Origin: Gemmatimonadota bacterium
GTDB lineage: Bacteria > Gemmatimonadota > Gemmatimonadetes > Gemmatimonadales > GWC2-71-9
DNA: 64,000 nt
Direction: 5' to 3'
NCBI GenBank assembly: GCA_025358055.1
Contig: JANYKV010000066.1
Span: 1 to 64,000 of the forward strand
The notes under the pieces are model-generated. The model was not told the origin of the DNA. It worked only from the letters and a program-made list of their open reading frames with translations, and ran no database searches. Every line of letters begins with the position of its first letter. Positions within the stretch are counted from its first letter, which is position 1. Positions 1-64,000 of the stretch are shown in pieces. The translations under genes and the position numbers were made by a program.

Positions 1-882
1 CGAGGCGGCCAGGGCCAGCCAGATGGTCCAGTCCGGGAGCGGTGCGGTCGAAACGCGGGAAACGCGCCCGATGACGGCGCCGGTGAGCCGCTCACCCAAC
101 GCCACGCCAAACCCCATGCCGAGGAAGTCGATCGCGGCTCCACTCATTCGCGCGGTGCCGGCCGAGAGGTGTCCCATAGCCAATTCCCCGATGGCCGTGG
201 TGAGCATCATCCCTGGTACCAAAACAATGAGGCCCGAAAGCATGCTGAGCGAGGCGGAGAATCCTCCGATCCAGTGCCCGGCGGCCGCGGCGAGCGAGGC
301 GGCCAAAAACGCCGCAACTGGGATGAAGACTCGGGCTAGGCTGGGTCGGCGGGCGGTCAGGAGGGCCAGTCCGCCGATCGCGATTCCGATCGCCGCCGCG
401 ACCAGGATTTCGCCGATACCGCCGCCCAAAAAGCGACAGGCCGCGCCCGATGCCAGGGCAAACGCAACCGTCTTGAGGGTGCGTCCCGTGGCGGGTGGTG
501 CGTTGTCGATGGCTTGGATCTCGGACAGGCCAAGGGCCGCATCATCGAGTCCTCGGAGGACGCGCGTGGCCACTTCTTCCAAACGCGCGAGGCGTCCAAG
601 ATCAGTCTTTCCCGGTTCGACTCGAAGGAGATAGGTCCGCTGCACTTCCACGGGGCCAAAGGCCGCGAAGATCGACGTCGGTGTGACGAACACCTGGGCG
701 ACCTGATCCAGGCGCTCGGCCGCCAAGGACATCACTTCCTCGGTGCGGTACGTGGCGGTTCCATAGCCATGAAGTGACCGGCCCAAGGCTAGAATGAAGG
801 CCACTCGCGGGTCAGCAGCCGCCACCGGCAATTCCCCGGACTTGCCTGTTGCGTGTTCTCGCTGCAATATCTGGCTGCCCAT
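1..882 (-). CDS. ThrE-like threonine/serine exporter family protein (DUF1212), truncated by window edge
   Basis: The frame is open from an ATG at 882 to the window edge (294 codons), so the C-terminus is missing. The N-terminal half has the features of the ThrE/DUF1212 family: a cytosolic start containing LGRSLHGYGTATYRTEEVM, the stretch VTPTSIFAAF, then hydrophobic segments separated by short loops, including SGLIVLVPGMMLTTAI. In the family this membrane protein exports threonine or serine. The family usually has 9-10 membrane segments, about half of which lie inside the window. The gene diverges from the membrane-protein gene starting at 950, 67 bp away. The family call is good; the substrate is inferred from the family only. 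Confidence 0.82.
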   Translation of the reverse strand, partial: MGSQILQREHATGKSGELPVAAADPRVAFILALGRSLHGYGTATYRTEEVMSLAAERLDQVAQVFVTPTSIFAAFGPVEVQRTYLLRVEPGKTDLGRLARLEEVATRVLRGLDDAALGLSEIQAIDNAPPATGRTLKTVAFALASGAACRFLGGGIGEILVAAAIGIAIGGLALLTARRPSLARVFIPVAAFLAASLAAAAGHWIGGFSASLSMLSGLIVLVPGMMLTTAIGELAMGHLSAGTARMSGAAIDFLGMGFGVALGERLTGAVIGRVSRVSTAPLPDWTIWLALAAS

Positions 883-949
883 TTCACCAATTTAGCCGCG
901 ATCCTCACGGCTCGCTGTGGCTCCGCCCGCTCCTCTTTCGGAGGCCCCT

Positions 950-1510
950 ATGGTTTCACTCTCTGCCCTTTGGTTGCCCATCCTAGTGGCCACTGTGTTG
1001 GCCTTCCTTGCCGGCGCCGTGCTCTATATGCTGACGCCAGTCCATAAAGGGGAGTGGTCGAAGCTTCCGAACGAAGACGCGCTTCTGGAGCAGATTCGCA
1101 AAGCCGCGGTCCCCCCCGGGCTCTACCTCTTTCCCTGTCCGACTGACCTGAAGGACATGAACAGTCCGGCCATGCTGCAAAAGATGGAAGCCGGCCCGAT
1201 CGGGAATTTGATCATTCGTACACCGGGCAAACCGAATATGGGTCCAATGCTGGCTGGCATGGCCATGTATCACCTGATCGTCTCCTTTTTTGTGGCGTAT
1301 ATCGCAACGCGCACGCTTCCGGCGGGGACCAGCTATCTGAGGGTTTTCCAAGTGGTTGGAACGACCGGCATTCTGGCCTATGCGGCCGGCGGGTTTCCCT
1401 TCGCGAATTGGTATCTCCGGTCGTGGGATTTTCTTGGGCGACACATGGTGGATGGCGTAGTGTGGGGCTTGCTTACGGCTGGCGCGTTTGCGTGGCTGTG
1501 GCCACGATAG
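950..1510 (+). CDS. Conserved hypothetical membrane protein
   Basis: 186 aa. I chose the ATG at 950 because a GGAGG lies at 940-944 with 5 nt spacing; a longer reading from 917 has no such site. The N-terminus is a strong hydrophobic helix (about residues 6-27). A soluble stretch follows with PPGLYLFPCPTD and MGPMLAGMAMYH, then about three more hydrophobic segments to the C-terminus (residues about 105-185). I recognise no catalytic motif. Integral membrane location is clear; the function is unknown. It lies 92 bp upstream of the M48 protease gene, on the same strand. Confidence 0.75.
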   Translation: MVSLSALWLPILVATVLAFLAGAVLYMLTPVHKGEWSKLPNEDALLEQIRKAAVPPGLYLFPCPTDLKDMNSPAMLQKMEAGPIGNLIIRTPGKPNMGPMLAGMAMYHLIVSFFVAYIATRTLPAGTSYLRVFQVVGTTGILAYAAGGFPFANWYLRSWDFLGRHMVDGVVWGLLTAGAFAWLWPR

Positions 1511-1602
1511 GGGCGATGCGACGCTGGAAGGATCCATTCTGGAGTACCGCAGCTGAGCTTCCTGAACGACACCGTGATGACCAGTCAGGGGAATCGGAGA
1601 TC

Positions 1603-3072
1603 ATGACAGACCAATTCGGTGGTGCACGCTCACTCAAGGGTCCAAGGCCGCTCGAGATCTTGGCGTTCTTCGGACTTGCGCTCGGGGGTAGTGCCGCCTG
1701 CGCGGTCAATCCCGCCACCGGCGCTCGGCAGCTCTCGCTGGTCTCCGAGTCGCAAGAGATCGAAATGGGGCAGCAATCGGCCGCCGAGGTCCGCAGCTCA
1801 ATCGGGTTGTACCCGGACTCATCGGCACAAGCGTACGTCTCCACGATCGGCCGGAAGATTGCCGCGACGACCGAGCGCCCGAACCTGCCTTGGTCATTCC
1901 AGATCGTGGAAGACCCCGCGGTGAACGCGTTTGCCCTACCCGGTGGGTTTGTCTTCGTCACGCGCGGGATACTCACCCATCTCAATTCCGAAGCGGAATT
2001 GGCGACGGTGATCGGGCACGAGATTGGCCACGTCACAGCTCGTCATTCCGTCCAGCAGATCAGCCGGGCTGAAATTGCCCAACTCGGGATTGGGATCGGG
2101 AGTGTGGTGTCTTCGGATGTCGCGCGGTACAGCGATGTGCTCAGTGGCGGGCTCAACATTTTGATGCTCAAATACAGCCGCGACGCGGAAAACCAGGCGG
2201 ATCAGTTGGGCTTTCGCTATGGGCTCGCCAACAACTACGACGTGCGCGCGATGGGTAACCTATTCCAAACGCTGCAGCGAGTCACGGCGGCGTCCGGGGG
2301 AGGACGAGTCCCACAGTGGCTGGCGACCCACCCGGATCCCGAGAATCGCTATGCGAATACGGAAGCACGAGTGAAGGCGGTCACCAACAAAGATTGGAAC
2401 AGCACGATACTCAATCGGGATGGCTATCTGCGGCACACGGAGTCGATGGTCTACGGGGACAATCCTCGGCAAGGGTATTTCGAAGGAAATGTGTTTGTCC
2501 ATCCCGATCTACGGTTTCGCCTCGACTTCCCGCTCGGATGGAAAACCCAAAACCAAGCGCAAGCCGTGGTGGCGATAAGTCCGAGTCAGGACGCGATCAT
2601 CGAGCTCTCCCAGGAAGGGCAAGACAATCCACAGCTAGCGCTGCAACAGTTCACCCAGAAGCAGTCCTTGCAAACCGGAGCGATGGCGAATTCCGCGATC
2701 AATGGCATGGCGGCGTCGGAGGCGGATTTCCAAGGGCAGAGCCAAAATGGACCGATCCGCGGGCGGGTCGTGTTCCTCTCGTACGGCGGCGCGACCTATC
2801 GCCTCCTCGCCTACGCCGGGGGTCAACAGTTTCCCGGGTACGAGCCGGCCATGCATCAGGCACAGGGTTCCTTTGCCCGGCTCACCGATCCGGCGGCCCT
2901 GAACAAGCAACCCAATCGGGTGCATCTCGTGCGGCTGTCGCGGGATATGAGCCTGGAAGAATTCTACCGGACGTATCCCTCGGTGGTACCGATCGAACAA
3001 ATTGGGATCATCAATGCGGTGCAACCTGGTGGGCTACTCAAGGCGGGTGCCTGGATCAAGCGAGTACAATGA
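1603..3072 (+). CDS. M48 family zinc metalloprotease, probable lipoprotein
   Basis: 489 aa from ATG 1603 (purine-rich GGAGA just upstream). A longer in-frame extension to 1408 overlaps the previous gene and is not protease-like. The N-terminus has a hydrophobic segment ending in GGSAAC, so Cys33 could be lipidated, although the lipobox lacks Leu at -3. The M48 core has HEIGH at 139-143, with Glu196 in SRDAENQAD as third zinc ligand. The C-terminal 250 residues hold a WxxTHPDPxxR stretch and a beta-rich tail, as in periplasmic BepA/YfgC-like M48 proteins lacking TPRs. Likely role: periplasmic quality control of envelope proteins. Class is certain; substrate unknown. Confidence 0.92.
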   Translation: MTDQFGGARSLKGPRPLEILAFFGLALGGSAACAVNPATGARQLSLVSESQEIEMGQQSAAEVRSSIGLYPDSSAQAYVSTIGRKIAATTERPNLPWSFQIVEDPAVNAFALPGGFVFVTRGILTHLNSEAELATVIGHEIGHVTARHSVQQISRAEIAQLGIGIGSVVSSDVARYSDVLSGGLNILMLKYSRDAENQADQLGFRYGLANNYDVRAMGNLFQTLQRVTAASGGGRVPQWLATHPDPENRYANTEARVKAVTNKDWNSTILNRDGYLRHTESMVYGDNPRQGYFEGNVFVHPDLRFRLDFPLGWKTQNQAQAVVAISPSQDAIIELSQEGQDNPQLALQQFTQKQSLQTGAMANSAINGMAASEADFQGQSQNGPIRGRVVFLSYGGATYRLLAYAGGQQFPGYEPAMHQAQGSFARLTDPAALNKQPNRVHLVRLSRDMSLEEFYRTYPSVVPIEQIGIINAVQPGGLLKAGAWIKRVQ

Positions 3073-3114
3073 GCGGTTGATCGGTTCACCCACCTCTGGC
3101 GTGAAGGAGGCTTC

Positions 3115-4014
3115 GTGCGCGTCACTGTCACCCTCGCCCTTACCGTGTTGGGTCTGATCGAGATGCATTCGCTCACCGCTCAGGACCGCCGGGCTTCCTT
3201 AGAGAATATCAGGTTTGAGGCCCAGCAGAGCGAGGGGGGGCTCGATCACGTCATTTACGTGACGAACCTTTCCTCTGATGCCATCATCGTGACCGGTCTG
3301 CGCCTCTATGAATGTGAAAACGTGCAGGGTGCGTGTTCGACGCATCGGCTCGATATTCGGGTGGGTCCCGGGAGCCATCAGCTCATTTACCGGGTTCGGC
3401 CTCGCTTTTCGGACCGCGGTTTTGGCTACCGGTACTCGCCCAGTTGGAAGCCTGAAACGGCGCGACCCCTGGAGCCGGTGGACACGATCGCCATCCCGCT
3501 CGGCCGGGTGGACAGTGTCAAGGACGCAGGGGTTCGCGCGACGTTGCGCGAGGCCGTGGAGGAGGACAAGAAGAACCCGATTGTCTCGAGGCCCCCAGCC
3601 CGCGCTGTGACTCCACCCGCAACGCCCGCACCCCCGAGCGTCCCCGAGTCAAAATCTCCAGCCGTTGAGCCCATTCCCCCAACGCGAGCCGCCGCCCCCC
3701 GCGAGGAGGTCGCGAGCACCGAGGTGGATACGGTCATGGTCACACCCTATACGCTCCAACTGCGTGTCGGGCAGGACCTCGCTGTTGGCTCCGCTTTCGC
3801 CGTGATGGCGAAAAATCGACAGGGTCAATCCATTCCCAATCTTCGAATTAGCGTGGCGGTCGAAACGGGCATGGAGTTCATGAAGGTGAACCAAGGGGTG
3901 CTCACCGGGCTCAAACCGGGCCTCGGTGTCATTCTTTTCCGAGTCCGCTCGAACGCCGGCCAACCGGGCGAATCGAAGGGAGCGTCGCGCGTGCTGGTTC
4001 GGGTGATCCCGTGA
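3115..4014 (+). CDS. Secreted hypothetical protein with C-terminal Ig-like (BIG-type) domain
   Basis: 299 aa from GTG 3115, set by AAGGAGG at 3104-3110 with 4 nt spacing. Residues 1-23 form a signal peptide ending near LTAQ. Residues about 25-140 form a beta-rich domain with two conserved-looking cysteines (YECENVQGACST). A proline/alanine-rich linker spans about 160-200. The last 90 residues (VDTVMVTPYTLQLRVGQ onward) read like a bacterial Ig-like fold. It follows the M48 gene by 42 bp and may be co-transcribed. No enzyme motif is visible. It is probably a periplasmic or surface protein; the specific role is unknown. Confidence 0.7.
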   Translation: MRVTVTLALTVLGLIEMHSLTAQDRRASLENIRFEAQQSEGGLDHVIYVTNLSSDAIIVTGLRLYECENVQGACSTHRLDIRVGPGSHQLIYRVRPRFSDRGFGYRYSPSWKPETARPLEPVDTIAIPLGRVDSVKDAGVRATLREAVEEDKKNPIVSRPPARAVTPPATPAPPSVPESKSPAVEPIPPTRAAAPREEVASTEVDTVMVTPYTLQLRVGQDLAVGSAFAVMAKNRQGQSIPNLRISVAVETGMEFMKVNQGVLTGLKPGLGVILFRVRSNAGQPGESKGASRVLVRVIP

Positions 4015-4035
4015 TGGACTCGTCTGGGCCCTCTG

Positions 4036-5337
4036 CTACATCCGCTTTGTCTTTCGTCGCATGAAGTCCATCAGGATGAACTGCCCGAGGGTCATGGTGT
4101 TCGTGAAATAGGCCTTGCCCCGGCAAATCTCAGCCACCTTCATCACGAACTCGACCAAGCTCCTATCCCGTGCGAGCATGAATGTGTTGATCATGATCCC
4201 GGATCGTTGGCAGTGCGACACTTCCCGAAACGTTGCCTGCAGGATTTCGGGATCGAGTCCCATGGAGTTGAAGTAGATCTTCCCGTTCGGCATCGTGAGC
4301 GCCGATGGTTTCCCGTCCGTGATCATGATGACCTGTTTCATGTCTTTCTTTTGGCCCTGCAGAATTCTTCGCGCGAGCTTGAGTCCCTCTGCGGTATTGG
4401 TGTGATAGGGCCCGACTTGTGCGGCGGCGAGCGCGCTCAGCGGAATCTCCTCAGCCGAGTCGTGGAACAACACCACCTTGAGGGTGTCGCCAGGGAACTG
4501 GGTGCGAATCAGGTGAGTCAGGGCGAGGGCGACCTTCTTCGCCGGCGTGAACCGATCCTCTCCATACAGAATCATCGAATGGGAGCAGTCGAGCATGAGG
4601 ACGGTCGCCGAGGACGACCGATACTCGGCTTGATGGACCATCAGGTCGCCGTATTCCAGCTGCAGTGGTACACCGATCCCCTCGCGCGCGATCGCGTTGC
4701 TCAAGGTCGCGGGCACATCGAGGTTGAGCACGTCTCCGAACTCGTAGTGGCGGCTCGATGACTCGGCCTCGACGCCAGTCGCGAGGTAGGGGGTCTCGTG
4801 CGCACCAAAATTTGATTTGCCGATGCTGCCGAGAAGGTTCTTGAGGGTGTTGTAGCCCAAGAAGTCGATGCCTTTATCCGTCAGGTTGAACTGCACTTGT
4901 TGAGCGGCCGACGCGGCCTGGCCGCCCGGGCCGAACATGGATTGGTGGCCCTCCGGCATCTGAGGAACTTGACTCACATTCAGGAGCCCTTCGTCGATCA
5001 AGCGCTGCACGATTTGGTCGAGCAGTTGTGCGATCTCCTGCTCCACCCGGGCATCGCGACCTTCGTCACCAGTCGAGTCTCCGCGGAGGAATTTGAGCAT
5101 ATCCGGGGTAAGTTGCCCCGAATTCATGAGCGCCTCGAGGATCGCTTGTTTGAGGGACTCGAGCGAACGATTGCCGTCCTGGAGGTCGCCCGCGTCCTCG
5201 CCCCAGTACGGGAACGGACTGCCTCCACCGGCAAAGCCCGACTGCAGCAGGAAGTCCCCCAATTGGTCGAGCAACGCCTGGAGGTTGACCGCATCGGCGA
5301 GGCCCGGGACGTATTTGGAGTACGTGGTGAAGCGCAT
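4036..5337 (-). CDS. VWA-domain protein (CoxE/MoxR-partner type)
   Basis: 433 aa from ATG 5337; the reading can extend to GTG 5460, but related proteins start near [12 protein letters not shown]. The first 200 residues are alpha-helical with a helix-rich [14 protein letters not shown] opening. The C-terminal half is a von Willebrand A domain with an intact MIDAS: DCSHS at 250-254, Thr at 313/315 and ITDGKPS with Asp341. VWA proteins of this sort work with MoxR/ChlI-type AAA+ ATPases as metal-insertion or protein-remodelling pairs. A matching ATPase is at 7506-8951 on the same strand, separated by two plus-strand genes. The pairing is inferred from context; the client is unknown. Confidence 0.88.
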
Positions 5338-5510
5338 GGGCGCGAGGCCGGGAACCGGAAAAGGGAAAAGAACTCGAATGTGGAGCTTAGGCTCCGGATT
5401 CCACCGCATCGTTCCTGTCGCCGGGAGTGCCAGGAACTGAACTATTCCAACAATACTCACGCGGGCGCAGACGAGCTAGCGCGGTTCCTCCCCGATCCCT
5501 AGTTTCTCTT

Positions 5511-5550
5511 TCCCATTTTCCCTTTCCCTGTTCCCTGTTCCCTGTTCCCA
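5511..5550. repeat. Polypyrimidine tract with TTCCCTG heptamer repeats
   Basis: Three exact TTCCCTG units lie at 5524-5530, 5531-5537 and 5538-5544, followed by a degenerate TTCCCAC. Imperfect TTTCCC units precede them. The tract sits between the divergent VWA and MFS genes, close to the MFS start, so copy-number change could alter expression; that is speculation. Confidence 0.7.
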
Positions 5551-5563
5551 CTAACATCCGTTC

Positions 5564-6829
5564 GTGACGACGGCCGACCTCTCCCCGGTTTTGACGCCCA
5601 ACTCCCGGGTTCCTGATCCCGCCTCCTTTGGCGCCCTTCGGCACCGAAACTTCCGACTCTTCATCATCGGCCAATTCATCTCGCTCTGCGGCACCTGGGT
5701 TCAGGTGGTGGCACAAGGGTGGCTGGCCTACCAATTGACCAAATCGCCCTTCTGGTTGGGTGTGGTGAGCGCGCTCGGAAGCGCGCCCGTGTTGATCTTC
5801 ACCTTGTGGGGTGGTGTCCTAGCCGACGGCGCCAACAAACGCCTTGTGATCCTGTGGTTGCAGGCGGGCATGTTGGTCGAGGCCCTGCTGATGGGTGTCC
5901 TCACCGTGTCCGGACACATCAACATCTATTGGATCGGGGGGCTGGCGCTCTTCAGCGGACTGCTTTCGGCCTTCGAGATTCCGATGCGGCAGGCGTTTTT
6001 CGTGGAGCTCGTCGGCCGAGAGGATCTGATGAATGCCATCGCGCTCAATTCAAGCGCGTTCAACGTGAGCCGAGTTCTAGGCCCAGCCATGGCCGGGGCG
6101 GCGATGTCGGCGTTTGGCGCTGGACCGTGTTTTCTCCTGAATGCCGTGAGCTTCCTGGCGGTAATCATCGGCCTCATCCAGATCCGGTTGCCGGCCCATG
6201 TCATCGCCGCCCACGGCCGGCCCCGGGCCACGATTCGCGATGGACTTCGATATGTGTTCGGCTCGCCCTGGGCGCGGTCATTGGTGGTCCTCTCGGCAGT
6301 ATTCACCATTTTCGGCTCCTCGTTCATCGCGATGCTTCCAGCCTACGCTACGAACGTCCTCCATACCGGGGAGGCGGGCTTCGGCGGACTCAACTCGGCG
6401 TTCGGCTTGGGGGCCGCGTTGAGCGCAATCTCGGTGGCGGCCTGGGGACATCGCTGGCCGCGGGGTCGCGTAGCGCTGTACGGTGGAGTCGTGCTGGGCG
6501 GTACTCTCATCACCCTCGGGCTCTCCCAGGTGTATTGGTTGTCATTTGGACTCATGGTACTAGCCGGCCTGGCGATCGCACTCAACGCCATCATGACGAA
6601 TTCGACATTGCAACTCGAAGCTCCCGACCATCTCCGGGGCCAGGTGGTCGGATTCTATTCATTCATTGTCATTGGGCTGATGCCGTTTGGCTCGCTCCAA
6701 GCGGGGTGGGTCTCGCAGCACCTAGGCGTGCCGCGCTCGCTTACGATTGGAGGAGCGGCGTGTCTTCTGATGGCTGTTTGGACGACCTATGTCCGGTTGC
6801 TACGGGGAAAGAATGTGGTTGTGGAATGA
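5564..6829 (+). CDS. MFS transporter, EntS/MFS_3-like
   Basis: 421 aa from GTG 5564; no strong ribosome site is visible, but the family opening (FGALRHRNFRLFIIGQFISLCGTWVQ) begins about 22 residues in. About 12 hydrophobic segments are present. A motif-A-like loop (GVLADGANKRLVILW) follows helix 2, and ALNSSAFNVSRVLGPAMAG is typical of the drug/siderophore efflux branch of MFS. Probably an inner-membrane proton-driven exporter; the substrate cannot be read from sequence. It is followed after 42 bp by the cytidylate-kinase-like gene, with which it may share a transcript. Confidence 0.9.
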   Translation: MTTADLSPVLTPNSRVPDPASFGALRHRNFRLFIIGQFISLCGTWVQVVAQGWLAYQLTKSPFWLGVVSALGSAPVLIFTLWGGVLADGANKRLVILWLQAGMLVEALLMGVLTVSGHINIYWIGGLALFSGLLSAFEIPMRQAFFVELVGREDLMNAIALNSSAFNVSRVLGPAMAGAAMSAFGAGPCFLLNAVSFLAVIIGLIQIRLPAHVIAAHGRPRATIRDGLRYVFGSPWARSLVVLSAVFTIFGSSFIAMLPAYATNVLHTGEAGFGGLNSAFGLGAALSAISVAAWGHRWPRGRVALYGGVVLGGTLITLGLSQVYWLSFGLMVLAGLAIALNAIMTNSTLQLEAPDHLRGQVVGFYSFIVIGLMPFGSLQAGWVSQHLGVPRSLTIGGAACLLMAVWTTYVRLLRGKNVVVE

Positions 6830-6871
6830 TGCCGCCGTGGAGCCGCCGTACCCGGTCCGGGGGGCGATGAC

Positions 6872-7558
6872 GTGCTGATCACGATTTCCCGACAATACGG
6901 GGCCGGCGGATCCCGTGTCGCCGAACGGGTGGCCCAGGAGCTCGGCTGGAGTGTGGTTGACAACGAATTGATCGACCGGGTTGCAGTCCGGGCCGGATTC
7001 TCGAGAGAAACGGTCGCGGCCCATGATGAGCGCGCGCCCAGCTTTGTGGAGCGTTTAGCCCGCACTCTTGCGAACGATGTGCCGGAACCGACCGTCCCGC
7101 GGGAACGCGCGGTCCCGGTCCCGGAGCTGGAAGAGCGCACATTGGTTCGGATGACCGAACTAGTTGTGAAAGAGGTCGCGGCGGAAGGACGCGTCGTGCT
7201 GGTGGGGCGGGCCGCCCCCGCGGTAATCGGCTCCAAGTACGACGCGCTCCACATCAAACTGGTGGCGTCCAAGGCGTACCGCCTCAGTGTCGCGACCGCC
7301 CGCTTGGGGGTATCAGCGAAAGAGGCTGAGGCGATCCTTCACTCGACGGATCAAAACCGCGCTCGCTTTCACCGTCAATACTATGGGCGCGACTGGGACG
7401 ATCCGATCAACTACCACCTCGTCCTCAACACCGGGCTCTTGGGACTCGACGAGGTCGTGGAGGTGATCGTGGAACGCTCGCGCGTCCGATGGAAGGGTAC
7501 GTCGCTCAGCCGGCCCGACGCCCCGCCCGGGTATAGCCCAACTCCTCATTCCGGCTGA
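6872..7558 (+). CDS. Cytidylate kinase-like family protein (Cytidylate_kin2)
   Basis: 228 aa from GTG 6872 (GGGG-rich stretch upstream). The N-terminus ITISRQYGAGGSRVAERVA is the P-loop of the cytidylate-kinase-like family (PF13189), and VVDNELIDRVA follows as in that family. A later basic segment (RARFHRQYYGRDWDDPINYHLVLNT) matches the lid/substrate region. Family members are P-loop nucleotide kinases; few have a known substrate, so CMP phosphorylation should not be assumed. The 3' end overlaps the convergent AAA+ gene by 53 bp. Confidence 0.85.
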   Translation: MLITISRQYGAGGSRVAERVAQELGWSVVDNELIDRVAVRAGFSRETVAAHDERAPSFVERLARTLANDVPEPTVPRERAVPVPELEERTLVRMTELVVKEVAAEGRVVLVGRAAPAVIGSKYDALHIKLVASKAYRLSVATARLGVSAKEAEAILHSTDQNRARFHRQYYGRDWDDPINYHLVLNTGLLGLDEVVEVIVERSRVRWKGTSLSRPDAPPGYSPTPHSG

Positions 7559-8951
7559 TCCGCTTTTGCGCCACTAGCCCTTCCAGGACCAGCTCGCATG
7601 CGGCCACCGCCACGGGCGGCTCATCGATCGATGCTAAGCCGGTCGTCTGCAACAGTTCGGTCATCCCAGGCACGACGCGGAATCCTTTGAGGCTCGTAGT
7701 CGATCGCTCGTCAGTACTGATCTTGAGTGCTCCGCCTTGATCGAACCACGCGACGATTTGTTCGATGGATTCCGAATCGCCGTCTCCGGCGTGCCGGAGG
7801 AAGGTTTTGCCAGCGGCCTTCTTGATGAGTTCTTTCGCTATGGCCTCCGCGCCTTGCAGCTCACCTTCGTATTCGAGCTCGAGCTTGCCCGTGATGGAAG
7901 GAAGCGCGGCATAGATATCGCTGATCCGGGGAACGACCTGATCCTCCTTGGTGGCCCAACAGCGTTGCTCCGCGTTCGAGACGGCATTCTCCAAGACGCT
8001 GATCGGGAGGCGCTGACTCACGCCGGAGCGCCGATCCACCCGCTTATCAGTCCGTGCCTCGGAAGCAATGCGCTCCACTACTTCAAGAATGAAGCGAGGC
8101 ACCGCCACTCGCCCCGAGCCTTCCGCTCGGTCGATCCACGCTTCTTGCCCTGTGATCTCCATGCCGAGCTCGATCGTGCGCGGGTAGTGCGTGGTGATCT
8201 CGGAGCCGATGCGATCCTTGAGTGGTGTAATGATCTTGCCGCGGGCCGTATAGTCCTCCGGATTCGCCGTGAACGTGAGCAGCACGTCGAGGGGCAAGCG
8301 GACCGGATAGCCCTTAATCTGGACATCGCCTTCCTGCATGATGTTGAACAGGCCCACCTGGATCTTACCGCTCAAATCGGGTAGTTCATTGATTGCGAAA
8401 ATGCCCCGGTTGGCCCGAGGGAGGAGACCGAAGTGCATGGTGAGTTCGTCGCTCAGGAGGTGTCCGCCCCGCGCCGCTTTGATTGGATCGAGATCTCCGA
8501 TAATGTCCGCGATCGTGACGTCCGGAGTCGCCAACTTCTCGACGTACCGGGCCGATTGCGGGAGCCAGGCAATCGGGGTCTTGTCCCCGAACTCTAAGAT
8601 CGTGTCCCGTCCGTATTTGGAGATTGGAGCGAACGGGTCGTCGTTGACCTCACTCCCCGCCAGGATCGGAATATGGGGGTCGAGGAACCCAACGAGAGCC
8701 CGGAGCAGTCGGCTTTTGGCTTGCCCTCGAAGGCCCAACAAAATGAAATCGTGTCGCGCGAGCAAGGCGTTCACGATCTGGGGGACAACGGTGTCCTCGT
8801 ATCCGTGGATTCCGGGGAAGAGAGTCTCGCCGAGTTCGAGCCGTCTGCGGAGGTTGGTCCGGATTTCGTCCCGAACCGACCGCCCCAGCAGAGGGGGGGT
8901 GGCCCAAGCCGAGGTTTTGAGCTCTCCTAAGGTGCCCGGAACACTGCTCAT
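7506..8951 (-). CDS. MoxR/ChlI-like AAA+ ATPase (Mg-chelatase-type), partner of VWA protein
   Basis: 481 aa from ATG 8951 (AAGGGG upstream); a 49-residue in-frame extension to 9098 is low-complexity and probably not translated. The P-loop GLRGQAKSR (73-81) lacks the usual Gly before Lys, and the Walker B segment reads IFAINE (184-189) with Asn replacing Asp. The variant P-loop, GLRGQAKxR, recurs in this ChlI-like subfamily, so it is probably functional. Sensor-1 Asn is in TFTANPED (about 230). The protein is expected to remodel a client together with the VWA protein at 4036-5337. Chelatase activity is not implied. Confidence 0.88.
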   Translation of the reverse strand: MSSVPGTLGELKTSAWATPPLLGRSVRDEIRTNLRRRLELGETLFPGIHGYEDTVVPQIVNALLARHDFILLGLRGQAKSRLLRALVGFLDPHIPILAGSEVNDDPFAPISKYGRDTILEFGDKTPIAWLPQSARYVEKLATPDVTIADIIGDLDPIKAARGGHLLSDELTMHFGLLPRANRGIFAINELPDLSGKIQVGLFNIMQEGDVQIKGYPVRLPLDVLLTFTANPEDYTARGKIITPLKDRIGSEITTHYPRTIELGMEITGQEAWIDRAEGSGRVAVPRFILEVVERIASEARTDKRVDRRSGVSQRLPISVLENAVSNAEQRCWATKEDQVVPRISDIYAALPSITGKLELEYEGELQGAEAIAKELIKKAAGKTFLRHAGDGDSESIEQIVAWFDQGGALKISTDERSTTSLKGFRVVPGMTELLQTTGLASIDEPPVAVAACELVLEGLVAQKRISRNEELGYTRAGRRAG

Positions 8952-9110
8952 TGCCGCCCCTTGAGTTCTGTGGTCCCACGTTCGAGTGAGGAACATAGTG
9001 GGCTCGCCGGCACCGGAGTCAGCGCAACGGGTTTTCTTCGGTTCCGGGACGGCCGAATCGCGGCCTGGGCCAGCGGAGGACATCTTCCGATGCCTCAAGA
9101 ACTTGGGTTC

Positions 9111-9138
9111 TTGACAAACGCCGTAGAAATCTTATTTT
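9111..9138 (+). promoter_or_regulatory. Sigma-70-type promoter for the small lipoprotein gene
   Basis: A perfect -35 TTGACA at 9111-9116 is followed after 16 nt by TATTTT (9133-9138). The next gene starts at 9221, leaving a leader of about 75 nt. Confidence 0.6.
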
Positions 9139-9220
9139 GACCGGCTGAGCAACCGGCGACAGTGACGGCTCGGTTCGTCTCCCCACCACTCTTTGTACCC
9201 TAGACTACGAAGGAGCACCG

Positions 9221-9415
9221 ATGTCGAAGTTCATGATGGTTGCCGCGCTGTTGACCTTGGCCGCCTGCGAAGGTAAGAAGCCGGAAACGCCCGCGGTTGA
9301 TTCGGCTGCCGCCGCCCCCGCCGCGAAGGCACCCGCCGACACGATGAAGCACGACAGCACGATGGCCGGTGATAGCGCAAAGAAAATGGCCGGGGACACT
9401 ACCAAGAAGATGTAA
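9221..9415 (+). CDS. Small Ala/Lys/Thr-rich lipoprotein
   Basis: 64 aa. The ATG at 9221 has AGGAG a few bases upstream. The N-terminus is a short signal peptide ending in the lipobox LAAC (Cys16). The mature part is low-complexity: AAAAPAAKAPADTM followed by three MK/MAGDS-type repeats rich in Asp, Ser, Thr and Lys. Such short lipoproteins are common in diderms and usually uncharacterised. Its own promoter (9111-9138) and terminator (9438-9474) make it a single-gene, probably well expressed unit. Function unknown. Confidence 0.8.
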   Translation: MSKFMMVAALLTLAACEGKKPETPAVDSAAAAPAAKAPADTMKHDSTMAGDSAKKMAGDTTKKM

Positions 9416-9437
9416 GGCGTACAGACGACCGTCGCAC

Positions 9438-9474
9438 CGCCCCGGGGCTTTTGGCCTCGGGGCGTTTCATTTCA
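9438..9474 (+). terminator. Intrinsic terminator after the small lipoprotein gene
   Basis: An 11-bp stem (9438-9448 with 9454-9464, one G-T pair) with a TTTTG loop is followed by TTTCATTTCATT. It lies 22 bp after the stop codon and just before the convergent ygfZ-like stop. Confidence 0.85.
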
Positions 9475-10455
9475 TTCCTCCACCTGCTCCACGGAAAACG
9501 GCAGCTCCACGACCTCCGCCATCCCCCCGCCCGCCGCAACACTCACACCGATTTCGATTTCCCGCCGGAGGACCGCCAGCGCGATGCGCCGATCGGGCAA
9601 TCGTAGTTCGGATCGGATACTGCCCACCGGTTTGCCACTCGCCACAACTTCCTGGTGCGCGGAACGGTTGAGATCCGTCCAAATCAGCCCGCGCAACACT
9701 CGGTTCGGGTGGCCCCGGAAGTGTACCCGGGCGACAGTCTCCTGTCCGGTATAGCAGCCTTTCGTGTAGGACACTCCACCGATCGAATCGAAACGCACCT
9801 CCTGCGGCAGAGTTCTCTCATCGATTTCCGCCCCAAGCCGTGGCCACCCAGCCAGAATTCGGGCGGCATCGAACTCATTCTCTTCCCCATGACAGCTGCC
9901 GGCGGCCATGACCCGATCGATCACTCCGGTGATCCCGGCCGAGTCGCCGACGCCAAGTGCTCGAAATGGCGCCTCATCCGGTGCCACGGCGAATTGTATT
10001 TTGTGGTCGTCGAATTCTTTGGTCGCAATGCGGCCGGGTTCCGCAGGCACGAGGCCCATTTCGGCGGCGTGGAGGCGGTGAAGACTGTCTTCCCCCAGAA
10101 ACCAACAAACCCGGAATTCGGCTGAGAGATCCGTCACCCGGGCGAGTCGTGGTGGCAAAGTCTTTCGAAAGAGCTCCAACGCGGCGGTGTGCGCTTTGCG
10201 CTCAATCACCAGGGTGAACCCTTGGTGGTCCCGGAGGACCCAGGCATCGAAGACAATCATTCCCTTCGAGGTCAGCAGCGCGCCATAGACCAGACTGCCC
10301 GGGCCTGGTTTCTCCAGGTCGCTGGTCAAGAGCCCTTGAAGGCACTGCAGGGCACCTGGGCCCTCGATGCGAAGAATGCTGCGCTCACTCAAGACCACGA
10401 CCGCACCTGTCCTCAGGGCCCGAAGCATGGGCAGTGTGAGGGTGGCGTCAGGCAC
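9472..10455 (-). CDS. ygfZ: YgfZ/GcvT-like folate-binding protein
   Basis: 327 aa from GTG 10455, whose first eight bases overlap the end of the upstream HAD gene; ATG 10428 is an alternative. The family signature KGCYTGQETVARVHFRGHPNR, with the conserved Cys, is complete, and the upstream LRIEGPGALQCLQGLLTSD region matches the GcvT fold. YgfZ-type proteins bind tetrahydrofolate and support assembly or repair of iron-sulfur enzymes. Placement at the end of the glycolate oxidase operon, whose GlcF carries two 4Fe-4S clusters, fits that role. Family call is firm; the link to GlcF is inference. Confidence 0.88.
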   Translation of the reverse strand: MPDATLTLPMLRALRTGAVVVLSERSILRIEGPGALQCLQGLLTSDLEKPGPGSLVYGALLTSKGMIVFDAWVLRDHQGFTLVIERKAHTAALELFRKTLPPRLARVTDLSAEFRVCWFLGEDSLHRLHAAEMGLVPAEPGRIATKEFDDHKIQFAVAPDEAPFRALGVGDSAGITGVIDRVMAAGSCHGEENEFDAARILAGWPRLGAEIDERTLPQEVRFDSIGGVSYTKGCYTGQETVARVHFRGHPNRVLRGLIWTDLNRSAHQEVVASGKPVGSIRSELRLPDRRIALAVLRREIEIGVSVAAGGGMAEVVELPFSVEQVEE

Positions 10456-11152
10456 TTGAGGGGGCCCAGGGAAGGTCCGCAGGAGTATGGTGGCGGAAGT
10501 CGGACCAAACCCGGTCTGGGTGCTCAAACGCTGTGGGAGGGTGCGAGGTCGTGAGAACAGCACAACGGAGCCCTGCTGCTCGGGCGGCGGCGAATCCGGG
10601 GTGAGAGTCCTCGATTGCAACGCTATGGCTGGGCGGGACCCCCATCTGGCTCATGGCCAGTAAATAGCCTTGGGGATCGGGTTTGCCGTGCCGGACATCG
10701 TCGGCCGCAACGATCAACTCAAAGGTCTGCTCTAAATCGCATCGTTCTAACACGAGTTCAATCTCTTCGCGCCGGGCTCCGGAAACAATCCCAATCCGGA
10801 TCTCACACTCGATCGTTGCCGCCAGGAAGGGGCGGAGGCCGGGGACGAGGAGATCAACCACGCCGAGTCGTTCCTGATACAGGAAGGCTTTTCTTGCCAC
10901 CGCCTCCTCGATTGCCGCGGGGCTAGTCGGGCGGCCTGCGCAACTCAGCCCTCGGCGGAAACACTCCCAATCGCTGATTCCGACGAACTCCCGGAAGTAG
11001 GAGTTCCGGTCGAGTGCCACCCCGTACGAGTCCAGGACGGCAATCGTCGCGTCACATTGGATGGCCTCGTCATCGATGATGACTCCGTTGAAGTCGAACA
11101 GGATGGCTCGGGGAGCGATCGAGGAGCGTTGGGGGTCGCTAGGGCCGCCCAT
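10448..11152 (-). CDS. HAD-superfamily phosphatase (subfamily IA)
   Basis: 234 aa from ATG 11152, overlapping the 3' end of glcF by 14 nt. HAD motifs are present: ILFDFNGVIIDDEA (nucleophile Asp, with Asn in place of the second Asp), IVSGA, the lysine in GKPDPQGY, and the acidic pair in IEDSHPG. The helical cap after motif I fits the beta-phosphoglucomutase/phosphoglycolate-phosphatase branch. Adjacent glycolate oxidase genes suggest 2-phosphoglycolate as substrate, giving glycolate for GlcDEF, but the Asn at the acid/base position leaves mechanism and substrate open. Confidence 0.85.
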   Translation of the reverse strand: MGGPSDPQRSSIAPRAILFDFNGVIIDDEAIQCDATIAVLDSYGVALDRNSYFREFVGISDWECFRRGLSCAGRPTSPAAIEEAVARKAFLYQERLGVVDLLVPGLRPFLAATIECEIRIGIVSGARREEIELVLERCDLEQTFELIVAADDVRHGKPDPQGYLLAMSQMGVPPSHSVAIEDSHPGFAAARAAGLRCAVLTTSHPPTAFEHPDRVWSDFRHHTPADLPWAPSSA

Positions 11153-12425
11153 AGAACCCCGCTTTCCGATAAGACCAATCGAGGACCTCCACCGGATGAG
11201 CGACTTCGGTGGAGAGCCCGGCGGCTCGGAGTCCCGCCCCGATTTGCATAAGGCAGCCGGGATTTCCGCTCAGCACATAGCGGAGGATCGGGGTAGCATC
11301 GCGAAACGATCCGATCTTCGGCGCCAACACCGCCCGCGAAAGATCGGGGTGAACGACCCCGAAGATTCCGGCGCTGCCGCAGCACTGGTCGGAGCCGGGC
11401 AAAATGCGCACTCGGAGGCCAGGGATACTACGCAGAACCTGCAGCGGGGGGGCGTGGATGCGCTGGGCGTGCTGGAGATGGCACGGCGCATCGTACGCCA
11501 CGTCCAATTCGACCGCGGCACCAACTCGCGGACCCGCCGCGGCCAGTAATTCGGTCACGTCGCGGACGCGAACGGCAAAGCGGTGCGAGGCGTCCGTGCC
11601 AAGGAGCTGCCCATACTCTTTGAGAAGCGCACCGCAGCCTGCGCTGTTGACCGCGATGAAATCCACGCCGGGAAAGCTCGAGAGGTTTTTCCGGGCCAGG
11701 ACTTTGGCCTCCTGTTTTGCGCCGGCGTGGTCGTGCAGCGCACCGCAGCATGTTTGGCCCGGCATTTCCACTACGCGATATCCATTTGCCTCCAGGGTAC
11801 GCTTCGTCGCCTCGTGGATGTGCCCGAAGAGCGTGTCCATGACACAGCCGCGAAACAGGGCGACGGTTCGGGCTCCGTCGCCGGGCCGCGTTGCAACCTG
11901 CGGCTCGACGTCCCTAATCGGCGCCGCGGGTTTTGACATCGCTCCGTCTGCTGCGGTCTCGCTCGTGCTGGCAAGCATCCCGAACGCGAACCCCATCCCA
12001 TTGGAACCACTCAGCCGAGCCGGAAGGCCGGTGGCCCGAAACCAACGGATGGTGCTGAATAGACTCCTCCAGAGGACGGTGTGGCGGAATACCCGAAGAA
12101 TGGACCGGACAAAAAGTGGCAGGCCGTTTACTTGGGCGAGGTGTGCTCGGACCGTCTCCAGGGCGCGCCCATAACTGACCCCAGAAGGGCACGCGGGCTC
12201 GCAGCCTCGGCATCCCAGACAGGCATCCAAATGCGCGCGGAGCGCGCCATCGGTGGGAGCAATCTCTCCGGTTTCCAGGCCTCGCATGAGTACGATTCGT
12301 CCCCGCGGGCTATCGCTCTCATCGCTCGTGGCTAGGTAGGTGGGGCACGCGGGCAAACAGAAGCCGCAATGGACGCAGGGGTCCAGTCCTCGCCATCCGC
12401 TTTCTGATCCGGGTGATTCAGCCAT
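11139..12425 (-). CDS. glcF: Glycolate oxidase iron-sulfur subunit GlcF
   Basis: 428 aa. The ATG at 12425 overlaps the glcE stop by 8 nt; longer in-frame readings upstream lie inside glcE and are not family-like. Two ferredoxin motifs, CVHCGFCLPACP and CLGCRGCEPACP, bind two 4Fe-4S clusters. Two C-terminal cysteine-rich CCG regions (TCCGALHDHAGA and QCCGSAGIFG) are characteristic. The subunit passes electrons from the FAD subunits to the membrane quinone pool. It is in a three-gene coupled set with glcD and glcE, so the complex is complete. Confidence 0.95.
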   Translation of the reverse strand: MAESPGSESGWRGLDPCVHCGFCLPACPTYLATSDESDSPRGRIVLMRGLETGEIAPTDGALRAHLDACLGCRGCEPACPSGVSYGRALETVRAHLAQVNGLPLFVRSILRVFRHTVLWRSLFSTIRWFRATGLPARLSGSNGMGFAFGMLASTSETAADGAMSKPAAPIRDVEPQVATRPGDGARTVALFRGCVMDTLFGHIHEATKRTLEANGYRVVEMPGQTCCGALHDHAGAKQEAKVLARKNLSSFPGVDFIAVNSAGCGALLKEYGQLLGTDASHRFAVRVRDVTELLAAAGPRVGAAVELDVAYDAPCHLQHAQRIHAPPLQVLRSIPGLRVRILPGSDQCCGSAGIFGVVHPDLSRAVLAPKIGSFRDATPILRYVLSGNPGCLMQIGAGLRAAGLSTEVAHPVEVLDWSYRKAGFYGRP

Positions 12426-13638
12426 CAACCGCGGTGCCGTCCAGAGGGACTTGGAAAATCGCGCCGGGGTCGAAGGTGGAACGAAGTCTGGAGACCACGG
12501 CCCCCACCCCTTCTCGGTAGGCGCCGAAATGGCCGAACGCGTGTCGGAGTTTCCACTCGGCGCGTTCCAGCGTGAGCGGGATTTCGCGAGCGGCCAGCAC
12601 GTGTCGCAGTCGGGTGAGGTGCTCGACAGTCGCTTCACCAGACCACCGTAGGCCCCCCTTGCCGGTGCCCGCACTCAAAAGGCCAAGGTCGAGATGCTCC
12701 GCGACGAGGTCGATGATTTCGTCGAGGCTCTCGGAGAGTACACCGAGGCGGATGGTTGTTGCGCCACTGAGAAACGCCCGGGCCGCGCCGTGCCAGAGCG
12801 CGCTTGCTTGATCACCGGTGAGCGCGGTCCAGGAGACCGTCGCATCGTGGCGGATTTGCTTTGCCCTCGAGCGCACGCCCTCCGCTCCACCAATCAGCCG
12901 TACGGCGAGCACCCAGTCCGCATCGGCCGCGACAGCCGGCGAGAGGAGTTCGAGCGCGCCCGGATCGATCTTGGTTTCGATCACCCGTCGGGCCTCGGCG
13001 GTCAGTGCGTCTCGCCCCCCCTGGGCGATGAGGGTGAGGTCGGAGGCGGGGACGGCGCGCAAACGGATGTTCACTTCCGTCAGAAGGCCGAAGGCGCCGA
13101 AACCGCCTGCCTGCAATTTGTTGAGGTCGTAGCCAGCCACGTTCTTCACCACCACGCCGCCGGATTTCACGACCTGCCCGTCGCCGGTGACGGTTGTGCA
13201 GCCGAGGACGTGGTCGCGGACCGGGCCGAAGCCTTCCCGGAGCGGACCCGCTGTTCCAGTGGCGATCACAGAACCGATCGTCCGGTCCGGGCGACCCGGA
13301 GCGTCGATCGGAAGCCAGGCGTGTCCCTCGGTGAGGGCTCGTTCCAGCGCCGCCACGGAGATGCCGGCTTGGACGGTTGCAACCAAGTCGGCCGGCGCAA
13401 ACTTCACGACCCGGTCCAGGCCGAGGCTCGTGACCACCAAATCGGCCGGCGCATTCGGTGGCATCCATGACCCGCGGCCTTCGATCCTCACGCGCCAGCC
13501 CTCATTCTTGGCGAGAGCGAGGGTCGCGGAGATACCGTCGGTCGAGTCCGGGGCGGCCTGGGCGATTCCATCGCCACTCTTCCCGGTCGATGCGCTGCCG
13601 AGAAGGGTGCGGACCCGGTCGAAGATCGCTTGGTTCAT
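12418..13638 (-). CDS. glcE: Glycolate oxidase FAD-binding subunit GlcE
   Basis: 406 aa from ATG 13638, which overlaps the glcD stop as ATGA. The FAD-binding PCMH-type region contains IDAPGRPDRTIGSVIATG and GPLREGFGPVRDHVLG, followed by VVKSGGVVVKNVAGYDLNKL, which is diagnostic for GlcE. It lacks the long C-terminal oxidase domain of GlcD, as expected. It works with GlcD and GlcF to oxidise glycolate to glyoxylate. Longer in-frame readings upstream run into glcD and were rejected. Confidence 0.94.
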   Translation of the reverse strand: MNQAIFDRVRTLLGSASTGKSGDGIAQAAPDSTDGISATLALAKNEGWRVRIEGRGSWMPPNAPADLVVTSLGLDRVVKFAPADLVATVQAGISVAALERALTEGHAWLPIDAPGRPDRTIGSVIATGTAGPLREGFGPVRDHVLGCTTVTGDGQVVKSGGVVVKNVAGYDLNKLQAGGFGAFGLLTEVNIRLRAVPASDLTLIAQGGRDALTAEARRVIETKIDPGALELLSPAVAADADWVLAVRLIGGAEGVRSRAKQIRHDATVSWTALTGDQASALWHGAARAFLSGATTIRLGVLSESLDEIIDLVAEHLDLGLLSAGTGKGGLRWSGEATVEHLTRLRHVLAAREIPLTLERAEWKLRHAFGHFGAYREGVGAVVSRLRSTFDPGAIFQVPLDGTAVDG

Positions 13639-15089
13639 GAGACGCCTCCGGCGCGCCACTCTCGGCACGCGAAGACCGGGACCACCTTGTTTGGATTGGC
13701 GCGTCCGGCGGGATCGAACACTCGGCGGACATCGCACATCATCCGAAGCGAGGTCGCGTCGAAAATCCAGGGCATGAAATCGAGTTTGTCGGAGCCGACC
13801 CCATGTTCGCCGGTGATGCTCCCACCGGCGTCCACGCATGCCTGCATGATTTCGCGGCTTGCTGCCCGAACCCGTTCGGTCAACTCCGCGTCGCGGCCAT
13901 CATAGCAAATGTTGGGATGAAGATTGCCATCGCCCGCGTGAAACACGTTGCAGATGGTGAGCGCGTACTTCTGGCCGATCGCAGTGATGCGATCGAGGAC
14001 GTCGGGCAAGGCAGAGCGGGGGACGACGGCGTCCTGTACGACGAGGTCGCGGGCAAGGCGCCCCATCGCCCCAAAGGCCTTCTTGCGTCCCTGCCAGAGC
14101 CGATTTCGCTCGGCCGGGTCCGTTGCGGAACGGACGGTCCGCGCTCCTGCCGCGAGGAGGAGCCGCTCCACGCTCGCGCCATCGCTGGCGACCTCCACCG
14201 GCTCGCCATCGAGTTCCACAAGCAACACCGCGGCCGCATCGGTCGGATATCCGGCGGCATAGATGGATGCTTCCACGGCCTTGACGCATGCCTGATCAAT
14301 CATTTCAAGCGCAGCCGGGACAATGCCGGCGGCGATGATTGCCCCGACGGCTTCGCTCGCGCTTCGTACGGCCATAAAGTCGGCCAGGAGCGTGCGCACC
14401 GCTTGCGGCAAGGGTACCAATCGAACCGTGATTTCAATTGCGATTCCGAACATGCCCTCACTGCCGACGAACAAGCCTACCAAATCTGGTCCCCAGGGTT
14501 CGCCGTGCGGGCTCCCGAGTCGTGTCACCGTCCCGTCGGGAAGGATCACTTCCAGTTCCACGATGTGGTTGGTCGTTACCCCATACTTGAGGCAATGCGG
14601 GCCGCCGGAATTCTCGGCGACGTTTCCGCCGACGGTGCAGGCGGCCTGACTCGACGGATCGGGAGCGTATTGCAAGCCGTACGGGGCCACTGCCTCCGAC
14701 AGCCGCGCGTTCACGACGCCGGGCTCGAGCACCGCCCGTTTGGTTTTAGGCTCGATTCGCAGAATGCGGTGGAGGCGGGTGAGCGGGATGAGCACCGTGT
14801 GGGCATCGGCCAAGGCCCCTCCCGAAAGCCCAGTGCCGGCCCCGCGGGCCACAAACGCAATGCCGCTTCGGTGCAGGTGACGAACGACCTCGATCAGTTC
14901 CTCTCGGGTGCCGGGCAGGACGGCGAGCATCGGCATCGATTGGTGGGTGGGGAGGCCGTCGGCGCTGAACGTGCGGAGCTCGGAGGCCTGGTGTCGCACC
15001 CAGCGATCGCCCACGATGCGACCGAGCGCTGTCGCGAGGGCGGCGCGATCCACGATCGTCCGCGGGGGCGCCAGGGCTAGTGAGGGCAT
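13635..15089 (-). CDS. glcD: Glycolate oxidase catalytic subunit GlcD (FAD-linked)
   Basis: 484 aa from ATG 15089; a TTG two codons upstream is possible. The N-terminal FAD domain has VARGAGTGLSGGA and GGNVAENSGGPHCLKYGVT. The C-terminal FAD-oxidase domain has FHAGDGNLHPNI and GSITGEHGVG with the conserved histidines. It oxidises (R)-2-hydroxy acids such as glycolate. It is first in the order glcD-glcE-glcF-HAD-ygfZ, all joined by short overlaps. No dedicated promoter was recognised in the 85 bp between the sigma gene terminator and the start. Confidence 0.95.
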   Translation of the reverse strand: MPSLALAPPRTIVDRAALATALGRIVGDRWVRHQASELRTFSADGLPTHQSMPMLAVLPGTREELIEVVRHLHRSGIAFVARGAGTGLSGGALADAHTVLIPLTRLHRILRIEPKTKRAVLEPGVVNARLSEAVAPYGLQYAPDPSSQAACTVGGNVAENSGGPHCLKYGVTTNHIVELEVILPDGTVTRLGSPHGEPWGPDLVGLFVGSEGMFGIAIEITVRLVPLPQAVRTLLADFMAVRSASEAVGAIIAAGIVPAALEMIDQACVKAVEASIYAAGYPTDAAAVLLVELDGEPVEVASDGASVERLLLAAGARTVRSATDPAERNRLWQGRKKAFGAMGRLARDLVVQDAVVPRSALPDVLDRITAIGQKYALTICNVFHAGDGNLHPNICYDGRDAELTERVRAASREIMQACVDAGGSITGEHGVGSDKLDFMPWIFDATSLRMMCDVRRVFDPAGRANPNKVVPVFACREWRAGGVS

Positions 15090-15114
15090 GCTCAAATCTA
15101 TACGGACCTCAACG

Positions 15115-15148
15115 AAAACCCCCTCGCCGCCTGCAGGCGGCGAGGGGG
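15115..15148 (-). terminator. Intrinsic terminator of the sigma-factor gene
   Basis: 15119-15148 is a perfect 15-bp inverted repeat centred on TGCA. Read on the minus strand it is followed by TTTTCGTT. It lies 26 bp downstream of the sigma-factor stop and upstream of glcD, so it separates the two units. Confidence 0.9.
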
Positions 15149-15174
15149 AGACCGGCGCTTCAGCTGGCGAATTC

Positions 15175-16068
15175 TTACGCGGCCACCCAGAACCCTTCGA
15201 GGTATTTCACTTCGGGCGACGTGCGAAGCTTTTCGAATGCGCGTTCCCGAATCTGCCGGACGCGTTCCCGCGTGACGCCGAGCATCTCGCCGATGCCTTC
15301 GAGCGTCAGGGCTTCCGAGCCTTCTTCCAGTCCATAGTACAGCGAAAGGATTCGACGCTCCCGAGGAGTGAGATAGCGCTGGAACAGCCGATCGATGAAT
15401 TCCTTTTGCAGGCCCGCATCGGTGTGGGCTTCGATGTCGCCGCCCTGAGTTCCGGCGACCCGCTCGCCGAACGTGTTGGAGTGGGAATCGGACCGCTCGA
15501 CCGGGGCATCCAAGGATATTTCGACGGTGGAGACCAATCGCGACGCCCGTATATTCTCCACGCTTTCATCGAGGGCGAGGGCGGTCTCAGCGTCGGTGGG
15601 AGAGCGGCCCAGCTCCTGGCTGAGGAAGCTCTCGATCCGCGCCATCCGAATCAGGGCGGAGTTCTGATTGAGGGGGATTCGAACGGTTCGGGTTTGCTCG
15701 GCGAGAGCTTTCAGAACACACTGCCGAACCCACCACACTGCGTAGCTGATGAACTTCACTCCATGGATCGGGTCGAACTTGCGCACTGCCTTGAGCAGTC
15801 CTTCGTTCCCGATGGCGACCAACTCGGAGAGGTCGAGGCCGTGACCCTGGAAACGCTTCACATAGGAGATCACGAAACGGAGGTTGGCCGTCACCAGGCG
15901 ATCGATCGCCTCCTGATCACCTTTCTTCGCTCGCACCGCTAGGCGCTTTTCCTCCTTGGGGTCCGTGATCATTGGGAGCTTACGAATGTCGAGGAGGTAC
16001 TGATCGAATGCGCCACTGGGAGAAGACCGAAAAAGGGTCCGGGGCCGAGCGTTGCTGGCGTGCGCCAT
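15175..16068 (-). CDS. RNA polymerase sigma-70 factor, RpoD/SigA or group 2 type
   Basis: 297 aa from ATG 16068. Region 1.2 (FDQYLLDIRKLPMIT), region 2 (RLVTANLRFVISYVKRF, then ELVAIGNEGLLKAVRKFDP and YAVWWVRQ for -10 recognition), region 3 (LGRSPTDAETALAL) and region 4 with the HTH VTRERVRQIRERAFEKLR are all intact. There is no long acidic region 1.1, so length (about 300 aa) fits either a compact primary sigma or a group 2 sigma. It is a single-gene unit with a promoter at 16168-16196 and a terminator at 15115-15148, behind an AT-rich leader. Confidence 0.93.
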   Translation of the reverse strand: MAHASNARPRTLFRSSPSGAFDQYLLDIRKLPMITDPKEEKRLAVRAKKGDQEAIDRLVTANLRFVISYVKRFQGHGLDLSELVAIGNEGLLKAVRKFDPIHGVKFISYAVWWVRQCVLKALAEQTRTVRIPLNQNSALIRMARIESFLSQELGRSPTDAETALALDESVENIRASRLVSTVEISLDAPVERSDSHSNTFGERVAGTQGGDIEAHTDAGLQKEFIDRLFQRYLTPRERRILSLYYGLEEGSEALTLEGIGEMLGVTRERVRQIRERAFEKLRTSPEVKYLEGFWVAA

Positions 16069-16167
16069 ACGACCTCAAAGAGGAGATGAGTTGGGGCTGG
16101 GAACGAAAGGCGGGCCGCACTCCGAAGAGTGTGAGGCGCCGCCCGGTGGTGTCAGAGAATTGGATAC

Positions 16168-16196
16168 AATATAGGATTCATACAGTGAGCGGTCAA
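16168..16196 (-). promoter_or_regulatory. Sigma-70-type promoter for the sigma-factor gene
   Basis: On the minus strand TTGACC (16191-16196) is followed after 17 nt by TATATT (16168-16173). Spacing is ideal. Transcription would start about 95 nt upstream of the ATG at 16068. Confidence 0.7.
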
Positions 16197-16363
16197 GAAA
16201 AAATGAAATCAACATCACAAATCATTGCAAAATAAGACGCTAGAGATTTTGTCTACTTCCTCCACAGTGCCGTTATGAACAAATTGACGATAAAACCTAT
16301 AACTTATTGTCAATTATACATATAATATTCAACAGCAGATCCTGACCAAGTGGATAATTCTGT
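16176..16363. other. AT-rich intergenic regulatory region upstream of the sigma-factor gene
   Basis: This stretch between aroB and the sigma gene is strikingly AT-rich compared with the GC-rich surroundings. It contains the promoter -35 box, a 12-bp inverted repeat (16282-16315) and a 14-bp direct repeat with one mismatch (16246-16259 and 16357-16370, shared core TGTCTACTTC). No ORF or tRNA is visible. It may be a promoter/UP-element region or encode a leader RNA. Confidence 0.6.
16282..16315. promoter_or_regulatory. Inverted repeat, possible operator
   Basis: Arms AATTGACGATAA (16282-16293) and TTATTGTCAATT (16304-16315) are complementary at 11 of 12 positions with one G-T pair, and are separated by 10 nt. 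Centre-to-centre spacing fits a dimeric regulator. The site is about 110 bp upstream of the mapped -10. Confidence 0.5.
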
Positions 16364-17446
16364 CTACTTCGGCCCATCGACCGATCGCGAGAGTGCTCGC
16401 ATGATTATTTCGTCCCCGACCCCCACTGACCAAGCTCCTTGCACTCGCGCCATCTCTCCGATGCGGCGAGGGAGCGCGAAATGGATGACGCCGTCGCGAT
16501 TTTTTTTGTCGCCCCACATCGCCGCCAGGAGTGAGCCCGGTTGGCACCGACCCGGCAGCGCCGTAGGCAAGCCAAGGGCAGCGAGAAGCGTGCGGAGCTC
16601 AGTGGCAGTGCCGGCCTCCGCAATGCCGAGGTACTCCGCCAGCCGCGCCTCGGTGACCAGGCCGATGCTGAGCGCCTCGCCGTGGGGAGTCCGGTAGCCG
16701 CTCGTCGTCTCAATCGCGTGGGCAATGGTGTGTCCTGCGTTCAAAGTCGCTCGCACGCCCTCCTCATGCTCATCGGCCCCGACAATCCGGGCCTTGATCC
16801 GAACGCTCCCTCGGATGAGGCGGGCCAGCGTCGTCTCATCCCGCTGAACGATGGCGGCCACGTTTCGTCGGATCATGGCATAGTAGCGCACGTCGGCGAC
16901 GAGGCCGTGCTTCACGACCTCCGCGAGCCCAGATCGATAAACCCGTTCGGGAAGCGTTCGGAGCACGGCTGGGTCGACCAATACCGCGGCGGGAGGGTGG
17001 AACGCACCGAGCAGGTTCTTCCCCCTCGTGGTGTTGATTCCCACCTTGCCGCCGACAGAGGCATCGACCATGGCCAGGAGCGTGGTCGGCACCTGTACCA
17101 CCGGGACACCCCGGAGAAACGTTGCGGCCACGAATCCCCCGAGGTCGCCGATCACACCGCCTCCCACCGTCACCAGGGCGGAATGACGGTCGAACCCGAG
17201 CGCAAGCAATCGATCGGAGAGCCTCATCCACTGCCGGTCGGTCTTCGATCGTTCGCCTGGTGGTACCAGTAGCAAGGTCGCTCGGATCATCGGGTGCACC
17301 TGACGATGCACCGTGCGATCGGTGATCATCGCGAGTCGTCGTCCGGGGAGGAGGCGCTCGATCGTGGGTCCCAATTCCCGCAGCAAGCCCCGCCGTATGA
17401 TGACGGGATAACTGCCAGATCGGTGCCGCACCGTCAGGGTGGACAT
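16364..17446 (-). CDS. aroB: 3-dehydroquinate synthase AroB
   Basis: 360 aa from ATG 17446. The NAD-binding stretch TVGGGVIGDLGGFVAATFLRG, the active-site run VPTTLLAMVDASVGGKVGIN and zinc-ligand segments EVVKHG and NAGHTIAHAIE are all present. It converts DAHP to 3-dehydroquinate, step two of the shikimate pathway. Length is typical. It starts 4 bp after the stop of the cobalamin adenosyltransferase gene and is probably co-transcribed with it. Confidence 0.96.
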   Translation of the reverse strand: MSTLTVRHRSGSYPVIIRRGLLRELGPTIERLLPGRRLAMITDRTVHRQVHPMIRATLLLVPPGERSKTDRQWMRLSDRLLALGFDRHSALVTVGGGVIGDLGGFVAATFLRGVPVVQVPTTLLAMVDASVGGKVGINTTRGKNLLGAFHPPAAVLVDPAVLRTLPERVYRSGLAEVVKHGLVADVRYYAMIRRNVAAIVQRDETTLARLIRGSVRIKARIVGADEHEEGVRATLNAGHTIAHAIETTSGYRTPHGEALSIGLVTEARLAEYLGIAEAGTATELRTLLAALGLPTALPGRCQPGSLLAAMWGDKKNRDGVIHFALPRRIGEMARVQGAWSVGVGDEIIMRALSRSVDGPK

Positions 17447-17450
17447 CGGG

Positions 17451-17996
17451 CTACCAGGTGACGTCGCCGGAGCCTAGCTGGTGATTGGCGAGCCGCGCGA
17501 GGGTGAAGAGAAGATCGGAGAGTCGATTGAGATAGATCAAGAACAGTTCGGGCACCGGCACGTCGCGACTTAAGCCCACTACGCTGCGCTCGGCCCGCCG
17601 ACAGACCGTTCGCGCAACGTGCAGTGCCGACGCCTTGGAGGAGCCAGCGGGCAGGACGAACGCCCGGAGCGGCGGAAGCTCTTCGTCAGCTGCATCGATC
17701 GCCGCCTCGAACTCGGCCACGCGATCCGCGCTGAGCGCGGCCTTCTCCAGCGCCTTGGCCACCCCTTCGGGATGCGGGGTGGCGAGGTGGCCCCCGATGG
17801 AGAACAGGTCACGTTGAATCGCTTCGAACAAAGCGTCGTAGAATTCGACGGGTTCGATGGAGCGAGCCCAGCCGATCACGGAATTGAGTTCGTCGACGTC
17901 ACCATAGGCGGCGACGCGCTGATGGTCTTTCGGTACCCGCCCGCCGCCGAACAGTCCGGTTTCGCCTCGGTCGCCAGTTTTGGTGTAGATCCTCAT
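17451..17996 (-). CDS. PduO-type ATP:cob(I)alamin adenosyltransferase
   Basis: 181 aa from ATG 17996. The N-terminal MRIYTKTGDRGETGLFGG and RVPKDHQRVAAYGDVDELNS form the ATP site, and VARTVCRRAERSVVGL carries the conserved arginines of the C-terminal helix. It adenosylates cob(I)alamin to give coenzyme B12. Only this gene of cobalamin metabolism lies in the window, so it probably serves salvage. It is divergent from the ferredoxin-NADP reductase gene. Confidence 0.95.
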   Translation of the reverse strand: MRIYTKTGDRGETGLFGGGRVPKDHQRVAAYGDVDELNSVIGWARSIEPVEFYDALFEAIQRDLFSIGGHLATPHPEGVAKALEKAALSADRVAEFEAAIDAADEELPPLRAFVLPAGSSKASALHVARTVCRRAERSVVGLSRDVPVPELFLIYLNRLSDLLFTLARLANHQLGSGDVTW

Positions 17997-18050
17997 GGGG
18001 GCTGAAGATACCCGTCTCCCCAGGGCGGCGGGAGCCTCACGCGGAGTCCT

Positions 18051-18059
18051 TGTTATATT
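18051..18059 (+). promoter_or_regulatory. Extended -10 promoter for the ferredoxin-NADP reductase gene
   Basis: TG at 18051-18052, one base, then TATATT at 18054-18059 makes an extended -10. No clear -35 is seen. The coding start is 27 bp downstream, with GGGAG at 18076-18080. Confidence 0.5.
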
Positions 18060-18085
18060 CCGCGCACTTTTGATCGGGAGCGCGC

Positions 18086-19117
18086 GTGGCGGAGGAACTG
18101 AAGGACATCACGATCATCGGGGCGGGGCCTACCGGTCTATTCGGAGCGTTTTACGCCGGGATGCGGGGCGCCTCATGCCGTCTGATCGATGCGTTGCCCG
18201 CGGTGGGCGGGCAATTGATGGCCCTCTATCCCGAGAAGTACATTTTCGATGTCGCGGGATTTCCCAAGGTTCTCGCCAAGGATTTGGTCCGCGACATGGA
18301 GGCGCAGGCGTTGCAGTTCGGTGCCGCCGTGCACTTGGACCAGATCGTCACCGGCCTTCAGAAAGTGGAGGATTCCGCGGGCGGGATCGGTCACTTCGTA
18401 ATTGAAACCTCGCGCGAGGTGTACCCGACGAGGACCATTCTCATTGCGGCCGGGGTCGGTGCGTTCGAACCCCGCAAACTTCCGCTCGACGGGATCGAGG
18501 CGTGGGAAGGTCGAGGCGTGTTCGACAAGGTCCTGGAGCCGGCCGGCTTCAAGGGACAGAGGGTTCTGCTTGTCGGCGGTGGAGATTCCGCCTTCGATTG
18601 GGCGCTCAACCTACAGGGCATCGCCACGTCAATCACGATTGTCCACCGGCGGGATCAGTTCCGGGCGCACGCAGCGACCATCGCCCAGGTTGAGGCCATC
18701 GCGAGTCGCGGAGGCTGCGACATCCGAACGTTCACGGAAGTGAAGACGCTCCATGGCGATCCCCAACTCCGTGCCGTCACCCTCATTCAGAACAAGACCA
18801 AAGCGGAAGAGACCCTTCCGATGGACGCGGTCATCACGTTGCTGGGCTTTCACAGTGATCTGGGGCCAATCAAGGAATGGGGATTGGATCTCGAAAAGTC
18901 CGACATCAAGGTCGATCGGGTCATGGCGACCAATGTGCCGGGGATGTACGCGGCCGGCGACATCACCAGCTATCCCGGCAAGCTGAAGCTGATTGCGACC
19001 GGCGTGGCGGAGGCGTGTACTGCAGTGAACAATGCGGTCCACTATATCAACCCGAAAGCGAAGGTCAATCCGGGGCACTCAACTAACTTGGCGGTGTTTG
19101 GGCAGCGCCCGGACTGA
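18086..19117 (+). CDS. Ferredoxin/flavodoxin-NADP+ reductase, thioredoxin-reductase-like fold
   Basis: 343 aa from GTG 18086, supported by GGGAG five bases upstream. An FAD dinucleotide motif (IIGAGPTGLFGAFYAG), a second NADPH motif (LLVGGGDSAFDWALNL) and the C-terminal AAGDITSYPGKLKLIATG identify the TrxR-like fold. The CxxC redox pair of thioredoxin reductase is absent, which places it with the YumC-type ferredoxin-NADP reductases. It moves electrons between NADPH and ferredoxin. It is a single gene with its own extended -10 promoter. Confidence 0.92.
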   Translation: MAEELKDITIIGAGPTGLFGAFYAGMRGASCRLIDALPAVGGQLMALYPEKYIFDVAGFPKVLAKDLVRDMEAQALQFGAAVHLDQIVTGLQKVEDSAGGIGHFVIETSREVYPTRTILIAAGVGAFEPRKLPLDGIEAWEGRGVFDKVLEPAGFKGQRVLLVGGGDSAFDWALNLQGIATSITIVHRRDQFRAHAATIAQVEAIASRGGCDIRTFTEVKTLHGDPQLRAVTLIQNKTKAEETLPMDAVITLLGFHSDLGPIKEWGLDLEKSDIKVDRVMATNVPGMYAAGDITSYPGKLKLIATGVAEACTAVNNAVHYINPKAKVNPGHSTNLAVFGQRPD

Positions 19118-19253
19118 CCCATTGGTACGGTGTGCCTGAGTGCGCCTTTTGCATTGACCGTTCTCGTCAGGGTGGGTGGGCGCAGCGTGACACCGAGAAG
19201 TTGTTCCGGGAATAGACAGTAGCGTAACACAATCAAACTACTAGATTTAGACT

Positions 19254-21455
19254 GTGTGTTCCAATTCTGCCTCTCGCCCGCAGCCGAGACGAGGCGGCCC
19301 CCGCCTGTCCGAAACTTTGGCAGTGGGGGGGCTGCTGCGTCTCGCGATCGTAGCGCTCACACTGAGTGCCACCGTGGCGCTGCCAACAAACATCCAGGCT
19401 CAAGAGTCCGGCCTCATAGTGAGCGCTCTCGACTTTAAGGGCAATCATGCGCTTGATGCGACCGTGCTTGCCGCCGCGATTGCCACGACAAATTCCGGCT
19501 GGTTCGCTCGGTCCAAACTGGTCCGCTGGCTCGGACTCGGTGCTAAGCGGCGCTTTGCCGAGCAGGAGTTTCGACGCGATGTCGCTCGCCTGCGCCTGTT
19601 CTACCAGATCAATGGATATCTTGACGTCAAGGTGGATACCACCGTGGTGCGCACCGACCGCGATGTGTACATCACTTTTCGGATCACCGAAGGTGAGCCG
19701 GCCCGGGTTACCCGACTAGATGTGTCGGGTCTGGACTCGCTTCCTGAGGGAGAGAAGATCCTGCAGGATTTGCCCCTCAAGGTAGGCGCGCCGTTCAACC
19801 GCACTCTGTTGGCCACCACCGGCGACACCATCGCGGACCGCTTGCATGACCGCGGGTTCCCCACCGCCGCCGTGTTCCTCAAGGGGCGCCAGGTCAATCG
19901 GGAGGCGCGCACGGCGGAACTCGACCTCCAGGTCAGTCTCGGGGCCCCCGCGGTGATCGGGTCCGTCCGCGTCGGGGGTACGAACCGGGTCGACACGAGC
20001 TTTGTTCGGTCGCTGCTCGCCACCGCGCCGGGGCGCATGTATCGGGCCCAGGATCTATTCCAGAGTCAACGCAATCTCTACCGCACCGAGCTCTTTCGCT
20101 TTGCATCGGTGACGATCGACACTTCCATTTTCCGCCCTGGCTCCGGTACCGTACCCTTGGTGGTTCAGGTGACAGAAGGACCGTTCCACCGAGCCCGCGG
20201 GTCGGTTGGCTACGGGAGTAGCGACTGCTTCCGGGGTGGCTTGGGGTGGACGGCGCGAAATTTTGCCGGGAGTGGCTGGGTCTTGGATGTCGGCGGCCAG
20301 GTGTCGAAGGTCGGGGCGGGCAAGCCGTTCGACTTTGGCGCCGAACGTTCGTGGCTCTGTAGTCAGCTCAAGCAAGACTCGATCGGATCCTCGCACGCCA
20401 ACTACAATCTCACGACCTCGATGCGGCGTCCGGCCTTCCTGAGCCCCGACAATACGATCGCGCTTTCCTTGTTCGCGGAGCGGGCGTCCGAGTTCAAAGT
20501 CTATCTCCGGGAAGACATCGGCGGCAGCGTCAGCCTAACGCGTGAAACCCAGTCCCGGACGCCGCTCACCTTCACGTATCGGTTGGCGTACGGATCGACG
20601 ACAGCAAACTCGGTGATCTTCTGCGCATTTTTCAACGCGTGTACCAGCAGTGACATCGACAACCTGAAACGCAAACGCCTCCTCGCGACGCTCGGCGCCA
20701 CCGCAATCCGCCAACGCTCGAACAACCTGTTGGACCCAAGCCGCGGGTCGGTACTGAGCGCCGAGGTGACCCATAGTTCCCGATTCATCGGTTCCTCCCA
20801 GCTCTCCCAATTCACCCGATTGGTGGGCGATGCCGCGTGGTATCGTCCGCTGAGTGGGAACATCGTGTTCAGCTGGCATGTACGCGCCGGCGTCATTTTC
20901 GCACCCCAGGTTTCGATCACGCAGGGCGCAGCCAATTTCGTACCCCCCGAGCAACGCTTCTACGGTGGCGGGCCGAACGACGTGCGGGGGTACGACCGGA
21001 ACGAATTGGGCCCCGTGGTCTACGTGGTGCCGGATAGCTTGGTAGTTCGCGGCACTGGTGGCACCGTGACAGTGGCGGACAAGGACGTGCGGGTCGCCGC
21101 TACGGGTGGCAACACGACCGTTGTGGGGAACGTGGAACTTCGGGTGCCGTCGCCGATCTTCGGCAACCGCATGCGGCTGGCGGCTTTCGTCGATGCCGGC
21201 GGCGTCTGGGAGCGCGGTGACCCCGGCTCGTCGGCCGCCGTGATTCGGGTGACGCCCGGGATCGGCATTCGCCTCGGAACCGCGCTTGGTCCGGCCCGGC
21301 TGGATGTAGCCTACAATCCGTATCCCCTCGAACGCGGAACCTTGTACGGGAGCCACTCCAACGGCGACCTGGTGGTGCTGCGCGAGGGGTACCGGATCGG
21401 CGAGGGCCGAGCCCACCGCTACACGTTCCATTTCACCATCGGCCAGGCCTTCTGA
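19254..21455 (+). CDS. Omp85-family outer membrane protein, TamA-like
   Basis: 733 aa from GTG 19254; GTG 19323 is an alternative start because the first 20 residues are basic and untypical. A signal peptide ends near NIQAQES. About three POTRA domains follow (roughly residues 50-155, 155-240 and 240-315), then a 16-strand-type barrel with the loop-6 motif DVRGYDRNELGP. Three POTRAs and the directly coupled tamB partner (TGATG junction at 21455) favour TamA over BamA. It would insert or move envelope material into the outer membrane together with TamB. Confidence 0.88.
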   Translation: MCSNSASRPQPRRGGPRLSETLAVGGLLRLAIVALTLSATVALPTNIQAQESGLIVSALDFKGNHALDATVLAAAIATTNSGWFARSKLVRWLGLGAKRRFAEQEFRRDVARLRLFYQINGYLDVKVDTTVVRTDRDVYITFRITEGEPARVTRLDVSGLDSLPEGEKILQDLPLKVGAPFNRTLLATTGDTIADRLHDRGFPTAAVFLKGRQVNREARTAELDLQVSLGAPAVIGSVRVGGTNRVDTSFVRSLLATAPGRMYRAQDLFQSQRNLYRTELFRFASVTIDTSIFRPGSGTVPLVVQVTEGPFHRARGSVGYGSSDCFRGGLGWTARNFAGSGWVLDVGGQVSKVGAGKPFDFGAERSWLCSQLKQDSIGSSHANYNLTTSMRRPAFLSPDNTIALSLFAERASEFKVYLREDIGGSVSLTRETQSRTPLTFTYRLAYGSTTANSVIFCAFFNACTSSDIDNLKRKRLLATLGATAIRQRSNNLLDPSRGSVLSAEVTHSSRFIGSSQLSQFTRLVGDAAWYRPLSGNIVFSWHVRAGVIFAPQVSITQGAANFVPPEQRFYGGGPNDVRGYDRNELGPVVYVVPDSLVVRGTGGTVTVADKDVRVAATGGNTTVVGNVELRVPSPIFGNRMRLAAFVDAGGVWERGDPGSSAAVIRVTPGIGIRLGTALGPARLDVAYNPYPLERGTLYGSHSNGDLVVLREGYRIGEGRAHRYTFHFTIGQAF

Positions 21456-24400
21456 TGCGTCACTGGCTGGCCCGTTTCGTTTTTGTCACCCTCTGCGGGG
21501 CCGTAGCGACGGTCCTCGGAACCACCGCAGCACTCACCATATCCTCCCCGGGACGCGCCTTGCTGGCGCGCCTCTTTTCCCAGGAATCGAACCGGCTGGT
21601 GCGAGGGAGCGTCCGGATCAGCGCGATCTCCGGCAACTTTCTTTCGCATCTCGAATTGGACAGCGTCGTGGTGCGCGATACCGCCGGAGCGGTCCTGGCT
21701 CGGATTCCTCGGCTGGAGGTGGGCTTTAGCTTGGCGAGGCTGTTGACGGGACGAGTCATTCTCACCCGCCTGCACGCCATCGCTCCCGAGATTCAAATCA
21801 TCAAGCACCGCCTCGGGCGACTCAATTTCCAGGAGATATTCCGCCTCGGCGAAAGCGCAGGGAACGGTCCGGGCACGATGGTCGTCTTTCGCGACGTGAT
21901 GATCGAACGAGGCCGCGTGGTGATCCGCACGCCCTGGGACTACTCCACTGAACTCCGGTCGCCCGCCTCGCGCGACTCCGCTCTTACCAACGATCGGGCC
22001 TCTCCGGGCAAGCGGATCGAGCGGGGTTCGGAGGGATTGGAACAGATTCGCCAAATCGACAGCCTCACCGCGCACTTCGCGTTGATGCGCGTTTCCACCC
22101 CGGATCACCTTCCACTGTCCGTCGATATCGATTCGCTCCGGGCCGATGTGAGCGATCCGCCGGTTCACGTGCGGCGGCTGGAGGGAACTGTGCTGACCGG
22201 CGGGGACAGTCTTCTTTTCTCTCTCAAACGAGCCGAATTGCCCCGCACGCTGGCGAGCGGGAAAGGCCGGGTAACCTGGCCGCGAGACACGGTGCTCTAC
22301 GATTTCCGCATGAATGTGCCGCAAGCCAGTCTCGTCGACCTCCGGTGGATCACCCCCAAATTCCCCGATTTTACCGGTCGAGGCCGAGTCATAGCCCGTT
22401 CCGAAAACGGGACGCGTACCAATTTCGACCTCCGTGATTTACATCTCGGAGACTCTCGGAGCCACCTCGACGGAGCACTGATCGCGATTTCGGATCGGCG
22501 GCGCGGATTGGGGTTCAAGAATTTGAGTCTGGCGCTCCAAACGCTCGATCTCGATGCGGTCCGTCCTTTTCTCGACACCCTTCCTCTGGCGGGCCAGATC
22601 TCGGGCACTCTTCGGGCTGAGGGTTTCAATGATGGAATGGAGGTGAATCTCGGGTGGGACTTCGACGATGCCCGAGTCGCCGGCGGTGCGCGGAGCCACC
22701 TTGAGCTGGACGGCCGAGTGATACTCTCCGGCCCGCAGGGATTCGTGTTCCAACGGGCGCAACTCACCAACACAAACCTCGACTTGCGGACCGTGCGCCT
22801 CATCGTTCCGTCCGTCATTCTTCATGGGCGGATGGGTCTGAACGGGACGCTTGAGGGACCGTGGCACAACGTGGTTTTTGCTGGTACTGCTTCGCATCGG
22901 GATGGGGGGCTGCCGACCAGTGAGGTCAACGGAGTCGTTCACCTCGATAGCCGACTGGCAATTCTCGGTCTCAACCTTGATCTGACGGTCGATTCGCTGG
23001 CGTTCGACGGTCTGCGACCCAGCTTTCCCACGCTGACGGCCCAAGGTGCCTTGCGGGGCACCCTCCGGCTCGATGGGACTCTTGAGCAGGCTACGGTGGA
23101 CGCCGACCTCCGCGGTGAATTAGGCCACGTGTCGGTCCGTGGTGGCATGGGTCTTCAAGGGCCGAATTGGGGGGCGGAGGCGCTGCGACTCGAGTTCGAC
23201 AGCCTGGATCTCTCGGCGCTTCGCGGTGCCGGACCGCATACCGCTCTCCGGGGCTCCGTGGTCGCAACCGGCCAACTCGACTCCCTCGCCGCGCCACATG
23301 GGGAGTTGGATTTCGCGCTCCACGACGGATTCATCCGGGAGTTCCGATTCGATTCGCTGAACGGCCGCTTGCGAGTGCGGGACAGCCTTCTGACCGTGGA
23401 CACCGTCGCAATGCATTGGGCTCATGGCACCGCCAGTGCCTCGGGGACACTGGGATGGGTGGCCCCGCACCAGGGCCTGCTTCGGGTGCGCGCCACCGCT
23501 ACCTCGCTCCAGGCGTTCGACTCCGTTGCCCACGCCCTCACTGGAATCCCAGTCGATACGTCCGCCCATCAGCCTCTCGATGGGGCGGTCGAGGCGAAGA
23601 TAGACTTGAGCGGCTCGCTCGATTCGCTGGCCTCGGTCGATACGGTCGTCGCCACCAATGTCCGGTGGGAAACGTACTCGAGCCCCTCGATCGTGGGGGC
23701 TCTGCGATGGGGTGGAGGCCGGCCCGCCGCGATGATGGCGTCCATCGAGGCGGACACCCTCGCCATAGGGGGATTGTTGCTCACGGGCCTATCGGCTCAT
23801 GGGCAGGGGTCCAGCGATTCTCTGCACGTGGAGGGGCGAGCGCAGGGAGGAACTGCCTCCCGAGTACAGGGCGCGGCGACCTTGGTGCGCGGCCCAGCCG
23901 GCCAATCGCTGACCCTCGAAGGCCTGCAGGTGGTGCTGCCTCGGCACACCTGGTCCTTGGAGCGGCCGGCTCGCCTCATCCAACACGACTCCACGGTGCA
24001 GATCAGAGCCCTCACCTTTTCGACCGGCGATGGCGCGGGCAGCATCGAAGTGACCGGTAGTGTGGGGCGCGGAGCTGCCGGGGGGGCGGGCGCCGGCGAA
24101 GCCGATAGCCTCACGATCCATGCGCTTGGGGTCGACCTCCAGGACCTCTATGGTCTGCTGCAGCAGGATACGGCCGGCGTGGCCGGCGCGGCCGCGCTGG
24201 ATTTGCGGCTTACGGGGACCCGGGCAATGCCGGTCATTCGTGGCAGCGGGTCGATCACCGGTCCGGTATTCGGTGATTTCCGCGGTCCGTTGGTGCGTGC
24301 CGCATTCAATTACGCGGATTCGACTTTAGACGCGAATCTGAGCCTTTGGAGAACCGGGCGTGCCTCTCTCGAAATCGAGGTGCGCCTGCCCCTCGACCTC

Positions 24401-25891
24401 GCCCTTCGCTCCGTCGACCGGCGGCAACTCCCCGGCAATCTCCAGGTTCGCGCTCGGGCCGACAGCGTCGACCTCGCGGTGCTTGAGGCCTACACCCCCA
24501 ACATTCGCCGGGTGAGCGGCAGCTTCTCGGCGGACGCCCGGGTCGAAGGCACTTGGGCATCTCCGCAATTGGACGGGTTCATTGCGCTCGACAACGGATA
24601 CGTCAACGTCCCGGCGCTCGGAGTCCGCTATGGTCCCATCTACGGCCGGATTGGGATGCGCGGGGACTCGCTGCGGGTGGATAGTCTCGTCATCAAGGCC
24701 GGCGAGGGGAGCATGCGGGTGGAGGGTGGAGTCCGCATGGCTCGGCTGACCACCCCCGTTCTCGGCCTCGAACTCAAGCCGTCGAACTTCTTAGTGGTGA
24801 ACGTCCGCGAATTCCTCACGCTGCAGGCGTCGGGGTCGCTCCAGCTGACCGGGACAACGCTGCACCCGGTGTTGCGCGGCCACGGAACCGCGAACAATAC
24901 CGTCGTTTATTTCGCCGACTTGATCACCAAGAACATTGTGAATCTGGAGGATCCGGCCAACGCGGACTTGGTCGATACCCTCGAACTGCGCCACCAAGGC
25001 TTGGGGGCCGCATTCCAGAGCCGGTTCCTCGATTCCCTGGCCATTCAGAATCTCGACCTTCGAGTCGGCAACGAAGTGTGGCTGCGTTCGAATGAAGCCA
25101 ACATTCAGTTGGAAGGAAGCATCATCGTCAACAAACAGCACCGGGCCTATCGGCTGGACGGCACACTCAACACGCCCCGGGGCATCTACACGCTGAAAAT
25201 CGGGCCCCTGAGCCGCGCCTTTAGCGTGGAACGGGGAACAGTGCGATACTTTGGGACCCCGGATTTGAATGCGGATCTGGACATTCAGGCTCGGCACGTC
25301 GTCCAGACCGCGGATCGAACCGAAGAAGGCTTTCCCGTCATCGCGAAGCTTACCGGCACGTTGTTGGTACCAAAATTGTCGCTCGAGAGCGGGCCGCCCA
25401 ATCCACCGATGTCCGAGCGCGACCTGATTTCTCTGTTGATCGTCGGCCGAACCTCCGGCAACTTGCTCAGCAGCGGGAACGATGCTCCGTTACAGGCCGG
25501 TCTCGCGTATCTCTCCGGTGCATTGTCGAGTGAACTCCAGCGAACGCTGATCACGGATCTTGGCGTTCCGGTGGACCTCATCGAGATCCGCTCACCATTC
25601 TCGACCAGTGGCGTACTGAGTGCGAGCACCGGCCTCACCCAGCTCGCGGCAGGATGGCGGATCGGGAGCAAATGGTTCGTGACGGTCAATGCCGGTTTCT
25701 GCCCCGCGATCGGCCAAATCGACGCCCGGAATTTCGGAGCGAGTTTGGAATATCGGTTGAGCCGGGATTGGCGGCTGCAGGCGAATGCGGAACCGATTCA
25801 AAGTTGTGATGCGGCGCGACCCGCGGACGCGCTGGCAGCGTTGCGCCGATACCAGTTTGGTGCCGACATCCGGTGGGAACGGGAGTATTGA
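21455..25891 (+). CDS. TamB-like translocation/assembly protein (DUF490)
   Basis: 1478 aa from ATG 21455, overlapping the upstream stop by one base. An N-terminal signal-anchor helix (about residues 8-30) is followed by more than 1200 residues of repeating beta-strand sequence, as in AsmA/TamB bridge proteins. The C-terminal DUF490 region contains LDADLDIQARH-type strands, RDLISLLIVGRTSG and a final strand-rich LSRDWRLQANAEP segment. TamB spans the periplasm and is thought to move phospholipid or barrel proteins to the outer membrane. The coupled TamA-like gene supports the call. Confidence 0.92.
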   Translation: MRHWLARFVFVTLCGAVATVLGTTAALTISSPGRALLARLFSQESNRLVRGSVRISAISGNFLSHLELDSVVVRDTAGAVLARIPRLEVGFSLARLLTGRVILTRLHAIAPEIQIIKHRLGRLNFQEIFRLGESAGNGPGTMVVFRDVMIERGRVVIRTPWDYSTELRSPASRDSALTNDRASPGKRIERGSEGLEQIRQIDSLTAHFALMRVSTPDHLPLSVDIDSLRADVSDPPVHVRRLEGTVLTGGDSLLFSLKRAELPRTLASGKGRVTWPRDTVLYDFRMNVPQASLVDLRWITPKFPDFTGRGRVIARSENGTRTNFDLRDLHLGDSRSHLDGALIAISDRRRGLGFKNLSLALQTLDLDAVRPFLDTLPLAGQISGTLRAEGFNDGMEVNLGWDFDDARVAGGARSHLELDGRVILSGPQGFVFQRAQLTNTNLDLRTVRLIVPSVILHGRMGLNGTLEGPWHNVVFAGTASHRDGGLPTSEVNGVVHLDSRLAILGLNLDLTVDSLAFDGLRPSFPTLTAQGALRGTLRLDGTLEQATVDADLRGELGHVSVRGGMGLQGPNWGAEALRLEFDSLDLSALRGAGPHTALRGSVVATGQLDSLAAPHGELDFALHDGFIREFRFDSLNGRLRVRDSLLTVDTVAMHWAHGTASASGTLGWVAPHQGLLRVRATATSLQAFDSVAHALTGIPVDTSAHQPLDGAVEAKIDLSGSLDSLASVDTVVATNVRWETYSSPSIVGALRWGGGRPAAMMASIEADTLAIGGLLLTGLSAHGQGSSDSLHVEGRAQGGTASRVQGAATLVRGPAGQSLTLEGLQVVLPRHTWSLERPARLIQHDSTVQIRALTFSTGDGAGSIEVTGSVGRGAAGGAGAGEADSLTIHALGVDLQDLYGLLQQDTAGVAGAAALDLRLTGTRAMPVIRGSGSITGPVFGDFRGPLVRAAFNYADSTLDANLSLWRTGRASLEIEVRLPLDLALRSVDRRQLPGNLQVRARADSVDLAVLEAYTPNIRRVSGSFSADARVEGTWASPQLDGFIALDNGYVNVPALGVRYGPIYGRIGMRGDSLRVDSLVIKAGEGSMRVEGGVRMARLTTPVLGLELKPSNFLVVNVREFLTLQASGSLQLTGTTLHPVLRGHGTANNTVVYFADLITKNIVNLEDPANADLVDTLELRHQGLGAAFQSRFLDSLAIQNLDLRVGNEVWLRSNEANIQLEGSIIVNKQHRAYRLDGTLNTPRGIYTLKIGPLSRAFSVERGTVRYFGTPDLNADLDIQARHVVQTADRTEEGFPVIAKLTGTLLVPKLSLESGPPNPPMSERDLISLLIVGRTSGNLLSSGNDAPLQAGLAYLSGALSSELQRTLITDLGVPVDLIEIRSPFSTSGVLSASTGLTQLAAGWRIGSKWFVTVNAGFCPAIGQIDARNFGASLEYRLSRDWRLQANAEPIQSCDAARPADALAALRRYQFGADIRWEREY

Positions 25892-25893
25892 CG

Positions 25894-26796
25894 GTGGTGC
25901 GTGCCCTGTTGATTACCAATCTGGTTGCGGCGAGAACGACGCCGTCCGCGGTGTACGCGGTGTCGGGGTTGCTCCGATACTCCGGGTGGTCGGTCGAGGT
26001 GGCCGAAACTCGGGGGCCCGGCGACGCGCGCCGCCTGGCTGAGTCCGCCGTCTCGGACCGGTTTGACGTCGTGATCGTATTTGGCGGCGATGGCACCACG
26101 ATGCAAGCGGCGGCCGCGCTCGTGGGGACCGACGTCGCGTTGGGTGTCATTCCCGGCGGCACCGGCAATTTGTTGGCCGGGAATCTACGGATACCCGCTT
26201 CTCCGGTCCGCGCTGCCGAGGCGCTCGCTCACGGTCGTCGCCGGCGACTCGACCTGGGACGGGTGGAGCGGCCCGAGGGCACCCAATACTTCGCGGTGGC
26301 TTGCGGGGCTGGAATGGACGCGAGAGTCATGGCCCAGACGTCGAGCGATCAGAAGCGAAAATGGGGCATCGGGGCCTACCTGGCCACGGTGCTTCGCCTG
26401 ATTCCCGAGGTCAGGCGGGTGCCCCACACGATCACGATCGATGGCGTGACCATTGAGACTGCCGCGACGGTGGTGCTCGTCGCCAACTGCCGTGAGGTGA
26501 TTCCGCCGATCGTGCGGCTCCATCAGGATATTTCCCCCGAAGATGGCTGGCTCGATGTCGTGATTGCGGGGGCGGGAAACCTTTGGGAGAGTGCCAGAAC
26601 CATGTACCAATTCATGCGAGAGATCCCCGATGCGAGCGATGGGCCCAGGCACCTATGGTACGCCCGCGGACGTGAGATCACCGTCTCTTCGGATCCGCAG
26701 CAGCCTCTGGAGATCGACGGTGAATCGGACTGGACTACGCCATTCACCGCTTCGGTCGTGCCTGCGGCGATCGATGTGATGGTGCCGATCGGATGA
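25894..26796 (+). CDS. Lipid kinase, diacylglycerol-kinase family (YegS/BmrU-like)
   Basis: 300 aa from GTG 25894, with GGGAG at 25881-25885 and 8 nt spacing. The nucleotide-binding motif VIVFGGDGTTMQAAA and the following GVIPGGTGNLLAGNL are the hallmark of the DAGK catalytic domain. The C-terminal beta-sandwich ends with a PLEIDGES stretch, as in YegS. The family phosphorylates diacylglycerol, sphingosine-like or other lipids at the inner membrane. It starts 2 bp after tamB and overlaps the histidine kinase gene by 4 nt (ATGA), so it is in one operon with them. Confidence 0.9.
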   Translation: MVRALLITNLVAARTTPSAVYAVSGLLRYSGWSVEVAETRGPGDARRLAESAVSDRFDVVIVFGGDGTTMQAAAALVGTDVALGVIPGGTGNLLAGNLRIPASPVRAAEALAHGRRRRLDLGRVERPEGTQYFAVACGAGMDARVMAQTSSDQKRKWGIGAYLATVLRLIPEVRRVPHTITIDGVTIETAATVVLVANCREVIPPIVRLHQDISPEDGWLDVVIAGAGNLWESARTMYQFMREIPDASDGPRHLWYARGREITVSSDPQQPLEIDGESDWTTPFTASVVPAAIDVMVPIG

Positions 26797-28844
26797 GCCC
26801 AATCGTCGATCGAGCGGACCAGCTCTTCGATCTCGCCCGGGAGTTCGCTTCGGCCGCTTCCGCCGAAGCGGTGATCCGGGCCGCGCTCGCCGCGGTTCTG
26901 GAGGCCTCGGGCGGGTCCGGCGCGTTGCTGGTCGGTCTGCCCGAGATGACGGGCACCGCGGTGGTAACGCTCGGTGCATTGGGTGAGATCCCGCAAGGTC
27001 ATCGAGTCGGCGATACGTGCCTGACCGATTCGGTGGCCGCGCGCGTCGTGCGTACCGGCGCAGCCGAGTTTGTGAGCGATCTCGACCATGAACTCATAGT
27101 GCCGCGCCCGGTCGCGACCAAGCTGCGGCCGGGATATGTCGTTCCGGTCCGTTCCGGCTCGGATGTCGTAGCGTCGCTAACGATCTGGACCGCGGCGGTG
27201 CCCGCCCCCGATGCCGAGGAGGTCCGATTCGTCCAGGCGGTCGCGGATCACCTCGGCGTCGCGCTTGATTCGCTATTCCGGCAAAGCCTGCTGCAGCGCC
27301 GCCTGGCCCAAGTCGACGCGCTCGGACGGGTGGCTCATGCACTCACGTCCGCCGACGATGCGGAACGCACGATGCAGTTCGTGATTTCGGAGGGCCTCCG
27401 GGTCTTCGAGGCGCAGCGGGCCGCGATTTTCCTACTGGAACCCGCGGGACAGGCTAGCTGTCTCGTCTCATTCGGCCTCTCACATCACTATCTCGAGCTC
27501 CACACGGCGCATTTTGATCAGACCGCCGGGGGACAGGCGGTGCGCGCTTCCACCCCGTGGTACTCTCTGGATGCCCGAGCCGACGCCGAACCGGTTTTGC
27601 GCGCTGCCGTCGAGGCGGATGGGTTCCGTGCCGTCGCCATGTTGCCTCTGCTGTTTGCCGGCGAGCCCATCGGCGCCTTGGCCTTCTACTTTGATCGGGC
27701 GTTCCGCCTGGCCGGGGAAGAGCGCAGACTGGCAATGGCGTTTGCCGATCAAGCGGCACTCGCGATTGGCAAGAGTCGCTTGCTGGACTTGGTGACCAGG
27801 ATCAAGCGTGAATGCCAATCTGCCTACGATTGTGCCGAACGCGGGATGGCGGTGATTGACGACCGGGGCCGAATTCTTCGAGCCAATCGCTTTGTCGCGG
27901 AGCTGGCGGGAGTGGACGTCCGCCAACTTCCGGGGTACGATCTGCGAGGCCTGTTTGCGGGTTGGCCGGCTGAGGCCGGGGTGGCGGCCGGTAAGGTGCC
28001 CCGGGAGCTCCAACCCACGTTGGTCGAGGGGAAGGGCGGCCGGTCGCTCGTGGTGCGGGTCACCCGGCTCGACTCCCGGTCCTCGGTGCTGACGATTGAT
28101 GATCTGACGGAAGAATTGGCGCTGCGAGAGCGGATTCATCACACCGAACGCATGGCTGCGCTCGGGCGCGTGGTGATCGGTGCGGTGCATGAGGTCAACA
28201 ATCCCCTGACGGCCATCTCGGCGATCGCTCAAGGCCGCCTGTTGGAAGCGAATCTGGATCGTGATACGACCGAGGGCTTTGAGGAGATTCGGCGTGAGGC
28301 GCTCCGCGCCAGTCGCATCATCAACACCCTGTTGGCCTTTGCCCGCCACCAGCCACTCCGTGGGGCCGAGACCGATCTCAATGTCCTGGCGTCCGAGTCC
28401 GCGAGAGTTGAGAATCTGATGCAGGGTGACGGGGAGATCGAAGTCACCCTCGCGCTGGATGCTACTCTGCCGCTGATTCTCGCCGATGCGGATCAACTCC
28501 GGCAGGTGTTGACGAACCTGGTTCGAAATGCCACGTACTCCATGCGCGTTTCCGCGGAACGGCGGCTGACGCTTCGAACCTGGCAGACGGCTGGGCACGT
28601 GCATTGTGCGGTCCAGGACACCGGTCCCGGCATTCCCCCGGAGGCGTTGTCCCGTATTTTCGAACCGTTCTTCACGACGAAGAGTGTGGGAGAGGGAACG
28701 GGGCTCGGCCTCGCTTTGTCGGAGGGGATCGTCCGCGCCCATGGAGGAGAGCTAAGCGGGGCCAACAACCCCGAGGGTGGTGCCATTTTCCAGTTCGCGT
28801 TGCCACGCACTCCGATTCTCGGAGCGAGGGGATTGCATGACTGA
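26793..28844 (+). CDS. GAF-GAF-PAS sensor histidine kinase
   Basis: 683 aa from ATG 26793. There are two GAF-like domains (about residues 5-160 and 178-330), a short PAS-like region (345-440), then HisKA with the H-box VHEVNNPLTAIS (His466). The HATPase domain has LVRNATYSM, DTGPGIPP, FEPFFTTK and GTGLGLALS. No membrane segment is seen, so it should be cytosolic and sense a small ligand or redox/gas signal through GAF. The next gene overlaps by 8 nt and encodes an NtrC-like protein whose receiver lacks the phosphoacceptor, so the real target may be elsewhere. Confidence 0.93.
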   Translation: MSPIVDRADQLFDLAREFASAASAEAVIRAALAAVLEASGGSGALLVGLPEMTGTAVVTLGALGEIPQGHRVGDTCLTDSVAARVVRTGAAEFVSDLDHELIVPRPVATKLRPGYVVPVRSGSDVVASLTIWTAAVPAPDAEEVRFVQAVADHLGVALDSLFRQSLLQRRLAQVDALGRVAHALTSADDAERTMQFVISEGLRVFEAQRAAIFLLEPAGQASCLVSFGLSHHYLELHTAHFDQTAGGQAVRASTPWYSLDARADAEPVLRAAVEADGFRAVAMLPLLFAGEPIGALAFYFDRAFRLAGEERRLAMAFADQAALAIGKSRLLDLVTRIKRECQSAYDCAERGMAVIDDRGRILRANRFVAELAGVDVRQLPGYDLRGLFAGWPAEAGVAAGKVPRELQPTLVEGKGGRSLVVRVTRLDSRSSVLTIDDLTEELALRERIHHTERMAALGRVVIGAVHEVNNPLTAISAIAQGRLLEANLDRDTTEGFEEIRREALRASRIINTLLAFARHQPLRGAETDLNVLASESARVENLMQGDGEIEVTLALDATLPLILADADQLRQVLTNLVRNATYSMRVSAERRLTLRTWQTAGHVHCAVQDTGPGIPPEALSRIFEPFFTTKSVGEGTGLGLALSEGIVRAHGGELSGANNPEGGAIFQFALPRTPILGARGLHD

Positions 28845-30180
28845 TTCCGTACTGTTGATCGATGCCGATGCCGCGGCGCTTCGGAGTGTCGGTACTCACT
28901 TCGAACAACTCGGCTACGACGTGATGCGTGAGTTGAGCGCCGAAGCGGCCCTCGGGACCTGGGACTGGGTGCGGCCCGAGGTCGTGATTTTGAGCCAGGG
29001 CCTAGCAGGTGGTCCATCGCTCGACGTCATCGCCCAATTTCAGCAGCACGGCGCTGCCGTCATTCTGGTCACCAACGGTGATGCGGCCCTCGGGCTGCAG
29101 GCGTTGCAGGTCGGAGCCGAGTACGTGGTTCCGGCCTCGGCGGAGAACACGTTGCTGGCCGCGGTGACGGCGCGAGTCGCCGCGAAGGTTCGACTGCGCC
29201 GCTTGCTCGAAACGATGCTGGCGGAGACTAAGTCGGAGCACGCCGCCGCTTTTCTCGGCAGCTCGCCTGCAATGCGAGAGGTGGCGAGCCAGGTCTCTCT
29301 CCTGGCCCAAAGCGATCGGACGACCGTCCTCATCACGGGCGAGTCGGGCACCGGGAAGTCATGGCTCGCGCGACTGATTCACGACCGCAGTAACCGGAGC
29401 CGTCTGCCGTTCTTTCGGGTTCGCTGCAGTACCGCGCCCGGGATCAATCTCGACCCGGTGCTCTTCGGCCAGGAACGGGGCGCGACTCCCGACGCGACCG
29501 AGCGGCGTAAGGGGATGTTCGAGCTCGCCGACGGCGGAACCCTTTTCTTGCGCGACGTCTCCGATCTGCCTCGAGAGCTGCAGCCCAAGCTCTTGAAGGC
29601 GCTCGAAACGCGGAGCTTCCGCCGCCTCGGGGGCTCTCGAGATTTCACTTGCGATACCCGGCTGGTCGCGGCGACCGAACGGAGCCTCGCCGAGGAAGTC
29701 GAGGCCGAGCGATTCCGCGAGGATCTCTTTTACCGGCTTAACGTGGTGCAGGTCACTCTGCCCGCGGTCAAAGATCGCAGCTGGGAGGACCGGCAAACCC
29801 TGATCTCCACTATTCACGAATCTCTGTTGCTCGATTTCCCCTCCGGCCCTTCGGTCGTTTCGCCCGAGGCGATCGAGCGCCTCCTTGCGCACGGTTGGCC
29901 GGGCAACGTCCAGGAGATTCGCAATGTTCTCCAGCGCTGTCTGCTCCTGGCTCGGGGGCAGCCGATCATCGGAGTCGAACATCTGCCGGGCGAGTTTCGG
30001 GCTCGCCCCGGATTGGGGGACCGCCGCCATACTCCCATGAGTTTGGACGACCTGGAGCGGCAGCACATCGATCGCACCCTCCGCTACCATGGCGGGAATC
30101 GAACCCGCGCCGCGCGCGAGCTGGGCATTTCCCGCGCGACGTTAATCAACAAGATCAAGCTGTACAGCATCACCGATTAG
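28837..30180 (+). CDS. Degenerate NtrC-like protein: pseudo-receiver, AAA+ without GAFTGA, Fis-type HTH
   Basis: 447 aa from ATG 28837, overlapping the kinase stop as ATGACTGA. Domain order is that of NtrC regulators. The receiver keeps Asp9 and Asp11, but the phosphoacceptor is Ser53 (VVILSQGL) and the conserved Lys is replaced (YVVPAS, 96-101). In the AAA+ domain the P-loop GESGTGKS (168-175) is intact. The GAFTGA loop reads GATPDA (215-220), Walker B reads LFLRD instead of LFLDE (236-240), and the sensor Asn is Glu281. Arg294 and Arg300 of the finger segment and the Fis HTH (419-443) are kept. It probably binds DNA without sigma-54 activation. Confidence 0.9.
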   Translation: MTDSVLLIDADAAALRSVGTHFEQLGYDVMRELSAEAALGTWDWVRPEVVILSQGLAGGPSLDVIAQFQQHGAAVILVTNGDAALGLQALQVGAEYVVPASAENTLLAAVTARVAAKVRLRRLLETMLAETKSEHAAAFLGSSPAMREVASQVSLLAQSDRTTVLITGESGTGKSWLARLIHDRSNRSRLPFFRVRCSTAPGINLDPVLFGQERGATPDATERRKGMFELADGGTLFLRDVSDLPRELQPKLLKALETRSFRRLGGSRDFTCDTRLVAATERSLAEEVEAERFREDLFYRLNVVQVTLPAVKDRSWEDRQTLISTIHESLLLDFPSGPSVVSPEAIERLLAHGWPGNVQEIRNVLQRCLLLARGQPIIGVEHLPGEFRARPGLGDRRHTPMSLDDLERQHIDRTLRYHGGNRTRAARELGISRATLINKIKLYSITD

Positions 30181-30189
30181 GAGGCCCGC

Positions 30190-30381
30190 ATGACGATCGA
30201 GAAAGCAAAAGGCGGCCGGGATGCGATGATTTGTCGCGCGTGTGGCAACGAGGAGCGGGCTTCCGAGGGGTATCCCTGTGCGGATTGCGGAACCTTCCTC
30301 TGCCTCATCTGTACGTTCCGAGGCGTGACATTCTGCACGGCATGCTCCGCGAAACATGCCGTCCCTCCCTCGACTCTATGA
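30190..30381 (+). CDS. Small eight-cysteine putative zinc protein
   Basis: 63 aa. The ATG at 30190 is supported by AGGAGG at 30179-30184. Four CxxC pairs occupy residues 15-52 (CRAC, CADC, CLIC, CTAC), enough for two zinc sites in a cross-brace or double-ribbon arrangement. The first 12 residues are charged and the last 10 are flexible. No named family was recognised. It follows the NtrC-like gene by 9 bp and overlaps the HAD gene by 4 nt, so it is translated from the same operon. Possible roles are a protein or nucleic acid adaptor. Confidence 0.75.
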   Translation: MTIEKAKGGRDAMICRACGNEERASEGYPCADCGTFLCLICTFRGVTFCTACSAKHAVPPSTL

Positions 30382-31076
30382 ACCGGAAGCTGGTGCTGTT
30401 CGATATCGATGGGACGATTCTCCTGAGTGCCGGCGCCGGCCGGCGGGCCATCGTTGCCGCGATCGCGGAGGAGGTACCGCGTCCGGAGGAGCTCACGAAG
30501 GTTCGCTTTGATGGGAAGACCGACCCCCAAATTGTGCACGAACTTCTCGCGGTGGGTGGCGATTTGCGACCAGTCACGCCGGACCGGATGACCCGACTTC
30601 TCACTCGATACGTGAATCACCTTCAGCGTGAGCTCGCGCGTCCGGATCATCAGACGACAGTCATGCCTGGGATCCTGGCTCTTTTCGATGCGCTCGAGCG
30701 AGAGGCCGGGGTGGTTCTCGGACTACTGACTGGCAATGTCGTGCCGGGCGCTACGCTGAAATTGCGTTCGGCGAGCATCGATCCCGCTCGCTTTCGCGTC
30801 GGTGCGTTCGGTTCCGACCACGCCGACCGATCGGCCCTCCCGCCGATCGCCTCGGAACGTGCCGAGCCGCTCTTCGGCCGCCGCCCGCGAGGTCACGAGG
30901 TGGTCATCATCGGCGACACGCCGTCAGACGTGACCTGCGGCCTCGGGATCGAGGCCCGCGCCGTGGGGGTCGCGACCGGCTCGTATCCGATGGCCGAATT
31001 GGCCGCCGCCGGGGCCTACCGGGTATTCGGCGATTGCAGCGATGTGGCAATGGTGTTGGAGGCCATCCTATCGTAG
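30378..31076 (+). CDS. HAD-superfamily phosphatase, phosphoglycolate-phosphatase-like
   Basis: 232 aa from ATG 30378, which overlaps the upstream stop as ATGA. Motif I is LFDIDGTIL (Asp9, Asp11), motif II LLTGN, and motif IV VVIIGDTPSDV. The alpha-helical cap between residues 18 and about 95 places it in subfamily IA. The usual motif III Lys is not obvious, with RRPRGHEV preceding motif IV, so it may be supplied by an Arg. It hydrolyses some small phosphorylated compound; the substrate is unknown. Confidence 0.85.
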   Translation: MNRKLVLFDIDGTILLSAGAGRRAIVAAIAEEVPRPEELTKVRFDGKTDPQIVHELLAVGGDLRPVTPDRMTRLLTRYVNHLQRELARPDHQTTVMPGILALFDALEREAGVVLGLLTGNVVPGATLKLRSASIDPARFRVGAFGSDHADRSALPPIASERAEPLFGRRPRGHEVVIIGDTPSDVTCGLGIEARAVGVATGSYPMAELAAAGAYRVFGDCSDVAMVLEAILS

Positions 31077-31762
31077 CCGAAACCCTGCCTGAGCTGGGGC
31101 CGTATCTCGGTCGGCTCGCCGAGCCAGAGCATCGTCGGCTGTCTGACGCCTGGTCGCTGGACGAGCTCCGTCTCTCGGTCGTTTCGGCCTTGTTTGAGCG
31201 AGCGACGACGGCCCGCGGATTTCTCGAGTCGGGAAACCTCGTCGCGGCGCGATCCACGCTTGGTGCGGAGGCCTGGCTGGAAGTGTGGAACCACGCGGTG
31301 CAATCCGCGACCGTCCTTACGCTCTCGGAGCTCCGTCGGCGCCTCGTCCGCGCCGGTGCCGAATCAGGGATGCCCCACCGCCTCGTGGGCCACGAGCTTC
31401 CGTCACCGGAGGATGAACGCATCTTGGCGGCGAAGTTGAGTAGCGCTGGGATTCCGTTGGAGGACTTTCTCGCGGAGCCTGATGCGGATCGCTCCTGGCC
31501 GGATGCGCTGCGCCTGTCCGCGAACGCCCTCGAAACCTCATGGCTCGGCCTCGAATCCATCGTTCGGCATGAACTGGCCCGCTACGTCCCGACGATCGAA
31601 CGACTCCGAGCCTGGAAACGCCCCACCGCACTCCTCTGGGTTATCACCTTACTCATGGCGGCCTCCGCGATCTACCTCGGTCTGGTCCTCGGCGGCTACC
31701 TCCCCACACCAGGAATTCTGGCTGGCTTCAAGGCCTGGTGGTGGACCCTGCCATGGCCGTAA
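31034..31762 (+). CDS. Hypothetical protein with one C-terminal membrane helix
   Basis: Up to 242 aa. The only in-frame conventional start is TTG 31034, inside the end of the HAD gene, with a weak ribosome site, so the start is uncertain. The body is helical and charged (LSVVSALFERATTARGFL, TLSELRRRLVRAG, LETSWLGLESIVRHELARYV). Residues about 203-228 form a hydrophobic anchor. Codons are GC-rich in third position, as in neighbours, so it is a real gene. No family recognised. It overlaps acpS by 10 nt. Confidence 0.65.
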   Translation: MQRCGNGVGGHPIVAETLPELGPYLGRLAEPEHRRLSDAWSLDELRLSVVSALFERATTARGFLESGNLVAARSTLGAEAWLEVWNHAVQSATVLTLSELRRRLVRAGAESGMPHRLVGHELPSPEDERILAAKLSSAGIPLEDFLAEPDADRSWPDALRLSANALETSWLGLESIVRHELARYVPTIERLRAWKRPTALLWVITLLMAASAIYLGLVLGGYLPTPGILAGFKAWWWTLPWP

Positions 31763-32145
31763 TGGGAGTTGGGATCGACCTGGTCGATGTCGCGCGGGCC
31801 GACCGTCTGCTCGAGCGCCACGGTGATCACACCCTGACTCGACTTCTCACGGAGACCGAACGACAGTACGTGTCCAGCCGCATTCGGCCGGCCCCTTACC
31901 TTGCCGTTCGCCTAGCCGCCAAAGAGGCGGTGTTCAAGGCGCTCCAAAGTCTACCGGGTGCCCGGGGCGTTGGATGGCGAGACATCGAGGTGCACCGCGC
32001 CGAAGACGGGAAGCCCTCCGTGGTGCTCCACGGCCTGGCCCGCGACCTTACCGCCGAGGTGCCCGGGTTCAAGATCAACTTGTCGTTGAGCCATTCGGAC
32101 TTGACGGCTGCCGCAGTTGCCGTGATCGAGCGCGATGGCGTATGA
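31753..32145 (+). CDS. acpS: Holo-[acyl-carrier-protein] synthase AcpS
   Basis: 130 aa from ATG 31753; the start MAVMGVGIDLVDVAR aligns with the E. coli opening MAILGLGTDIVEIAR. ATG 31762 is a shorter option. The magnesium ligands are in GVGIDLV and AAKEAVFKAL, and LSLSHSD is the conserved C-terminal motif. It transfers phosphopantetheine from CoA to ACP for fatty-acid synthesis. It is the last gene of a run beginning at tamA. Confidence 0.96.
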   Translation: MAVMGVGIDLVDVARADRLLERHGDHTLTRLLTETERQYVSSRIRPAPYLAVRLAAKEAVFKALQSLPGARGVGWRDIEVHRAEDGKPSVVLHGLARDLTAEVPGFKINLSLSHSDLTAAAVAVIERDGV

Positions 32146-32157
32146 TGATATCTGCAG

Positions 32158-32187
32158 CGGGATTGACGGTGGAGGGTTCCAATCCCG
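32158..32187 (+). terminator. Inverted repeat, possible weak terminator after acpS
   Basis: CGGGATTG (32158-32165) pairs perfectly with CAATCCCG (32180-32187) around a 14-nt loop, 12 bp past the acpS stop. There is no real T-run, so termination is uncertain. Confidence 0.4.
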
Positions 32188-32202
32188 ACTGAATTACTCT
32201 AC

Positions 32203-32227
32203 TTTAAGTTTGACGAGCAAACTTGAA
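32203..32227. promoter_or_regulatory. Palindrome upstream of the iron permease, candidate operator
   Basis: A 25-bp imperfect palindrome has arms 32203-32212 and 32218-32227 (9 of 10 pairs) around ACGAG; the inner core AAGTTTG/CAAACTT is exact. It ends 7 bp before the FTR1 start codon, so a bound repressor would block transcription or initiation. A metal-responsive repressor is a natural guess; the sequence does not match a Fur box. Confidence 0.5.
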
Positions 32228-32234
32228 TGGGATC

Positions 32235-34364
32235 ATGAGACTTTTCGTCTATTCGTTCAGCCTCTTCGTCGCCGCCGCCCCTGTTTCGGCGCGGCAGGCC
32301 GGGACCGATTCGGCGGTAACGGTTCGCCGCGTCGCCGCGCTCTCCGAGCTTGCCGCCGGGGAATATCGGCTCGGCGTCTCCGCCGGCCGCGTGATTGCCC
32401 CGGCTGAGGTCGAAGAGGCCCGTCTCTTCCTGAAAGAGGCTCAGCGGGCCGCCCTCGCTCTCCCCCCCGCCGTTCGGGACCGCGTGAACGGGGACTTTGA
32501 TGCGCTACTTGGGCTCCTCTCCCGCGCCGCGCCAGCCGAATCCGTTTCGGTACGAATCCGGGCCATCACCAACCAGCTCTCGACGGCTCTTGGCGTTTCA
32601 TTGGAGGAGATCCCCGCCGAGACCCCTTCGCTGGCTCGCGGGGCGGAAGTGTACCAACGCGAATGTTCAACCTGCCACGGCGTGTTCGGCAAAGGTGATG
32701 GAGCTGCCGGCCTCTATCTCACTCCAAAGCCGGCGAACCTAGCCGACGCCCAGGCCCGACGGGGCAGTTCACCACTCGACTACTACCGGCGCGTTACCGT
32801 GGGTTCGGCGGGGACCGCGATGCCCGCGTTCGAGACCCGCTTATCGGCCGACGATCGTTGGGCGGCCGTATTGTACGCCACCCTATTGCGTCTCCCCGCC
32901 AAGAGCAGCATTGGGGTCCCTGCGGCGCTTCAGGCATTTCCCACCACGGCTCGGATGTCGGATGTCCAGTTGGCCGTCGCCATAGGTGCCGGGTCGACCG
33001 ACGCGGACGTTGCGGTAGTCAGGGGCCTTCAGGCGGTGCGAGTCGCGGGGGGGCAAGACCGAACCACCACGATCTTTGCGGCGGTTCGGACCCAACTCGA
33101 CTCCGCCTACGGTCTGGCTCGCCAGGGGAAGGTGGAGCAGGCCCGGCAAACGGCATTCGATGCCTATACGGTGTTCGAGCAGGTCGAGCGGGACGTGCAG
33201 GTGAAGAACCCCGGCCTGGTGACCCGGATCGAGTCGATTTTCAGCGACCTTCGCAATAGCACTACCGCGGGTATGAGCGCGAATCAGCTGGATGCGATTC
33301 GGTCCCGGCTCGGGGTAGCGCTCGAGGAAGCCGAGCGCACGGTTGCCGTTACATCGTCACCGTGGGGCCTCTTCGTACAGTCGCTCATCATCATGCTGCG
33401 CGAGGGATTGGAAGCCATCCTGGTGTTGAGCGCGTTGATGACGTTCCTGGTGAAGATGGGGGCGGGGTCGCGGAAGCGAGACCTGCATATCGGGGTGGGG
33501 ATCGCCGCGGTGATGAGTCTTCTCACCGCGGTCGCGCTCGAGACAGTGTTCCAAATTACGCCCGCGAAGCAAGAAGCCATGGAAGGCGTGACGCTTCTGG
33601 TCGCGACGGTCATGCTCTTTTGGGTCAGCTATTGGCTGCTGTCCAAAATCGAAGTGGCGAAATGGAACAGTTTCGTCCGCGGCAAGATTCAAGACGCGGT
33701 TACCGATGGATCTCGCTTTGCGCTCGGATCCGTGGCATTCCTCGCGGTGTATCGCGAAGGCTTCGAGACGGTGCTGTTCTACAAAGCACTCTGGGTGTCC
33801 GCCGGCCACGTCGGAGCCCGGATGCCGATTGTGGGAGGGATCCTGGTCGGTCTGGCGATCCTCCTGGTCGTGTATTTCGCCATCAACCGGTTTGGCGTGC
33901 GTCTGCCGCTCAAACCGTTCTTCGCGGTGACCAGCGCGTTCTTGTACTACATGGCATTCGTCTTCGTCGGGAAGGGGATCGCGGAACTGCAGGAGGGTGG
34001 CCTGATTGGTTCGACGTTCATCTCGGACGGCCCGCGAGTCCCCGCGATGGGCATCTACCCGACCATCGAGTCGTTGAGTGGGCAAGCCCTGATGGTCTTG
34101 CTCGCGGTAGTTGCGCTCGTGTGGACGTTCATCGTCGCTCCCCGGCGTCGCCTTCAAGTCACGTCCGTGATGGTTCCCGATTCCTCCTCGGCGGGGACGC
34201 AACGGGTCCCGGCGACCCGAGACCGCGATCCGGTCAATCAGATTGAACTGATGCGCTCGCTGGAGCGCATTGAAGCGGATCTGGCGGAAATTCGGGCCGA
34301 AGTGGATCGGATGAAGTCGCGATTGAAGGAAGGGCAGCGGGGTCCAGCCGGCGGGGGGCGGTGA
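32235..34364 (+). CDS. Cytochrome c-FTR1 fusion, high-affinity iron permease
   Basis: 709 aa from ATG 32235. Signal peptide (residues 1-20), then a helical domain. A c-type cytochrome domain follows with heme motif CSTCH (144-148) and probable axial Met196 (GTAMPAF). Another helical periplasmic stretch precedes an FTR1 permease domain from about 375. The two iron-exchange motifs are REGLE (389-393) and REGFE (507-511), with about seven membrane segments. The C-terminus is a coiled coil (about 665-695). The family imports ferric iron after ferrous oxidation; the fused cytochrome may carry those electrons. Confidence 0.93.
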   Translation: MRLFVYSFSLFVAAAPVSARQAGTDSAVTVRRVAALSELAAGEYRLGVSAGRVIAPAEVEEARLFLKEAQRAALALPPAVRDRVNGDFDALLGLLSRAAPAESVSVRIRAITNQLSTALGVSLEEIPAETPSLARGAEVYQRECSTCHGVFGKGDGAAGLYLTPKPANLADAQARRGSSPLDYYRRVTVGSAGTAMPAFETRLSADDRWAAVLYATLLRLPAKSSIGVPAALQAFPTTARMSDVQLAVAIGAGSTDADVAVVRGLQAVRVAGGQDRTTTIFAAVRTQLDSAYGLARQGKVEQARQTAFDAYTVFEQVERDVQVKNPGLVTRIESIFSDLRNSTTAGMSANQLDAIRSRLGVALEEAERTVAVTSSPWGLFVQSLIIMLREGLEAILVLSALMTFLVKMGAGSRKRDLHIGVGIAAVMSLLTAVALETVFQITPAKQEAMEGVTLLVATVMLFWVSYWLLSKIEVAKWNSFVRGKIQDAVTDGSRFALGSVAFLAVYREGFETVLFYKALWVSAGHVGARMPIVGGILVGLAILLVVYFAINRFGVRLPLKPFFAVTSAFLYYMAFVFVGKGIAELQEGGLIGSTFISDGPRVPAMGIYPTIESLSGQALMVLLAVVALVWTFIVAPRRRLQVTSVMVPDSSSAGTQRVPATRDRDPVNQIELMRSLERIEADLAEIRAEVDRMKSRLKEGQRGPAGGGR

Positions 34365-34642
34365 GGAAGGACGGAAGAAAGGCGCAAGGAAAAGAAGGGC
34401 AAGGAAGGCTCGTCCCGTCCGCCTGTCCGCCCCCGTCAGCATCCGCGCACCGTTGTCCCCCCCGGTCCGCCAATGGTGTCACTTCGTTGGGCTCCCGCCT
34501 AATTCCATCGCCGCCAGCCCGTTGCCTGTATGTCAGCGGTCGTCACCTCGGTGCTCCGACAGCGCGACCCCTGGTTCAGTGCCGTGTGGCTCCGTGTCCA
34601 CTCCGTTCGCGGCCGAGTTCCCGACTCAACTCCGCCACAGTG
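34365..34642. other. Intergenic spacer without recognised gene
   Basis: After the permease stop there is a purine-rich stretch (about 34365-34410), then unremarkable GC-rich sequence. I see no promoter, RNA gene or credible ORF. The lgt-like fragment begins at its right end. Confidence 0.5.
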
Positions 34643-34697
34643 GGGCCCCGAGGTAGGTCTGCCGTAGTTATCACCCACCGTGAAGCAGCCGACTCTC
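34643..34697 (-). pseudogene. 55-bp duplicate of an internal lgt segment
   Basis: This stretch matches 38182-38236 inside lgt at about 52 of 55 bases, in the same orientation. It encodes RVGCFTVGDNYGRPTSGP, against RVGCFMVGDDYGRPTSGP in lgt. Similarity stops abruptly on both sides. GTGGGGCCCC (34640-34649) and its complement (34720-34729) flank a region of about 90 bp holding it. Confidence 0.75.
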
Positions 34698-34733
34698 GTC
34701 GAATCGGCCAGAAAAGAGAGGGGCCCCACAGCC

Positions 34734-35717
34734 TCAGCATTTCGGGTTGCACACCTTGATCTTCACATCGTAGTTCCCCTTCGCCAACACCTTGCCTCGC
34801 ACCGCGGCGAACACTCGCTCGGCGATCATCTGATTCTTGCCCATCTGCACGGGGATCTCGATGGGGCCCGCATCGGCGCCTGTAGCCTTGCCGATCATGC
34901 CGCGCGCCTTGTCGAAGGCGATTTCATAGTGCACGAAATGCAGGACACCCATCGATAGTGGGCCGCCGACGACGTACTTTCCCCGCGCCAGCGTGTACGT
35001 CTCGTTGAAGTCGGTGCGCGCCGGACCCAGCTGGAGGATCAACTTGCCGTTGATGAATTGGCCGTCCACCGGGATGAAGAACGCCGTTGGCACCGCTTGG
35101 AGTGCCATCGCACCCGGGACGCTGGTGTAGGGGAACCCGACAGGCGGAACGGTGCTCCCGACGATCACCCCACCGGCGAGCGCTTTTCTCTTCAGCACGC
35201 GAAGCGCCTGGTCCATCACGGCGAAGCGGGTGCCGGTGCCCACGATGTGCCCCTTGAGCGCCACGCCCTGCTTGAGGTCGCTTCCCTTCCGGTATGCCAG
35301 CGTCATCTGGCCTTCGAGCTCGACGGTGTAGCGCCACCACATCTCCCCGTCCTTATAGTACTCGACCTTGGTGATACCTTTGATCGGCCCCTCGAACCGC
35401 TCGCAGTAGTGGTCGAACAACGTGCTGGCGATGACCCCCGAGACCTTGGCTGCCAGCCCAGGAAGCCCGTCGACGGCTTTCCCCGCGGCGAAGGCTTGAG
35501 CCTTTGCCCTGAATGACAACGTCGAGATCGGCCCGGTATACGGACTCTTCTCCAGGAAGAAACCGACGGCGGTCTTGAATCCGTTCGCGAGCCCGAACAT
35601 GACCGATGCAAGTTTGAAACCCTCCTGCACGATGATCAGCTGGTCACAGACGATGTTCGACTTCCGGCTCTCGGCCAGCACCCCCTTGGGACTGACCGCG
35701 GCCAAAAAGGGGCGCAT
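34734..35717 (-). CDS. Hypothetical protein, possible 5' truncation
   Basis: 327 aa if started at ATG 35717; ATG 35600 is another option and no ribosome site decides it. GC-rich third positions run the whole length, so it is coding. It has alternating helical and beta stretches, a basic DQALRVLKRKAL segment, and ends in KIKVCNPKC with two cysteines. No signal peptide is evident at either start. No family recognised. Its start abuts the divergent gene at 35722, leaving no promoter space, so the original 5' end may have been lost. It converges on the spacer with the lgt fragment. Confidence 0.6.
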   Translation of the reverse strand: MRPFLAAVSPKGVLAESRKSNIVCDQLIIVQEGFKLASVMFGLANGFKTAVGFFLEKSPYTGPISTLSFRAKAQAFAAGKAVDGLPGLAAKVSGVIASTLFDHYCERFEGPIKGITKVEYYKDGEMWWRYTVELEGQMTLAYRKGSDLKQGVALKGHIVGTGTRFAVMDQALRVLKRKALAGGVIVGSTVPPVGFPYTSVPGAMALQAVPTAFFIPVDGQFINGKLILQLGPARTDFNETYTLARGKYVVGGPLSMGVLHFVHYEIAFDKARGMIGKATGADAGPIEIPVQMGKNQMIAERVFAAVRGKVLAKGNYDVKIKVCNPKC

Positions 35718-35721
35718 CGCC

Positions 35722-36255
35722 GTGCTGGTGTCCGCCTCGATGGGCACAGGTGACCGAGGGATCGCGCTCGCCGCCGCCCTGGTCGACCGGATTCCCGATC
35801 TGCCGTTCACTGAGAATCCGGCCGATCCCGCCGTCCCGCCGCAGGGCCCCGATCCCTGTGTGCTGATCACCCGTCAGGAAGCAGAGGCAGTGCTCGGCCC
35901 GCTGCTGGTCGCGCCGTATCGGTCTCGCAAGGCGACGGCGCTGGTCTACGGCTCGGGGCCGAGCTGCTCGTATTTCAGCGGGAAGCATCGGGCGCTGGTG
36001 GTGACGCCGATGTGGAGGATGGGCGCCGACATGTTCCGGATGCTCGGCGGCGTGGCCACTGTCGTTGCCGGCAAACTCGGCGGCACGGCGGCACCCGACA
36101 CGCTGGAGGGGAACTGGGATCAGCTTTCGACCGGAACGGACGGGACCCTCAAAGTACTCAAGGGCGACAAGATGCTGAGGCTCCAATTCAAGTCGTCGGG
36201 CGCCAGCCTCGACAACGCGGTCGCGCTGGTTCGTGTGGCGCTCACACGGTTTTAG
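35722..36255 (+). CDS. Hypothetical protein with DPC-LITR-EAEAVLG motif, possible 5' truncation
   Basis: 177 aa from GTG 35722, preceded by AAGGGG with 9-nt spacing; upstream in-frame ATGs (35653) lie inside the opposite gene. A central motif, GPDPCVLITRQEAEAVLG followed by GPSCSYFSG, recalls DUF3558-like secreted domains in which the two cysteines pair, but I would not assign the family. A helical middle (WRMGADMFRMLGG) and a C-terminal VALVRVAL end follow. No signal peptide is visible, odd for such a domain, which supports loss of the N-terminus. The next gene follows after 26 bp. Confidence 0.6.
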   Translation: MLVSASMGTGDRGIALAAALVDRIPDLPFTENPADPAVPPQGPDPCVLITRQEAEAVLGPLLVAPYRSRKATALVYGSGPSCSYFSGKHRALVVTPMWRMGADMFRMLGGVATVVAGKLGGTAAPDTLEGNWDQLSTGTDGTLKVLKGDKMLRLQFKSSGASLDNAVALVRVALTRF

Positions 36256-36281
36256 CCCTCATCTTCAGGAGAATATTCGCC

Positions 36282-36725
36282 ATGCATTATCTCGTCCGTA
36301 CCGCTCTCGCCGTTGCCGGCGCGGGTCTGCTGGTGGGGTCACGGTTCCAGGCTCTGTCCGACGGTGTCGAGGTCGTGATCCTCAACGGCCCCGACGCCGG
36401 CACCTACAAGTCGGTGTCGGCGGAAACTATATGCGCCCACTTCAAGGTGCAGAAATTCTCCACAGCGACGTGGAGTGATACGGACATCAAGGACCCGAAG
36501 AAGATGTCCGCCGCAGGCATCAAAGTAGACAACCCGGAGCTAGCGGGCCCGAAGAAGGGCGACGTGGAGATCAGCTTCGGGAAGAGGGCACGCGCGTATG
36601 TGGCCTCGCAGGAGCCGGTCACGATGACCGCGAAGGGCAAAGGGGCGGTCTTTGTGTTCGAGGGCACGATCAAGGGGACCAAGATGAAGGTGACCGGGAC
36701 GTGCAAGGTGGTCGAGGAGTTGTAA
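36282..36725 (+). CDS. Small secreted hypothetical protein
   Basis: 147 aa from ATG 36282; AGGAGA at 36267-36272 supports this start over the longer in-frame reading. Residues 1-25 look like a signal peptide (VRTALAVAGAGLLVG). The mature part is lysine-rich and strand-prone, with two cysteines (ETICAHFK and GTCKVVEEL) that could pair. No family recognised. It is probably co-transcribed with the preceding gene in the accessory pocket. Confidence 0.7.
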   Translation: MHYLVRTALAVAGAGLLVGSRFQALSDGVEVVILNGPDAGTYKSVSAETICAHFKVQKFSTATWSDTDIKDPKKMSAAGIKVDNPELAGPKKGDVEISFGKRARAYVASQEPVTMTAKGKGAVFVFEGTIKGTKMKVTGTCKVVEEL

Positions 36726-36818
36726 GCCGCTCGGACCGCTCGGCCGCCTCACTCCTAAACCGAAGAATGGGCTTGAGGGTTTTCGTTCGCCACGTACTCG
36801 TCGCCATACAACCTCCGT

Positions 36819-36873
36819 TCCGGTCGGCTCATGTCCCAAGCCATGATGGGGCGGACCGTCCGAGCCGACCGGA
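36819..36873. terminator. Long inverted repeat between convergent genes, possible bidirectional terminator
   Basis: TCCGGTCGGCTC (36819-36830) and GAGCCGACCGGA (36862-36873) are perfectly complementary over 12 bp with a 31-nt loop. The repeat sits between the 3' ends of two convergent genes. There is no T-run, so any termination would be weak or factor-assisted. Confidence 0.5.
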
Positions 36874-36877
36874 GTGC

Positions 36878-37543
36878 TCATGACACGGGTGCGCGGAATC
36901 CCCTGGCAATCAGCCACACCGCCAGGATCAGCTGCGTGACCCCTAACGGCGCGAGGAGCGGAAACACGACTGGGCGTCCGAAAAACGGCATTGCGACCCC
37001 GGCCATCTGCAGGAGCGCGGCGACCAGGGCCGCCCCGGCGATCACGCGCGGAACGAGCGCGTAACGATACAGCGTGGCGCAGAAGGCCAGGATCATCGCG
37101 CCGTCGGTGATCCGCCCCGCGAAGTGCGCCCAATTCCGTGCTGAGGACGCGATGACGCTCACCGCCTCGAGCTGCGTACGCTGGAGGTCGTTCGCGCTCA
37201 TGTAGGTCTCACTCAGGGACACCATGGACATCATGGCGGTGTTCTCGACGACGCTCACGGCGAGGACGATGGCCGCCATCGCTACGCACCAGACGGCCAT
37301 CCGTCGCGAGCGTTCAAAGAAGGCCGGAAACGCCAGGAGCGCGATCACGATCCACAATGATTCGTTCGCGATGCCAGCGAGCGCTGCCGTCCCCAGCTGC
37401 TGCGCGTGGGGTGCGCCGGTGACCAGGAATCCGGGTGGGCTGAACAGCGGCGCCATCGCTGCAAAATTCAGCGCGGCGGACACGGTCATTCTGACGATCA
37501 GCAGGAAGCCGATGATCCGACTCGCGGAAAGCGGTGTGTCCAC
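36878..37543 (-). CDS. DUF4386-family integral membrane protein
   Basis: 221 aa from GTG 37543, with GAGGAG just upstream. About six hydrophobic segments are spread over the whole length. The N-terminal SASRIIGFLLIVRMTVSA and the middle SVVENTAMMSMVSLS resemble DUF4386 proteins, which have no known function. Length fits the family. It lies alone on the minus strand in the accessory pocket, 233 bp from lgt; that spacer shows nothing I can call. Confidence 0.75.
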   Translation of the reverse strand: MDTPLSASRIIGFLLIVRMTVSAALNFAAMAPLFSPPGFLVTGAPHAQQLGTAALAGIANESLWIVIALLAFPAFFERSRRMAVWCVAMAAIVLAVSVVENTAMMSMVSLSETYMSANDLQRTQLEAVSVIASSARNWAHFAGRITDGAMILAFCATLYRYALVPRVIAGAALVAALLQMAGVAMPFFGRPVVFPLLAPLGVTQLILAVWLIARGFRAPVS

Positions 37544-37776
37544 GTGACGGGCTCCTCGAAGGCAAGGGAAGGCCTGATGTCCAAGCCGTACCCGTCGACC
37601 TACGTGAAGCGTGCCCGTTTGTTTCCGCCTGCTGGTACGGTGTCACCGAGATTTCCGACTGCTCGCCGGAGATGCTGATGATTCGAATCTGCGTGCGGAG
37701 CTCCGAGGGACCAACCGATCACCCCTCGTCAGGTTGCGAAGGGGTAGGCGGGTATTGGAAGGGAAGGAGACCGAGC

Positions 37777-38610
37777 TCAGTTCGACTGGCTCAAATACGC
37801 CCCAGGTGATATTTCCGCCTGTCCCTTGAGCCGAAGCACCACGATGGTGCCAACCACGACCAACACCACGCTGGCAAGTTGGGCCACCGTGAAGGCGCCC
37901 AGAAATCGATCGTCCTTCGCGCGGAGGAATTCGACCGCAAAACGTTCCGTGCCGGCAAACACCAAGTACAAACCAAAGAGCCACCCGGTTCCGCCGCTCG
38001 ACCGCCTGAGTCTCCACAGCGCCATGAAGGCCAGGAACATCAATCCCACTTCATAGAGTTGGGTGGGATGGACCGCGAGCACGGTCGAGGGGTCAGTTCC
38101 TGGGCCCACCGGCAAATGAAACAGCGTCGTCATGTTCCCGGCGGTCGACGGGGGAAGGCCTTGAGGGAATTGGACACCCAGGGGGCCCGAGGTAGGTCTG
38201 CCGTAGTCATCACCCACCATGAAGCAGCCGACTCTCCCGATGGCGTACGCGGCCGCCAGGGCGGGTGCCGCCAGCTGCGCGGTCCAGCGGGTCGGGACCT
38301 TTCGCCGGAGCCCATTGATCCAAACGGCTGTCACACCGCCGATGAACCCACCGTACCAGACCAGGCCGCCGCGAGAAAACAGCGAACTCAAATCCTGGGT
38401 CAAGACGACGTACCAAATCTTCGCGCCAAGGACTCCGCCGATGACCGCGGCGACGGTGATGTCGGCGGCATATTCCGTGCGCAACCCGCGCCGCTTGAGC
38501 TCGAGGTCGATGAGCCACCCGCCGAGCATGAAGCCCGCCATCATCATGATGCCGTAGCCGGTGATTTCGAGCGGCCCCAATTTGAACACCAGCGGGTATA
38601 CGGTAGTCAT
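37777..38610 (-). CDS. lgt: Prolipoprotein diacylglyceryl transferase Lgt
   Basis: 277 aa from ATG 38610. The membrane protein has the family signature GRVGCFMVGDDYGRPTSGPLG, the upstream SRGGLVWYGGFIGG with the essential tyrosine region, and HPTQLYEVGLMF near the C-terminus. About seven membrane segments. It attaches diacylglycerol to the lipobox cysteine, the first step for the lipoproteins in this window. A 55-bp piece of it recurs at 34643-34697. It ends the long minus-strand run, but is separated from tsaD by a repeat element. Confidence 0.96.
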   Translation of the reverse strand: MTTVYPLVFKLGPLEITGYGIMMMAGFMLGGWLIDLELKRRGLRTEYAADITVAAVIGGVLGAKIWYVVLTQDLSSLFSRGGLVWYGGFIGGVTAVWINGLRRKVPTRWTAQLAAPALAAAYAIGRVGCFMVGDDYGRPTSGPLGVQFPQGLPPSTAGNMTTLFHLPVGPGTDPSTVLAVHPTQLYEVGLMFLAFMALWRLRRSSGGTGWLFGLYLVFAGTERFAVEFLRAKDDRFLGAFTVAQLASVVLVVVGTIVVLRLKGQAEISPGAYLSQSN

Positions 38611-38670
38611 CGAGTATCTGCCCGTAGGAGGTAGCGGCTAGAGAAGTTCTTCATCGGGCCCGGTTCGCCC

Positions 38671-38779
38671 TTCTGTCCTTGCGAGGAAGGCCCAAAGGGC
38701 CGACGAAGCAACCTGTGCTGAATCGTACCGGCAACTGAGACAGATTGCTTCGGGTGCTCGCACTCTCGCAATGACAGAA
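38671..38779. repeat. Dispersed intergenic repeat, inverted pair
   Basis: The unit TTCTGTCATTGCGAG with a distal GACGAAGCAA appears at 38671-38715 on plus (TTCTGTCCTTGCGAG) and in reverse complement at 38779-38735. The two arms form an imperfect palindrome between tsaD and lgt. Related copies occur at 60991-61065. It resembles REP-type repeats seen in many bacterial genomes. Confidence 0.7.
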
Positions 38780-38780
38780 G

Positions 38781-39836
38781 TCAATTCTGGGCCTCTGAAA
38801 CTAACATTCCGGGCAGCGGCCCGCTGTCAAACGCTTCGAGGTCCAATCCGCTCCGATCACCCTGGCCGAGGTGCCAGGCGCCGGCGGCGGCGATCATCGC
38901 GGCATTGTCGGTGTTGAGCCGTGGTGAGGCGACAACCAGGCGGGCAATCCCGGCGAGGCGTTCGGTCAGCCGGTCATGGAGCGTCTGATTGCACGCGACT
39001 CCGCCGCAGACGACCACCGTTCGGCGGTCCAATTCGAGCGCGGCGGCGGTCGTCTTTTCCGTGAGGACATCTACGACCGCGTCCTGAAATTCGCGCGCGA
39101 GGTCGGCCCGATCCCGTTCGATATCCGCGCTGGATTGGACGGCTCGCAGGACGGCAGTCTTGAGCCCACTGAACGAAAAGGCGAAGCGGTCGGGTCCGCC
39201 GGTGGCCACTTCGCGCAACATGGGGCGGGGCAGGCGGAACCGGCCGGGCCGGCCCGTCTTGGCTAAGCGCTCCAGCGCTGCGCCTCCCGGATATCCCAGG
39301 CCGAGAAGGCTTGCAACTTTATCGAACGCCTCGCCGGCCGCATCATCTCGGGTCCGCCCAAGCAACTGATACTGCCCCCATGCGGCGACATCGAGCAATA
39401 GGGTATGTCCACCGCTCACCAACAAGGCCACGAAGGGTGGTTCGAGGTCGGGGAGTTCGAGGGTCGGGGCGAACAGGTGACCTTCGAGGTGGTGCACGCC
39501 GATGAGGGGGAGGCCGAGCTGAAACGCGAGCGTCTTGCCGTACATCAGGCCCACTAACAGCGCGCCGACCAATCCTGGTCCGGCCGTGACCGCAATGCCT
39601 TCGATGGCGCCGAGCCCGATCTGGGCCTCCGCGAGCGCGCGATCGACGACCGGCCCAATGGTGCGAAGATGTTCGCGGCCGGCGAGCTCCGGTACGACGC
39701 CGCCGAAAATTCGATGGACGTCCTGTGAAAGGATGATGAGACTATCGAGCACGGGGCGGCGCCCGTCGAGGTGGATCACCGCCGCGGACGTTTCGTCGCA
39801 CGAGGTTTCGATGCCGAGGATGCGATCAATTGGCAA
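38781..39836 (-). CDS. tsaD: tRNA threonylcarbamoyladenosine transferase TsaD
   Basis: 351 aa from TTG 39836, which overlaps the upstream stop; no in-frame ATG is closer. ILGIETSCDETSAAVI opens the protein. The metal-binding histidines are in GVHHLEGHLFAP, with LLVSGGHTLL and DNAAMIAAAG further on. It transfers threonylcarbamoyl to A37 of ANN-decoding tRNAs together with TsaB and TsaE, which are not in the window. Length is typical. Confidence 0.95.
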   Translation of the reverse strand: MPIDRILGIETSCDETSAAVIHLDGRRPVLDSLIILSQDVHRIFGGVVPELAGREHLRTIGPVVDRALAEAQIGLGAIEGIAVTAGPGLVGALLVGLMYGKTLAFQLGLPLIGVHHLEGHLFAPTLELPDLEPPFVALLVSGGHTLLLDVAAWGQYQLLGRTRDDAAGEAFDKVASLLGLGYPGGAALERLAKTGRPGRFRLPRPMLREVATGGPDRFAFSFSGLKTAVLRAVQSSADIERDRADLAREFQDAVVDVLTEKTTAAALELDRRTVVVCGGVACNQTLHDRLTERLAGIARLVVASPRLNTDNAAMIAAAGAWHLGQGDRSGLDLEAFDSGPLPGMLVSEAQN

Positions 39837-40359
39837 GCAGCTGCTCGATGATCCTTTGGTTTTCCGGCGAGTTCCACGGGTGAGCCTGAATCACCTTGCG
39901 AACGATCACGCCGTCCTTGTCGAGGAGAAAACTCTCCGGGATACCGGTGATGAGGTAGGATTGTTTGATATCTCCCTTCGCGTCCTGCAGGAGATCGAAC
40001 GTCAGTTTGTACTCGCGGCCGAAGGCCCGAACGTCATCCGGCGATCCATCGTCGATGCTCACCGCCGCAATCCGAAATCCTTTGGGACCCAAGCGCTGGT
40101 AGACCGCCTCCATCGCCGGCATCTCGGTCCGACACGGAATACAGTAGGTGGCCCAGATGTTTACTAACGTGACATTCCCTCGGTACTTCTGATAGAGGGA
40201 GACGGTATCTCCATGCTTGAGGTCGACGGCGCGGAAGTCCGGGGCGTGGGCGCCGACCTCGACGCCTGCGATTTGCGGGCCGAATTTGACCAATGCGAAC
40301 GCCCCGATCGCGAGCCCGGCCACCACCGTTCCGACGAACACCCATTGTTTCGAAGCCAT
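39826..40359 (-). CDS. TlpA/ResA-like membrane-anchored thioredoxin
   Basis: 177 aa from ATG 40359. An N-terminal hydrophobic anchor (about residues 7-25) precedes an AhpC/TSA-type thioredoxin domain, with APDFRAVDL, the active-site NIWATYCIPCRTEMP (CIPC) and the cis-proline region GIPESFLLDKDG. Proteins of this type reduce disulfides outside the cytoplasm, for example in cytochrome c maturation. The gene lies between rpe (16 bp gap) and tsaD (11-nt overlap) and appears operonic with both. Confidence 0.92.
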   Translation of the reverse strand: MASKQWVFVGTVVAGLAIGAFALVKFGPQIAGVEVGAHAPDFRAVDLKHGDTVSLYQKYRGNVTLVNIWATYCIPCRTEMPAMEAVYQRLGPKGFRIAAVSIDDGSPDDVRAFGREYKLTFDLLQDAKGDIKQSYLITGIPESFLLDKDGVIVRKVIQAHPWNSPENQRIIEQLLAN

Positions 40360-40374
40360 GACTCATTCCCTTGG

Positions 40375-41040
40375 TTAAATGCTCACCGCGCACGCCAAGC
40401 GCAGGTCGCGCACTGCCTGAGCCGGGTCATCTTTGCCGAACACCGCGCTGCCCGCTACAAAAGTGTCCGCCCCAGCCGCATACGCGTTGTGGATCGTGTC
40501 GACCGTAATACCTCCGTCGACCTCGAGCGCCGCGCGGGAACCTTTGGTATCGAGGAGACGGCGGACGCGGTCGACCTTGTCGATCGTGGTCCGGAGGAAC
40601 GCTTGACCGCCGAAGCCAGGGTTGACCGACATTACGAGCACCAAGTCCAAATCGGTGACGACCTCTTCGACGGCCGCCAGGGGTGTGGCGGGATTCAGAG
40701 CGACACCAGCGAGCATTCCCCGCTCCCGGATAGCCGTCAGCTGCCGTTGGACATGTCGGGTCGCCTCGGGATGGAAGGTGAACACTCGAGCGCCGAGATC
40801 GGCGTACTCCGCGATGTATTGTTCCGGGTGCTCCACCATCAGGTGCACATCGAGCGGAAGCGACGTGATGGATCGGAGCGCGCGAATAACCGGCGCACCG
40901 AAGCTCAAGCTCGGGACGAAATGGCCATCCATTACGTCAATGTGGATCCAATCCGCTCCTCCAGCCTCGGCGAGCTGAACCTGTTCGCGGATGCGACCGA
41001 GGTCGGCATTCAGCACGCTTGGGGCGATACGCAGCGGCAT
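40375..41040 (-). CDS. rpe: Ribulose-phosphate 3-epimerase
   Basis: 221 aa from ATG 41040, with GGGAG and AGGA upstream. TIM-barrel signatures include IHIDVMDGHFVPSLSFG, DVHLMVEHPEQYI, VMSVNPGFGGQAF and ALEVDGGI, which hold the metal and catalytic aspartates. It interconverts ribulose-5-phosphate and xylulose-5-phosphate in the pentose phosphate pathway. It follows the PASTA-protein gene by 9 bp. Confidence 0.96.
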   Translation of the reverse strand: MPLRIAPSVLNADLGRIREQVQLAEAGGADWIHIDVMDGHFVPSLSFGAPVIRALRSITSLPLDVHLMVEHPEQYIAEYADLGARVFTFHPEATRHVQRQLTAIRERGMLAGVALNPATPLAAVEEVVTDLDLVLVMSVNPGFGGQAFLRTTIDKVDRVRRLLDTKGSRAALEVDGGITVDTIHNAYAAGADTFVAGSAVFGKDDPAQAVRDLRLACAVSI

Positions 41041-41049
41041 TCCTACTCC

Positions 41050-41808
41050 CTAGGGTTGTGAGACGATGAGGTCCACCCGAGCGTCTCGCGGACTCATGAC
41101 ACCCGCCACCGGTCGCTGCTCGAGGACGATCGCGGCTGCTCCACGGCGGACCGCCCGCGACGTCACTCGGCCGACGCGAAGTCCGAGCGCCTCGAGTTGG
41201 TGCCGGGCGTCTTCTAGATGCTGGCCGACCACGTTGGGGATTTTGATGTCCGCGGGTCCCCGGCTCAGCACCAAATCCACCGTGGTGCCGGGGTTCTTGC
41301 CCGTGCCCGCCGGCGGGCGGGTTGCAACCACGACGCCGGCCGGGAACTCCGCGGGCACCGAATCCCTCGCTCCCACGTTGAGCCCGGCCGCATTGATAAC
41401 GCGCTTCGCCTGCTCGGCATCGAACGCAATCACGTCGGGGACCCCGACGCTTGCGGGCCCCCGGCTTACCGTCAGATGCACGGTGCTGCCCTTCGGCAAC
41501 GCCACGTCCGCCGGGGGGTCTTGCCAGAGAATCCGGCCGGCCGGCACCACCGGGTCCGATTCTTCGTCGTCGACCTTCACTCGGAAGCCCTGGGCGGTCA
41601 GTTGCTGTTGCGCTTCGGTCAACGGCAGACTGAACACCCTGATAACGGTGTTTTCCCGGCTGAGCATGGGAGTGGGATAGGCCCAGCACGTCACGAGGTA
41701 GCCCGCGAGCGCCGCGCCGCCGACGACGCCGATCGCCTTGAGACGGCGGCGAGCCGCCACGGTGGCCAAGAACCCTGAGCCGCGGGTCGGCGACGGAACC
41801 GTGGTCAC
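41050..41808 (-). CDS. Membrane-anchored PASTA-repeat protein
   Basis: 252 aa from GTG 41808, overlapping the rsmB stop as GTGA. A basic N-terminus and one membrane helix (about residues 24-45) are followed by three PASTA domains: residues about 55-115, 118-183 and 185-252. Each ends in a VxLxVSRGP-type strand. There is no kinase domain, unlike PrkC or PknB; gene order downstream of rsmB and upstream of rpe is where a PASTA Ser/Thr kinase gene sits in Firmicutes. It may bind peptidoglycan fragments. The kinase-less form is notable. Confidence 0.88.
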   Translation of the reverse strand: MTTVPSPTRGSGFLATVAARRRLKAIGVVGGAALAGYLVTCWAYPTPMLSRENTVIRVFSLPLTEAQQQLTAQGFRVKVDDEESDPVVPAGRILWQDPPADVALPKGSTVHLTVSRGPASVGVPDVIAFDAEQAKRVINAAGLNVGARDSVPAEFPAGVVVATRPPAGTGKNPGTTVDLVLSRGPADIKIPNVVGQHLEDARHQLEALGLRVGRVTSRAVRRGAAAIVLEQRPVAGVMSPRDARVDLIVSQP

Positions 41809-43112
41809 GCCGGGTCCCGGCGGAGGCGGGCGGCGTACGCGCCGTCCATCCCATGGAGCTGAGGCAGAATCATCAAATCGCCGGTGTCAGTCATCAATGT
41901 GCGTGGCAGGGCCGGGTTCGATTCGCGGTGAAAGCGTGGATTCCAACGGAGAAATCGATCCACCTGCTCCTCGTTTTCTTCGGGCTCCAGGGAACACGTA
42001 GCATAACATAACAGCCCTCCCGGCCGGACAGCCTCCGCCGCAGCGCGCAGGAATCGGCCGCCTTGCTCCACCAGACTCATGAGTCCTTCCGGCCCGACCC
42101 GCCAGCGAGCGTCGGGGTTGCGGGCGAACGTGCCGGTGCCGAGGCATGGAGCGTCGAGAAAGACCAGATCGACCGGGCGTACGGCCGGGGCCAGGGCGTT
42201 CATGACCACGCCCCATTCGTGCCCGGTGCCCGCCCGATCGATGTTTTCTCGGAGACGGGGCATTCGGCCCGGCATATCACCCGCCACGACCCGGCCGCCA
42301 AGATGAGCGAAGGCAAGCGCTTTCCCGCCGGGCGCGGCACAGACATCGTACACCCGATTCCCTTGGGCCACGCCGGCAAATCTGACCACGAGGGCATGGG
42401 CCGCGTCCTGAACGAGGAAGCCGCCCGCGCTGTAGCCCGGCAACAGTCGCGGATTGGGTTGAGTGGGAATCAGGCCGGCATCGAAAGGGGCGGGGACCAC
42501 CGCAATGCCGTCGGTTGCGAAAGCCACCGTCAACTCTTCCACCGTCCAACGCGCGGGCTGCACAACCAGAGGGGGAGTTCGGTTGTTCCACGCCAGCAAC
42601 TCCTCGGTCTGCAGTCTTCCGAAGCGCTCCAGCCATCGGGAGACGAGCCAGTCGGGGTGTGAATAGGCGGCGCCCAGCTGATCATCGGTGGCGGCCGGGC
42701 TCGGTTCCGAATCTGAGGGTCGGGGAGCCCTCGTCAGGCGGCGCAGCACGGCGTTCACGAATCCCGCGCCACTTGCGCCGGCAATTTCTTTCGCCAATGA
42801 GACCGAGGTCGCCACCGCGGCGTGAGGTGGGATGCGGTCTAGTCGCTCCAATTGGTAGGCGCCGATGCGCAGAACGGTCAGGAGGTTCGGATCGACGCTC
42901 TCGATGCCCCGCGTGATCAGTGGGGTGAGTCGCTCGTCCAGCCGCCGCTGTTGGCGAAGGACCCCGGCCGCGAGTTCATGTGCCAGCCGCCGATCGGCAT
43001 CTCCGAGATGGGCGAGCCCCTCGTTCAAGGCCTGATCGAAATGCAGCCCACGATCGGTGTCTTTGAGGATCTGCCATGCGGCCCGGCGGGGGTCGAGTCC
43101 TACGTCAGACAA
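41805..43112 (-). CDS. rsmB: 16S rRNA m5C967 methyltransferase RsmB
   Basis: 435 aa from TTG 43112, which overlaps the thiG stop by 8 nt. The N-terminal 150 residues form a NusB-like RNA-binding domain ([19 protein letters not shown]). The methyltransferase half has [23 protein letters not shown] with one catalytic Cys, and [18 protein letters not shown] with the second. It methylates C967 of 16S rRNA. The TTG start fits local habit. Confidence 0.94.
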
Positions 43113-43911
43113 TCAGTCCTTTCGCCGGGCTCGATGGAACGGCGATTTCGCGGCGCGCCATCCGCCCTGCCAGGTAGGCGGCTCGCCCCGCGAGAACCGC
43201 ATGTCGCATGGCGGTTGCCATGTGGACCGGTTCGGTGGCGCCCGCCAAAGCGGTGTTCATGAGAATGCCGTCGACCCCTTGCTCCATCACGATGCACGCG
43301 TCCGATGCCGTTCCGACACCCGCGTCGACGATGACCGGTACCGAGAGTCGGCGCTTAATAGTGCGAATGGCATAGGGGTTGATGAGTCCGAGCCCACTCC
43401 CGATCGGTGAGGCCAGTGGCATGACCGCGGCACATCCTGCGTCTTCCAGGCGGAGTGCGGTGATCAGGTCGTCGTTGGTGTAGGCCAAGACCTGGAAGCC
43501 TTCTTTCACCAACGTGACGGCCGCCTCGAGCAACCCAACCGCGTCCGGAAGCAGCGTCTCTTTGTCCCCGATGACCTCGAGCTTCACGAACGCGTTGAAT
43601 CCCGCCTCACGGGCGAGTCGCGCGTAGCGAATCGCGTCCTCGGCGGTGTAGCATCCGGCCGTATTTGCCAAAAGGAAGTACTTGCCCGGGTCAAGATGAT
43701 GCAGGATGCTTTCGTCCTTGGAGCGATCGAGATCCACGCGCCGTACCGCGACGGTCACGATCTCCGCCCCCGATGCGTCAATGGCCCCGACCATCTCGGC
43801 CTGGCTTCGATATTTGCCGGTCCCGACCATCAAACGCGACCGGAACGATCGCCCCGCAATCGTCAACGGCTGATCCATCGTTTCGAGCGCAACCGATTGT
43901 GCGTGGATCAT
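43105..43911 (-). CDS. thiG: Thiazole synthase ThiG
   Basis: 268 aa from ATG 43911. The family core is complete: [64 protein letters not shown] and [13 protein letters not shown]. The catalytic lysine that forms the imine with DXP is in VKLEV. ThiG assembles the thiamin thiazole from DXP, ThiS-thiocarboxylate and dehydroglycine. It follows thiS by 4 bp, giving a thiE/tenI-thiS-thiG order. Confidence 0.96.
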
Positions 43912-43915
43912 CTCA

Positions 43916-44125
43916 TCATCCTCCCCCCACGAAATGTATCAATTCAACGACATCCCCCTCCGCCAGCGATGTGCCGGCGAGCGCGTCCCTCCGGACGATC
44001 CGGCGATTGTGTTCGACGACGATGGTGCGGGGGTCCAATGCAAGGTGCACCAGGAGGTCCGTCAGCTTTGCCGGGCCGGCAATCTCGCGCACCTCTCCGT
44101 TCACCTGAATGCGTAACGGGCTCAC
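43916..44125 (-). CDS. thiS: Sulfur carrier protein ThiS
   Basis: 69 aa from GTG 44125, overlapping the stop of the upstream gene as GTGA. It is an ubiquitin-like beta-grasp protein: [31 protein letters not shown], and a C-terminal tail [10 protein letters not shown]. The terminal Gly-Gly is adenylated and converted to the thiocarboxylate that feeds ThiG. The longer in-frame reading upstream is only a shadow within thiE. Confidence 0.93.
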
Positions 44126-44745
44126 GCCGCCTCCGCCCAGGAGCCAAGAAACGCTCGGGCCGCAGCCGCGGAATCGGCCGCATGCCAGAGCGCGGACATC
44201 GCGGCGATACCCCACGCGCCCGCGTCGCGCACCACCGCCACCCGGGCGGGGGTCATTCCACCGATCGCCACGACGGGGGCGCCGAGCGCGGCGATCCGGC
44301 CGAGGAGGGGAAGGCCGATAGGGGAGTGTTCGCGATGTGCTGGAGTTTCGAATACATGGCCAACCACGAGGTACTCGGCTCCTTCGGCGAGGGCATGTTC
44401 CGCCTCGGGAAGCGAGTGGACCGACCGGCCGAGCCACCCGCGAGCGAACACCCGCCGAGCATCCGATGGGGAGAGATCGTTGGCCCGAAGTTGCACGCCG
44501 TGAGCTTCCAATGCCTGAGCGATGTCCGGGCGTCCGCTTACGATGACTGCAGCTCCGGGGGGCCGGGCCAGTGCGAGGAGGCGTTTGGCAAAGGCCGTAA
44601 GTTGCGCCGCCGTGCTCGTGGGGTCGCGGGCGTAGAGGGCCACTGCATCGCCGCCAGCAGCAATCGCCGCCGCCCGCACGCCGAAATCCGCCGCTCGGCA
44701 AATTGTTCCATCGGTATAGGCGTGCAATCGGGGCAGCGGTCTCAC
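44122..44745 (-). CDS. ThiE/TenI-family thiamin phosphate synthase or thiazole tautomerase
   Basis: 207 aa from GTG 44745, overlapping the fmt stop as GTGA. It has a TIM-barrel with RSVHSLPEAEHALAEGAEYLVVGHVFETP and VVAIGGMTPARVA, as in ThiE/TenI. The ThiE lysine-bearing QLREK stretch is replaced by ALYARDPT, and the HLGQxD region reads QLRANDLSP, so several pyrophosphate-binding residues look altered. That favours the TenI role, thiazole aromatisation, but the assignment is not settled. It lies beside thiS and thiG. Confidence 0.82.
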   Translation of the reverse strand: MRPLPRLHAYTDGTICRAADFGVRAAAIAAGGDAVALYARDPTSTAAQLTAFAKRLLALARPPGAAVIVSGRPDIAQALEAHGVQLRANDLSPSDARRVFARGWLGRSVHSLPEAEHALAEGAEYLVVGHVFETPAHREHSPIGLPLLGRIAALGAPVVAIGGMTPARVAVVRDAGAWGIAAMSALWHAADSAAAARAFLGSWAEAA

Positions 44746-45665
44746 GTAAACCTCCGGCCGGAGCTCACGGTTCGTCCGCGCACCCAATCCTCGGCCGACA
44801 TCCGCTTCTTTCCCGTCGGTTTCACCTCGCCGATTTCCACCGCCCCGCGCCCCGCCGCTACGACGAGCGTGGGTTCAATCCCCAGCACCTCGCCTGGACG
44901 TCCGCGGCCATCAGCGAGCCGGGCGCTGAACAGTTTGATCTCGAGACTGTCCAAAACCGTCCAGGCCCCCGGCGCGGGATCGAAGGCCCGAATCCGTCGA
45001 ACGATGGTGTCCGGTTCCAATTCCCAATCGATGCGGGTCGTCGTCCGGTCGATCTTGGGGGCGTAGTTTGCCCGGGTGTGTTCCTGCGGAGTGGGGCGGA
45101 GGGTGCCACGGCGCATGAAATCCAGCGTGTCGACCAATGCCTTGGCGCCCAGCACAGCCAAACGCTCGGTCAACGCTCCGCCGGTTTCGCCCGGCCCGAT
45201 CGGAGTCTCGACTTGATGGAGAATCGGACCCGTGTCGAGCCCAGCTTCCATCTCCATGATGGTGATGCCGGTCCGCACAAAACCGTTCACGATCGCCCAC
45301 TGAATCGGCGCCGCCCCACGCAGATCGGGCAGAATCGAGGCGTGGACATTGATCATTCCTCGGCGAGGAATCTTAAGGAGGGCGGGTTTGAGAATGTGTC
45401 CGTACGCTACCACGACTCCGAGGTCGGGCGCGAGCCGTCGGATACTGGCCAGAAAGACGTCGCCGGTGGGCCGTTCGGGCTGGAACACCGGAATCTCCCG
45501 CGGCACTGCGAGCGCCTTGACCGGCGGAGACACGAGGGTCGAACGCGAGCGTCCTTGAGGCCGGTCGGGTTGGGTGACCACCGCGACGATGTCGTCCCCA
45601 TGTTCGACGAGAGCCTGCAGGCTCGGCACCGCAAAATCCGGGGTGCCGAAAAAGACGATACGCAT
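44742..45665 (-). CDS. fmt: Methionyl-tRNA formyltransferase
   Basis: 307 aa from ATG 45665; the junction with def is TAATG. RIVFFGTPDFAVPSLQAL opens the Rossmann fold. The catalytic region is MINVHASILPDLRGAAPIQWAI (Asn, His) with Asp in MEAGLDTGPIL. A C-terminal OB-like domain follows residue about 205. It formylates initiator Met-tRNA; def removes the formyl group, and the two genes are coupled here as in many bacteria. Confidence 0.97.
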   Translation of the reverse strand: MRIVFFGTPDFAVPSLQALVEHGDDIVAVVTQPDRPQGRSRSTLVSPPVKALAVPREIPVFQPERPTGDVFLASIRRLAPDLGVVVAYGHILKPALLKIPRRGMINVHASILPDLRGAAPIQWAIVNGFVRTGITIMEMEAGLDTGPILHQVETPIGPGETGGALTERLAVLGAKALVDTLDFMRRGTLRPTPQEHTRANYAPKIDRTTTRIDWELEPDTIVRRIRAFDPAPGAWTVLDSLEIKLFSARLADGRGRPGEVLGIEPTLVVAAGRGAVEIGEVKPTGKKRMSAEDWVRGRTVSSGRRFT

Positions 45666-46198
45666 TACTTCTTGGGGCTCGGGGGGGGCTGGAGTGACTT
45701 GGTGACGGCTTTCCCGCGGTTCTCTTTTTTCCAGCGGGCGAGCAGGATCTGCCGTTTGAGCGCACTGAGATGGTCGATGAACAGAATGCCGTCGAGGTGG
45801 TCGATCTCGTGCTGGATGGCCCGCGCCACCAACCCCTCAGCCTCCTTCGTATACCGCCGGCCCTCTCGGTCCGTCGCTTCGAGGACGATGCGCTCCGCGC
45901 GAGTGACATCCCCGTACACCTCGGGAATCGAGAGGCAGCCCTCTTCGGCTCGCTGGCGTCCTTCGGCGCTGGTGATGATCGGATTCACCATGACGAACCG
46001 ATCGCTTTCCGCATCGACCACCGCCACCCGTTTGGTGATCCCGACCTGGTTGGCCGCGAGCCCCACTCCCTTGGCCGTATCCATGGTGAGGAACAGGTCG
46101 TCGATCAACTGGCGGAGTGCTTCATCGACCGCCGCCACCTCCACACTCCGAGTGCGGAGGGTCGAGGAGCCGAGCAGATGGAGATCGAGCAGGCTCAT
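45665..46198 (-). CDS. def: Peptide deformylase
   Basis: 177 aa from ATG 46198, overlapping the yajC stop as ATGA. The three family motifs are intact: GVGLAANQVG, EEGCLSIP (metal-binding Cys) and QHEIDHLDGILF (two His ligands and catalytic Glu). It removes N-terminal formyl groups from new proteins. The C-terminus has a short basic, proline-rich tail. The longer reading upstream is a shadow. Confidence 0.96.
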   Translation of the reverse strand: MSLLDLHLLGSSTLRTRSVEVAAVDEALRQLIDDLFLTMDTAKGVGLAANQVGITKRVAVVDAESDRFVMVNPIITSAEGRQRAEEGCLSIPEVYGDVTRAERIVLEATDREGRRYTKEAEGLVARAIQHEIDHLDGILFIDHLSALKRQILLARWKKENRGKAVTKSLQPPPSPKK

Positions 46199-46521
46199 GC
46201 TTGATTGGGGACCGTCGATGCCACGTTGCCGACGCGGACGATGCGGCTGCGTTCCACCACGATCGTTGACGTTCCCGACTCGATGGTTACCCGGTCTTCC
46301 TTGAGATCCTTCACCTTGCCGATGATTCCGCCACTCGTTGTGATATCGTCGCCCTTCTTGAGCGCCGCGAGCATCGTGGCGTGCTTCTTCCGGGCCTGGC
46401 TCTGGGGTCGAATCATCAGGAAGTAGAGGATGGCGCCAAACAGGGCGATTTGGATCAACAGTACCCCCAGCCCACCGGAGCCTTGGGGCGCTGCCATCAT
46501 GGCCATCAACGTCGATCTCAT
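46195..46521 (-). CDS. yajC: Preprotein translocase subunit YajC
   Basis: 108 aa from ATG 46521, with AAGGAGA just upstream and a 4-nt overlap with tgt. A single membrane helix (about residues 17-38) ends in FLMIRPQSQARKKHATML, the YajC signature. A small beta domain follows with KKGDDITTSGGIIGKV. YajC associates with SecDF and YidC. The tgt-yajC order is common; secD and secF are not in the window. Confidence 0.94.
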   Translation of the reverse strand: MRSTLMAMMAAPQGSGGLGVLLIQIALFGAILYFLMIRPQSQARKKHATMLAALKKGDDITTSGGIIGKVKDLKEDRVTIESGTSTIVVERSRIVRVGNVASTVPNQA

Positions 46522-47654
46522 GGGTCTCCTTGTGCATGGTAGAGCTGGAGCCAGCCCCGGCTCCAACGGTCAAAGGTTCCGTCGAGAATCGCCGCCCGCG
46601 CCAATTCCGTCACGCGGATGAGGAACCGGACGTTGTGCAACGATATCAAGCGAAGGCCGAGCATCTCTTGGGCGAAGAACAGGTGTCGCAGGTAACCTCG
46701 CGAAAATCGTCCGCACGTCGCGCAGTCGCACCCCGGATCGAGGGGTTCTTCGCTGACTCGATGGATCGATTTCTTGATGTTTACCCGGCCGGACATCGTC
46801 CAGGCGCTGCCATGGCGCCCATTTCGGGTCGCCGCCACGCAATCGAACAGGTCCACTCCCCGAGCAATTCCCTCGACCAAATCCTCCGGGAACCCAACGC
46901 CCATAAGATAACGGGGGCGGTCCTGAGGCAGCCCTGGTGCCAGGTGTTCCAGGACCGCGTGCATGACCGGTTTCGGTTCGCCGACGGAAAGCCCGCCGAT
47001 CGCGATTCCCGTCCAAGGGCCTTGGGAGAGGGTGCCCTCTAAAGATCGGCCTCGGAGTTCGAGGTGGGTGCCCCCTTGTAGGATGGGCCAAAGTGTTTGC
47101 TGATTTGAACTTACGCCTCCAAGCGCTCCATGCTCCGCCCGGCATCTGGCCAGCCACCTTAAAGTGCGCTCCATTCCGGCCTCGGCGTCGGCGAACGGGG
47201 AAGCGGCGGGCACCACGTGGTCGAATGCCATGGCCACGTCGGCCCCGAGAGCCCACTGAATCGCCATGGCCGACTCGGGAGTGATGGTTCGCAAGGTGCC
47301 ATCGATGTGGCTCACGAACTCCACGCCCTCCTCACTGACTTTGCGTAGGCCCTCCAACGAGAAGACCTGGAATCCGCCCGAGTCGGTCAGCATCGGTCGC
47401 GGCCAGGTGGTAAAGCGGTGAAGCCCTCCCATTGCGCGCACCGTTTCCTCGCCGGGTCGGAGGTGCAAGTGGTAGGTATTGCCGAGGATGATCTGCGCCC
47501 CGGTCTCTTCCACCTCCCGAGGATGGAGTCCGCGCACCGCTCCGTGGGTACCCACCGGCATGAATGCGGGGGTCTGGACGGTACCGTGTGGGAGGGAGAG
47601 CAGCCCGGCTCGCGCCGCGCCATTCCGGCCTTGGATCTCAAACTCGAATGCCAA
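46518..47654 (-). CDS. tgt: Queuine tRNA-ribosyltransferase Tgt
   Basis: 378 aa from ATG 47654. The active-site segments MLTDSGGFQVFSL and ILQGG, the substrate loop GGLSVGEPK and the catalytic Asp in GVDLFDCVAATRNGRHG are present. The zinc site is CDCATCGRFSRGYLRHL. It exchanges G34 for preQ1 in GUN tRNAs. QueA, the next enzyme of the queuosine pathway, is encoded 75 bp upstream on the same strand. Confidence 0.97.
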   Translation of the reverse strand: MAFEFEIQGRNGAARAGLLSLPHGTVQTPAFMPVGTHGAVRGLHPREVEETGAQIILGNTYHLHLRPGEETVRAMGGLHRFTTWPRPMLTDSGGFQVFSLEGLRKVSEEGVEFVSHIDGTLRTITPESAMAIQWALGADVAMAFDHVVPAASPFADAEAGMERTLRWLARCRAEHGALGGVSSNQQTLWPILQGGTHLELRGRSLEGTLSQGPWTGIAIGGLSVGEPKPVMHAVLEHLAPGLPQDRPRYLMGVGFPEDLVEGIARGVDLFDCVAATRNGRHGSAWTMSGRVNIKKSIHRVSEEPLDPGCDCATCGRFSRGYLRHLFFAQEMLGLRLISLHNVRFLIRVTELARAAILDGTFDRWSRGWLQLYHAQGDP

Positions 47655-47729
47655 TCGGGCCCCTCTCCTTCTCTGCGCGGTGTTGCCGCATGGTTGGGGC
47701 GAACCGGTTCACGGTCTCCGTCGCGTCAG

Positions 47730-48773
47730 TCACACCACGACCATCGCGTCGCCGTAGGAGTAGAAGCGGTACTGCTCCGCGATGGCGTGGGCATATGCGG
47801 CGCGGGTCCGGTCAACTCCGGCAAAGGCACTCACCAACATCAACAACGTCGAGCGGGGGAGATGGAAATTCGTGATCACATGGTCCACCACCGCAAAGGG
47901 ATATCCCGGGGTGATCATCAACTGAGTCTCGCCGCGTCCGGCCCGCACGACGCCGAGCACGGCAGACGACTCCAGCGCCCGGACCACGGTCGTCCCAACC
48001 GCCCACACGGCGCACCCTCCCGCTCGGACTCGCGCGATTTGACCGGCCAGTGCCTCCGGAATCTCATAGGATTCGGGGTGCATCTTGTGTCTAGTAAGGT
48101 CCTCGACATCCACCGGCTTGAAGGTGCCCGGCCCGATTTCCAGGTCGAGTCGGCCCACTCCGATTCCGCGGTCCCGCAGGGCCGAAAGAATTTCGGCCGT
48201 GAAGTGAAGTCCCGCCGTTGGTGCTGCCACGCTGCCTTCGCGTTCGGCATAGACCGTCTGATACCGCGCCGCATCGGCCGCCGTCGGCGTTCGTGCAATG
48301 TAGGGTGGCAGGGGGAGGCTGCCGAATCGATCGATCGCCTCCTGCGCGGTCGCTCCAACGAAGCGCACCAACCGATTTCCGTCCGTCAAGATGCTCACCA
48401 CCTCGAGGGTGACATCGGGGCTGAGCTCCACCCCTTTTCCGGGGCGAAGGGCGCTTCCGGGCCGGCCTAGGGCAATCCAACAGTCGTCGGACGCGGGATG
48501 GATCAAGAGCACTTCCGCGGGCGCCCCGCTGGCGCGTCGTCCCAAGAATCGGGCGTGGCGGACCCGGGATGTGTTGATCACCAGCAAATCACCCGGGGGG
48601 ATCAAGTCTACGAGGCCACGAAACACACCGTCTTCGAGTGTTTCCCTCGAACGTCGAACGATCAATAGTCGGCTTGCCGCTCGGTCGGGCAACGGCGTCT
48701 GCGCGATGAGTTCAGGCGGAAGCTGGTAGTCGAAGTCTGCAGTGCGGTAATTCGTGGGCCGCTCAGCGGTCAA
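47730..48773 (-). CDS. queA: S-adenosylmethionine:tRNA ribosyltransferase-isomerase QueA
   Basis: 347 aa from TTG 48773, which overlaps the ruvB stop. The opening [25 protein letters not shown], the middle PTAGLHFT and the C-terminal [18 protein letters not shown] are characteristic. It adds the epoxycyclopentanediol group from SAM to preQ1 in tRNA, following Tgt. There is no ATG start nearby in frame, so TTG is likely. Confidence 0.96.
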
Positions 48774-49788
48774 AGATCGTAGGCTGCACCGCGGGTGGCG
48801 TCATCCCGAAGCGACGATAGGCGTGGGGTGTCGCGACGCGACCGCGAGGCGTGCGTTCAAGGAATCCCTGCTGGATCAAATAGGGCTCATACACGTCTTC
48901 CAACGTGCCGCTGTCCTCGCCCACGGCCGCCGCGACGGTGCCGAGTCCCACCGGGCCACCGCCGAACTTTTCGATGATGGTGGTGAGAATTAGGGCGTCC
49001 ATGTCGTCGAGGCCAAACTCGTCTACGTTGAGTCGGGCGAGCGCCTCGAGCGCCACCGCGCCCGAAATGGCACCGCCGGCCCGCACCTGAGCGTAGTCTC
49101 GCACTCGGCGGAGCAGTCGGTTCGCCACCCGGGGGGTTCCGCGACTGCGCTTGGCGATCTCGGTTGCCCCGTTCTCGTCGATCGGGACCTTGAGGATTCC
49201 GGCTGATCGAAGCACGATCAGGCGCAGCTCTTCCGGCGGGTAGAAGTTGAGTCGCTCGACCAGGCCAAACCGGGCGCGCATCGGAGGGGTGAGCTGTCCA
49301 AAGCGCGTCGTCGCGCCCACCAGAGTGAATCGCTCCACCGACATCGGAATGGTCTGCGCGTTCGGTCCGTCGGCGATCCGTACATCGACGCGAAAATCTT
49401 CCATCGCGGAGTACAGGAATTCTTCCAACACCGGTCGGAGGCGGTGGATCTCGTCGATGAATAGCAAATCGCCGGGCGCAAGCCCGGTCAGGAGCCCAAC
49501 CAAGTCACCCGGCCTCTCGAGCACCGGGCCGGAACTGGTGCGGAGTTCCACCCCCATCTCCTTGGCCATCAGCATGGCCAGGGTTGTCTTGCCAAGTCCG
49601 GGCGGTCCGAAGAAGAGGATGTGGTCGAGCTGTTCGCCGCGGGCCTTCGCGGCGTCGATTGCGATCTGGAGCGAAGCCTTGACCTGGGGTTGTCCGATGA
49701 ACTCGTCCAGGCGGGACGGGCGGAGCGCGGATTCAGCGTTCCGTTCTTCCGGCAGCGCATCCGGGGTGGTGACCTCGACGCGTGGCAT
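48763..49788 (-). CDS. ruvB: Holliday junction branch migration helicase RuvB
   Basis: 341 aa from ATG 49788. Walker [14 protein letters not shown], Walker [30 protein letters not shown] (sensor 1 and arginine finger) and the C-terminal winged-helix [16 protein letters not shown] are all present. It drives branch migration with RuvA. A 57-aa zinc-protein gene intervenes between ruvA and ruvB. Confidence 0.97.
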
Positions 49789-49795
49789 AGTAGGG

Positions 49796-49969
49796 CTAGG
49801 CGGCCCGGGCGTTCCAACGAACCGGGCGCGGGCCCGCCTCGATGGAGTGTTTTGTATGGCAGCTCACACAGCGGTCCTCCGCCACCCGGCTCGCTTCAGG
49901 TACCAAACGCCGGTTGGTCGACCCACATTTGGTGCAGATCCATTCGGCGGTTCTCGCGGGTTGGGTCAT
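49796..49969 (-). CDS. 57-aa putative zinc-ribbon protein between ruvA and ruvB
   Basis: 57 aa. The ATG at 49969 overlaps the ruvA stop as ATGA, and the stop is 7 bp before the ruvB start. It contains [11 protein letters not shown] and, 20 residues on, [10 protein letters not shown]: a CxxC-CxxC knuckle pair at residues 12/15 and 34/37. Spacing fits a small zinc ribbon. The 4-nt overlap with ruvA and the operon position argue that it is translated. No family recognised; a DNA-binding or adaptor role with the RuvABC proteins is only a guess. Confidence 0.75.
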
Positions 49970-50580
49970 TCCTTCAGTCCCCCTTTGTGCTGGGTCAGCT
50001 GTTGCAAAGCGCGCCGAACAATGGAGGCGGTTTCCGTGAGTGTTTCCTTGGCCAGCACCGTCCGCACGGCGTCCTCGGCTGCGCTAGGAGAATAGCCGAG
50101 GACGATCAATGCTCGCACGGCGTCGCCGCCACCGCCCGAGGGTCGGCTGGTCAAGCGTGGTTCGGAAACCGCGAGGTCCTGAAACCGGTCTTGGAGTTCG
50201 AGAATGAGGCGTTCGGCCTTCTTTCGTCCGATACCGCTCACCGAACTCAACGCCGCGATGTCTCGGTTCTGGATGCTCCTGACGGTTCGGTCCGGTCCGA
50301 GGGTCGAGAGCAGCGCCAGGGCCAGCTTCGGTCCGAATCCGCTGGCGCCGAGCAACCGCTGAAATATGCCCCGCTCGCTCGCCGTGTCGAATCCGAACAG
50401 CGTCCAACTATCCTCCCGAACCACGAGCTCGGTGTACAGCGACACGCGCAGACCCTCCGCGGGTAGTCGTTCCAGCACCCCAAGGGGCAGGACCACCTCA
50501 TAGCCGACCCCACCGTCCGTTTGTACGACGATGGCATCGCTGGCCCGCTCCGTGAGCACGCCGCTGAGGGTCGAGATCAT
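49966..50580 (-). CDS. ruvA: Holliday junction branch migration protein RuvA
   Basis: 204 aa from ATG 50580, overlapping the ruvC stop as ATGA. An OB fold opens the protein (MISTLSGVLTE, YEVVLPLGVLE). Two helix-hairpin-helix units follow, including LLGASGFGPKLALALL and LSSVSGIGRKKAERLI. The C-terminal domain III (ALIVLGYSPSAAEDAV) contacts RuvB. The long in-frame reading extending to 50985 is a shadow of ruvC. Confidence 0.96.
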   Translation of the reverse strand: MISTLSGVLTERASDAIVVQTDGGVGYEVVLPLGVLERLPAEGLRVSLYTELVVREDSWTLFGFDTASERGIFQRLLGASGFGPKLALALLSTLGPDRTVRSIQNRDIAALSSVSGIGRKKAERLILELQDRFQDLAVSEPRLTSRPSGGGGDAVRALIVLGYSPSAAEDAVRTVLAKETLTETASIVRRALQQLTQHKGGLKE

Positions 50581-51074
50581 GGAAGGCGTCGGCGCCGCGG
50601 ATCGGCGGCACGAAGCAGGTGCGTGAGGGCGACCGCCACCCCGTCCGCTGCATCTGCCGGGGCCGGCGCGCTGCGCAATTGGAGGAGCTTGGCCACCATG
50701 AATCCCACTTGTGGTTTCAACGCGCCTCCGCGCCCGACGATGGTCTTCTTTACGGTGGCCGGGGAGTACTCGAACGTTTCGATTCCGCCCAAAGCGGCCG
50801 TCAACAGAATGACTCCCCGGGCGTGGCCGAGGGTGACCGTGGTTTTCACGTTCTTCTGGTAGAAGACGGTTTCGACCGCCATGACGTCGGGTTGATGATG
50901 CGCGATCACTTCGGTGAGTCCCTCGTACAACACCCGAAGGCGAAGGGCGAGCGGCTCGCGGGGGCGGGTTCGGATGACTCCACACTCCACCAGGCGCCCC
51001 GGCCGGCCTGGCGCCCCCTCGACGATGCCGTACCCCAGCACTGCCGTCCCCGGGTCGACTCCGAGCACCTTCAT
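50577..51074 (-). CDS. ruvC: Crossover junction endodeoxyribonuclease RuvC
   Basis: 165 aa from ATG 51074, where the family start KVLGVDPGTAVLGYGIV begins. Catalytic acids are Asp7 in GVDPG, Glu in AVETVFYQKN, and the DAADGVAVALTH pair near the C-terminus. It resolves Holliday junctions. It opens the ruvC-ruvA-zinc-ruvB group, 13 bp downstream of yebC, a widely conserved order. Confidence 0.97.
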   Translation of the reverse strand: MKVLGVDPGTAVLGYGIVEGAPGRPGRLVECGVIRTRPREPLALRLRVLYEGLTEVIAHHQPDVMAVETVFYQKNVKTTVTLGHARGVILLTAALGGIETFEYSPATVKKTIVGRGGALKPQVGFMVAKLLQLRSAPAPADAADGVAVALTHLLRAADPRRRRLP

Positions 51075-51087
51075 GGCAACGCCGGGA

Positions 51088-51837
51088 TTACGCTTCCGCC
51101 TCCGCCAAATCGGCCGCGTCGATGTCGAAGTTCGAAAAGACTTTCGAGACATCGTCCAGGTCTTCGAGTACCTCGATCAATTTGAGAATTTTCTCGGCAT
51201 CCGACTTCTCGAGTTTCACGGTGTTCTTCGGCACCATGGCGAGTTCGGCCGACTCGAGGACGATCCCTTTGGCACGGAGGGCGTCCTGCACGGCATGAAA
51301 ATCGTTGGGCGAGGTGGTCACAACGTACTGATCGCCTTCTCGGCCAAAGTCTTCGGCTCCGGTCTCCAGCGCGAGTTCCAGCGTTTTGTCCTCGTCGTAC
51401 TGGTTGGCGTCGAGGAGAATTTGTCCCTTGCGGTCGAACATCCAGGCGACCGAGTTCGTCGCGCCCAGGTTGCCGCCGTTCCGGCTAAACCCATGCCGGA
51501 TTTCCGCGACGGTGCGATTCGGGTTGTCCGTCGTGGCCTCGATGAACACCGCGGCACCGCCCGGCCCGTAGCCCTCGTAGGTGAGCTCTTCGTACAAACT
51601 CCCCTCGAGCTCGCCGGTTCCTTTCTTGATTCCCCGATCGATGTTTTCGTGGGGCATGTTCACCGCGCGGGCGGCATCGATCGCAGTTCGCAAACGCGGA
51701 TTGCCCCCCGGGTCACCGCCGCCGGCCCGTGCCGCCACGGTGATTTCGCGGATGACCTTGGTCCAAGAGGAGGCGCGCTTGGAGTCGGTGACCGCTTTTT
51801 TTCGTTTGATTTGCTTCCACTTGCTATGGCCTGCCAT
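51088..51837 (-). CDS. yebC: YebC/PmpR-family transcriptional regulator or translation factor
   Basis: 249 aa from ATG 51837. The family opening AGHSKWKQIKRKKAVTDSKR and the later YEGYGPGGAAVFIEATTDNPNRTVAEIRHGF are nearly invariant in YebC proteins. The acidic C-terminus ends in AADLAEAEA. YebC proteins bind DNA or act on ribosomes stalled at proline runs, depending on the study. Its place before ruvC is conserved in many genomes. Confidence 0.95.
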   Translation of the reverse strand: MAGHSKWKQIKRKKAVTDSKRASSWTKVIREITVAARAGGGDPGGNPRLRTAIDAARAVNMPHENIDRGIKKGTGELEGSLYEELTYEGYGPGGAAVFIEATTDNPNRTVAEIRHGFSRNGGNLGATNSVAWMFDRKGQILLDANQYDEDKTLELALETGAEDFGREGDQYVVTTSPNDFHAVQDALRAKGIVLESAELAMVPKNTVKLEKSDAEKILKLIEVLEDLDDVSKVFSNFDIDAADLAEAEA

Positions 51838-51926
51838 GGCCTACTCCGGTCCGCGTAAGACGGGCATAAGTATAGCCCTGAGGCCGGGTTGCGGCAACGC
51901 GCTCCGGAGGCCGCTACGCCGGCTCC

Positions 51927-52310
51927 TCACGGGGTTTTAGCCGCGTCTTTGAGCGCGCGGATCGCCTTGGTCAGCAGCTCGGCCACCTCGGGGCCGAGGG
52001 ATTCGCGAACCGGGGCCACCAGGTTCATCAGGGCGAGGTGGCCTCCTTTCGGTGTGCCGTCCGCCATCAGCCCCAGCGCCCCCGCAAGCGCCCGGCGAAG
52101 CGGTGCGGGAACCGTTAGGCTCGACAGACGATGCTCCAAGGACACCACCCTTCGTCGATTCAGCCGGTCCGCGTATGGAGGGTCGAGATTCAGGTCCTCG
52201 ATGACCCGGAGGGTGAGCCAGATCGCGAACAGGCCGTCCCGTTTGGTGCCCCGCGCGGCGTCGCGGAGGAGAACGAGCAGGGCCAACGTTCCCGGACTCC
52301 CGAATGTCAC
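51927..52310 (-). CDS. Hypothetical protein
   Basis: 127 aa from GTG 52310, overlapping the GT9 stop as GTGA. It is predicted all-alpha: LALLVLLRDAARG, LFAIWLTLRVIEDL, LRRALAGALGLMADG and LGPEVAELLTKAIRALKDAA. No signal peptide and no cysteines. I do not recognise a family. The overlap and shared direction make it part of the operon running into yebC, so it is probably expressed with recombination and envelope genes. Confidence 0.65.
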   Translation of the reverse strand: MTFGSPGTLALLVLLRDAARGTKRDGLFAIWLTLRVIEDLNLDPPYADRLNRRRVVSLEHRLSSLTVPAPLRRALAGALGLMADGTPKGGHLALMNLVAPVRESLGPEVAELLTKAIRALKDAAKTP

Positions 52311-53332
52311 TGCGGCAACCGCCTGAGGGCATTCAGGACCTCATCCGGCCGCAGGTCTTCAAGGCATTTATGATGACCCAAGGGGCAACGGTCGGTGCCC
52401 ATCGGACTGCAGGGACGACAGGGCAGCTCGTGTTGGAGGATCGTGGCCCGCGCGTGGTAGGGCCCAAAGCCGAAGGCAGGAACGGTTGGCCCGAACAGAC
52501 TGACCACCGGCGTACCGACCGCGGTCGCGAGGTGCGTAGCAGCCGTGTCGCCCGCGGTGAGGGACCGAGCGCGTTTGATGAGCGCGGCGCTTCCTTGTAG
52601 GTCGAACACGCCGGCGGCGCTCACCGCGTGCGCCCCCGCAACCTCGGCGATGGTACGGCCTAGGGCTCCGTCCTCCGGACCGCCAACCACCACAACGTCG
52701 GCTCCGTTCTGAGTCAGTTTTGCCACCAGGTCCTGCCAGTGCCGAATCGGCCACCGTTTGGTCTGATGCGCAGCCCCGGGCGCCACCGCGAGCAACGTGC
52801 GCTCCTGGCCGAGATCATGTTTTCGCAGAAAGGCATCGGCCGCGGTCATCGCATCTTGGCGGAGAAATAGCTCGGTCGAGCCCTCGTCGGGTATCACATC
52901 CAACCTTCGGGCGGCGTCGAAATAGCGTTCGGCGACGGATCGCTGGTCGGGGTACCGATTCTGCTTGGATCGAATCAGCGCGGCTCGGGCGCGGCGATAC
53001 TTCGGATACCCAGTCCAACGGCCGCCCGCCAACCACCGGAGTATCCGGCTTCGAACGCTCCCGTGCAAATCGAGTTGATGGGTGAAACCGTCCGCGCGGA
53101 TTTCTCGTGCCAGGCTCCGAATCGAGCCACCGGGGGAATAGGCGATGATCCGGTTGAGTCGAGGATTGTTCTCGAGGAGCGGTACGAATTCGGTTTTTGT
53201 CACGTACGTAATGTACGCCTCGGGGTAGCGAAGCCGGAGCGCGCGCAAGAGAGGCGTCGTGAGTAGGATATCTCCGATCGCACTGAACCGAACGGCTAGG
53301 ATGCGCGGAGCGTTGAGCGGGGTCCTCGACAC
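52307..53332 (-). CDS. Glycosyltransferase family 9 (heptosyltransferase-like)
   Basis: 341 aa from GTG 53332; GTG 53416 is possible but would overlap the divergent msbA start. The Rossmann opening RILAVRFSAIGDILLTTPLLRALR is typical of ADP-heptose:LPS heptosyltransferases, as are VAPGAAHQTKRWP and the C-terminal AGDTAATHLATAVGTPVVSLFGP. The four cysteines near the C-terminus (LPCRPCSPMG and RCPLGHHKC) form the CxxC-type region common in this family. It probably adds heptose or another sugar to lipid A-core. It is divergent from msbA. Confidence 0.9.
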   Translation of the reverse strand: MSRTPLNAPRILAVRFSAIGDILLTTPLLRALRLRYPEAYITYVTKTEFVPLLENNPRLNRIIAYSPGGSIRSLAREIRADGFTHQLDLHGSVRSRILRWLAGGRWTGYPKYRRARAALIRSKQNRYPDQRSVAERYFDAARRLDVIPDEGSTELFLRQDAMTAADAFLRKHDLGQERTLLAVAPGAAHQTKRWPIRHWQDLVAKLTQNGADVVVVGGPEDGALGRTIAEVAGAHAVSAAGVFDLQGSAALIKRARSLTAGDTAATHLATAVGTPVVSLFGPTVPAFGFGPYHARATILQHELPCRPCSPMGTDRCPLGHHKCLEDLRPDEVLNALRRLPQ

Positions 53333-53408
53333 GGCGGGAATGTAGGACGCGCCGTCGGGAGGCGCCAGCGCGTTGCCCGGTCCAACTCGCCCCAATACCT
53401 TACCGAGT

Positions 53409-55235
53409 ATGGCCACTCGGACGTCTCTCCGACTCCTGCAAACGATGCGTCCCTACGCGGGGCGGTTCAGCCTCGGCTTGCTGGCGACCTTTGGTGCGTC
53501 GGTCCTGGATGGGGTTACCATCGTCCTCCTGGTGCCCCTCCTCAAACAACTCTTCGGCGGTGAGGCCGCCAAGGTGCTTACGAGCGGGTCGGCTTGGCTC
53601 GGACGCGCGGTGGACAATCTTCTCGCGCCGCTCATCGGCGGGCTGCCCCCATCGCAGGCGGCCGGCCGAATCGTTTTGGTGCTGCTGGCCGGGCTCATGG
53701 TCAAGAATGCCCTGAGCTACACCTCGAATCAAATCTCCGTCGCGGTGCAAGAGGGTGTCGTCCGAGACCTCCGGACCCGTCTGTTTCGCCACCTCCTTGG
53801 AATTGATCTCGGATTGTTCCAACGCACCAAGTCCGGCCAGCTCATCTCCGGCATTATCGTCGACGCGGATTCCGCCAAGGCGGTCGTGAGCGCGGCGCTC
53901 GCCTCCTTGTTTCAGAATCTGGTGCTGATTCTGGTTTCCGTGGTCATCCTCATGGGAATGTCCGCGCGACTCACAATCCTCACCGTCGCCACCGCTCCCC
54001 TGTTGGTGCTCGGTATGCGTGTGCTCCTCGCGCGCCTGCGCCGCCACTCGAAGGTGTGGGCCGACCAGCGTGGAGAACTCACGGCCACTGTCGCCGAGCG
54101 GATCTCCGCTATCAAACTGATCCGTTCCTACGGCACCGAGACCTTAGAGAGCCAGCGGTTTGAGGAACAAGCAACGCGCTATCGCAAGGGGATTATCCGC
54201 ATTCAGCGATTTTCGTCGCTCACCAGCCCGGTCAGTGAAGTGTTTGGCGGCTGTTTGATCATCCTGATCATTTGGGCCGCCACCACGCCCTGGATCACTG
54301 GTGGAACCCTCGGACCCGCGGAGACGATCACCTTTCTGGTCGCCGCGCTCAAAATGATGTCGCCGATCAAATCGATCTCGCAGTTTCCGGCCTCCATGGC
54401 GACGGCGATGGCGAGTGCCGATCGGGTGTTCGATCTGCTCGATATTCCATTGACCGAGGCAGACCATCCGGGCGAGGGGACCGCGACGTTCAACCGCGAT
54501 CTGGTGTTCGATCGAGTATCGTTCCGGTATCCGAACGGGGCTCCCGTGTTGCAGGACGTGTCGTTCTCCGTCTCCAAGGGGAAAGTCGTGGCGTTGGTGG
54601 GGCCTTCTGGTGCCGGCAAGACGACACTTCTCGAGTTGCTCCCTCGATTCCACGACGTCGTCGCTGGTGAAATACGGTTGGATGGGATTCCACTCGGGAA
54701 GCTCACCCGGCGCTCGATTCGGTCGCTGTTGGGCATCGTGAGCCAGGACACGGTCATTCTCAACGACACCGTTTCGGCGAACATTGCGTACGGGCGCCCC
54801 CGGGCGACCCGGGCCGAGGTTGAGGCCGCGGCCGCGGCGGCGAATGCCCGGGACTTTATCGCAGAACTCCCGCTGGGTTACGATACGGTGCTGGGCGAGC
54901 GTGGTACTCGCCTCTCGGGTGGCCAGCGGCAACGGATCGCGATTGCCCGCGCCTTGTTACGCGATCCCCCTATCCTCATTTTGGATGAGGCCACCAGCGC
55001 ACTGGATACCGAGTCGGAACGGTTGGTTCAACAGGCCATTGACCGCCTCATGAAGGATCGGACTGTATTGGTGATTGCTCATCGATTGGCGACGGTGCGG
55101 CACGCGGATGAAATCATCACGCTCGACGCCGGTTGCGTCGTTGAACGCGGCACGCACGCAGCGCTCCTCGATCGCGACGGGCTGTACCGTCGATTGCACG
55201 ATCTGCAATTTCGGGAGGTAGCCGCTTCGGCATGA
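53409..55235 (+). CDS. MsbA-type lipid exporter, ABC transporter with fused permease and ATPase
   Basis: 608 aa from ATG 53409; TTG 53373 with an upstream GGGAGG is a longer option. Six membrane helices span about residues 15-310. The ATPase half has Walker A LVGPSGAGKTTLL (about 397-409), signature LSGGQRQRIAIARALL (about 501), Walker B PILILDEATSALD and the H-loop IAHRLATV. Homodimers of this type flip lipid A or another glycolipid across the inner membrane. Its neighbours are seven glycosyltransferase genes, which fits LPS-type glycan export. Confidence 0.92.
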   Translation: MATRTSLRLLQTMRPYAGRFSLGLLATFGASVLDGVTIVLLVPLLKQLFGGEAAKVLTSGSAWLGRAVDNLLAPLIGGLPPSQAAGRIVLVLLAGLMVKNALSYTSNQISVAVQEGVVRDLRTRLFRHLLGIDLGLFQRTKSGQLISGIIVDADSAKAVVSAALASLFQNLVLILVSVVILMGMSARLTILTVATAPLLVLGMRVLLARLRRHSKVWADQRGELTATVAERISAIKLIRSYGTETLESQRFEEQATRYRKGIIRIQRFSSLTSPVSEVFGGCLIILIIWAATTPWITGGTLGPAETITFLVAALKMMSPIKSISQFPASMATAMASADRVFDLLDIPLTEADHPGEGTATFNRDLVFDRVSFRYPNGAPVLQDVSFSVSKGKVVALVGPSGAGKTTLLELLPRFHDVVAGEIRLDGIPLGKLTRRSIRSLLGIVSQDTVILNDTVSANIAYGRPRATRAEVEAAAAAANARDFIAELPLGYDTVLGERGTRLSGGQRQRIAIARALLRDPPILILDEATSALDTESERLVQQAIDRLMKDRTVLVIAHRLATVRHADEIITLDAGCVVERGTHAALLDRDGLYRRLHDLQFREVAASA

Positions 55236-56305
55236 CCGCGCCATCGGTTCTTCTCGTCGCCCGCTTTGATGATGCGCTCCACGCTCACGCCGCCCACCGG
55301 CGCCGGGCATTGGAGCGTCTCGGATGCCGGGTGACCTGCTTCGACCTGTTGAAACGGCCGGGCCTTTTGACCCGGCTCACCGGCGGTGACCTCAAGACTC
55401 GCCTAGCCCGAACCCTTGAGAGCGAGTCCTTCGAGCTGATCTTGGTGGTCGGTGGGGTCGAGGTCGAGGAGGGATGGGTCGACGATCTTCGCCCCCTCGG
55501 CCGGGCGAAATGGGTCAACTGGTTCCCGGACGACCTGCGCACGATCCGGGAGGCAGCAGATCGGGGCCGGCCGTACGATGAGGTGGTGGCGGCCTCCACC
55601 GATGTAGCCGGTGCGCTGGCCGGGGCCCTCGGCCGAATCGTCGCGACGATCCCCCTCGCGGCGGATCCCTCCGTCTACCGACCCGTGAACTCTCGCGACC
55701 AGTTTCGGGCCAACGTCGTCTTCGCCGGTTCGGCGACAGCCCGGCGCGAAGCGCTGCTTACCGAGGTGGTGGAGTTCGGGCTGGCCCTATGGGGCCCGGG
55801 TTGGCGGCGCACCTCCCTCAAGGACTATTGTCGCGGTGAGGTACCGAGCACCGAAGATTACGTGTCCGCCTACAGTGGTGCCTCTGTCGCGATCAACATT
55901 CACCACGTTTACGAAGAGGCCCGGCAACCCGAAGCACATTGCAATCAGCGGCTGTTCGAGCTCGCCTCGATTGGCGTGCTTCAGGTCACTGACGAACGGA
56001 CCGATCTCCCGCGCGTGTTCGCTCCGGGTCAGGACCTGCTCGTGTTCCGGAACGCGTCCGAGCTGCGCGCGTTGGTGAAAGACGCCCTACAGGACCCGGC
56101 GACGGGAGAGCGCCTGGCCGCCTCGGCCCGACGCGTGGTCTTGGCGAGGCATACCTACATGCACCGCATGTCGGAGCTGCTCACCCGGTGTGGGTTCTCC
56201 GTGCCGATTGTTGGCGGCCCAGGCCTCACCACTCCGGGAGAACCCGATGCCGACTCACTGCCCCCGGTGCCGGCCGACGTGGTCCGCGCCGAAAGCAGCG
56301 GCTAG
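55232..56305 (+). CDS. CgeB-like glycosyltransferase, paralogue of 57399-58343
   Basis: 357 aa from ATG 55232, overlapping msbA as ATGA. Two Rossmann-like halves are visible. The N-terminal half has VLLVARFDDALHAHAAHRRRALERLG and WVNWFPDDLRTI. The C-terminal half has VVFAGSATARREALL, LWGPGW, ASVAINIHHVYEEA and NQRLFELASIGVLQVTD, characteristic of the CgeB/DUF3880-type GT-B group. Sugar donor and acceptor are unknown. The gene 1.1 kb downstream at 57399 has the same order of motifs, so the two are probably an old tandem duplication. Confidence 0.82.
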   Translation: MTAPSVLLVARFDDALHAHAAHRRRALERLGCRVTCFDLLKRPGLLTRLTGGDLKTRLARTLESESFELILVVGGVEVEEGWVDDLRPLGRAKWVNWFPDDLRTIREAADRGRPYDEVVAASTDVAGALAGALGRIVATIPLAADPSVYRPVNSRDQFRANVVFAGSATARREALLTEVVEFGLALWGPGWRRTSLKDYCRGEVPSTEDYVSAYSGASVAINIHHVYEEARQPEAHCNQRLFELASIGVLQVTDERTDLPRVFAPGQDLLVFRNASELRALVKDALQDPATGERLAASARRVVLARHTYMHRMSELLTRCGFSVPIVGGPGLTTPGEPDADSLPPVPADVVRAESSG

Positions 56306-56399
56306 GAAGGACCACCACCACAAAGCCGAGTGCCCCGGGGAGGGACCCTGCGGCAGAGCCCCGGCCCCGCCACGACACTTGTTCAGAGCTTCCCTCGCC

Positions 56400-57332
56400 C
56401 TACGCTCCGAGCCGCCGTCCCGCCGGCAATGTTCCACTTGTAATGCACGACTGGTAGTATCGAAGGTATTCCGCTGCCATGACTTGATGCGAGAAATGAC
56501 GGACCGCGTGGTCGCGGCAGGCGGCAGCGCTCAGGTGATCCAACCTTCCACGCTCCACGATCAATTCCTCGAGGTCGTTGCCCAGGGCGCCAACCTGGGG
56601 CGTAATGATTTCCGGCAGGGCCCCTTGCCGCGTGCCAAGCACAGGGGTTCCACTCATCAGGGCCTCAACCAGCGTGAGACCGAACGGTTCCTCCCAAAGC
56701 GCGGGCATCCAAAGGCAACGCGCATCGGCCAAGAGCTCGGCCTTTTCCTTTCCTGCAACCTGGCCGACGAATTTCACATCCCGCCGAAGGCTCGGTCGCC
56801 AACCTCCAGCCACGATCAGGCGGTGCCCAGTGCGCCGGGCCCCTTCGATGGCCCAATGGTAGCCTTTGGAAGAATGTAGGCGGCCCAAGAACAAATCGAA
56901 GTCGCCCTTCTGTTCCCGGAAGATGTAGTCGGCTGGGTCGATGCCGTTGTAGACGAAGGCCGTGGTGCCGTGTCGGGCCGCATGGCGGGCGCTCAGGCAA
57001 ATCAGGTTCGGCGGGAGTATTTCGCCGGGCTTCGCCAATCCATGCAGGGTCCACACTAAGGGTATGTCGCCATGGGCACGAAGCGGCCGGTGCGCGTGGA
57101 CAATGTCCACGCCGGGTGGGAGATACGGCCCCACGTTGAAATCTGCGTGCGCTGCGACATTCGGGTCGACCGGGATGAGTGTGGCTTCCGGCACGGACGA
57201 GCCGGGCCCGGCCAAAAGAGATACGCGATGGCCGAGGGTGGCCAGGCCGCGGGCGAGCCAGACGACCACGCGTTCAGTTCCTCCGTATCCTCGCACCGGA
57301 AGCCGACTATGGTACAACAGAGCGATATGCAT
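56400..57332 (-). CDS. Glycosyltransferase family 4, inverted within the cluster
   Basis: 310 aa from ATG 57332. The GT-B start HIALLYHSRLPVRGYGGTERVVVWLARGLA is followed by the donor domain, with DLFLGRLHSSKGYHWAIEGAR, AGGWRP and the C-terminal EEPFGLTLVEALMSGTPVLGT. This acidic ExFGLxxxEA motif is the retaining donor-binding site of GT4. It is the only gene of the cluster on the minus strand downstream of msbA. The 94-bp spacer to its left shows nothing recognisable. Confidence 0.92.
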   Translation of the reverse strand: MHIALLYHSRLPVRGYGGTERVVVWLARGLATLGHRVSLLAGPGSSVPEATLIPVDPNVAAHADFNVGPYLPPGVDIVHAHRPLRAHGDIPLVWTLHGLAKPGEILPPNLICLSARHAARHGTTAFVYNGIDPADYIFREQKGDFDLFLGRLHSSKGYHWAIEGARRTGHRLIVAGGWRPSLRRDVKFVGQVAGKEKAELLADARCLWMPALWEEPFGLTLVEALMSGTPVLGTRQGALPEIITPQVGALGNDLEELIVERGRLDHLSAAACRDHAVRHFSHQVMAAEYLRYYQSCITSGTLPAGRRLGA

Positions 57333-57398
57333 CTGGGCGCAAAGTAGGCGCGCGTCGTCGCTGGAGGTACCCTCGGCCCACGATTAGATTTGCATCGC

Positions 57399-58343
57399 AT
57401 GACCGCGTTCGCCGGGTTGCGGGTGGTGCTGATCGCTCGGTTCAATCGGCGGTATCACCATGTGGGGTCCGCCATCGCCCGGGCGCTCCACCAACTGGGC
57501 TGTGAAGTCACTCCGTTCGACGAACGAACGCGCGGATTGCACCGCCTGCTCGGCGTTGGGCTGGAAAGCCGCCTCCGTCGAACGATTCGTCGATCCCGCC
57601 CCGATTTGGTCCTCACGTTCAAGGCGGAGCAACTGAGTGAGGGGAGCATCACCTCCCTCCGCGGGGAATCCCGGGCCCGCTGGGCCACGTGGTTTCCCGA
57701 TCCGCCCCACAGTCTCGAGCTTGCCGTTCGGCTGGCCCGGGCTCATGATATCGCATTCGCCTTCGATTCGTATATCGTCGAGCGAGAACGAGCGGTTGGG
57801 ATCGACGCGCACTATCTCCCATTCGGATGTGAAATTGTCCCGGTGCGACCCGAGACCGGGTCACCGGGGAGCCGGATCGTTTTCGTGGGATCGCGGCAAG
57901 CCGAGCGGGATGTGGTATTGGACGCGATCGACGATCTTGGCCTCGCGCGGTGGGGGCCGGGGTACCCGTTGGGACCCCTCTTTGGGAGTCAGCTCTCCCG
58001 CGCGATTTGTGGAGCTGAGGTGGCGCTCAATGTCCATCAGTTTTATGGAGAACCGGTGCGACTTGCGGACTACGGGCGCGGAGCAAACCTGCGCGTCTTC
58101 GAGTTGGCCGCCCTCGGTACGGTGCAATTGTGCGATGCCAAGCAGGACATTGCGCGCCATTTCCAGGATCGCGACGAAATCGTTCTCTTTCAATCGATCG
58201 CCGAGATGCGGGCCCTGGCACTCGGACTTCTCGCCGACCCCGAACGCAGGGCCTCCATTGCCGCCCGGGCGCGGGCGCGGGCGGAGCGGGAACATGGCTG
58301 GACGCCTCGGCTCGAGGAGTTGTTGACGATTGCCCTACGCTGA
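57399..58343 (+). CDS. CgeB-like glycosyltransferase, paralogue of 55232-56305
   Basis: 314 aa from ATG 57399; TTG 57390 would add three residues. The same plan as its upstream paralogue is seen: RVVLIARFNRRYHHVGSAIARALHQLG, WATWFPDPPHSLEL, RIVFVGSRQAERDVVLDAI, ARWGPGYP, AEVALNVHQFYGEP and NLRVFELAALGTVQLCD. The FP-D-P variation suggests a different donor. It begins the run of closely packed plus-strand transferases ending at 60963. Confidence 0.82.
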   Translation: MTAFAGLRVVLIARFNRRYHHVGSAIARALHQLGCEVTPFDERTRGLHRLLGVGLESRLRRTIRRSRPDLVLTFKAEQLSEGSITSLRGESRARWATWFPDPPHSLELAVRLARAHDIAFAFDSYIVERERAVGIDAHYLPFGCEIVPVRPETGSPGSRIVFVGSRQAERDVVLDAIDDLGLARWGPGYPLGPLFGSQLSRAICGAEVALNVHQFYGEPVRLADYGRGANLRVFELAALGTVQLCDAKQDIARHFQDRDEIVLFQSIAEMRALALGLLADPERRASIAARARARAEREHGWTPRLEELLTIALR

Positions 58344-58355
58344 CCTTTGCCCCTA

Positions 58356-59222
58356 GTGCCGCCGATCTCCGGATTCACTCTCGTGCGGAACGCCATATTG
58401 CTCGACTTCCCGATCGAAGCGAGCATCCGCTCCCTGTTACCACTTTGTGACGAGGTGGTGGTCAACGTCGGGGCTTCCGACGATGCCACCCTCGATCTCA
58501 TCCGGGGCATCGAGGATCCGCGCGTTCGGATTCTCGAGACGGAGTGGAATCTCGCCGATCGCGACCGAATCCTCCGAGATGAGACCCTGCGAGCTATGCG
58601 GGCGTGTCGTCACCGGTGGGGGATGTACATTCAAGCCGACGAAGTCCTTCACGAGGCGGGCGTCCCGCTACTCCGCGAGGCCGTCAATGTGGTGGACGAC
58701 GACCCCCGAGTGGAAGGTCTCTTAGTCCAATATCACCACCTATTCGGTGACCCCGGCACGGAGGCGGTCAACCGTCGTTGGTACCGGCGTGAGGTCCGCG
58801 CTGTCCGGCTCGGGACGGAGTACATGGTTCATCCGTTCCGCGACGCCCAGGGTTTCCGAGTGGGCTCCAACGACCGAAAAATTCGAGCGCGCCTGACGGG
58901 GGCGGAAATGTTTCACTATGGCTATACCCGCAGCGCCAGCGCCCTGCGGGGCCGGAAGGAAATTGATCGCGTGCTGTATCCGTGGATGAAAGAGCGCCCT
59001 GAGGACCATCCCTTGCTGGATTGGTTCCCCGGGCTCCGGCCGTTCACCGGCCAACACCCCGCTGCCGCCCAGGCATGGGTCGCCGCGCATGCCTACGACC
59101 CGGATCGGATCGTATCCAAGCCGCATTTTCAATTCGATCATTTGCGTTTCTATGCTTCCGGCCTTGTCGAGCAGCTGACGGGGCTCCGCGTCTTCGAATT
59201 CCGGAACTACTCCCTTGTCTGA
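58356..59222 (+). CDS. Glycosyltransferase family 2
   Basis: 288 aa from GTG 58356; TTG 58347 adds three residues. A GT-A domain opens with ISGFTLVRNAILLDFPIEASIRSLLPLCDEVVVNVG and carries the metal-binding DxD-like QADEVLH. The C-terminal half has aromatic stretches (RRWYRREVRAVRLG, AEMFHYGYTRS) suited to an acceptor site. It overlaps the next GT2 by 8 nt (TTGTCTGA). Likely adds a sugar to a surface glycan; the sugar is unknown. Confidence 0.88.
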   Translation: MPPISGFTLVRNAILLDFPIEASIRSLLPLCDEVVVNVGASDDATLDLIRGIEDPRVRILETEWNLADRDRILRDETLRAMRACRHRWGMYIQADEVLHEAGVPLLREAVNVVDDDPRVEGLLVQYHHLFGDPGTEAVNRRWYRREVRAVRLGTEYMVHPFRDAQGFRVGSNDRKIRARLTGAEMFHYGYTRSASALRGRKEIDRVLYPWMKERPEDHPLLDWFPGLRPFTGQHPAAAQAWVAAHAYDPDRIVSKPHFQFDHLRFYASGLVEQLTGLRVFEFRNYSLV

Positions 59223-59994
59223 GCGGATTCCCTTGACCGTGGTGATTCCGGTGTTGAACGAAGCCCGTCTCATCGAGGAATGTATCCGCAATGTCTCGTG
59301 GGCCGACCAGGTCATTGTCGTGGACGGGGGCTCTACCGACGCGACCGTGCCGCGGGCGCGCGACCTCGGTGCCGAGGTGCTCATTCAATCCCCGAGTGAC
59401 ATCGCGGCGCAGCGAAACGCCGGAATTGCCGCCGCCCGTCACCCCTGGGTACTGGCGATTGACGCGGATGAGCGGGTGACCGACGATTTACGTGAGGAGA
59501 TCGGCCGGGTCATCCAGGAGACCCGCTATTCGGCCTACCGCGTCCGCCGCCAGAATTTCTACCTCGGCCAGGAACAGCGACGGGGTCGGTGGGGGCGTGA
59601 TTGGGTGGTCCGGCTCTTCTTGCGCGACTTCCGGTTTAGCGGCTCGACGGCCCACCCATCGCTCGGCACCGGCGCCGAGGTGGGAACGCTGAGTGGTTGT
59701 CTCACCCACGTGCCCTACCGGGATTTGTCCCATCAACTGGAGAAGATGAATCTGTATGCCCGTTGGGGCGCGCAGGATCTCTACGCGCGCGGCCGCCGCG
59801 CCTCCTTCACCGACCTGATCTGGAGGCCGTGCTGGCGCTTCATGCGCGCCTATGTTCTGTCCGGGAGCTGGCGGGATGGAAGGTTCGGCCTGGTAACGTC
59901 CATCTTGGGCGCGTACACCGGCTTTCTCAAATATGCCCATCTGTGGGCGCTGGAGCGGGAACACGACCAATCCGCGGCCCCGCCCGGAACCTGA
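59215..59994 (+). CDS. Glycosyltransferase family 2, WaaE/KdtX-like
   Basis: 259 aa from TTG 59215, overlapping the previous stop. The GT-A opening LTVVIPVLNEARLIEECIRNVSWADQVIVVDGGSTDAT, the nucleotide-binding AQRNAGIAAARHPWVLAIDADERVT (IDADE) and LRDFRFSG recall LPS core glucosyltransferases of the WaaE type. A C-terminal stretch of hydrophobic and basic residues (FMRAYVLSGSW) may bind the membrane. It is followed directly by the GT4 gene at 59995. Confidence 0.9.
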   Translation: MSERIPLTVVIPVLNEARLIEECIRNVSWADQVIVVDGGSTDATVPRARDLGAEVLIQSPSDIAAQRNAGIAAARHPWVLAIDADERVTDDLREEIGRVIQETRYSAYRVRRQNFYLGQEQRRGRWGRDWVVRLFLRDFRFSGSTAHPSLGTGAEVGTLSGCLTHVPYRDLSHQLEKMNLYARWGAQDLYARGRRASFTDLIWRPCWRFMRAYVLSGSWRDGRFGLVTSILGAYTGFLKYAHLWALEREHDQSAAPPGT

Positions 59995-60963
59995 GTGTCT
60001 GATATTCGTTGGTTTGCCCCGAACCGATTCTGTACGTTGGTCGTTCCCCGTCTCCGAGCCGCCGGACTGGCGATTGCGCTATCAGGCGATCGGCCGGCCC
60101 GGCTCGCGGTGGCGATGGACAACCAGACCGCTGTCGCGGCATTTCGATATGCGGTCCGCCACCGGGCCAAGCTCCTGCTCTATCTTTGGGATCTTCCTCC
60201 CTGGCGTCTGGGCCGCGGTCAACCGGATTGGGTCGGCGCCGTGGGAGGGCGGATCCTCCGGATTCCGCGGCTATCCGGCCGATATGTCGAACGTCCGGGC
60301 TACTACAGCCGGCTCCGTTTCATCGCTCACCAGGCCGACGAAGTCTGGGTGCCGAGTGAGGCCACGGCCCGCGACGCCCAGGCCCGTTTTGACTTAGCGA
60401 CTCGCCACGTCCCGTATTGTTTCGATTCCGACCGCTTCGTGCCGGGCCCGAGGTGGACTGGAACTCCCCCCGTGCTCCTCAGCATTTCGCGGTTGGTTCC
60501 CCATAAGAATCACGCGGTGCTGATCGAGGCCGCGTCGGAGCTGCCCGAACGGGTACGGGTGAGAATCATCGGACAAGGCGGAGAGTATCAGCGCCTGAAG
60601 AACAAAGCCTCCATGGCCGGCGTCGATCTGGACCTGGGCGGGAACCTCGACGACTCGGCCCTCCTCGACGCCTACCGCCATGCGTCGATCACAGTGTGTC
60701 CCAGTCGCTTCGAAGGGTTCGGGCTTACGCCGCTGGAGAGCATCGCGTGCGGGGTGCCGGTGGTCGCATCGGATATTCCGGCCCATCGCGAGTTTCTGGG
60801 CTCGGCCCCCCTGTGGTTTCGCCTGGATGACCGACGCAGTTTGGTGGACTCGATTGTGGCCGCGCTCCAAGCTCCAGTGCCGAATCGGCACGCCGTCGAC
60901 GCATGGGTGATCGAGCGGGCGGTGGAGCGTTTCCAGACCGGTCTGGCGCGACTGCTGGCCTGA
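59995..60963 (+). CDS. Glycosyltransferase family 4
   Basis: 322 aa from GTG 59995, the codon after the previous stop. The N-terminal acceptor domain is short. The donor domain has VLLSISRLVPHKNHAVLIEAASELP, GQGGEYQRLKNKA and CPSRFEGFGLTPLESIACGVPVVASDIPAHRE, the classic GT4 ExGxxxxE region. It is the last complete transferase of the cluster; a repeat patch follows. Confidence 0.92.
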   Translation: MSDIRWFAPNRFCTLVVPRLRAAGLAIALSGDRPARLAVAMDNQTAVAAFRYAVRHRAKLLLYLWDLPPWRLGRGQPDWVGAVGGRILRIPRLSGRYVERPGYYSRLRFIAHQADEVWVPSEATARDAQARFDLATRHVPYCFDSDRFVPGPRWTGTPPVLLSISRLVPHKNHAVLIEAASELPERVRVRIIGQGGEYQRLKNKASMAGVDLDLGGNLDDSALLDAYRHASITVCPSRFEGFGLTPLESIACGVPVVASDIPAHREFLGSAPLWFRLDDRRSLVDSIVAALQAPVPNRHAVDAWVIERAVERFQTGLARLLA

Positions 60964-60990
60964 TCTCTCTGGGCCCGAATTTGCGTGTGT

Positions 60991-61065
60991 TTCTGTCATT
61001 GCGAGTCGCGCCCGAAGGGCCGACGAAATAATCGGTGCCCGCGTTCACGCCACTTCTGTAATTGC
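60991..61065. repeat. Dispersed intergenic repeat, second locus
   Basis: TTCTGTCATTGCGAGTCGCG with GACGAAATAATC lies at 60991-61032, and a second partial unit TTCTGTAATTGCGAG starts at 61054. The unit matches both arms of 38671-38779. Here the two units are in direct, not inverted, order. Confidence 0.65.
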
Positions 61066-61202
61066 GAGTCGTCATCGTCCATTCGAATCTGCCGCCACGC
61101 TGTGGTCTGGGCACCTGTTCATGGTCTGTTCCCGGTTCCTCGGGGATGTACGTCTTGCAGGGAACATCACTCTCATGCGCGGCGACACCGCCGGCGCCGG
61201 CG

Positions 61203-61277
61203 ACGGCCTATCGTGAGGCGATCCGGCGGGACAGCACCAACGGCGAGGCGCAAGGACGGCTGCGCGATATCGGCCGG
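61203..61277 (+). pseudogene. Possible TPR-protein C-terminal fragment
   Basis: In frame this reads TAYREAIRRDSTNGEAQGRLRDIGR, which looks like the last helix pair of a tetratricopeptide protein. There is no matching N-terminal part in the spacer between 60964 and 61310, so it would be a relic. The stretch is short and the call is weak. Confidence 0.3.
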
Positions 61278-61310
61278 GCGCCGCAATGCGGGATCGGAGG
61301 AACCAGCGCG

Positions 61311-61664
61311 TCATGACCTCCTCACCTTGACCCCGCCCCGCATCGTCGGGTGCAGCTTGCAGCCATAAGGCGACCCGCCCACTCGGCTCACCACGATGCT
61401 CCCGCTGTGGCTCGGCGTAAGGATGCCGGTGTCCCACCCGTTCTTCCCGTCTGCCGTCGCGGTGTGCGGCACGATATCCCGGTTCACCCAGACGATCGTG
61501 TCTCCCGGCGCCACCTCCAGGGCCGCTGGATGGAACTCCATCCCGCGAATCTCCACCACGTGGCGCCGGGGAGCCGGGGCCGGGCCGGCGTGAGCCAGAC
61601 CCAGCCCTGCGGCACTCAGGAGCGCGACGAGCAGCCGCGCCCGCCGCGTGTCAGGCGACTTCAC
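61311..61664 (-). CDS. Cupredoxin (plastocyanin/amicyanin-like), secreted
   Basis: 117 aa from ATG 61664, overlapping the DUF4142 stop as ATGA. A signal peptide (about residues 1-26) precedes a blue-copper fold. Copper ligands appear as His in IVPHTATA and the Cys, His, Met set in YGCKLHPTM. Such proteins shuttle electrons or bind copper in the periplasm. The pair with the DUF4142 gene, under the divergent regulator, suggests a stress- or metal-responsive unit. Confidence 0.9.
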   Translation of the reverse strand: MKSPDTRRARLLVALLSAAGLGLAHAGPAPAPRRHVVEIRGMEFHPAALEVAPGDTIVWVNRDIVPHTATADGKNGWDTGILTPSHSGSIVVSRVGGSPYGCKLHPTMRGGVKVRRS

Positions 61665-62203
61665 GACCCGTTCCCAAGCCCGCTCCGCACGTGCTTTGCG
61701 TGCTCCAGGTGCGCGGCGATCGCCGGGCGCACATCCACCAGCAGCTGCTTGAGCTCGGGGTTTGAGGCCGCGGGGATGAGGACGTGGTCCAGCGCATCGA
61801 GCACGGCCTGGTGATAAGCCACTTCGCGGTCCATGTAGCCCCGGTCGAAGGCGCTCCCCTTGAACGGCTCCAGCGCGGAGCGGGCCTGGGCGGCGCCAGC
61901 GAGCAGCGACTGGCTCACCGAATTGTCCTGCGGGGTGACGTGGAGTCGGCCGGCGAGCGCCGAGGCCTGTTCGTTCACCGCAGTGTGGTCGCGGATCATG
62001 GTGGCGGCGAACTCCCGCACCTGGGTGTTCTGGGTCCGGGTCTGGGCGTACTTGGCCAAGGTGACGTCAATGGTGTTGGCGGTGACGGCCACGTGGGCGA
62101 CCTGCGGATCCGAGAGGTTTGGCGCCGGGGCCTGGGCGCTGACCCCGGTGGCGGCGGCCAGGGTTAGGAAGGCGGCGAGGGCGGGTGACGGGTATCGCGA
62201 CAT
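61661..62203 (-). CDS. DUF4142 family secreted protein
   Basis: 180 aa from ATG 62203. A signal peptide ends around GVSAQAPA. The mature part is a four-helix, ferritin-like DUF4142 domain: HVAVTANTIDVTLAKYAQTRTQN, VREFAATMIRDHTAVN and GYMDREVAYHQAVLDALDHVLIP. The family is periplasmic and of unknown function, often found near stress genes. A perfect TATAAT box precedes it. It shares its promoter region with the divergent regulator. Confidence 0.88.
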   Translation of the reverse strand: MSRYPSPALAAFLTLAAATGVSAQAPAPNLSDPQVAHVAVTANTIDVTLAKYAQTRTQNTQVREFAATMIRDHTAVNEQASALAGRLHVTPQDNSVSQSLLAGAAQARSALEPFKGSAFDRGYMDREVAYHQAVLDALDHVLIPAASNPELKQLLVDVRPAIAAHLEHAKHVRSGLGNGS

Positions 62204-62239
62204 GGATGGCTCCTGGTTCGGGGTGTGTTAAAGGGCTGC

Positions 62240-62318
62240 TCTAAAACTAACAGTTGCTATTATAGTGACCACAGGCGGGCCCCGTCAAGACTTCTCGAAA
62301 GCCGGGCACTGTTTTAGA
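62240..62318. promoter_or_regulatory. Paired inverted half-sites, candidate operator of the divergent regulator
   Basis: TCTAAAAC at 62240-62247 and its complement GTTTTAGA at 62311-62318 frame the divergent promoters. The first lies just downstream of the minus-strand -10; the second overlaps a TAGAAT -10-like box (62315-62320) placed 6 nt before the regulator ATG. Binding at both would control both genes. Confidence 0.5.
62259..62288 (-). promoter_or_regulatory. Promoter for the DUF4142-cupredoxin pair
   Basis: On the minus strand TTGACG (62283-62288) is followed after 18 nt by a perfect TATAAT (62259-62264). The start codon is 55 bp downstream. Confidence 0.7.
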
Positions 62319-62326
62319 ATGAAGGC

Positions 62327-63028
62327 ATGGAACCCGGGGAACTGGAGGCCCAGATCGCGGGGCTGGCGGCACTGCATGAGCCGGTGCGGCGGCGGCTCTA
62401 TCTCTATCTCGCCTCCCGGTCGGAGGATGTGAGCCGGGACCAGGCCGCCAAGGCGGTGGGGGTGTCACGGGCGCTGGCGGGATTTCACCTGGACCGGCTG
62501 GCGGAGGAGGGGTTGCTCGACACCAGCTTCCGGCGGCTCTCGGGGAAGTCGGGTCCCGGGGCGGGGAGGCCGTCGAAGCTTTATCGCCGGTCGGCGATGG
62601 AACTGGCGGTCAGCCTGCCCGACCGGCGCTATGAATTGGCGGCGCGGATCCTGGCCACGGCGGTGGATGCGGGCGGGGCGCGGAAGACCCAGGCGGTGCT
62701 CACCCAAGTGGCTCGGGGCATCGGGGAGCGGATCGGGGAGGAGGCGAAGGCGCGGGCGGGAAACCGGCCGGGGAGGAAGCGCCGGCTAGCGGGCGCGATG
62801 GCCGCCCTCGCGGTGCATGGGTACGAGCCGGCTGAGGAGGGCGGGGAGATCCGGTTACGGAACTGCCCGTTTCACGCCCTGGTGGCGGACCATAAAGACC
62901 TGGTCTGCGGAATGAACCTGGCGTTGATCGAGGGGGTGGTTAGAGCGCTCGGGGTGGAGGGGGTGAGGGCGGTGCTGGACCCGACGCCGGGGATGTGTTG
63001 TGTGAAGGTGGGGGTGGAGCTGGAGTGA
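62327..63028 (+). CDS. HTH transcriptional regulator with C-terminal cysteine cluster (SufR-like)
   Basis: 233 aa from ATG 62327. An N-terminal winged helix (residues about 10-75) includes DQAAKAVGVSRALAGFHLDRLAEEGLL. The C-terminal half carries RNCPFHALVADHKDLVCGMN and, 40 residues on, GMCCVKV. Four cysteines in this order recall the iron-sulfur-binding domain of SufR-type repressors. It is divergent from the DUF4142-cupredoxin pair and probably represses it in response to iron-sulfur status, redox or metal. A TAGAAT box 6 nt before the ATG suggests a leaderless transcript. Confidence 0.87.
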   Translation: MEPGELEAQIAGLAALHEPVRRRLYLYLASRSEDVSRDQAAKAVGVSRALAGFHLDRLAEEGLLDTSFRRLSGKSGPGAGRPSKLYRRSAMELAVSLPDRRYELAARILATAVDAGGARKTQAVLTQVARGIGERIGEEAKARAGNRPGRKRRLAGAMAALAVHGYEPAEEGGEIRLRNCPFHALVADHKDLVCGMNLALIEGVVRALGVEGVRAVLDPTPGMCCVKVGVELE

Positions 63029-63046
63029 TGAGCTCCTGCATTTGAC

Positions 63047-63190
63047 CTCCCAATCGGACTGGCTGTATTCGTCGATCGGGCCGAAGTTGGCGATCCCCGC
63101 GTTGTTCACGAGCACGTCGAGTTTGCCGTACGCCTTCACTGCAGTGGCGACCGCCGTGCGTTGGAGCTTGGACCCGAGTCGGCGCATCAA
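63047..63190 (-). pseudogene. Short-chain dehydrogenase (SDR) fragment
   Basis: The minus strand encodes AVKAYGKLDVLVNNAGIANFGPIDEYSQSDWE, with the SDR NNAG motif and the helix that follows. The cofactor motif TGxxxGIG and the YxxxK catalytic segment are absent. It is an internal piece of about 48 codons without domain ends, so a relic. The rest of the 63029-63397 spacer shows no gene. Confidence 0.7.
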
Positions 63191-63397
63191 GCCTTGAGGG
63201 TCTAGGGCTTCCCTAAGCGTGAGGAATCGCGAAAAGGCTCACGCCGGCATGGGGAGGGGGCTTCAGTCCAGAAGCATGCCCTTCCGGTAAGTGCATTGTC
63301 AAAACGGGCCTAACCCCGCTTCCAACCCCATCGTGCGCACCGGCACCATCGCAGTATCTTGTCTGACAGGCGAATGAGCGCCTCCCTGGAGGATCGA

Positions 63398-64000
63398 GTG
63401 GGGCCGAGGCCGCAGCTGCTCCTCACCTACGACTTCCCACCCTTGGGAGGAGGCATCGCCCGCTGGATGGGAGAGCTGGCGCGGCGCTATCCCCCCGGCG
63501 CGCTCGTGGTGTCCACCGGCCAGACCCTGGGCAGCGAAGCAACCGATCCTGCGCTACCGAATCCCGTCGATCGAATAGCGGTGCCGTCCCGCCGGCTCCG
63601 AACCGGGCCCGGACTGGTCCGGTGGTCGCGACGGGCCGTGAAATTGGCTCGACAATACCAAGTGGACTTCACCTGGTGCGGAAACATCCGACCCGCCGCC
63701 TATCCCGCGCGATGGGTCTTGGCTCGCACCGGGACACCCTACGGCGTCTTCGTGCACGGCGGCGACCTGTTGGCACTTCAGGCCCGGGCCGCCCATTCGA
63801 AGCTCAAGCGACGAGCCGCCCGGGCGCTCCTCGGATCCGCTTCCGTTCTGGTCGCGAATAGCCAATGGACCCGTGACCTCGCTAGTCAGACCGTAGCCGA
63901 CCTGGGACTCTCTTTCGCGCCCGATCAGTTCCGTGTGGTGCCGCTGGGCGCTGATCCCGACCTATTCCGTCCGGGGCTGCCGGTGGAGCGCGTGCGATCT
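63398..64000 (+). CDS. Glycosyltransferase family 4, N-terminal part, cut by window edge
   Basis: 201 codons are open to the end of the window from GTG 63398, which has GGAGG at 63388-63392 with 5 nt spacing; ATG 63374 is the alternative. The start QLLLTYDFPPLGGGIARWMGELARRYPPGA is the classic GT4 acceptor-domain opening. GTPYGVFVHGGDLLAL and VVPLGADPDLFRPG follow, the latter leading into the donor domain that lies beyond the edge. It belongs to the glycan cluster, though a repeat- and relic-rich patch intervenes. Confidence 0.88.
   Translation, partial: MGPRPQLLLTYDFPPLGGGIARWMGELARRYPPGALVVSTGQTLGSEATDPALPNPVDRIAVPSRRLRTGPGLVRWSRRAVKLARQYQVDFTWCGNIRPAAYPARWVLARTGTPYGVFVHGGDLLALQARAAHSKLKRRAARALLGSASVLVANSQWTRDLASQTVADLGLSFAPDQFRVVPLGADPDLFRPGLPVERVRS

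Follow-up and report, generated by a model that had tools for sequence, protein, structure and literature searches.

A conserved two-site block ahead of a sigma-70 family gene of Gemmatimonadota: a candidate DnaA-bound promoter-operator

The AT-rich region preceding a sigma-70 family gene in a 64,000-nucleotide stretch of a Gemmatimonadota genome (the whole stretch analysed, hereafter the window) is most probably the promoter-operator of that gene, with DnaA as the foremost, tentatively held candidate for the protein that binds it. Three parts of the region are kept among relatives: the promoter, a site just before its -35 element (site II) and a further site higher up (site I). The proposal of a promoter with an operator, one of several in a preliminary description of this DNA, is borne out by a promoter and two upstream elements held at fixed spacing in most of the family; as a promoter-operator with two sites, the block is an ordinary kind of element of uncommonly well kept design. 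The comparison covered 30 relatives, 80 named loci and 102 family genomes, and the families f1 (that of the window), f2 and f3 are labels of this analysis. In the open-access literature searched, queries on the oriC, DnaA or sigma promoters of Gemmatimonadota returned unrelated matches only, none of them on this element.

The gap that holds these parts stands out in base composition (Table 1). The GC content of positions 16176-16363 is 0.335, against a mean of 0.636 (sd 0.041) over all 188-bp stretches of the window, and 16105-16445 is the sole part of the 64 kb where any 188-bp stretch has a GC content of 0.45 or less, which confirms the AT-rich stretch reported earlier. The -35/-10 pair, formerly called ideal, is a good promoter rather than an ideal one: TTGACC-N17-TATATT has its -10 element outside 16176-16363, and no perfect TTGACA/TATAAT pair was found. 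Among 69 unique blocks from relatives, the -10 element reads TATATT in 59, and the -35 element, as assigned by an automatic rule, is of the TTGAC type in 41 and TTTGCA in 27.

Table 1. Coordinates of the sigma gene, its neighbour and the elements between them in the window
Feature	Position	Strand	Remarks
Sigma-70 family gene, 297 aa	15175..16068	-	gene served by the promoter; regions 2, 3 and 4
Predicted 5' leader of sigma mRNA	16069..16161	-	putative start near 16161, placed from the -10 element; runs to the ATG
Candidate ribosome site GAGG	16073-16076	-	from sequence
Promoter	-35 TTGACC 16196-16191; 17-bp spacer; -10 TATATT 16173-16168	-	best pair, 10/12
Site II, 22 bp, AATGATTTGTGATGTTGATTTC	16205..16226	-	DnaA-box-like part degenerate in the window (AAATCAACA on the other strand)
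Site I, GTAGACAAA	16248..16256	-	43 bp above GTTGA of site II; within direct-repeat copy 16246-16259
Three degenerate DnaA-box-like 9-mers	16273..16357		TTATGAACA 16273 (+), TATTCAACA 16326 (+), TTATCCACT 16349 (-); one mismatch each
Inverted repeat	arms 16282-16293 and 16304-16315	.	12-nt arms, 11/12 paired, 10-nt spacer
Direct repeat	16246-16259 and 16357-16370		13/14 identical; second copy extends into the last aroB codons
Intergenic gap, 295 bp	between aroB (-) and the sigma-70 gene (-)		holds the AT-rich stretch
aroB, 3-dehydroquinate synthase	16364..17446	-	TIGR01357, 354 bits (cut-off 305); upstream neighbour

Both repeats described earlier are present, and conservation among relatives, the test set for them, was found for one copy of the direct repeat and not for the inverted repeat. 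An inverted repeat as good arose in 9 of 500 dinucleotide shuffles, and among the 29 other intergenic regions one of such kind was found, in L023 of family f2, at a different place and with a different sequence; the repeat is therefore not conserved but private to the window genome, and its absence from relatives ruled it out as an operator. The direct repeat was equalled in 1 of 300 shuffles; its copy at 16246-16259 encloses the conserved site I, and no conservation was seen among relatives for the copy at 16357-16370.

The protein encoded downstream gives matches above cut-off to Pfam Sigma70_r2, r3 and r4 and a weak match to region 1.2, and region 1.1 was not found in its 297 residues. It falls short of all the RpoD and RpoS equivalog cut-offs listed (RpoD about 194-195 bits, with 354 needed), as does every sigma factor of 13 genomes for RpoD, and a paralog of the same genome (G000:C139) scores higher as RpoD, at 272 against 195 bits; we therefore take the window protein for an alternative, primary-like sigma factor. 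Counting the window genome, 39 of 41 genomes encode an ortholog (67-82% identity), and in 29 of 30 loci the sigma gene has aroB no more than 550 bp upstream. The closest relatives with a name are uncultured Gemmatimonadetes/Gemmatimonadales genomes. As a separate observation, the best of the sigma factors in those 13 genomes (G000-G008 and G025-G028) reached 272 of the 354 bits of the RpoD C-terminal cut-off, while 9 of 14 control genomes have a sigma factor that passes it, so the principal sigma factor of Gemmatimonadota seems divergent. Right after the gene in the window, a strong terminator-like hairpin (15119-15148, minus strand; 13 pairs, 12 of them G-C) is followed by TTTT.

Across the 69 unique blocks, which were chosen for the core, site II has the consensus AAnnATTTGTGATGTKGAnAAC, with TTTGTGATG as the most constant part. 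Site II ends about 8-9 bp before the -35 element, a T-rich tract lies ahead of the latter, and in 68 of the 69 blocks the -35 element, by the automatic rule, starts 22-24 bases past the first G of GTGATG. Site I, with consensus GTGGACAAA, shares the strand of site II and lies 43-44 bp above its GTKGA: when sequences with at least 7 of 9 matches to GTGGACAAA are counted, the distance is 43 bp in 44 blocks and 44 bp in 14 (58 of 69 in all), and shuffled segments gave at most two such sequences at any one distance. Since 43-44 bp corresponds to about four helical turns, the two sites should lie on the same face of the DNA. One protein would bind both of them cooperatively and, sitting at about -45 to -95, would act mainly as an activator touching RNA polymerase; we infer activation over repression from this position alone. 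Two further ideas about the block were dropped on inspection by eye: an RNA stem formed between ACAAA (site I) and TTTGT (site II), as site I varies without compensation, and a small open frame in the core (ATGTGG...), as its frame is not conserved.

The pattern GTGATGT[GT]GA occurs in 25 of the 30 intergenic regions, and a separate pattern search recovered a 26th (L029); the four regions without it all belong to family f2. Within 500 bp upstream of the sigma match, it was found in 59 of 80 named loci, one of the other 21 (L226) offering just 36 bp of upstream sequence. Furthermore, a sequence-only model of the block, built from the alignment of 25 sequences, matched 79 of 102 family genomes, with a single match in 76, and 64 of 151 genomes of the order, of which six belong to f3 and none to f2; the f3 matches in G026, G030 and G032 lay outside the training set, and that of the window (G000:C131:16166-16260) is a training sequence. 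For 30 genomes both coordinates were available; in every one of them the block precedes the start of the matched sigma gene by 44-148 bp on the same strand, and 25 of the 30 supplied training sequences. The model found no match in 23 of the 102 family genomes, including the ten listed of genus g48, and neither the pattern search of the regions nor the model search of the order detected the element in f2. A search of 41 genomes for TTTGTGATGTKGA gave 26 occurrences, of which 22 lie at the sigma promoter, and a single one for the reversed pattern; no promoter context shared by the other copies (G000, G018, G019, G023) was seen. Whatever protein binds it, a single-copy promoter element that most of a family retains offers a bait for the regulator.

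A sister clade of four loci (L161-L164), whose sigma proteins are 83-86% identical, has GTGATG replaced and carries GCCTAAC repeats. The GTnGA pair survives at its 43-bp distance in three of the four loci and as a 6-of-9 version in the other one, and because the clade mostly keeps this pair and loses GTGATG, the comparison suggests that the pair is the constant part. There are three or four GCCTAAC copies at the sigma promoter, with spacings of 24 and 21 in all four loci; in 4/4, GTTAGGC copies are also present near the aroB end, some 170-200 bp higher, and in 3/4 past the sigma gene. These repeats are possibly a new operator that has replaced GTGATG.

DnaA boxes take the form TTWTNCACA, or TTGTCCACA in GC-rich genomes. 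Read on the opposite strand, TGTKGAnAA of site II is a DnaA-box-like 9-mer, and its third base, which is variable, reads T, A or G and never C in 55 of 55 blocks less than 80% alike. DnaA is proposed because this 9-mer varies as DnaA boxes do and because further boxes occur in the region: above site II, 25 regions hold 60 box-like 9-mers, site I among them, that depart from the box at one position at most (shuffle expectation 7.5, sd 2.6, maximum 15 in 200 shuffles), and four exact boxes against 0.5 in shuffles. Box orientation is ordered: 29 forward boxes and 2 reverse ones lie more than 100 bp up, whereas 4 forward and 118 reverse ones lie at site II or no further than 40 bp from the core, a count that includes site II and is thus partly built in. 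The dnaA promoter has an exact box, TT[ATG]TCCACA, in 26 of 30 relatives and in the window genome, and therefore indicates the box that the DnaA of this lineage should read. At the sigma promoter, boxes are exact or one mismatch away in many relatives and degenerate in the window, where the trio of 9-mers of Table 1 is the densest such cluster of the 64 kb.

The identity of the bound protein as DnaA is less certain than the cooperative binding and activation proposed for it, and if it holds, sigma synthesis would be tied to the amount or the nucleotide state of the replication initiator. Against DnaA stand the two mismatches of site II in the window, the 64 kb of which hold no exact box; the extension of the constant TTTGTGATG beyond the DnaA box; site I, which has no last box base (consensus TTTGTCCAC, then mostly T or C); the loss of GTGATG in the sister clade; and the family genomes and family f2 that have no match. 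Alternatively, a regulator dedicated to the sigma gene could bind AAnnATTTGTGATGTKGA together with GTGGACAAA, the likeness to DnaA boxes being incidental, and we regard such a regulator as nearly as likely as DnaA. The conserved core reaches past the box, the window retains it despite a degenerate box, and TTTGTGATGTKGA is nearly unique in each genome; however, a regulator of this kind leaves unexplained both the other upstream box-like 9-mers with their order and the sister clade, which keeps the GTnGA pair and loses GTGATG. DnaA remains our preferred candidate. A stronger form of the DnaA proposal, in which facing box arrays ending in a phase-locked promoter pair would let an origin-like DnaA complex switch the sigma gene throughout one Gemmatimonadales family, seems to us unlikely; were it true, an alternative sigma factor found order-wide would have its level set by the replication initiator itself.

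We consider it improbable that the locus is a datA-like reservoir or inactivation site for DnaA placed by chance ahead of the sigma gene, any effect on the latter being secondary. In its favour are the boxes that face each other, the dnaA gene lying hundreds of kilobases away in two relatives (471 kb in G017, 378 kb in G083), and the six boxes within 300 bp at the sigma locus of G017: in a sample of 1.99 Mb taken from three relatives (100 stretches, part of them chosen, not all random), that density recurred just at a dif-like site of G031, and elsewhere there were three boxes at most. However, titration does not need a fixed spacing to the -35 element, dnaA is not at a constant distance (73 kb in G116), and exact boxes are few, with none in the window, where the cluster is degenerate. 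Less probable still is the earlier suggestion, based on the AT-rich stretch and the inverted repeat, of a small RNA gene, UP element or nucleoid-protein site. The T-rich tract before the -35 element would suit an UP element, but the conserved core is sequence-specific (GTGATGTKGA) and not an A/T tract, so an UP element is not the main feature; the inverted repeat is not conserved. A small RNA gene is unsupported as well: Rfam gave no match for the region, the conserved block sits ahead of the -35 element, and excess structure is absent both from the whole intergenic strand of the window (folding z-score -0.24) and from the leader (mean -0.10 over 10 orthologs). These 10 come from the 30 loci, the rest having no core or blocks merged with identical ones of named loci; their upstream block has a mildly negative mean z-score of -0.93. 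In the sigma leaders of seven relatives (L010, L014, L018, L019, L021, L022, L024), we observed CGGTCATTTTGGCGGG or near variants directly after the promoter, often preceded by a short complementary stretch; the window does not have CGGTCATTTTGGCGGG.

A chromosomal oriC lies at the minimum of GC skew, usually with dnaA or parS nearby. The sigma locus shares with origins its AT-richness and clustered, oppositely facing boxes, no such cluster was seen near dnaA in G017, and a small local flip of GC skew, from about -0.1 to +0.04, occurs at the sigma locus of that genome (L088, G017:C1:535001-555000, at about 542.5-544 kb). Nevertheless, denser skew sampling together with the positions of parS and dnaA led us to reject an origin there, which we judge refuted for G017: the cumulative skew minimum is at about 1.00-1.02 Mb, dnaA at 1,015 kb and the exact parS sites at 1,068.6 kb, all far from the sigma locus at 544 kb. 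The skew of G031 also switches near dnaA; that of G019 gave no clear signal, and its dnaA, parS and sigma gene are far apart. The dif-like site of G017 is on a different contig from the sigma locus.

The six-box place at 1.93 Mb of G031 proved to be a dif-like site and a different element. This site, TGCGYATAA-N6-TTATGTNAA with at most one mismatch, was found in 10 of 21 genomes searched (L249-L258; for example G017:C3:139449-139472 and G031:C1:1930287-1930310), with dapF nearby in 10/10. A DnaA-box-like 9-mer, TTNTCCACA with at most one mismatch, lies exactly +41 or +42 from the start of this site in 10/10, the background rate for such a 9-mer being 0.00037 per site and strand; a fixed accessory site next to dif would be unusual. 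Apart from this, a second DnaA-like open reading frame (G000:C87:3832-5694, with similar frames in many relatives) has two tandem matches to the AAA+ part of DnaA and seemingly no DNA-binding domain, as its matches to the DnaA model end by about position 345.

If DnaA binds the block, replication control would be coupled to a sigma factor present in 39 of 41 genomes of a phylum with little-studied gene regulation, and the arrangement can be set beside known DnaA targets. Like a chromosomal oriC, the sigma locus is AT-rich with boxes clustered in two orientations, but in G017 it lies away from the skew minimum, dnaA and parS. The dnaA promoters of the same bacteria are alike in carrying a conserved box, TTTTCCACA in 26 of 30 relatives; those promoters have one box directly behind the -35 element, whereas the sigma promoter has a pair before it and the extra TTTGTGATG. 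The datA locus of E. coli is marked by an IHF site and stimulates the hydrolysis of DnaA-ATP. Both datA and DARS are likewise non-coding clusters of DnaA-box-like sites away from the origin; in contrast, the sites at the sigma locus are tied to a promoter at fixed spacing, and their distance to dnaA is variable. The closest parallel in kind of gene is E. coli rpoH, a sigma gene whose promoter is reported to be bound and repressed by DnaA (PMC8203912; PMC12371093, citing Wang and Kaguni 1989). Both cases have DnaA-box-like sites at the promoter of a sigma-70 family gene; the window protein is primary-like and not RpoH, and the putative DnaA sites described here lie upstream of the -35 element at fixed spacing, which suggests activation, unlike rpoH.

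Follow-up and report, generated by a model that had tools for sequence, protein, structure and literature searches.

What becomes of an NtrC-type regulator once the residues for its phosphorylation, its ATP hydrolysis and its contact with sigma-54 have been replaced, while an intact histidine kinase is still encoded next to it? This question is raised by a gene in the window, the whole stretch of 64,000 nucleotides from a Gemmatimonadota bacterium that was analysed. The host is described as a soil bacterium. From the letters alone, an earlier note had proposed that the protein is no longer switched by phosphorylation nor able to open sigma-54 promoters, that it was repurposed as a DNA-binding and possibly ATP-binding regulator, and that it is coupled to the kinase, which may signal elsewhere.

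The regulator and its domains

The gene is read in a frame without interruption, and its features on the forward strand are as follows.

28837..30180, + strand: NtrC-type regulator of 447 amino acids (REC-AAA+-Fis HTH), whose receiver, ATPase and sigma-54 loop are degenerate
28849..29133, + strand: pseudo-receiver domain, with a Response_reg match under the Pfam cut-off
28993..28995, + strand: Ser53 (codon AGC) replacing the phospho-accepting Asp, from the orthologue alignment and codons
29134..29136, + strand: Ala100 replacing the conserved receiver Lys, which is gone in 10 of the 10 clade members described below
29338..29358, + strand: intact Walker A motif or P-loop, GESGTGK (residues 168-174), from the alignment
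29479..29496, + strand: degenerate sigma-54 contact loop GATPDA (residues 215-220), ancestrally GAFTDA, from the alignment
29542..29556, + strand: Walker B motif LFLRD (residues 236-240), with Asp239 changed to Arg, common to the 10 clade members
29677..29679, + strand: Glu281 replacing the sensor-I Asn, from the alignment and codons
29713..29736, + strand: arginine-finger segment FREDLFYR (residues 293-300), kept, from the alignment
30043..30162, + strand: intact Fis-type HTH (residues 403-442), where constraint on the regulator is strongest

In a Pfam scan, the receiver was matched by Response_reg at 26.4 bits against a cut-off of 30.2, while Sigma54_activat was found far over its cut-off (179 bits) together with the AAA lid, and HTH_8 reached 53.5 bits. 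The same scan gave no match to the N-terminal domain of FleQ (PF06490). All three domains are folded in an AlphaFold2 model with a mean pLDDT of 85. Alignment and predicted fold thus describe a receiver fold devoid of its phospho-Asp, in which the acid cluster keeps D9 and D11 and has A10 in place of the middle acid. The substitutions listed in the earlier note (S53, no receiver Lys, GATPDA, LFLRD and E281) were all recovered in the orthologue alignment, and the P-loop, the arginine-finger segment and the Fis HTH that it had called retained were found so by Pfam and alignment. Among the features expected of group I bEBPs, the phospho-Asp and Lys (S53, A100), a GAFTGA-type loop and the Walker B DE are missing; the Walker A P-loop, the arginine-finger segment, the Fis HTH and shared descent with sigma-54 activators are present.

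A clade that shares the losses

Orthologues were collected by protein searches of whole genomes from the family, order and class of the window, where the best identity to the window regulator was 58-61%; the named database records of its nearest relatives are Gemmatimonadales MAGs. The 154 orthologue sequences, one or two per genome, were aligned with outgroups, one fragment was dropped to leave 153, and a tree was built with the trait columns excluded. The window regulator groups with genera g20, g33, g37 and g39 in a clade of 10 genomes and five genera, hereafter the gutted clade, whose branches are long. It is supported by 99 SH-aLRT in the large tree and by 100% bootstrap and 97 SH-aLRT in the careful tree without trait columns.

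Within this clade, R239 (Walker B Asp to Arg) and R259 (Lys259 to Arg) are found in all 10 members, as are P-loop K174 and arginine-finger R300, and none has kept receiver Lys100, loop Thr218 or sensor Asn281. The phospho-Asp is absent in nine; the remaining one, G097, has Asp there but Arg for Lys. Arg239 is encoded by CGC in nine members and CGG in one, and Arg259 by five different synonymous codons, a variety from which it follows that the amino acids are being maintained. Comparing homologues, as the earlier note had advised, therefore showed substitutions shared across 10 genomes and five genera. Sequencing error, which that note had kept in view, and chance are both rejected as the source of the odd residues, since R239 is common to all these genomes with CGC or CGG codons.

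The sister genera g11, g14, g15, g17, g28 and g38 have a complete receiver, a Walker B DE and GAFTDA or GAYTDA. Canonical residues are thus present in orthologues of 57-61% identity, and the losses are therefore clade-specific. The earlier note would have taken close homologues with canonical residues as evidence against its reading; such homologues literally exist, yet they leave that reading standing and place the loss at the base of the five-genus clade.

The sigma-54 contact loop and rpoN

Outside the losses, the loop of the orthologue group reads GAFTDA, sometimes GAYTDA, and GAFTDA was also aligned in related regulators of Desulfobulbaceae, KSB1, Ignavibacteriales and Bacteroidetes. Its Asp was considered as a loss and rejected as such, being the ancestral state of the group and found in other phyla too. 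With an identical GAFTDA, NorR G266D makes open complexes with sigma-54 in vitro (PMC2941729), and GAFTDA is among the loop variants expected to be still functional in Desulfovibrio (PMC4641369); for VfmH, one report leaves the sigma-54 competence of GAFTDA open (PMC10714721). As GAFTDA is ancestral and sigma-54-competent in NorR, the informative changes of the window loop are Phe to Thr and Thr to Pro. The degeneracy first described against GAFTGA therefore holds for these two positions, but not for the Gly to Asp change.

Both changes hit positions where published substitutions are damaging. The loop Thr touches sigma-54 and the Phe is replaceable by Tyr only (PMC2941729), and a Thr-to-Pro change in the loop is mentioned in PMC4641369, which cites the work, as having inactivated Bradyrhizobium NifA.

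A search for rpoN, also suggested in the earlier note, found the gene in 77 of the 80 genomes that were searched, including each of the 67 high-quality ones. The window genome carries it as well and is thus not simply a genome without sigma-54. Loss of rpoN was rejected as the cause, the three genomes without a match (G067, G082 and G098) being incomplete. In a scan for -24/-12 elements at the locus, sigma-54 promoter sites were in no excess over shuffled sequence. Conserved sites with a perfect match were confined to family f7, at a distance of about 4.7-4.8 kb upstream from the regulator.

Order of the losses

The loop is intact in 70 of the 153 orthologues, and phospho-Asp, Lys and Walker B Asp are kept in every one of these 70. 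Among the 83 loop-lost proteins, the phospho-Asp is missing in 13, the Lys in 10 and the Walker B Asp in 17, and neither the phospho-Asp nor the Walker B Asp is missing anywhere else in the data set. Parsimony gives 12 changes for the loop, six for the Asp, seven for the Walker B Asp and one for the Lys over the 153 orthologues; the value of 12 was used for the loop, as an irreversible-loss count (19) is inflated by one GAFSEA sequence of family f2. Loop-lost branches make up 54% of the branch length. Under a simple branch-length null, the probability that all losses fall on such branches is 0.024 for the Asp and 0.013 for the Walker B Asp, an order that rests on few events, six and seven respectively. 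Fisher values for the association ignore relatedness and are unfit as probabilities.

Family f2 illustrates an intermediate state. Of its 47 sequences, 44 have had the loop deleted or scrambled, while Asp, Lys and, few exceptions aside, Walker A and B are kept. The regulators of this group therefore persist without sigma-54 contact. Judged from these sequences, the sigma-54 loop appears to have been lost about 12 times though rpoN is retained, and switch and motor only in loop-less lineages.

Selection across the domains

Purifying selection in the gutted clade is concentrated in the HTH. In the four closest pairs of g37, dN/dS is 0.00-0.07 for the HTH, 0.15-0.24 for the receiver and 0.07-0.19 for the AAA+ domain, whereas it is about 0.03-0.18 for all domains in the canonical genus g14. 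The values for the clade come from g37, its densest part, and selection on the lineage of the window, whose genus is a single genome, is read from sister genera. Sites that are fixed among loop-intact relatives give the same picture: the HTH has 23 of them, of which 18 are found in every one of the 10 clade members and none is missing from every member, whereas the receiver has 50, of which 8 are kept throughout the clade. Identity between the window regulator and the rest of the clade falls from 83% in the HTH to 57% in the AAA+ domain and 35% in the receiver.

Taken together, the monophyletic clade, the domain-wise dN/dS and the uniform Asp to Arg change agree with what had been claimed of the protein's activities: phospho-switch, ATP hydrolysis and sigma-54 contact appear to be lost, DNA binding appears to be retained and ATP binding probably so.

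The histidine kinase and the neighbourhood

The genes around the regulator are the following.

21455..25891, + strand: TamB-like protein, whose gene overlaps that of the lipid kinase in the same orientation
25873..26796, + strand: YegS/DAGK-type lipid kinase
26793..28844, + strand: GAF-GAF-PAS-HisKA-HATPase_c histidine kinase with intact catalytic motifs (Pfam)
28188..28190, + strand: phospho-accepting His466 of this kinase
30190..30381, + strand: small zinc-ribbon protein directly downstream of the regulator, an adjacency that is conserved

The kinase gene overlaps the regulator by exactly 8 nt, and Pfam and coordinates bear out the earlier description of the pair. An orthologue of the kinase is found in five genera of the window's family only (g1, g26, g28, g32 and g38), each time next to the regulator, and none was found at E 1e-45 in g20, g33, g37 or g39. 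Within the gutted clade, the window genome alone has the kinase, and it is also the sole kinase-bearing genome of its family with an Asp-less receiver. The proposed coupling thus stands for the window genome but does not extend to the other four clade genera, and the kinase was rejected as a conserved partner of the clade. For most relatives in the family, the gene immediately before the regulator is that of the lipid kinase, and a histidine kinase is absent from the interval.

The conserved neighbourhood is partly envelope-related and comprises the TamB-like protein, the lipid kinase, the regulator, the zinc-ribbon protein, a HAD hydrolase, AcpS and FTR1. The case for the zinc-ribbon protein as a dedicated partner is weakened, as it was found in 96 of 102 genomes, regulator-less ones included.

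Comparison with known regulators

NtrX is a phosphorylated receiver protein, and in Brucella it is without GAFTGA. Brucella NtrX (PDB 5m7n/5m7o/5m7p) was the best structural match of the predicted model, with the same domain order and about 28% identity; unlike NtrX, the window regulator has no phosphorylation site. GAFTGA is also missing from Caulobacter NtrX (PMC10274813).

Neither NtrC proteins without the loop nor receivers without the Asp are new. Rhodobacter and Caulobacter NtrC are loop-less and act at sigma-70 promoters, and Rhodobacter NtrC needs ATP binding but not hydrolysis (PMC10274813). Like the window regulator, the NtrC proteins of Rhodobacter capsulatus and Caulobacter have the REC-AAA+-Fis HTH order, have lost the loop and kept the P-loop, and have orthologues elsewhere that are sigma-54 activators. 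However, Caulobacter NtrC still has its phospho-Asp and depends on both Walker motifs, A and B (PMC10274813), whereas in the window regulator phospho-Asp, Lys and Walker B Asp are gone as well.

VpsR of Vibrio (PDB 7v2b; PMC10274813) and FleQ of Pseudomonas are NtrC-type proteins that work independently of Asp phosphorylation, wholly or partly at sigma-70 promoters. FleQ, whose receiver is phosphorylation-incompetent, has no need of ATP hydrolysis to regulate a sigma-70 promoter (PMC10723142). Both respond to c-di-GMP and, unlike the window regulator, FleQ keeps GAFTGA and the ATPase. Asp-less receivers make up about 4-6% of receivers (PMC12632262). With these pseudo-receiver regulators the window protein shares a receiver fold without phospho-Asp and Lys; it differs in that ATPase and sigma-54 contact are also lost and that graded relatives exist.

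Proposed function and alternatives

In the reading that we consider probable, the protein binds DNA and regulates sigma-70-type promoters independently of phosphorylation and without hydrolysing ATP, which, if bound, would be a structural ligand. The ancestor would have been a conventional two-component sigma-54 activator of Gemmatimonadales, and loss of the sigma-54 contact loop would have been the first step in the lineage of the window. Later or simultaneously, the Walker B Asp would have changed to Arg and the receiver would have lost its phosphorylation site. The remaining regulator may hold ancestral, conserved operator sites through its Fis HTH and act as activator or repressor, a sigma-70 action proposed by analogy only with the systems described above. 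It would neither be switched by Asp phosphorylation nor hydrolyse ATP, and ATP at the intact P-loop would probably be a fixed structural ligand for assembly. Control might come from its abundance, or from a ligand or partner.

A more tentative reading, possible at best, is that Arg239 is a functional replacement for the Mg-binding Asp, which would lock the AAA+ domain in a nucleotide-bound, non-hydrolysing state and make the protein a static DNA-organising scaffold on conserved operators. If true, this would define a "pseudo-bEBP" class that evolved stepwise after the loss of sigma-54 contact.

What counts against the preferred reading of a phosphorylation-independent sigma-70-type regulator is the kinase, still intact, adjoining and overlapping the regulator, which would fit a continued, non-phosphoryl coupling. 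The kinase could thus still control the regulator by direct, phosphorylation-independent contact with the pseudo-receiver. The 8-nt gene overlap is in line with this, as is the retention of the kinase in the window genome despite a receiver that is unphosphorylatable at the usual site, and allosteric coupling by sensor kinases has been discussed for non-canonical regulators (PMC12632262). Such control nevertheless appears unlikely, as the other four clade genera have the regulator and no detectable kinase orthologue, and as the receiver is the least conserved domain, with 36% identity between clade genera. It is quite unlikely that the protein acts as a heteromeric or dominant-negative subunit, entering hexamers of another sigma-54 activator of the cell to poison or tune them. 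The fold, the arginine-finger segment and the P-loop are retained and the window genome encodes a dozen other Sigma54_activat proteins, but conservation is highest in the HTH, loop-less orthologues are widespread and a conserved partner was not seen at the locus.

Several motifs are gone and the branch is long, as would be expected of a functionless gene in decay; this is very improbable and already largely refuted, given 447 open codons, a dN/dS that lies at 0.08-0.21 for the closest pairs of g37, a uniform Arg239 with synonymous codon change, a nearly unchanged HTH and retention in five genera at a syntenic locus. Constitutive sigma-54 activation through an unusual loop is hardly tenable: rpoN is present and the ancestral GAFTDA is sigma-54-competent in NorR (PMC2941729), but the Phe and the Thr that contacts sigma-54 are both replaced, the latter by the Pro reported for inactive NifA in PMC4641369, Arg stands where hydrolysis needs the Walker B Asp, and -24/-12 sites at the locus are not above chance.

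Significance

The route from sigma-54 activator to sigma-70 regulator has so far been inferred from few unconnected examples. In the Gemmatimonadota literature on response regulators and sigma-54, covered by title and abstract and mainly in open-access papers, no description was found of these losses combined with a uniform Walker B Arg in a multi-genus clade, nor of a graded series inside one order. In the present case, all stages occur within one bacterial order in orthologues of a single regulator, largely at the same syntenic locus, namely an intact GAFTDA, a lost loop with receiver and ATPase kept (family f2), and the loss of loop, ATPase and receiver together (the gutted clade). Thanks to this graded series, the order of the losses can be put to the test in available genomes and with cloned proteins. 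An annotation as "sigma-54-dependent response regulator" would be incorrect for many of the orthologues, despite the high Sigma54_activat score of the window regulator.

Degenerate sigma-54-type proteins

Among the clade members, in all of which the Walker B aspartate of the NtrC-type regulator is replaced by arginine, only the orthologue of genome G097 (genus g39; locus L148) has retained an aspartate at the phospho-site column of the receiver, together with a lysine-to-arginine exchange in the receiver and the Walker B aspartate-to-arginine exchange. This protein may represent an intermediate, or else its aspartate may be misaligned at that column.

The window genome also encodes a second sigma-54-type protein without the sigma-54 loop:

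Contig C8, 34500-38500, match at 36319-36810: sigma-54-type protein (L262)

The loop is deleted and the sequence at this place reads ELFGTPGADRENV. Its Walker B motif is LVLQE and its receiver is retained, with the aspartate and the KP motif.

Sigma-54 promoter consensus in family f7

The perfect sigma-54 promoter consensus TGGCAC-N5-TTGC was found in three genomes of family f7 (L234, L235 and L236), at nearly the same position upstream of the orthologue, from which it is separated by about 4.7-4.8 kb. In one of these genomes, palindrome-like sequences of the form TGTTC...GAACA were observed near the consensus.

Neighboring genes

Two proteins are encoded downstream of the regulator:

Window 30190-30381: zinc-ribbon protein, 63 aa
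Window 31034-31762: 242-aa protein, between the HAD hydrolase and AcpS genes

The zinc-ribbon protein gave no Pfam family above the cut-off and no NCBIfam match. It is present in 96 of the 102 genomes, whether or not they contain the regulator, with an identity of roughly 60-80% across the family. Many relatives, among them L158, L161 and L131, carry an additional gene between the zinc-ribbon and HAD genes that, judged by eye alone, resembles an SH3/NlpC-P60 peptidase and that is absent from that place in the window genome. As for the 242-aa protein, a Pfam search at E 1 returned no match, and its synteny is kept in most of the family.
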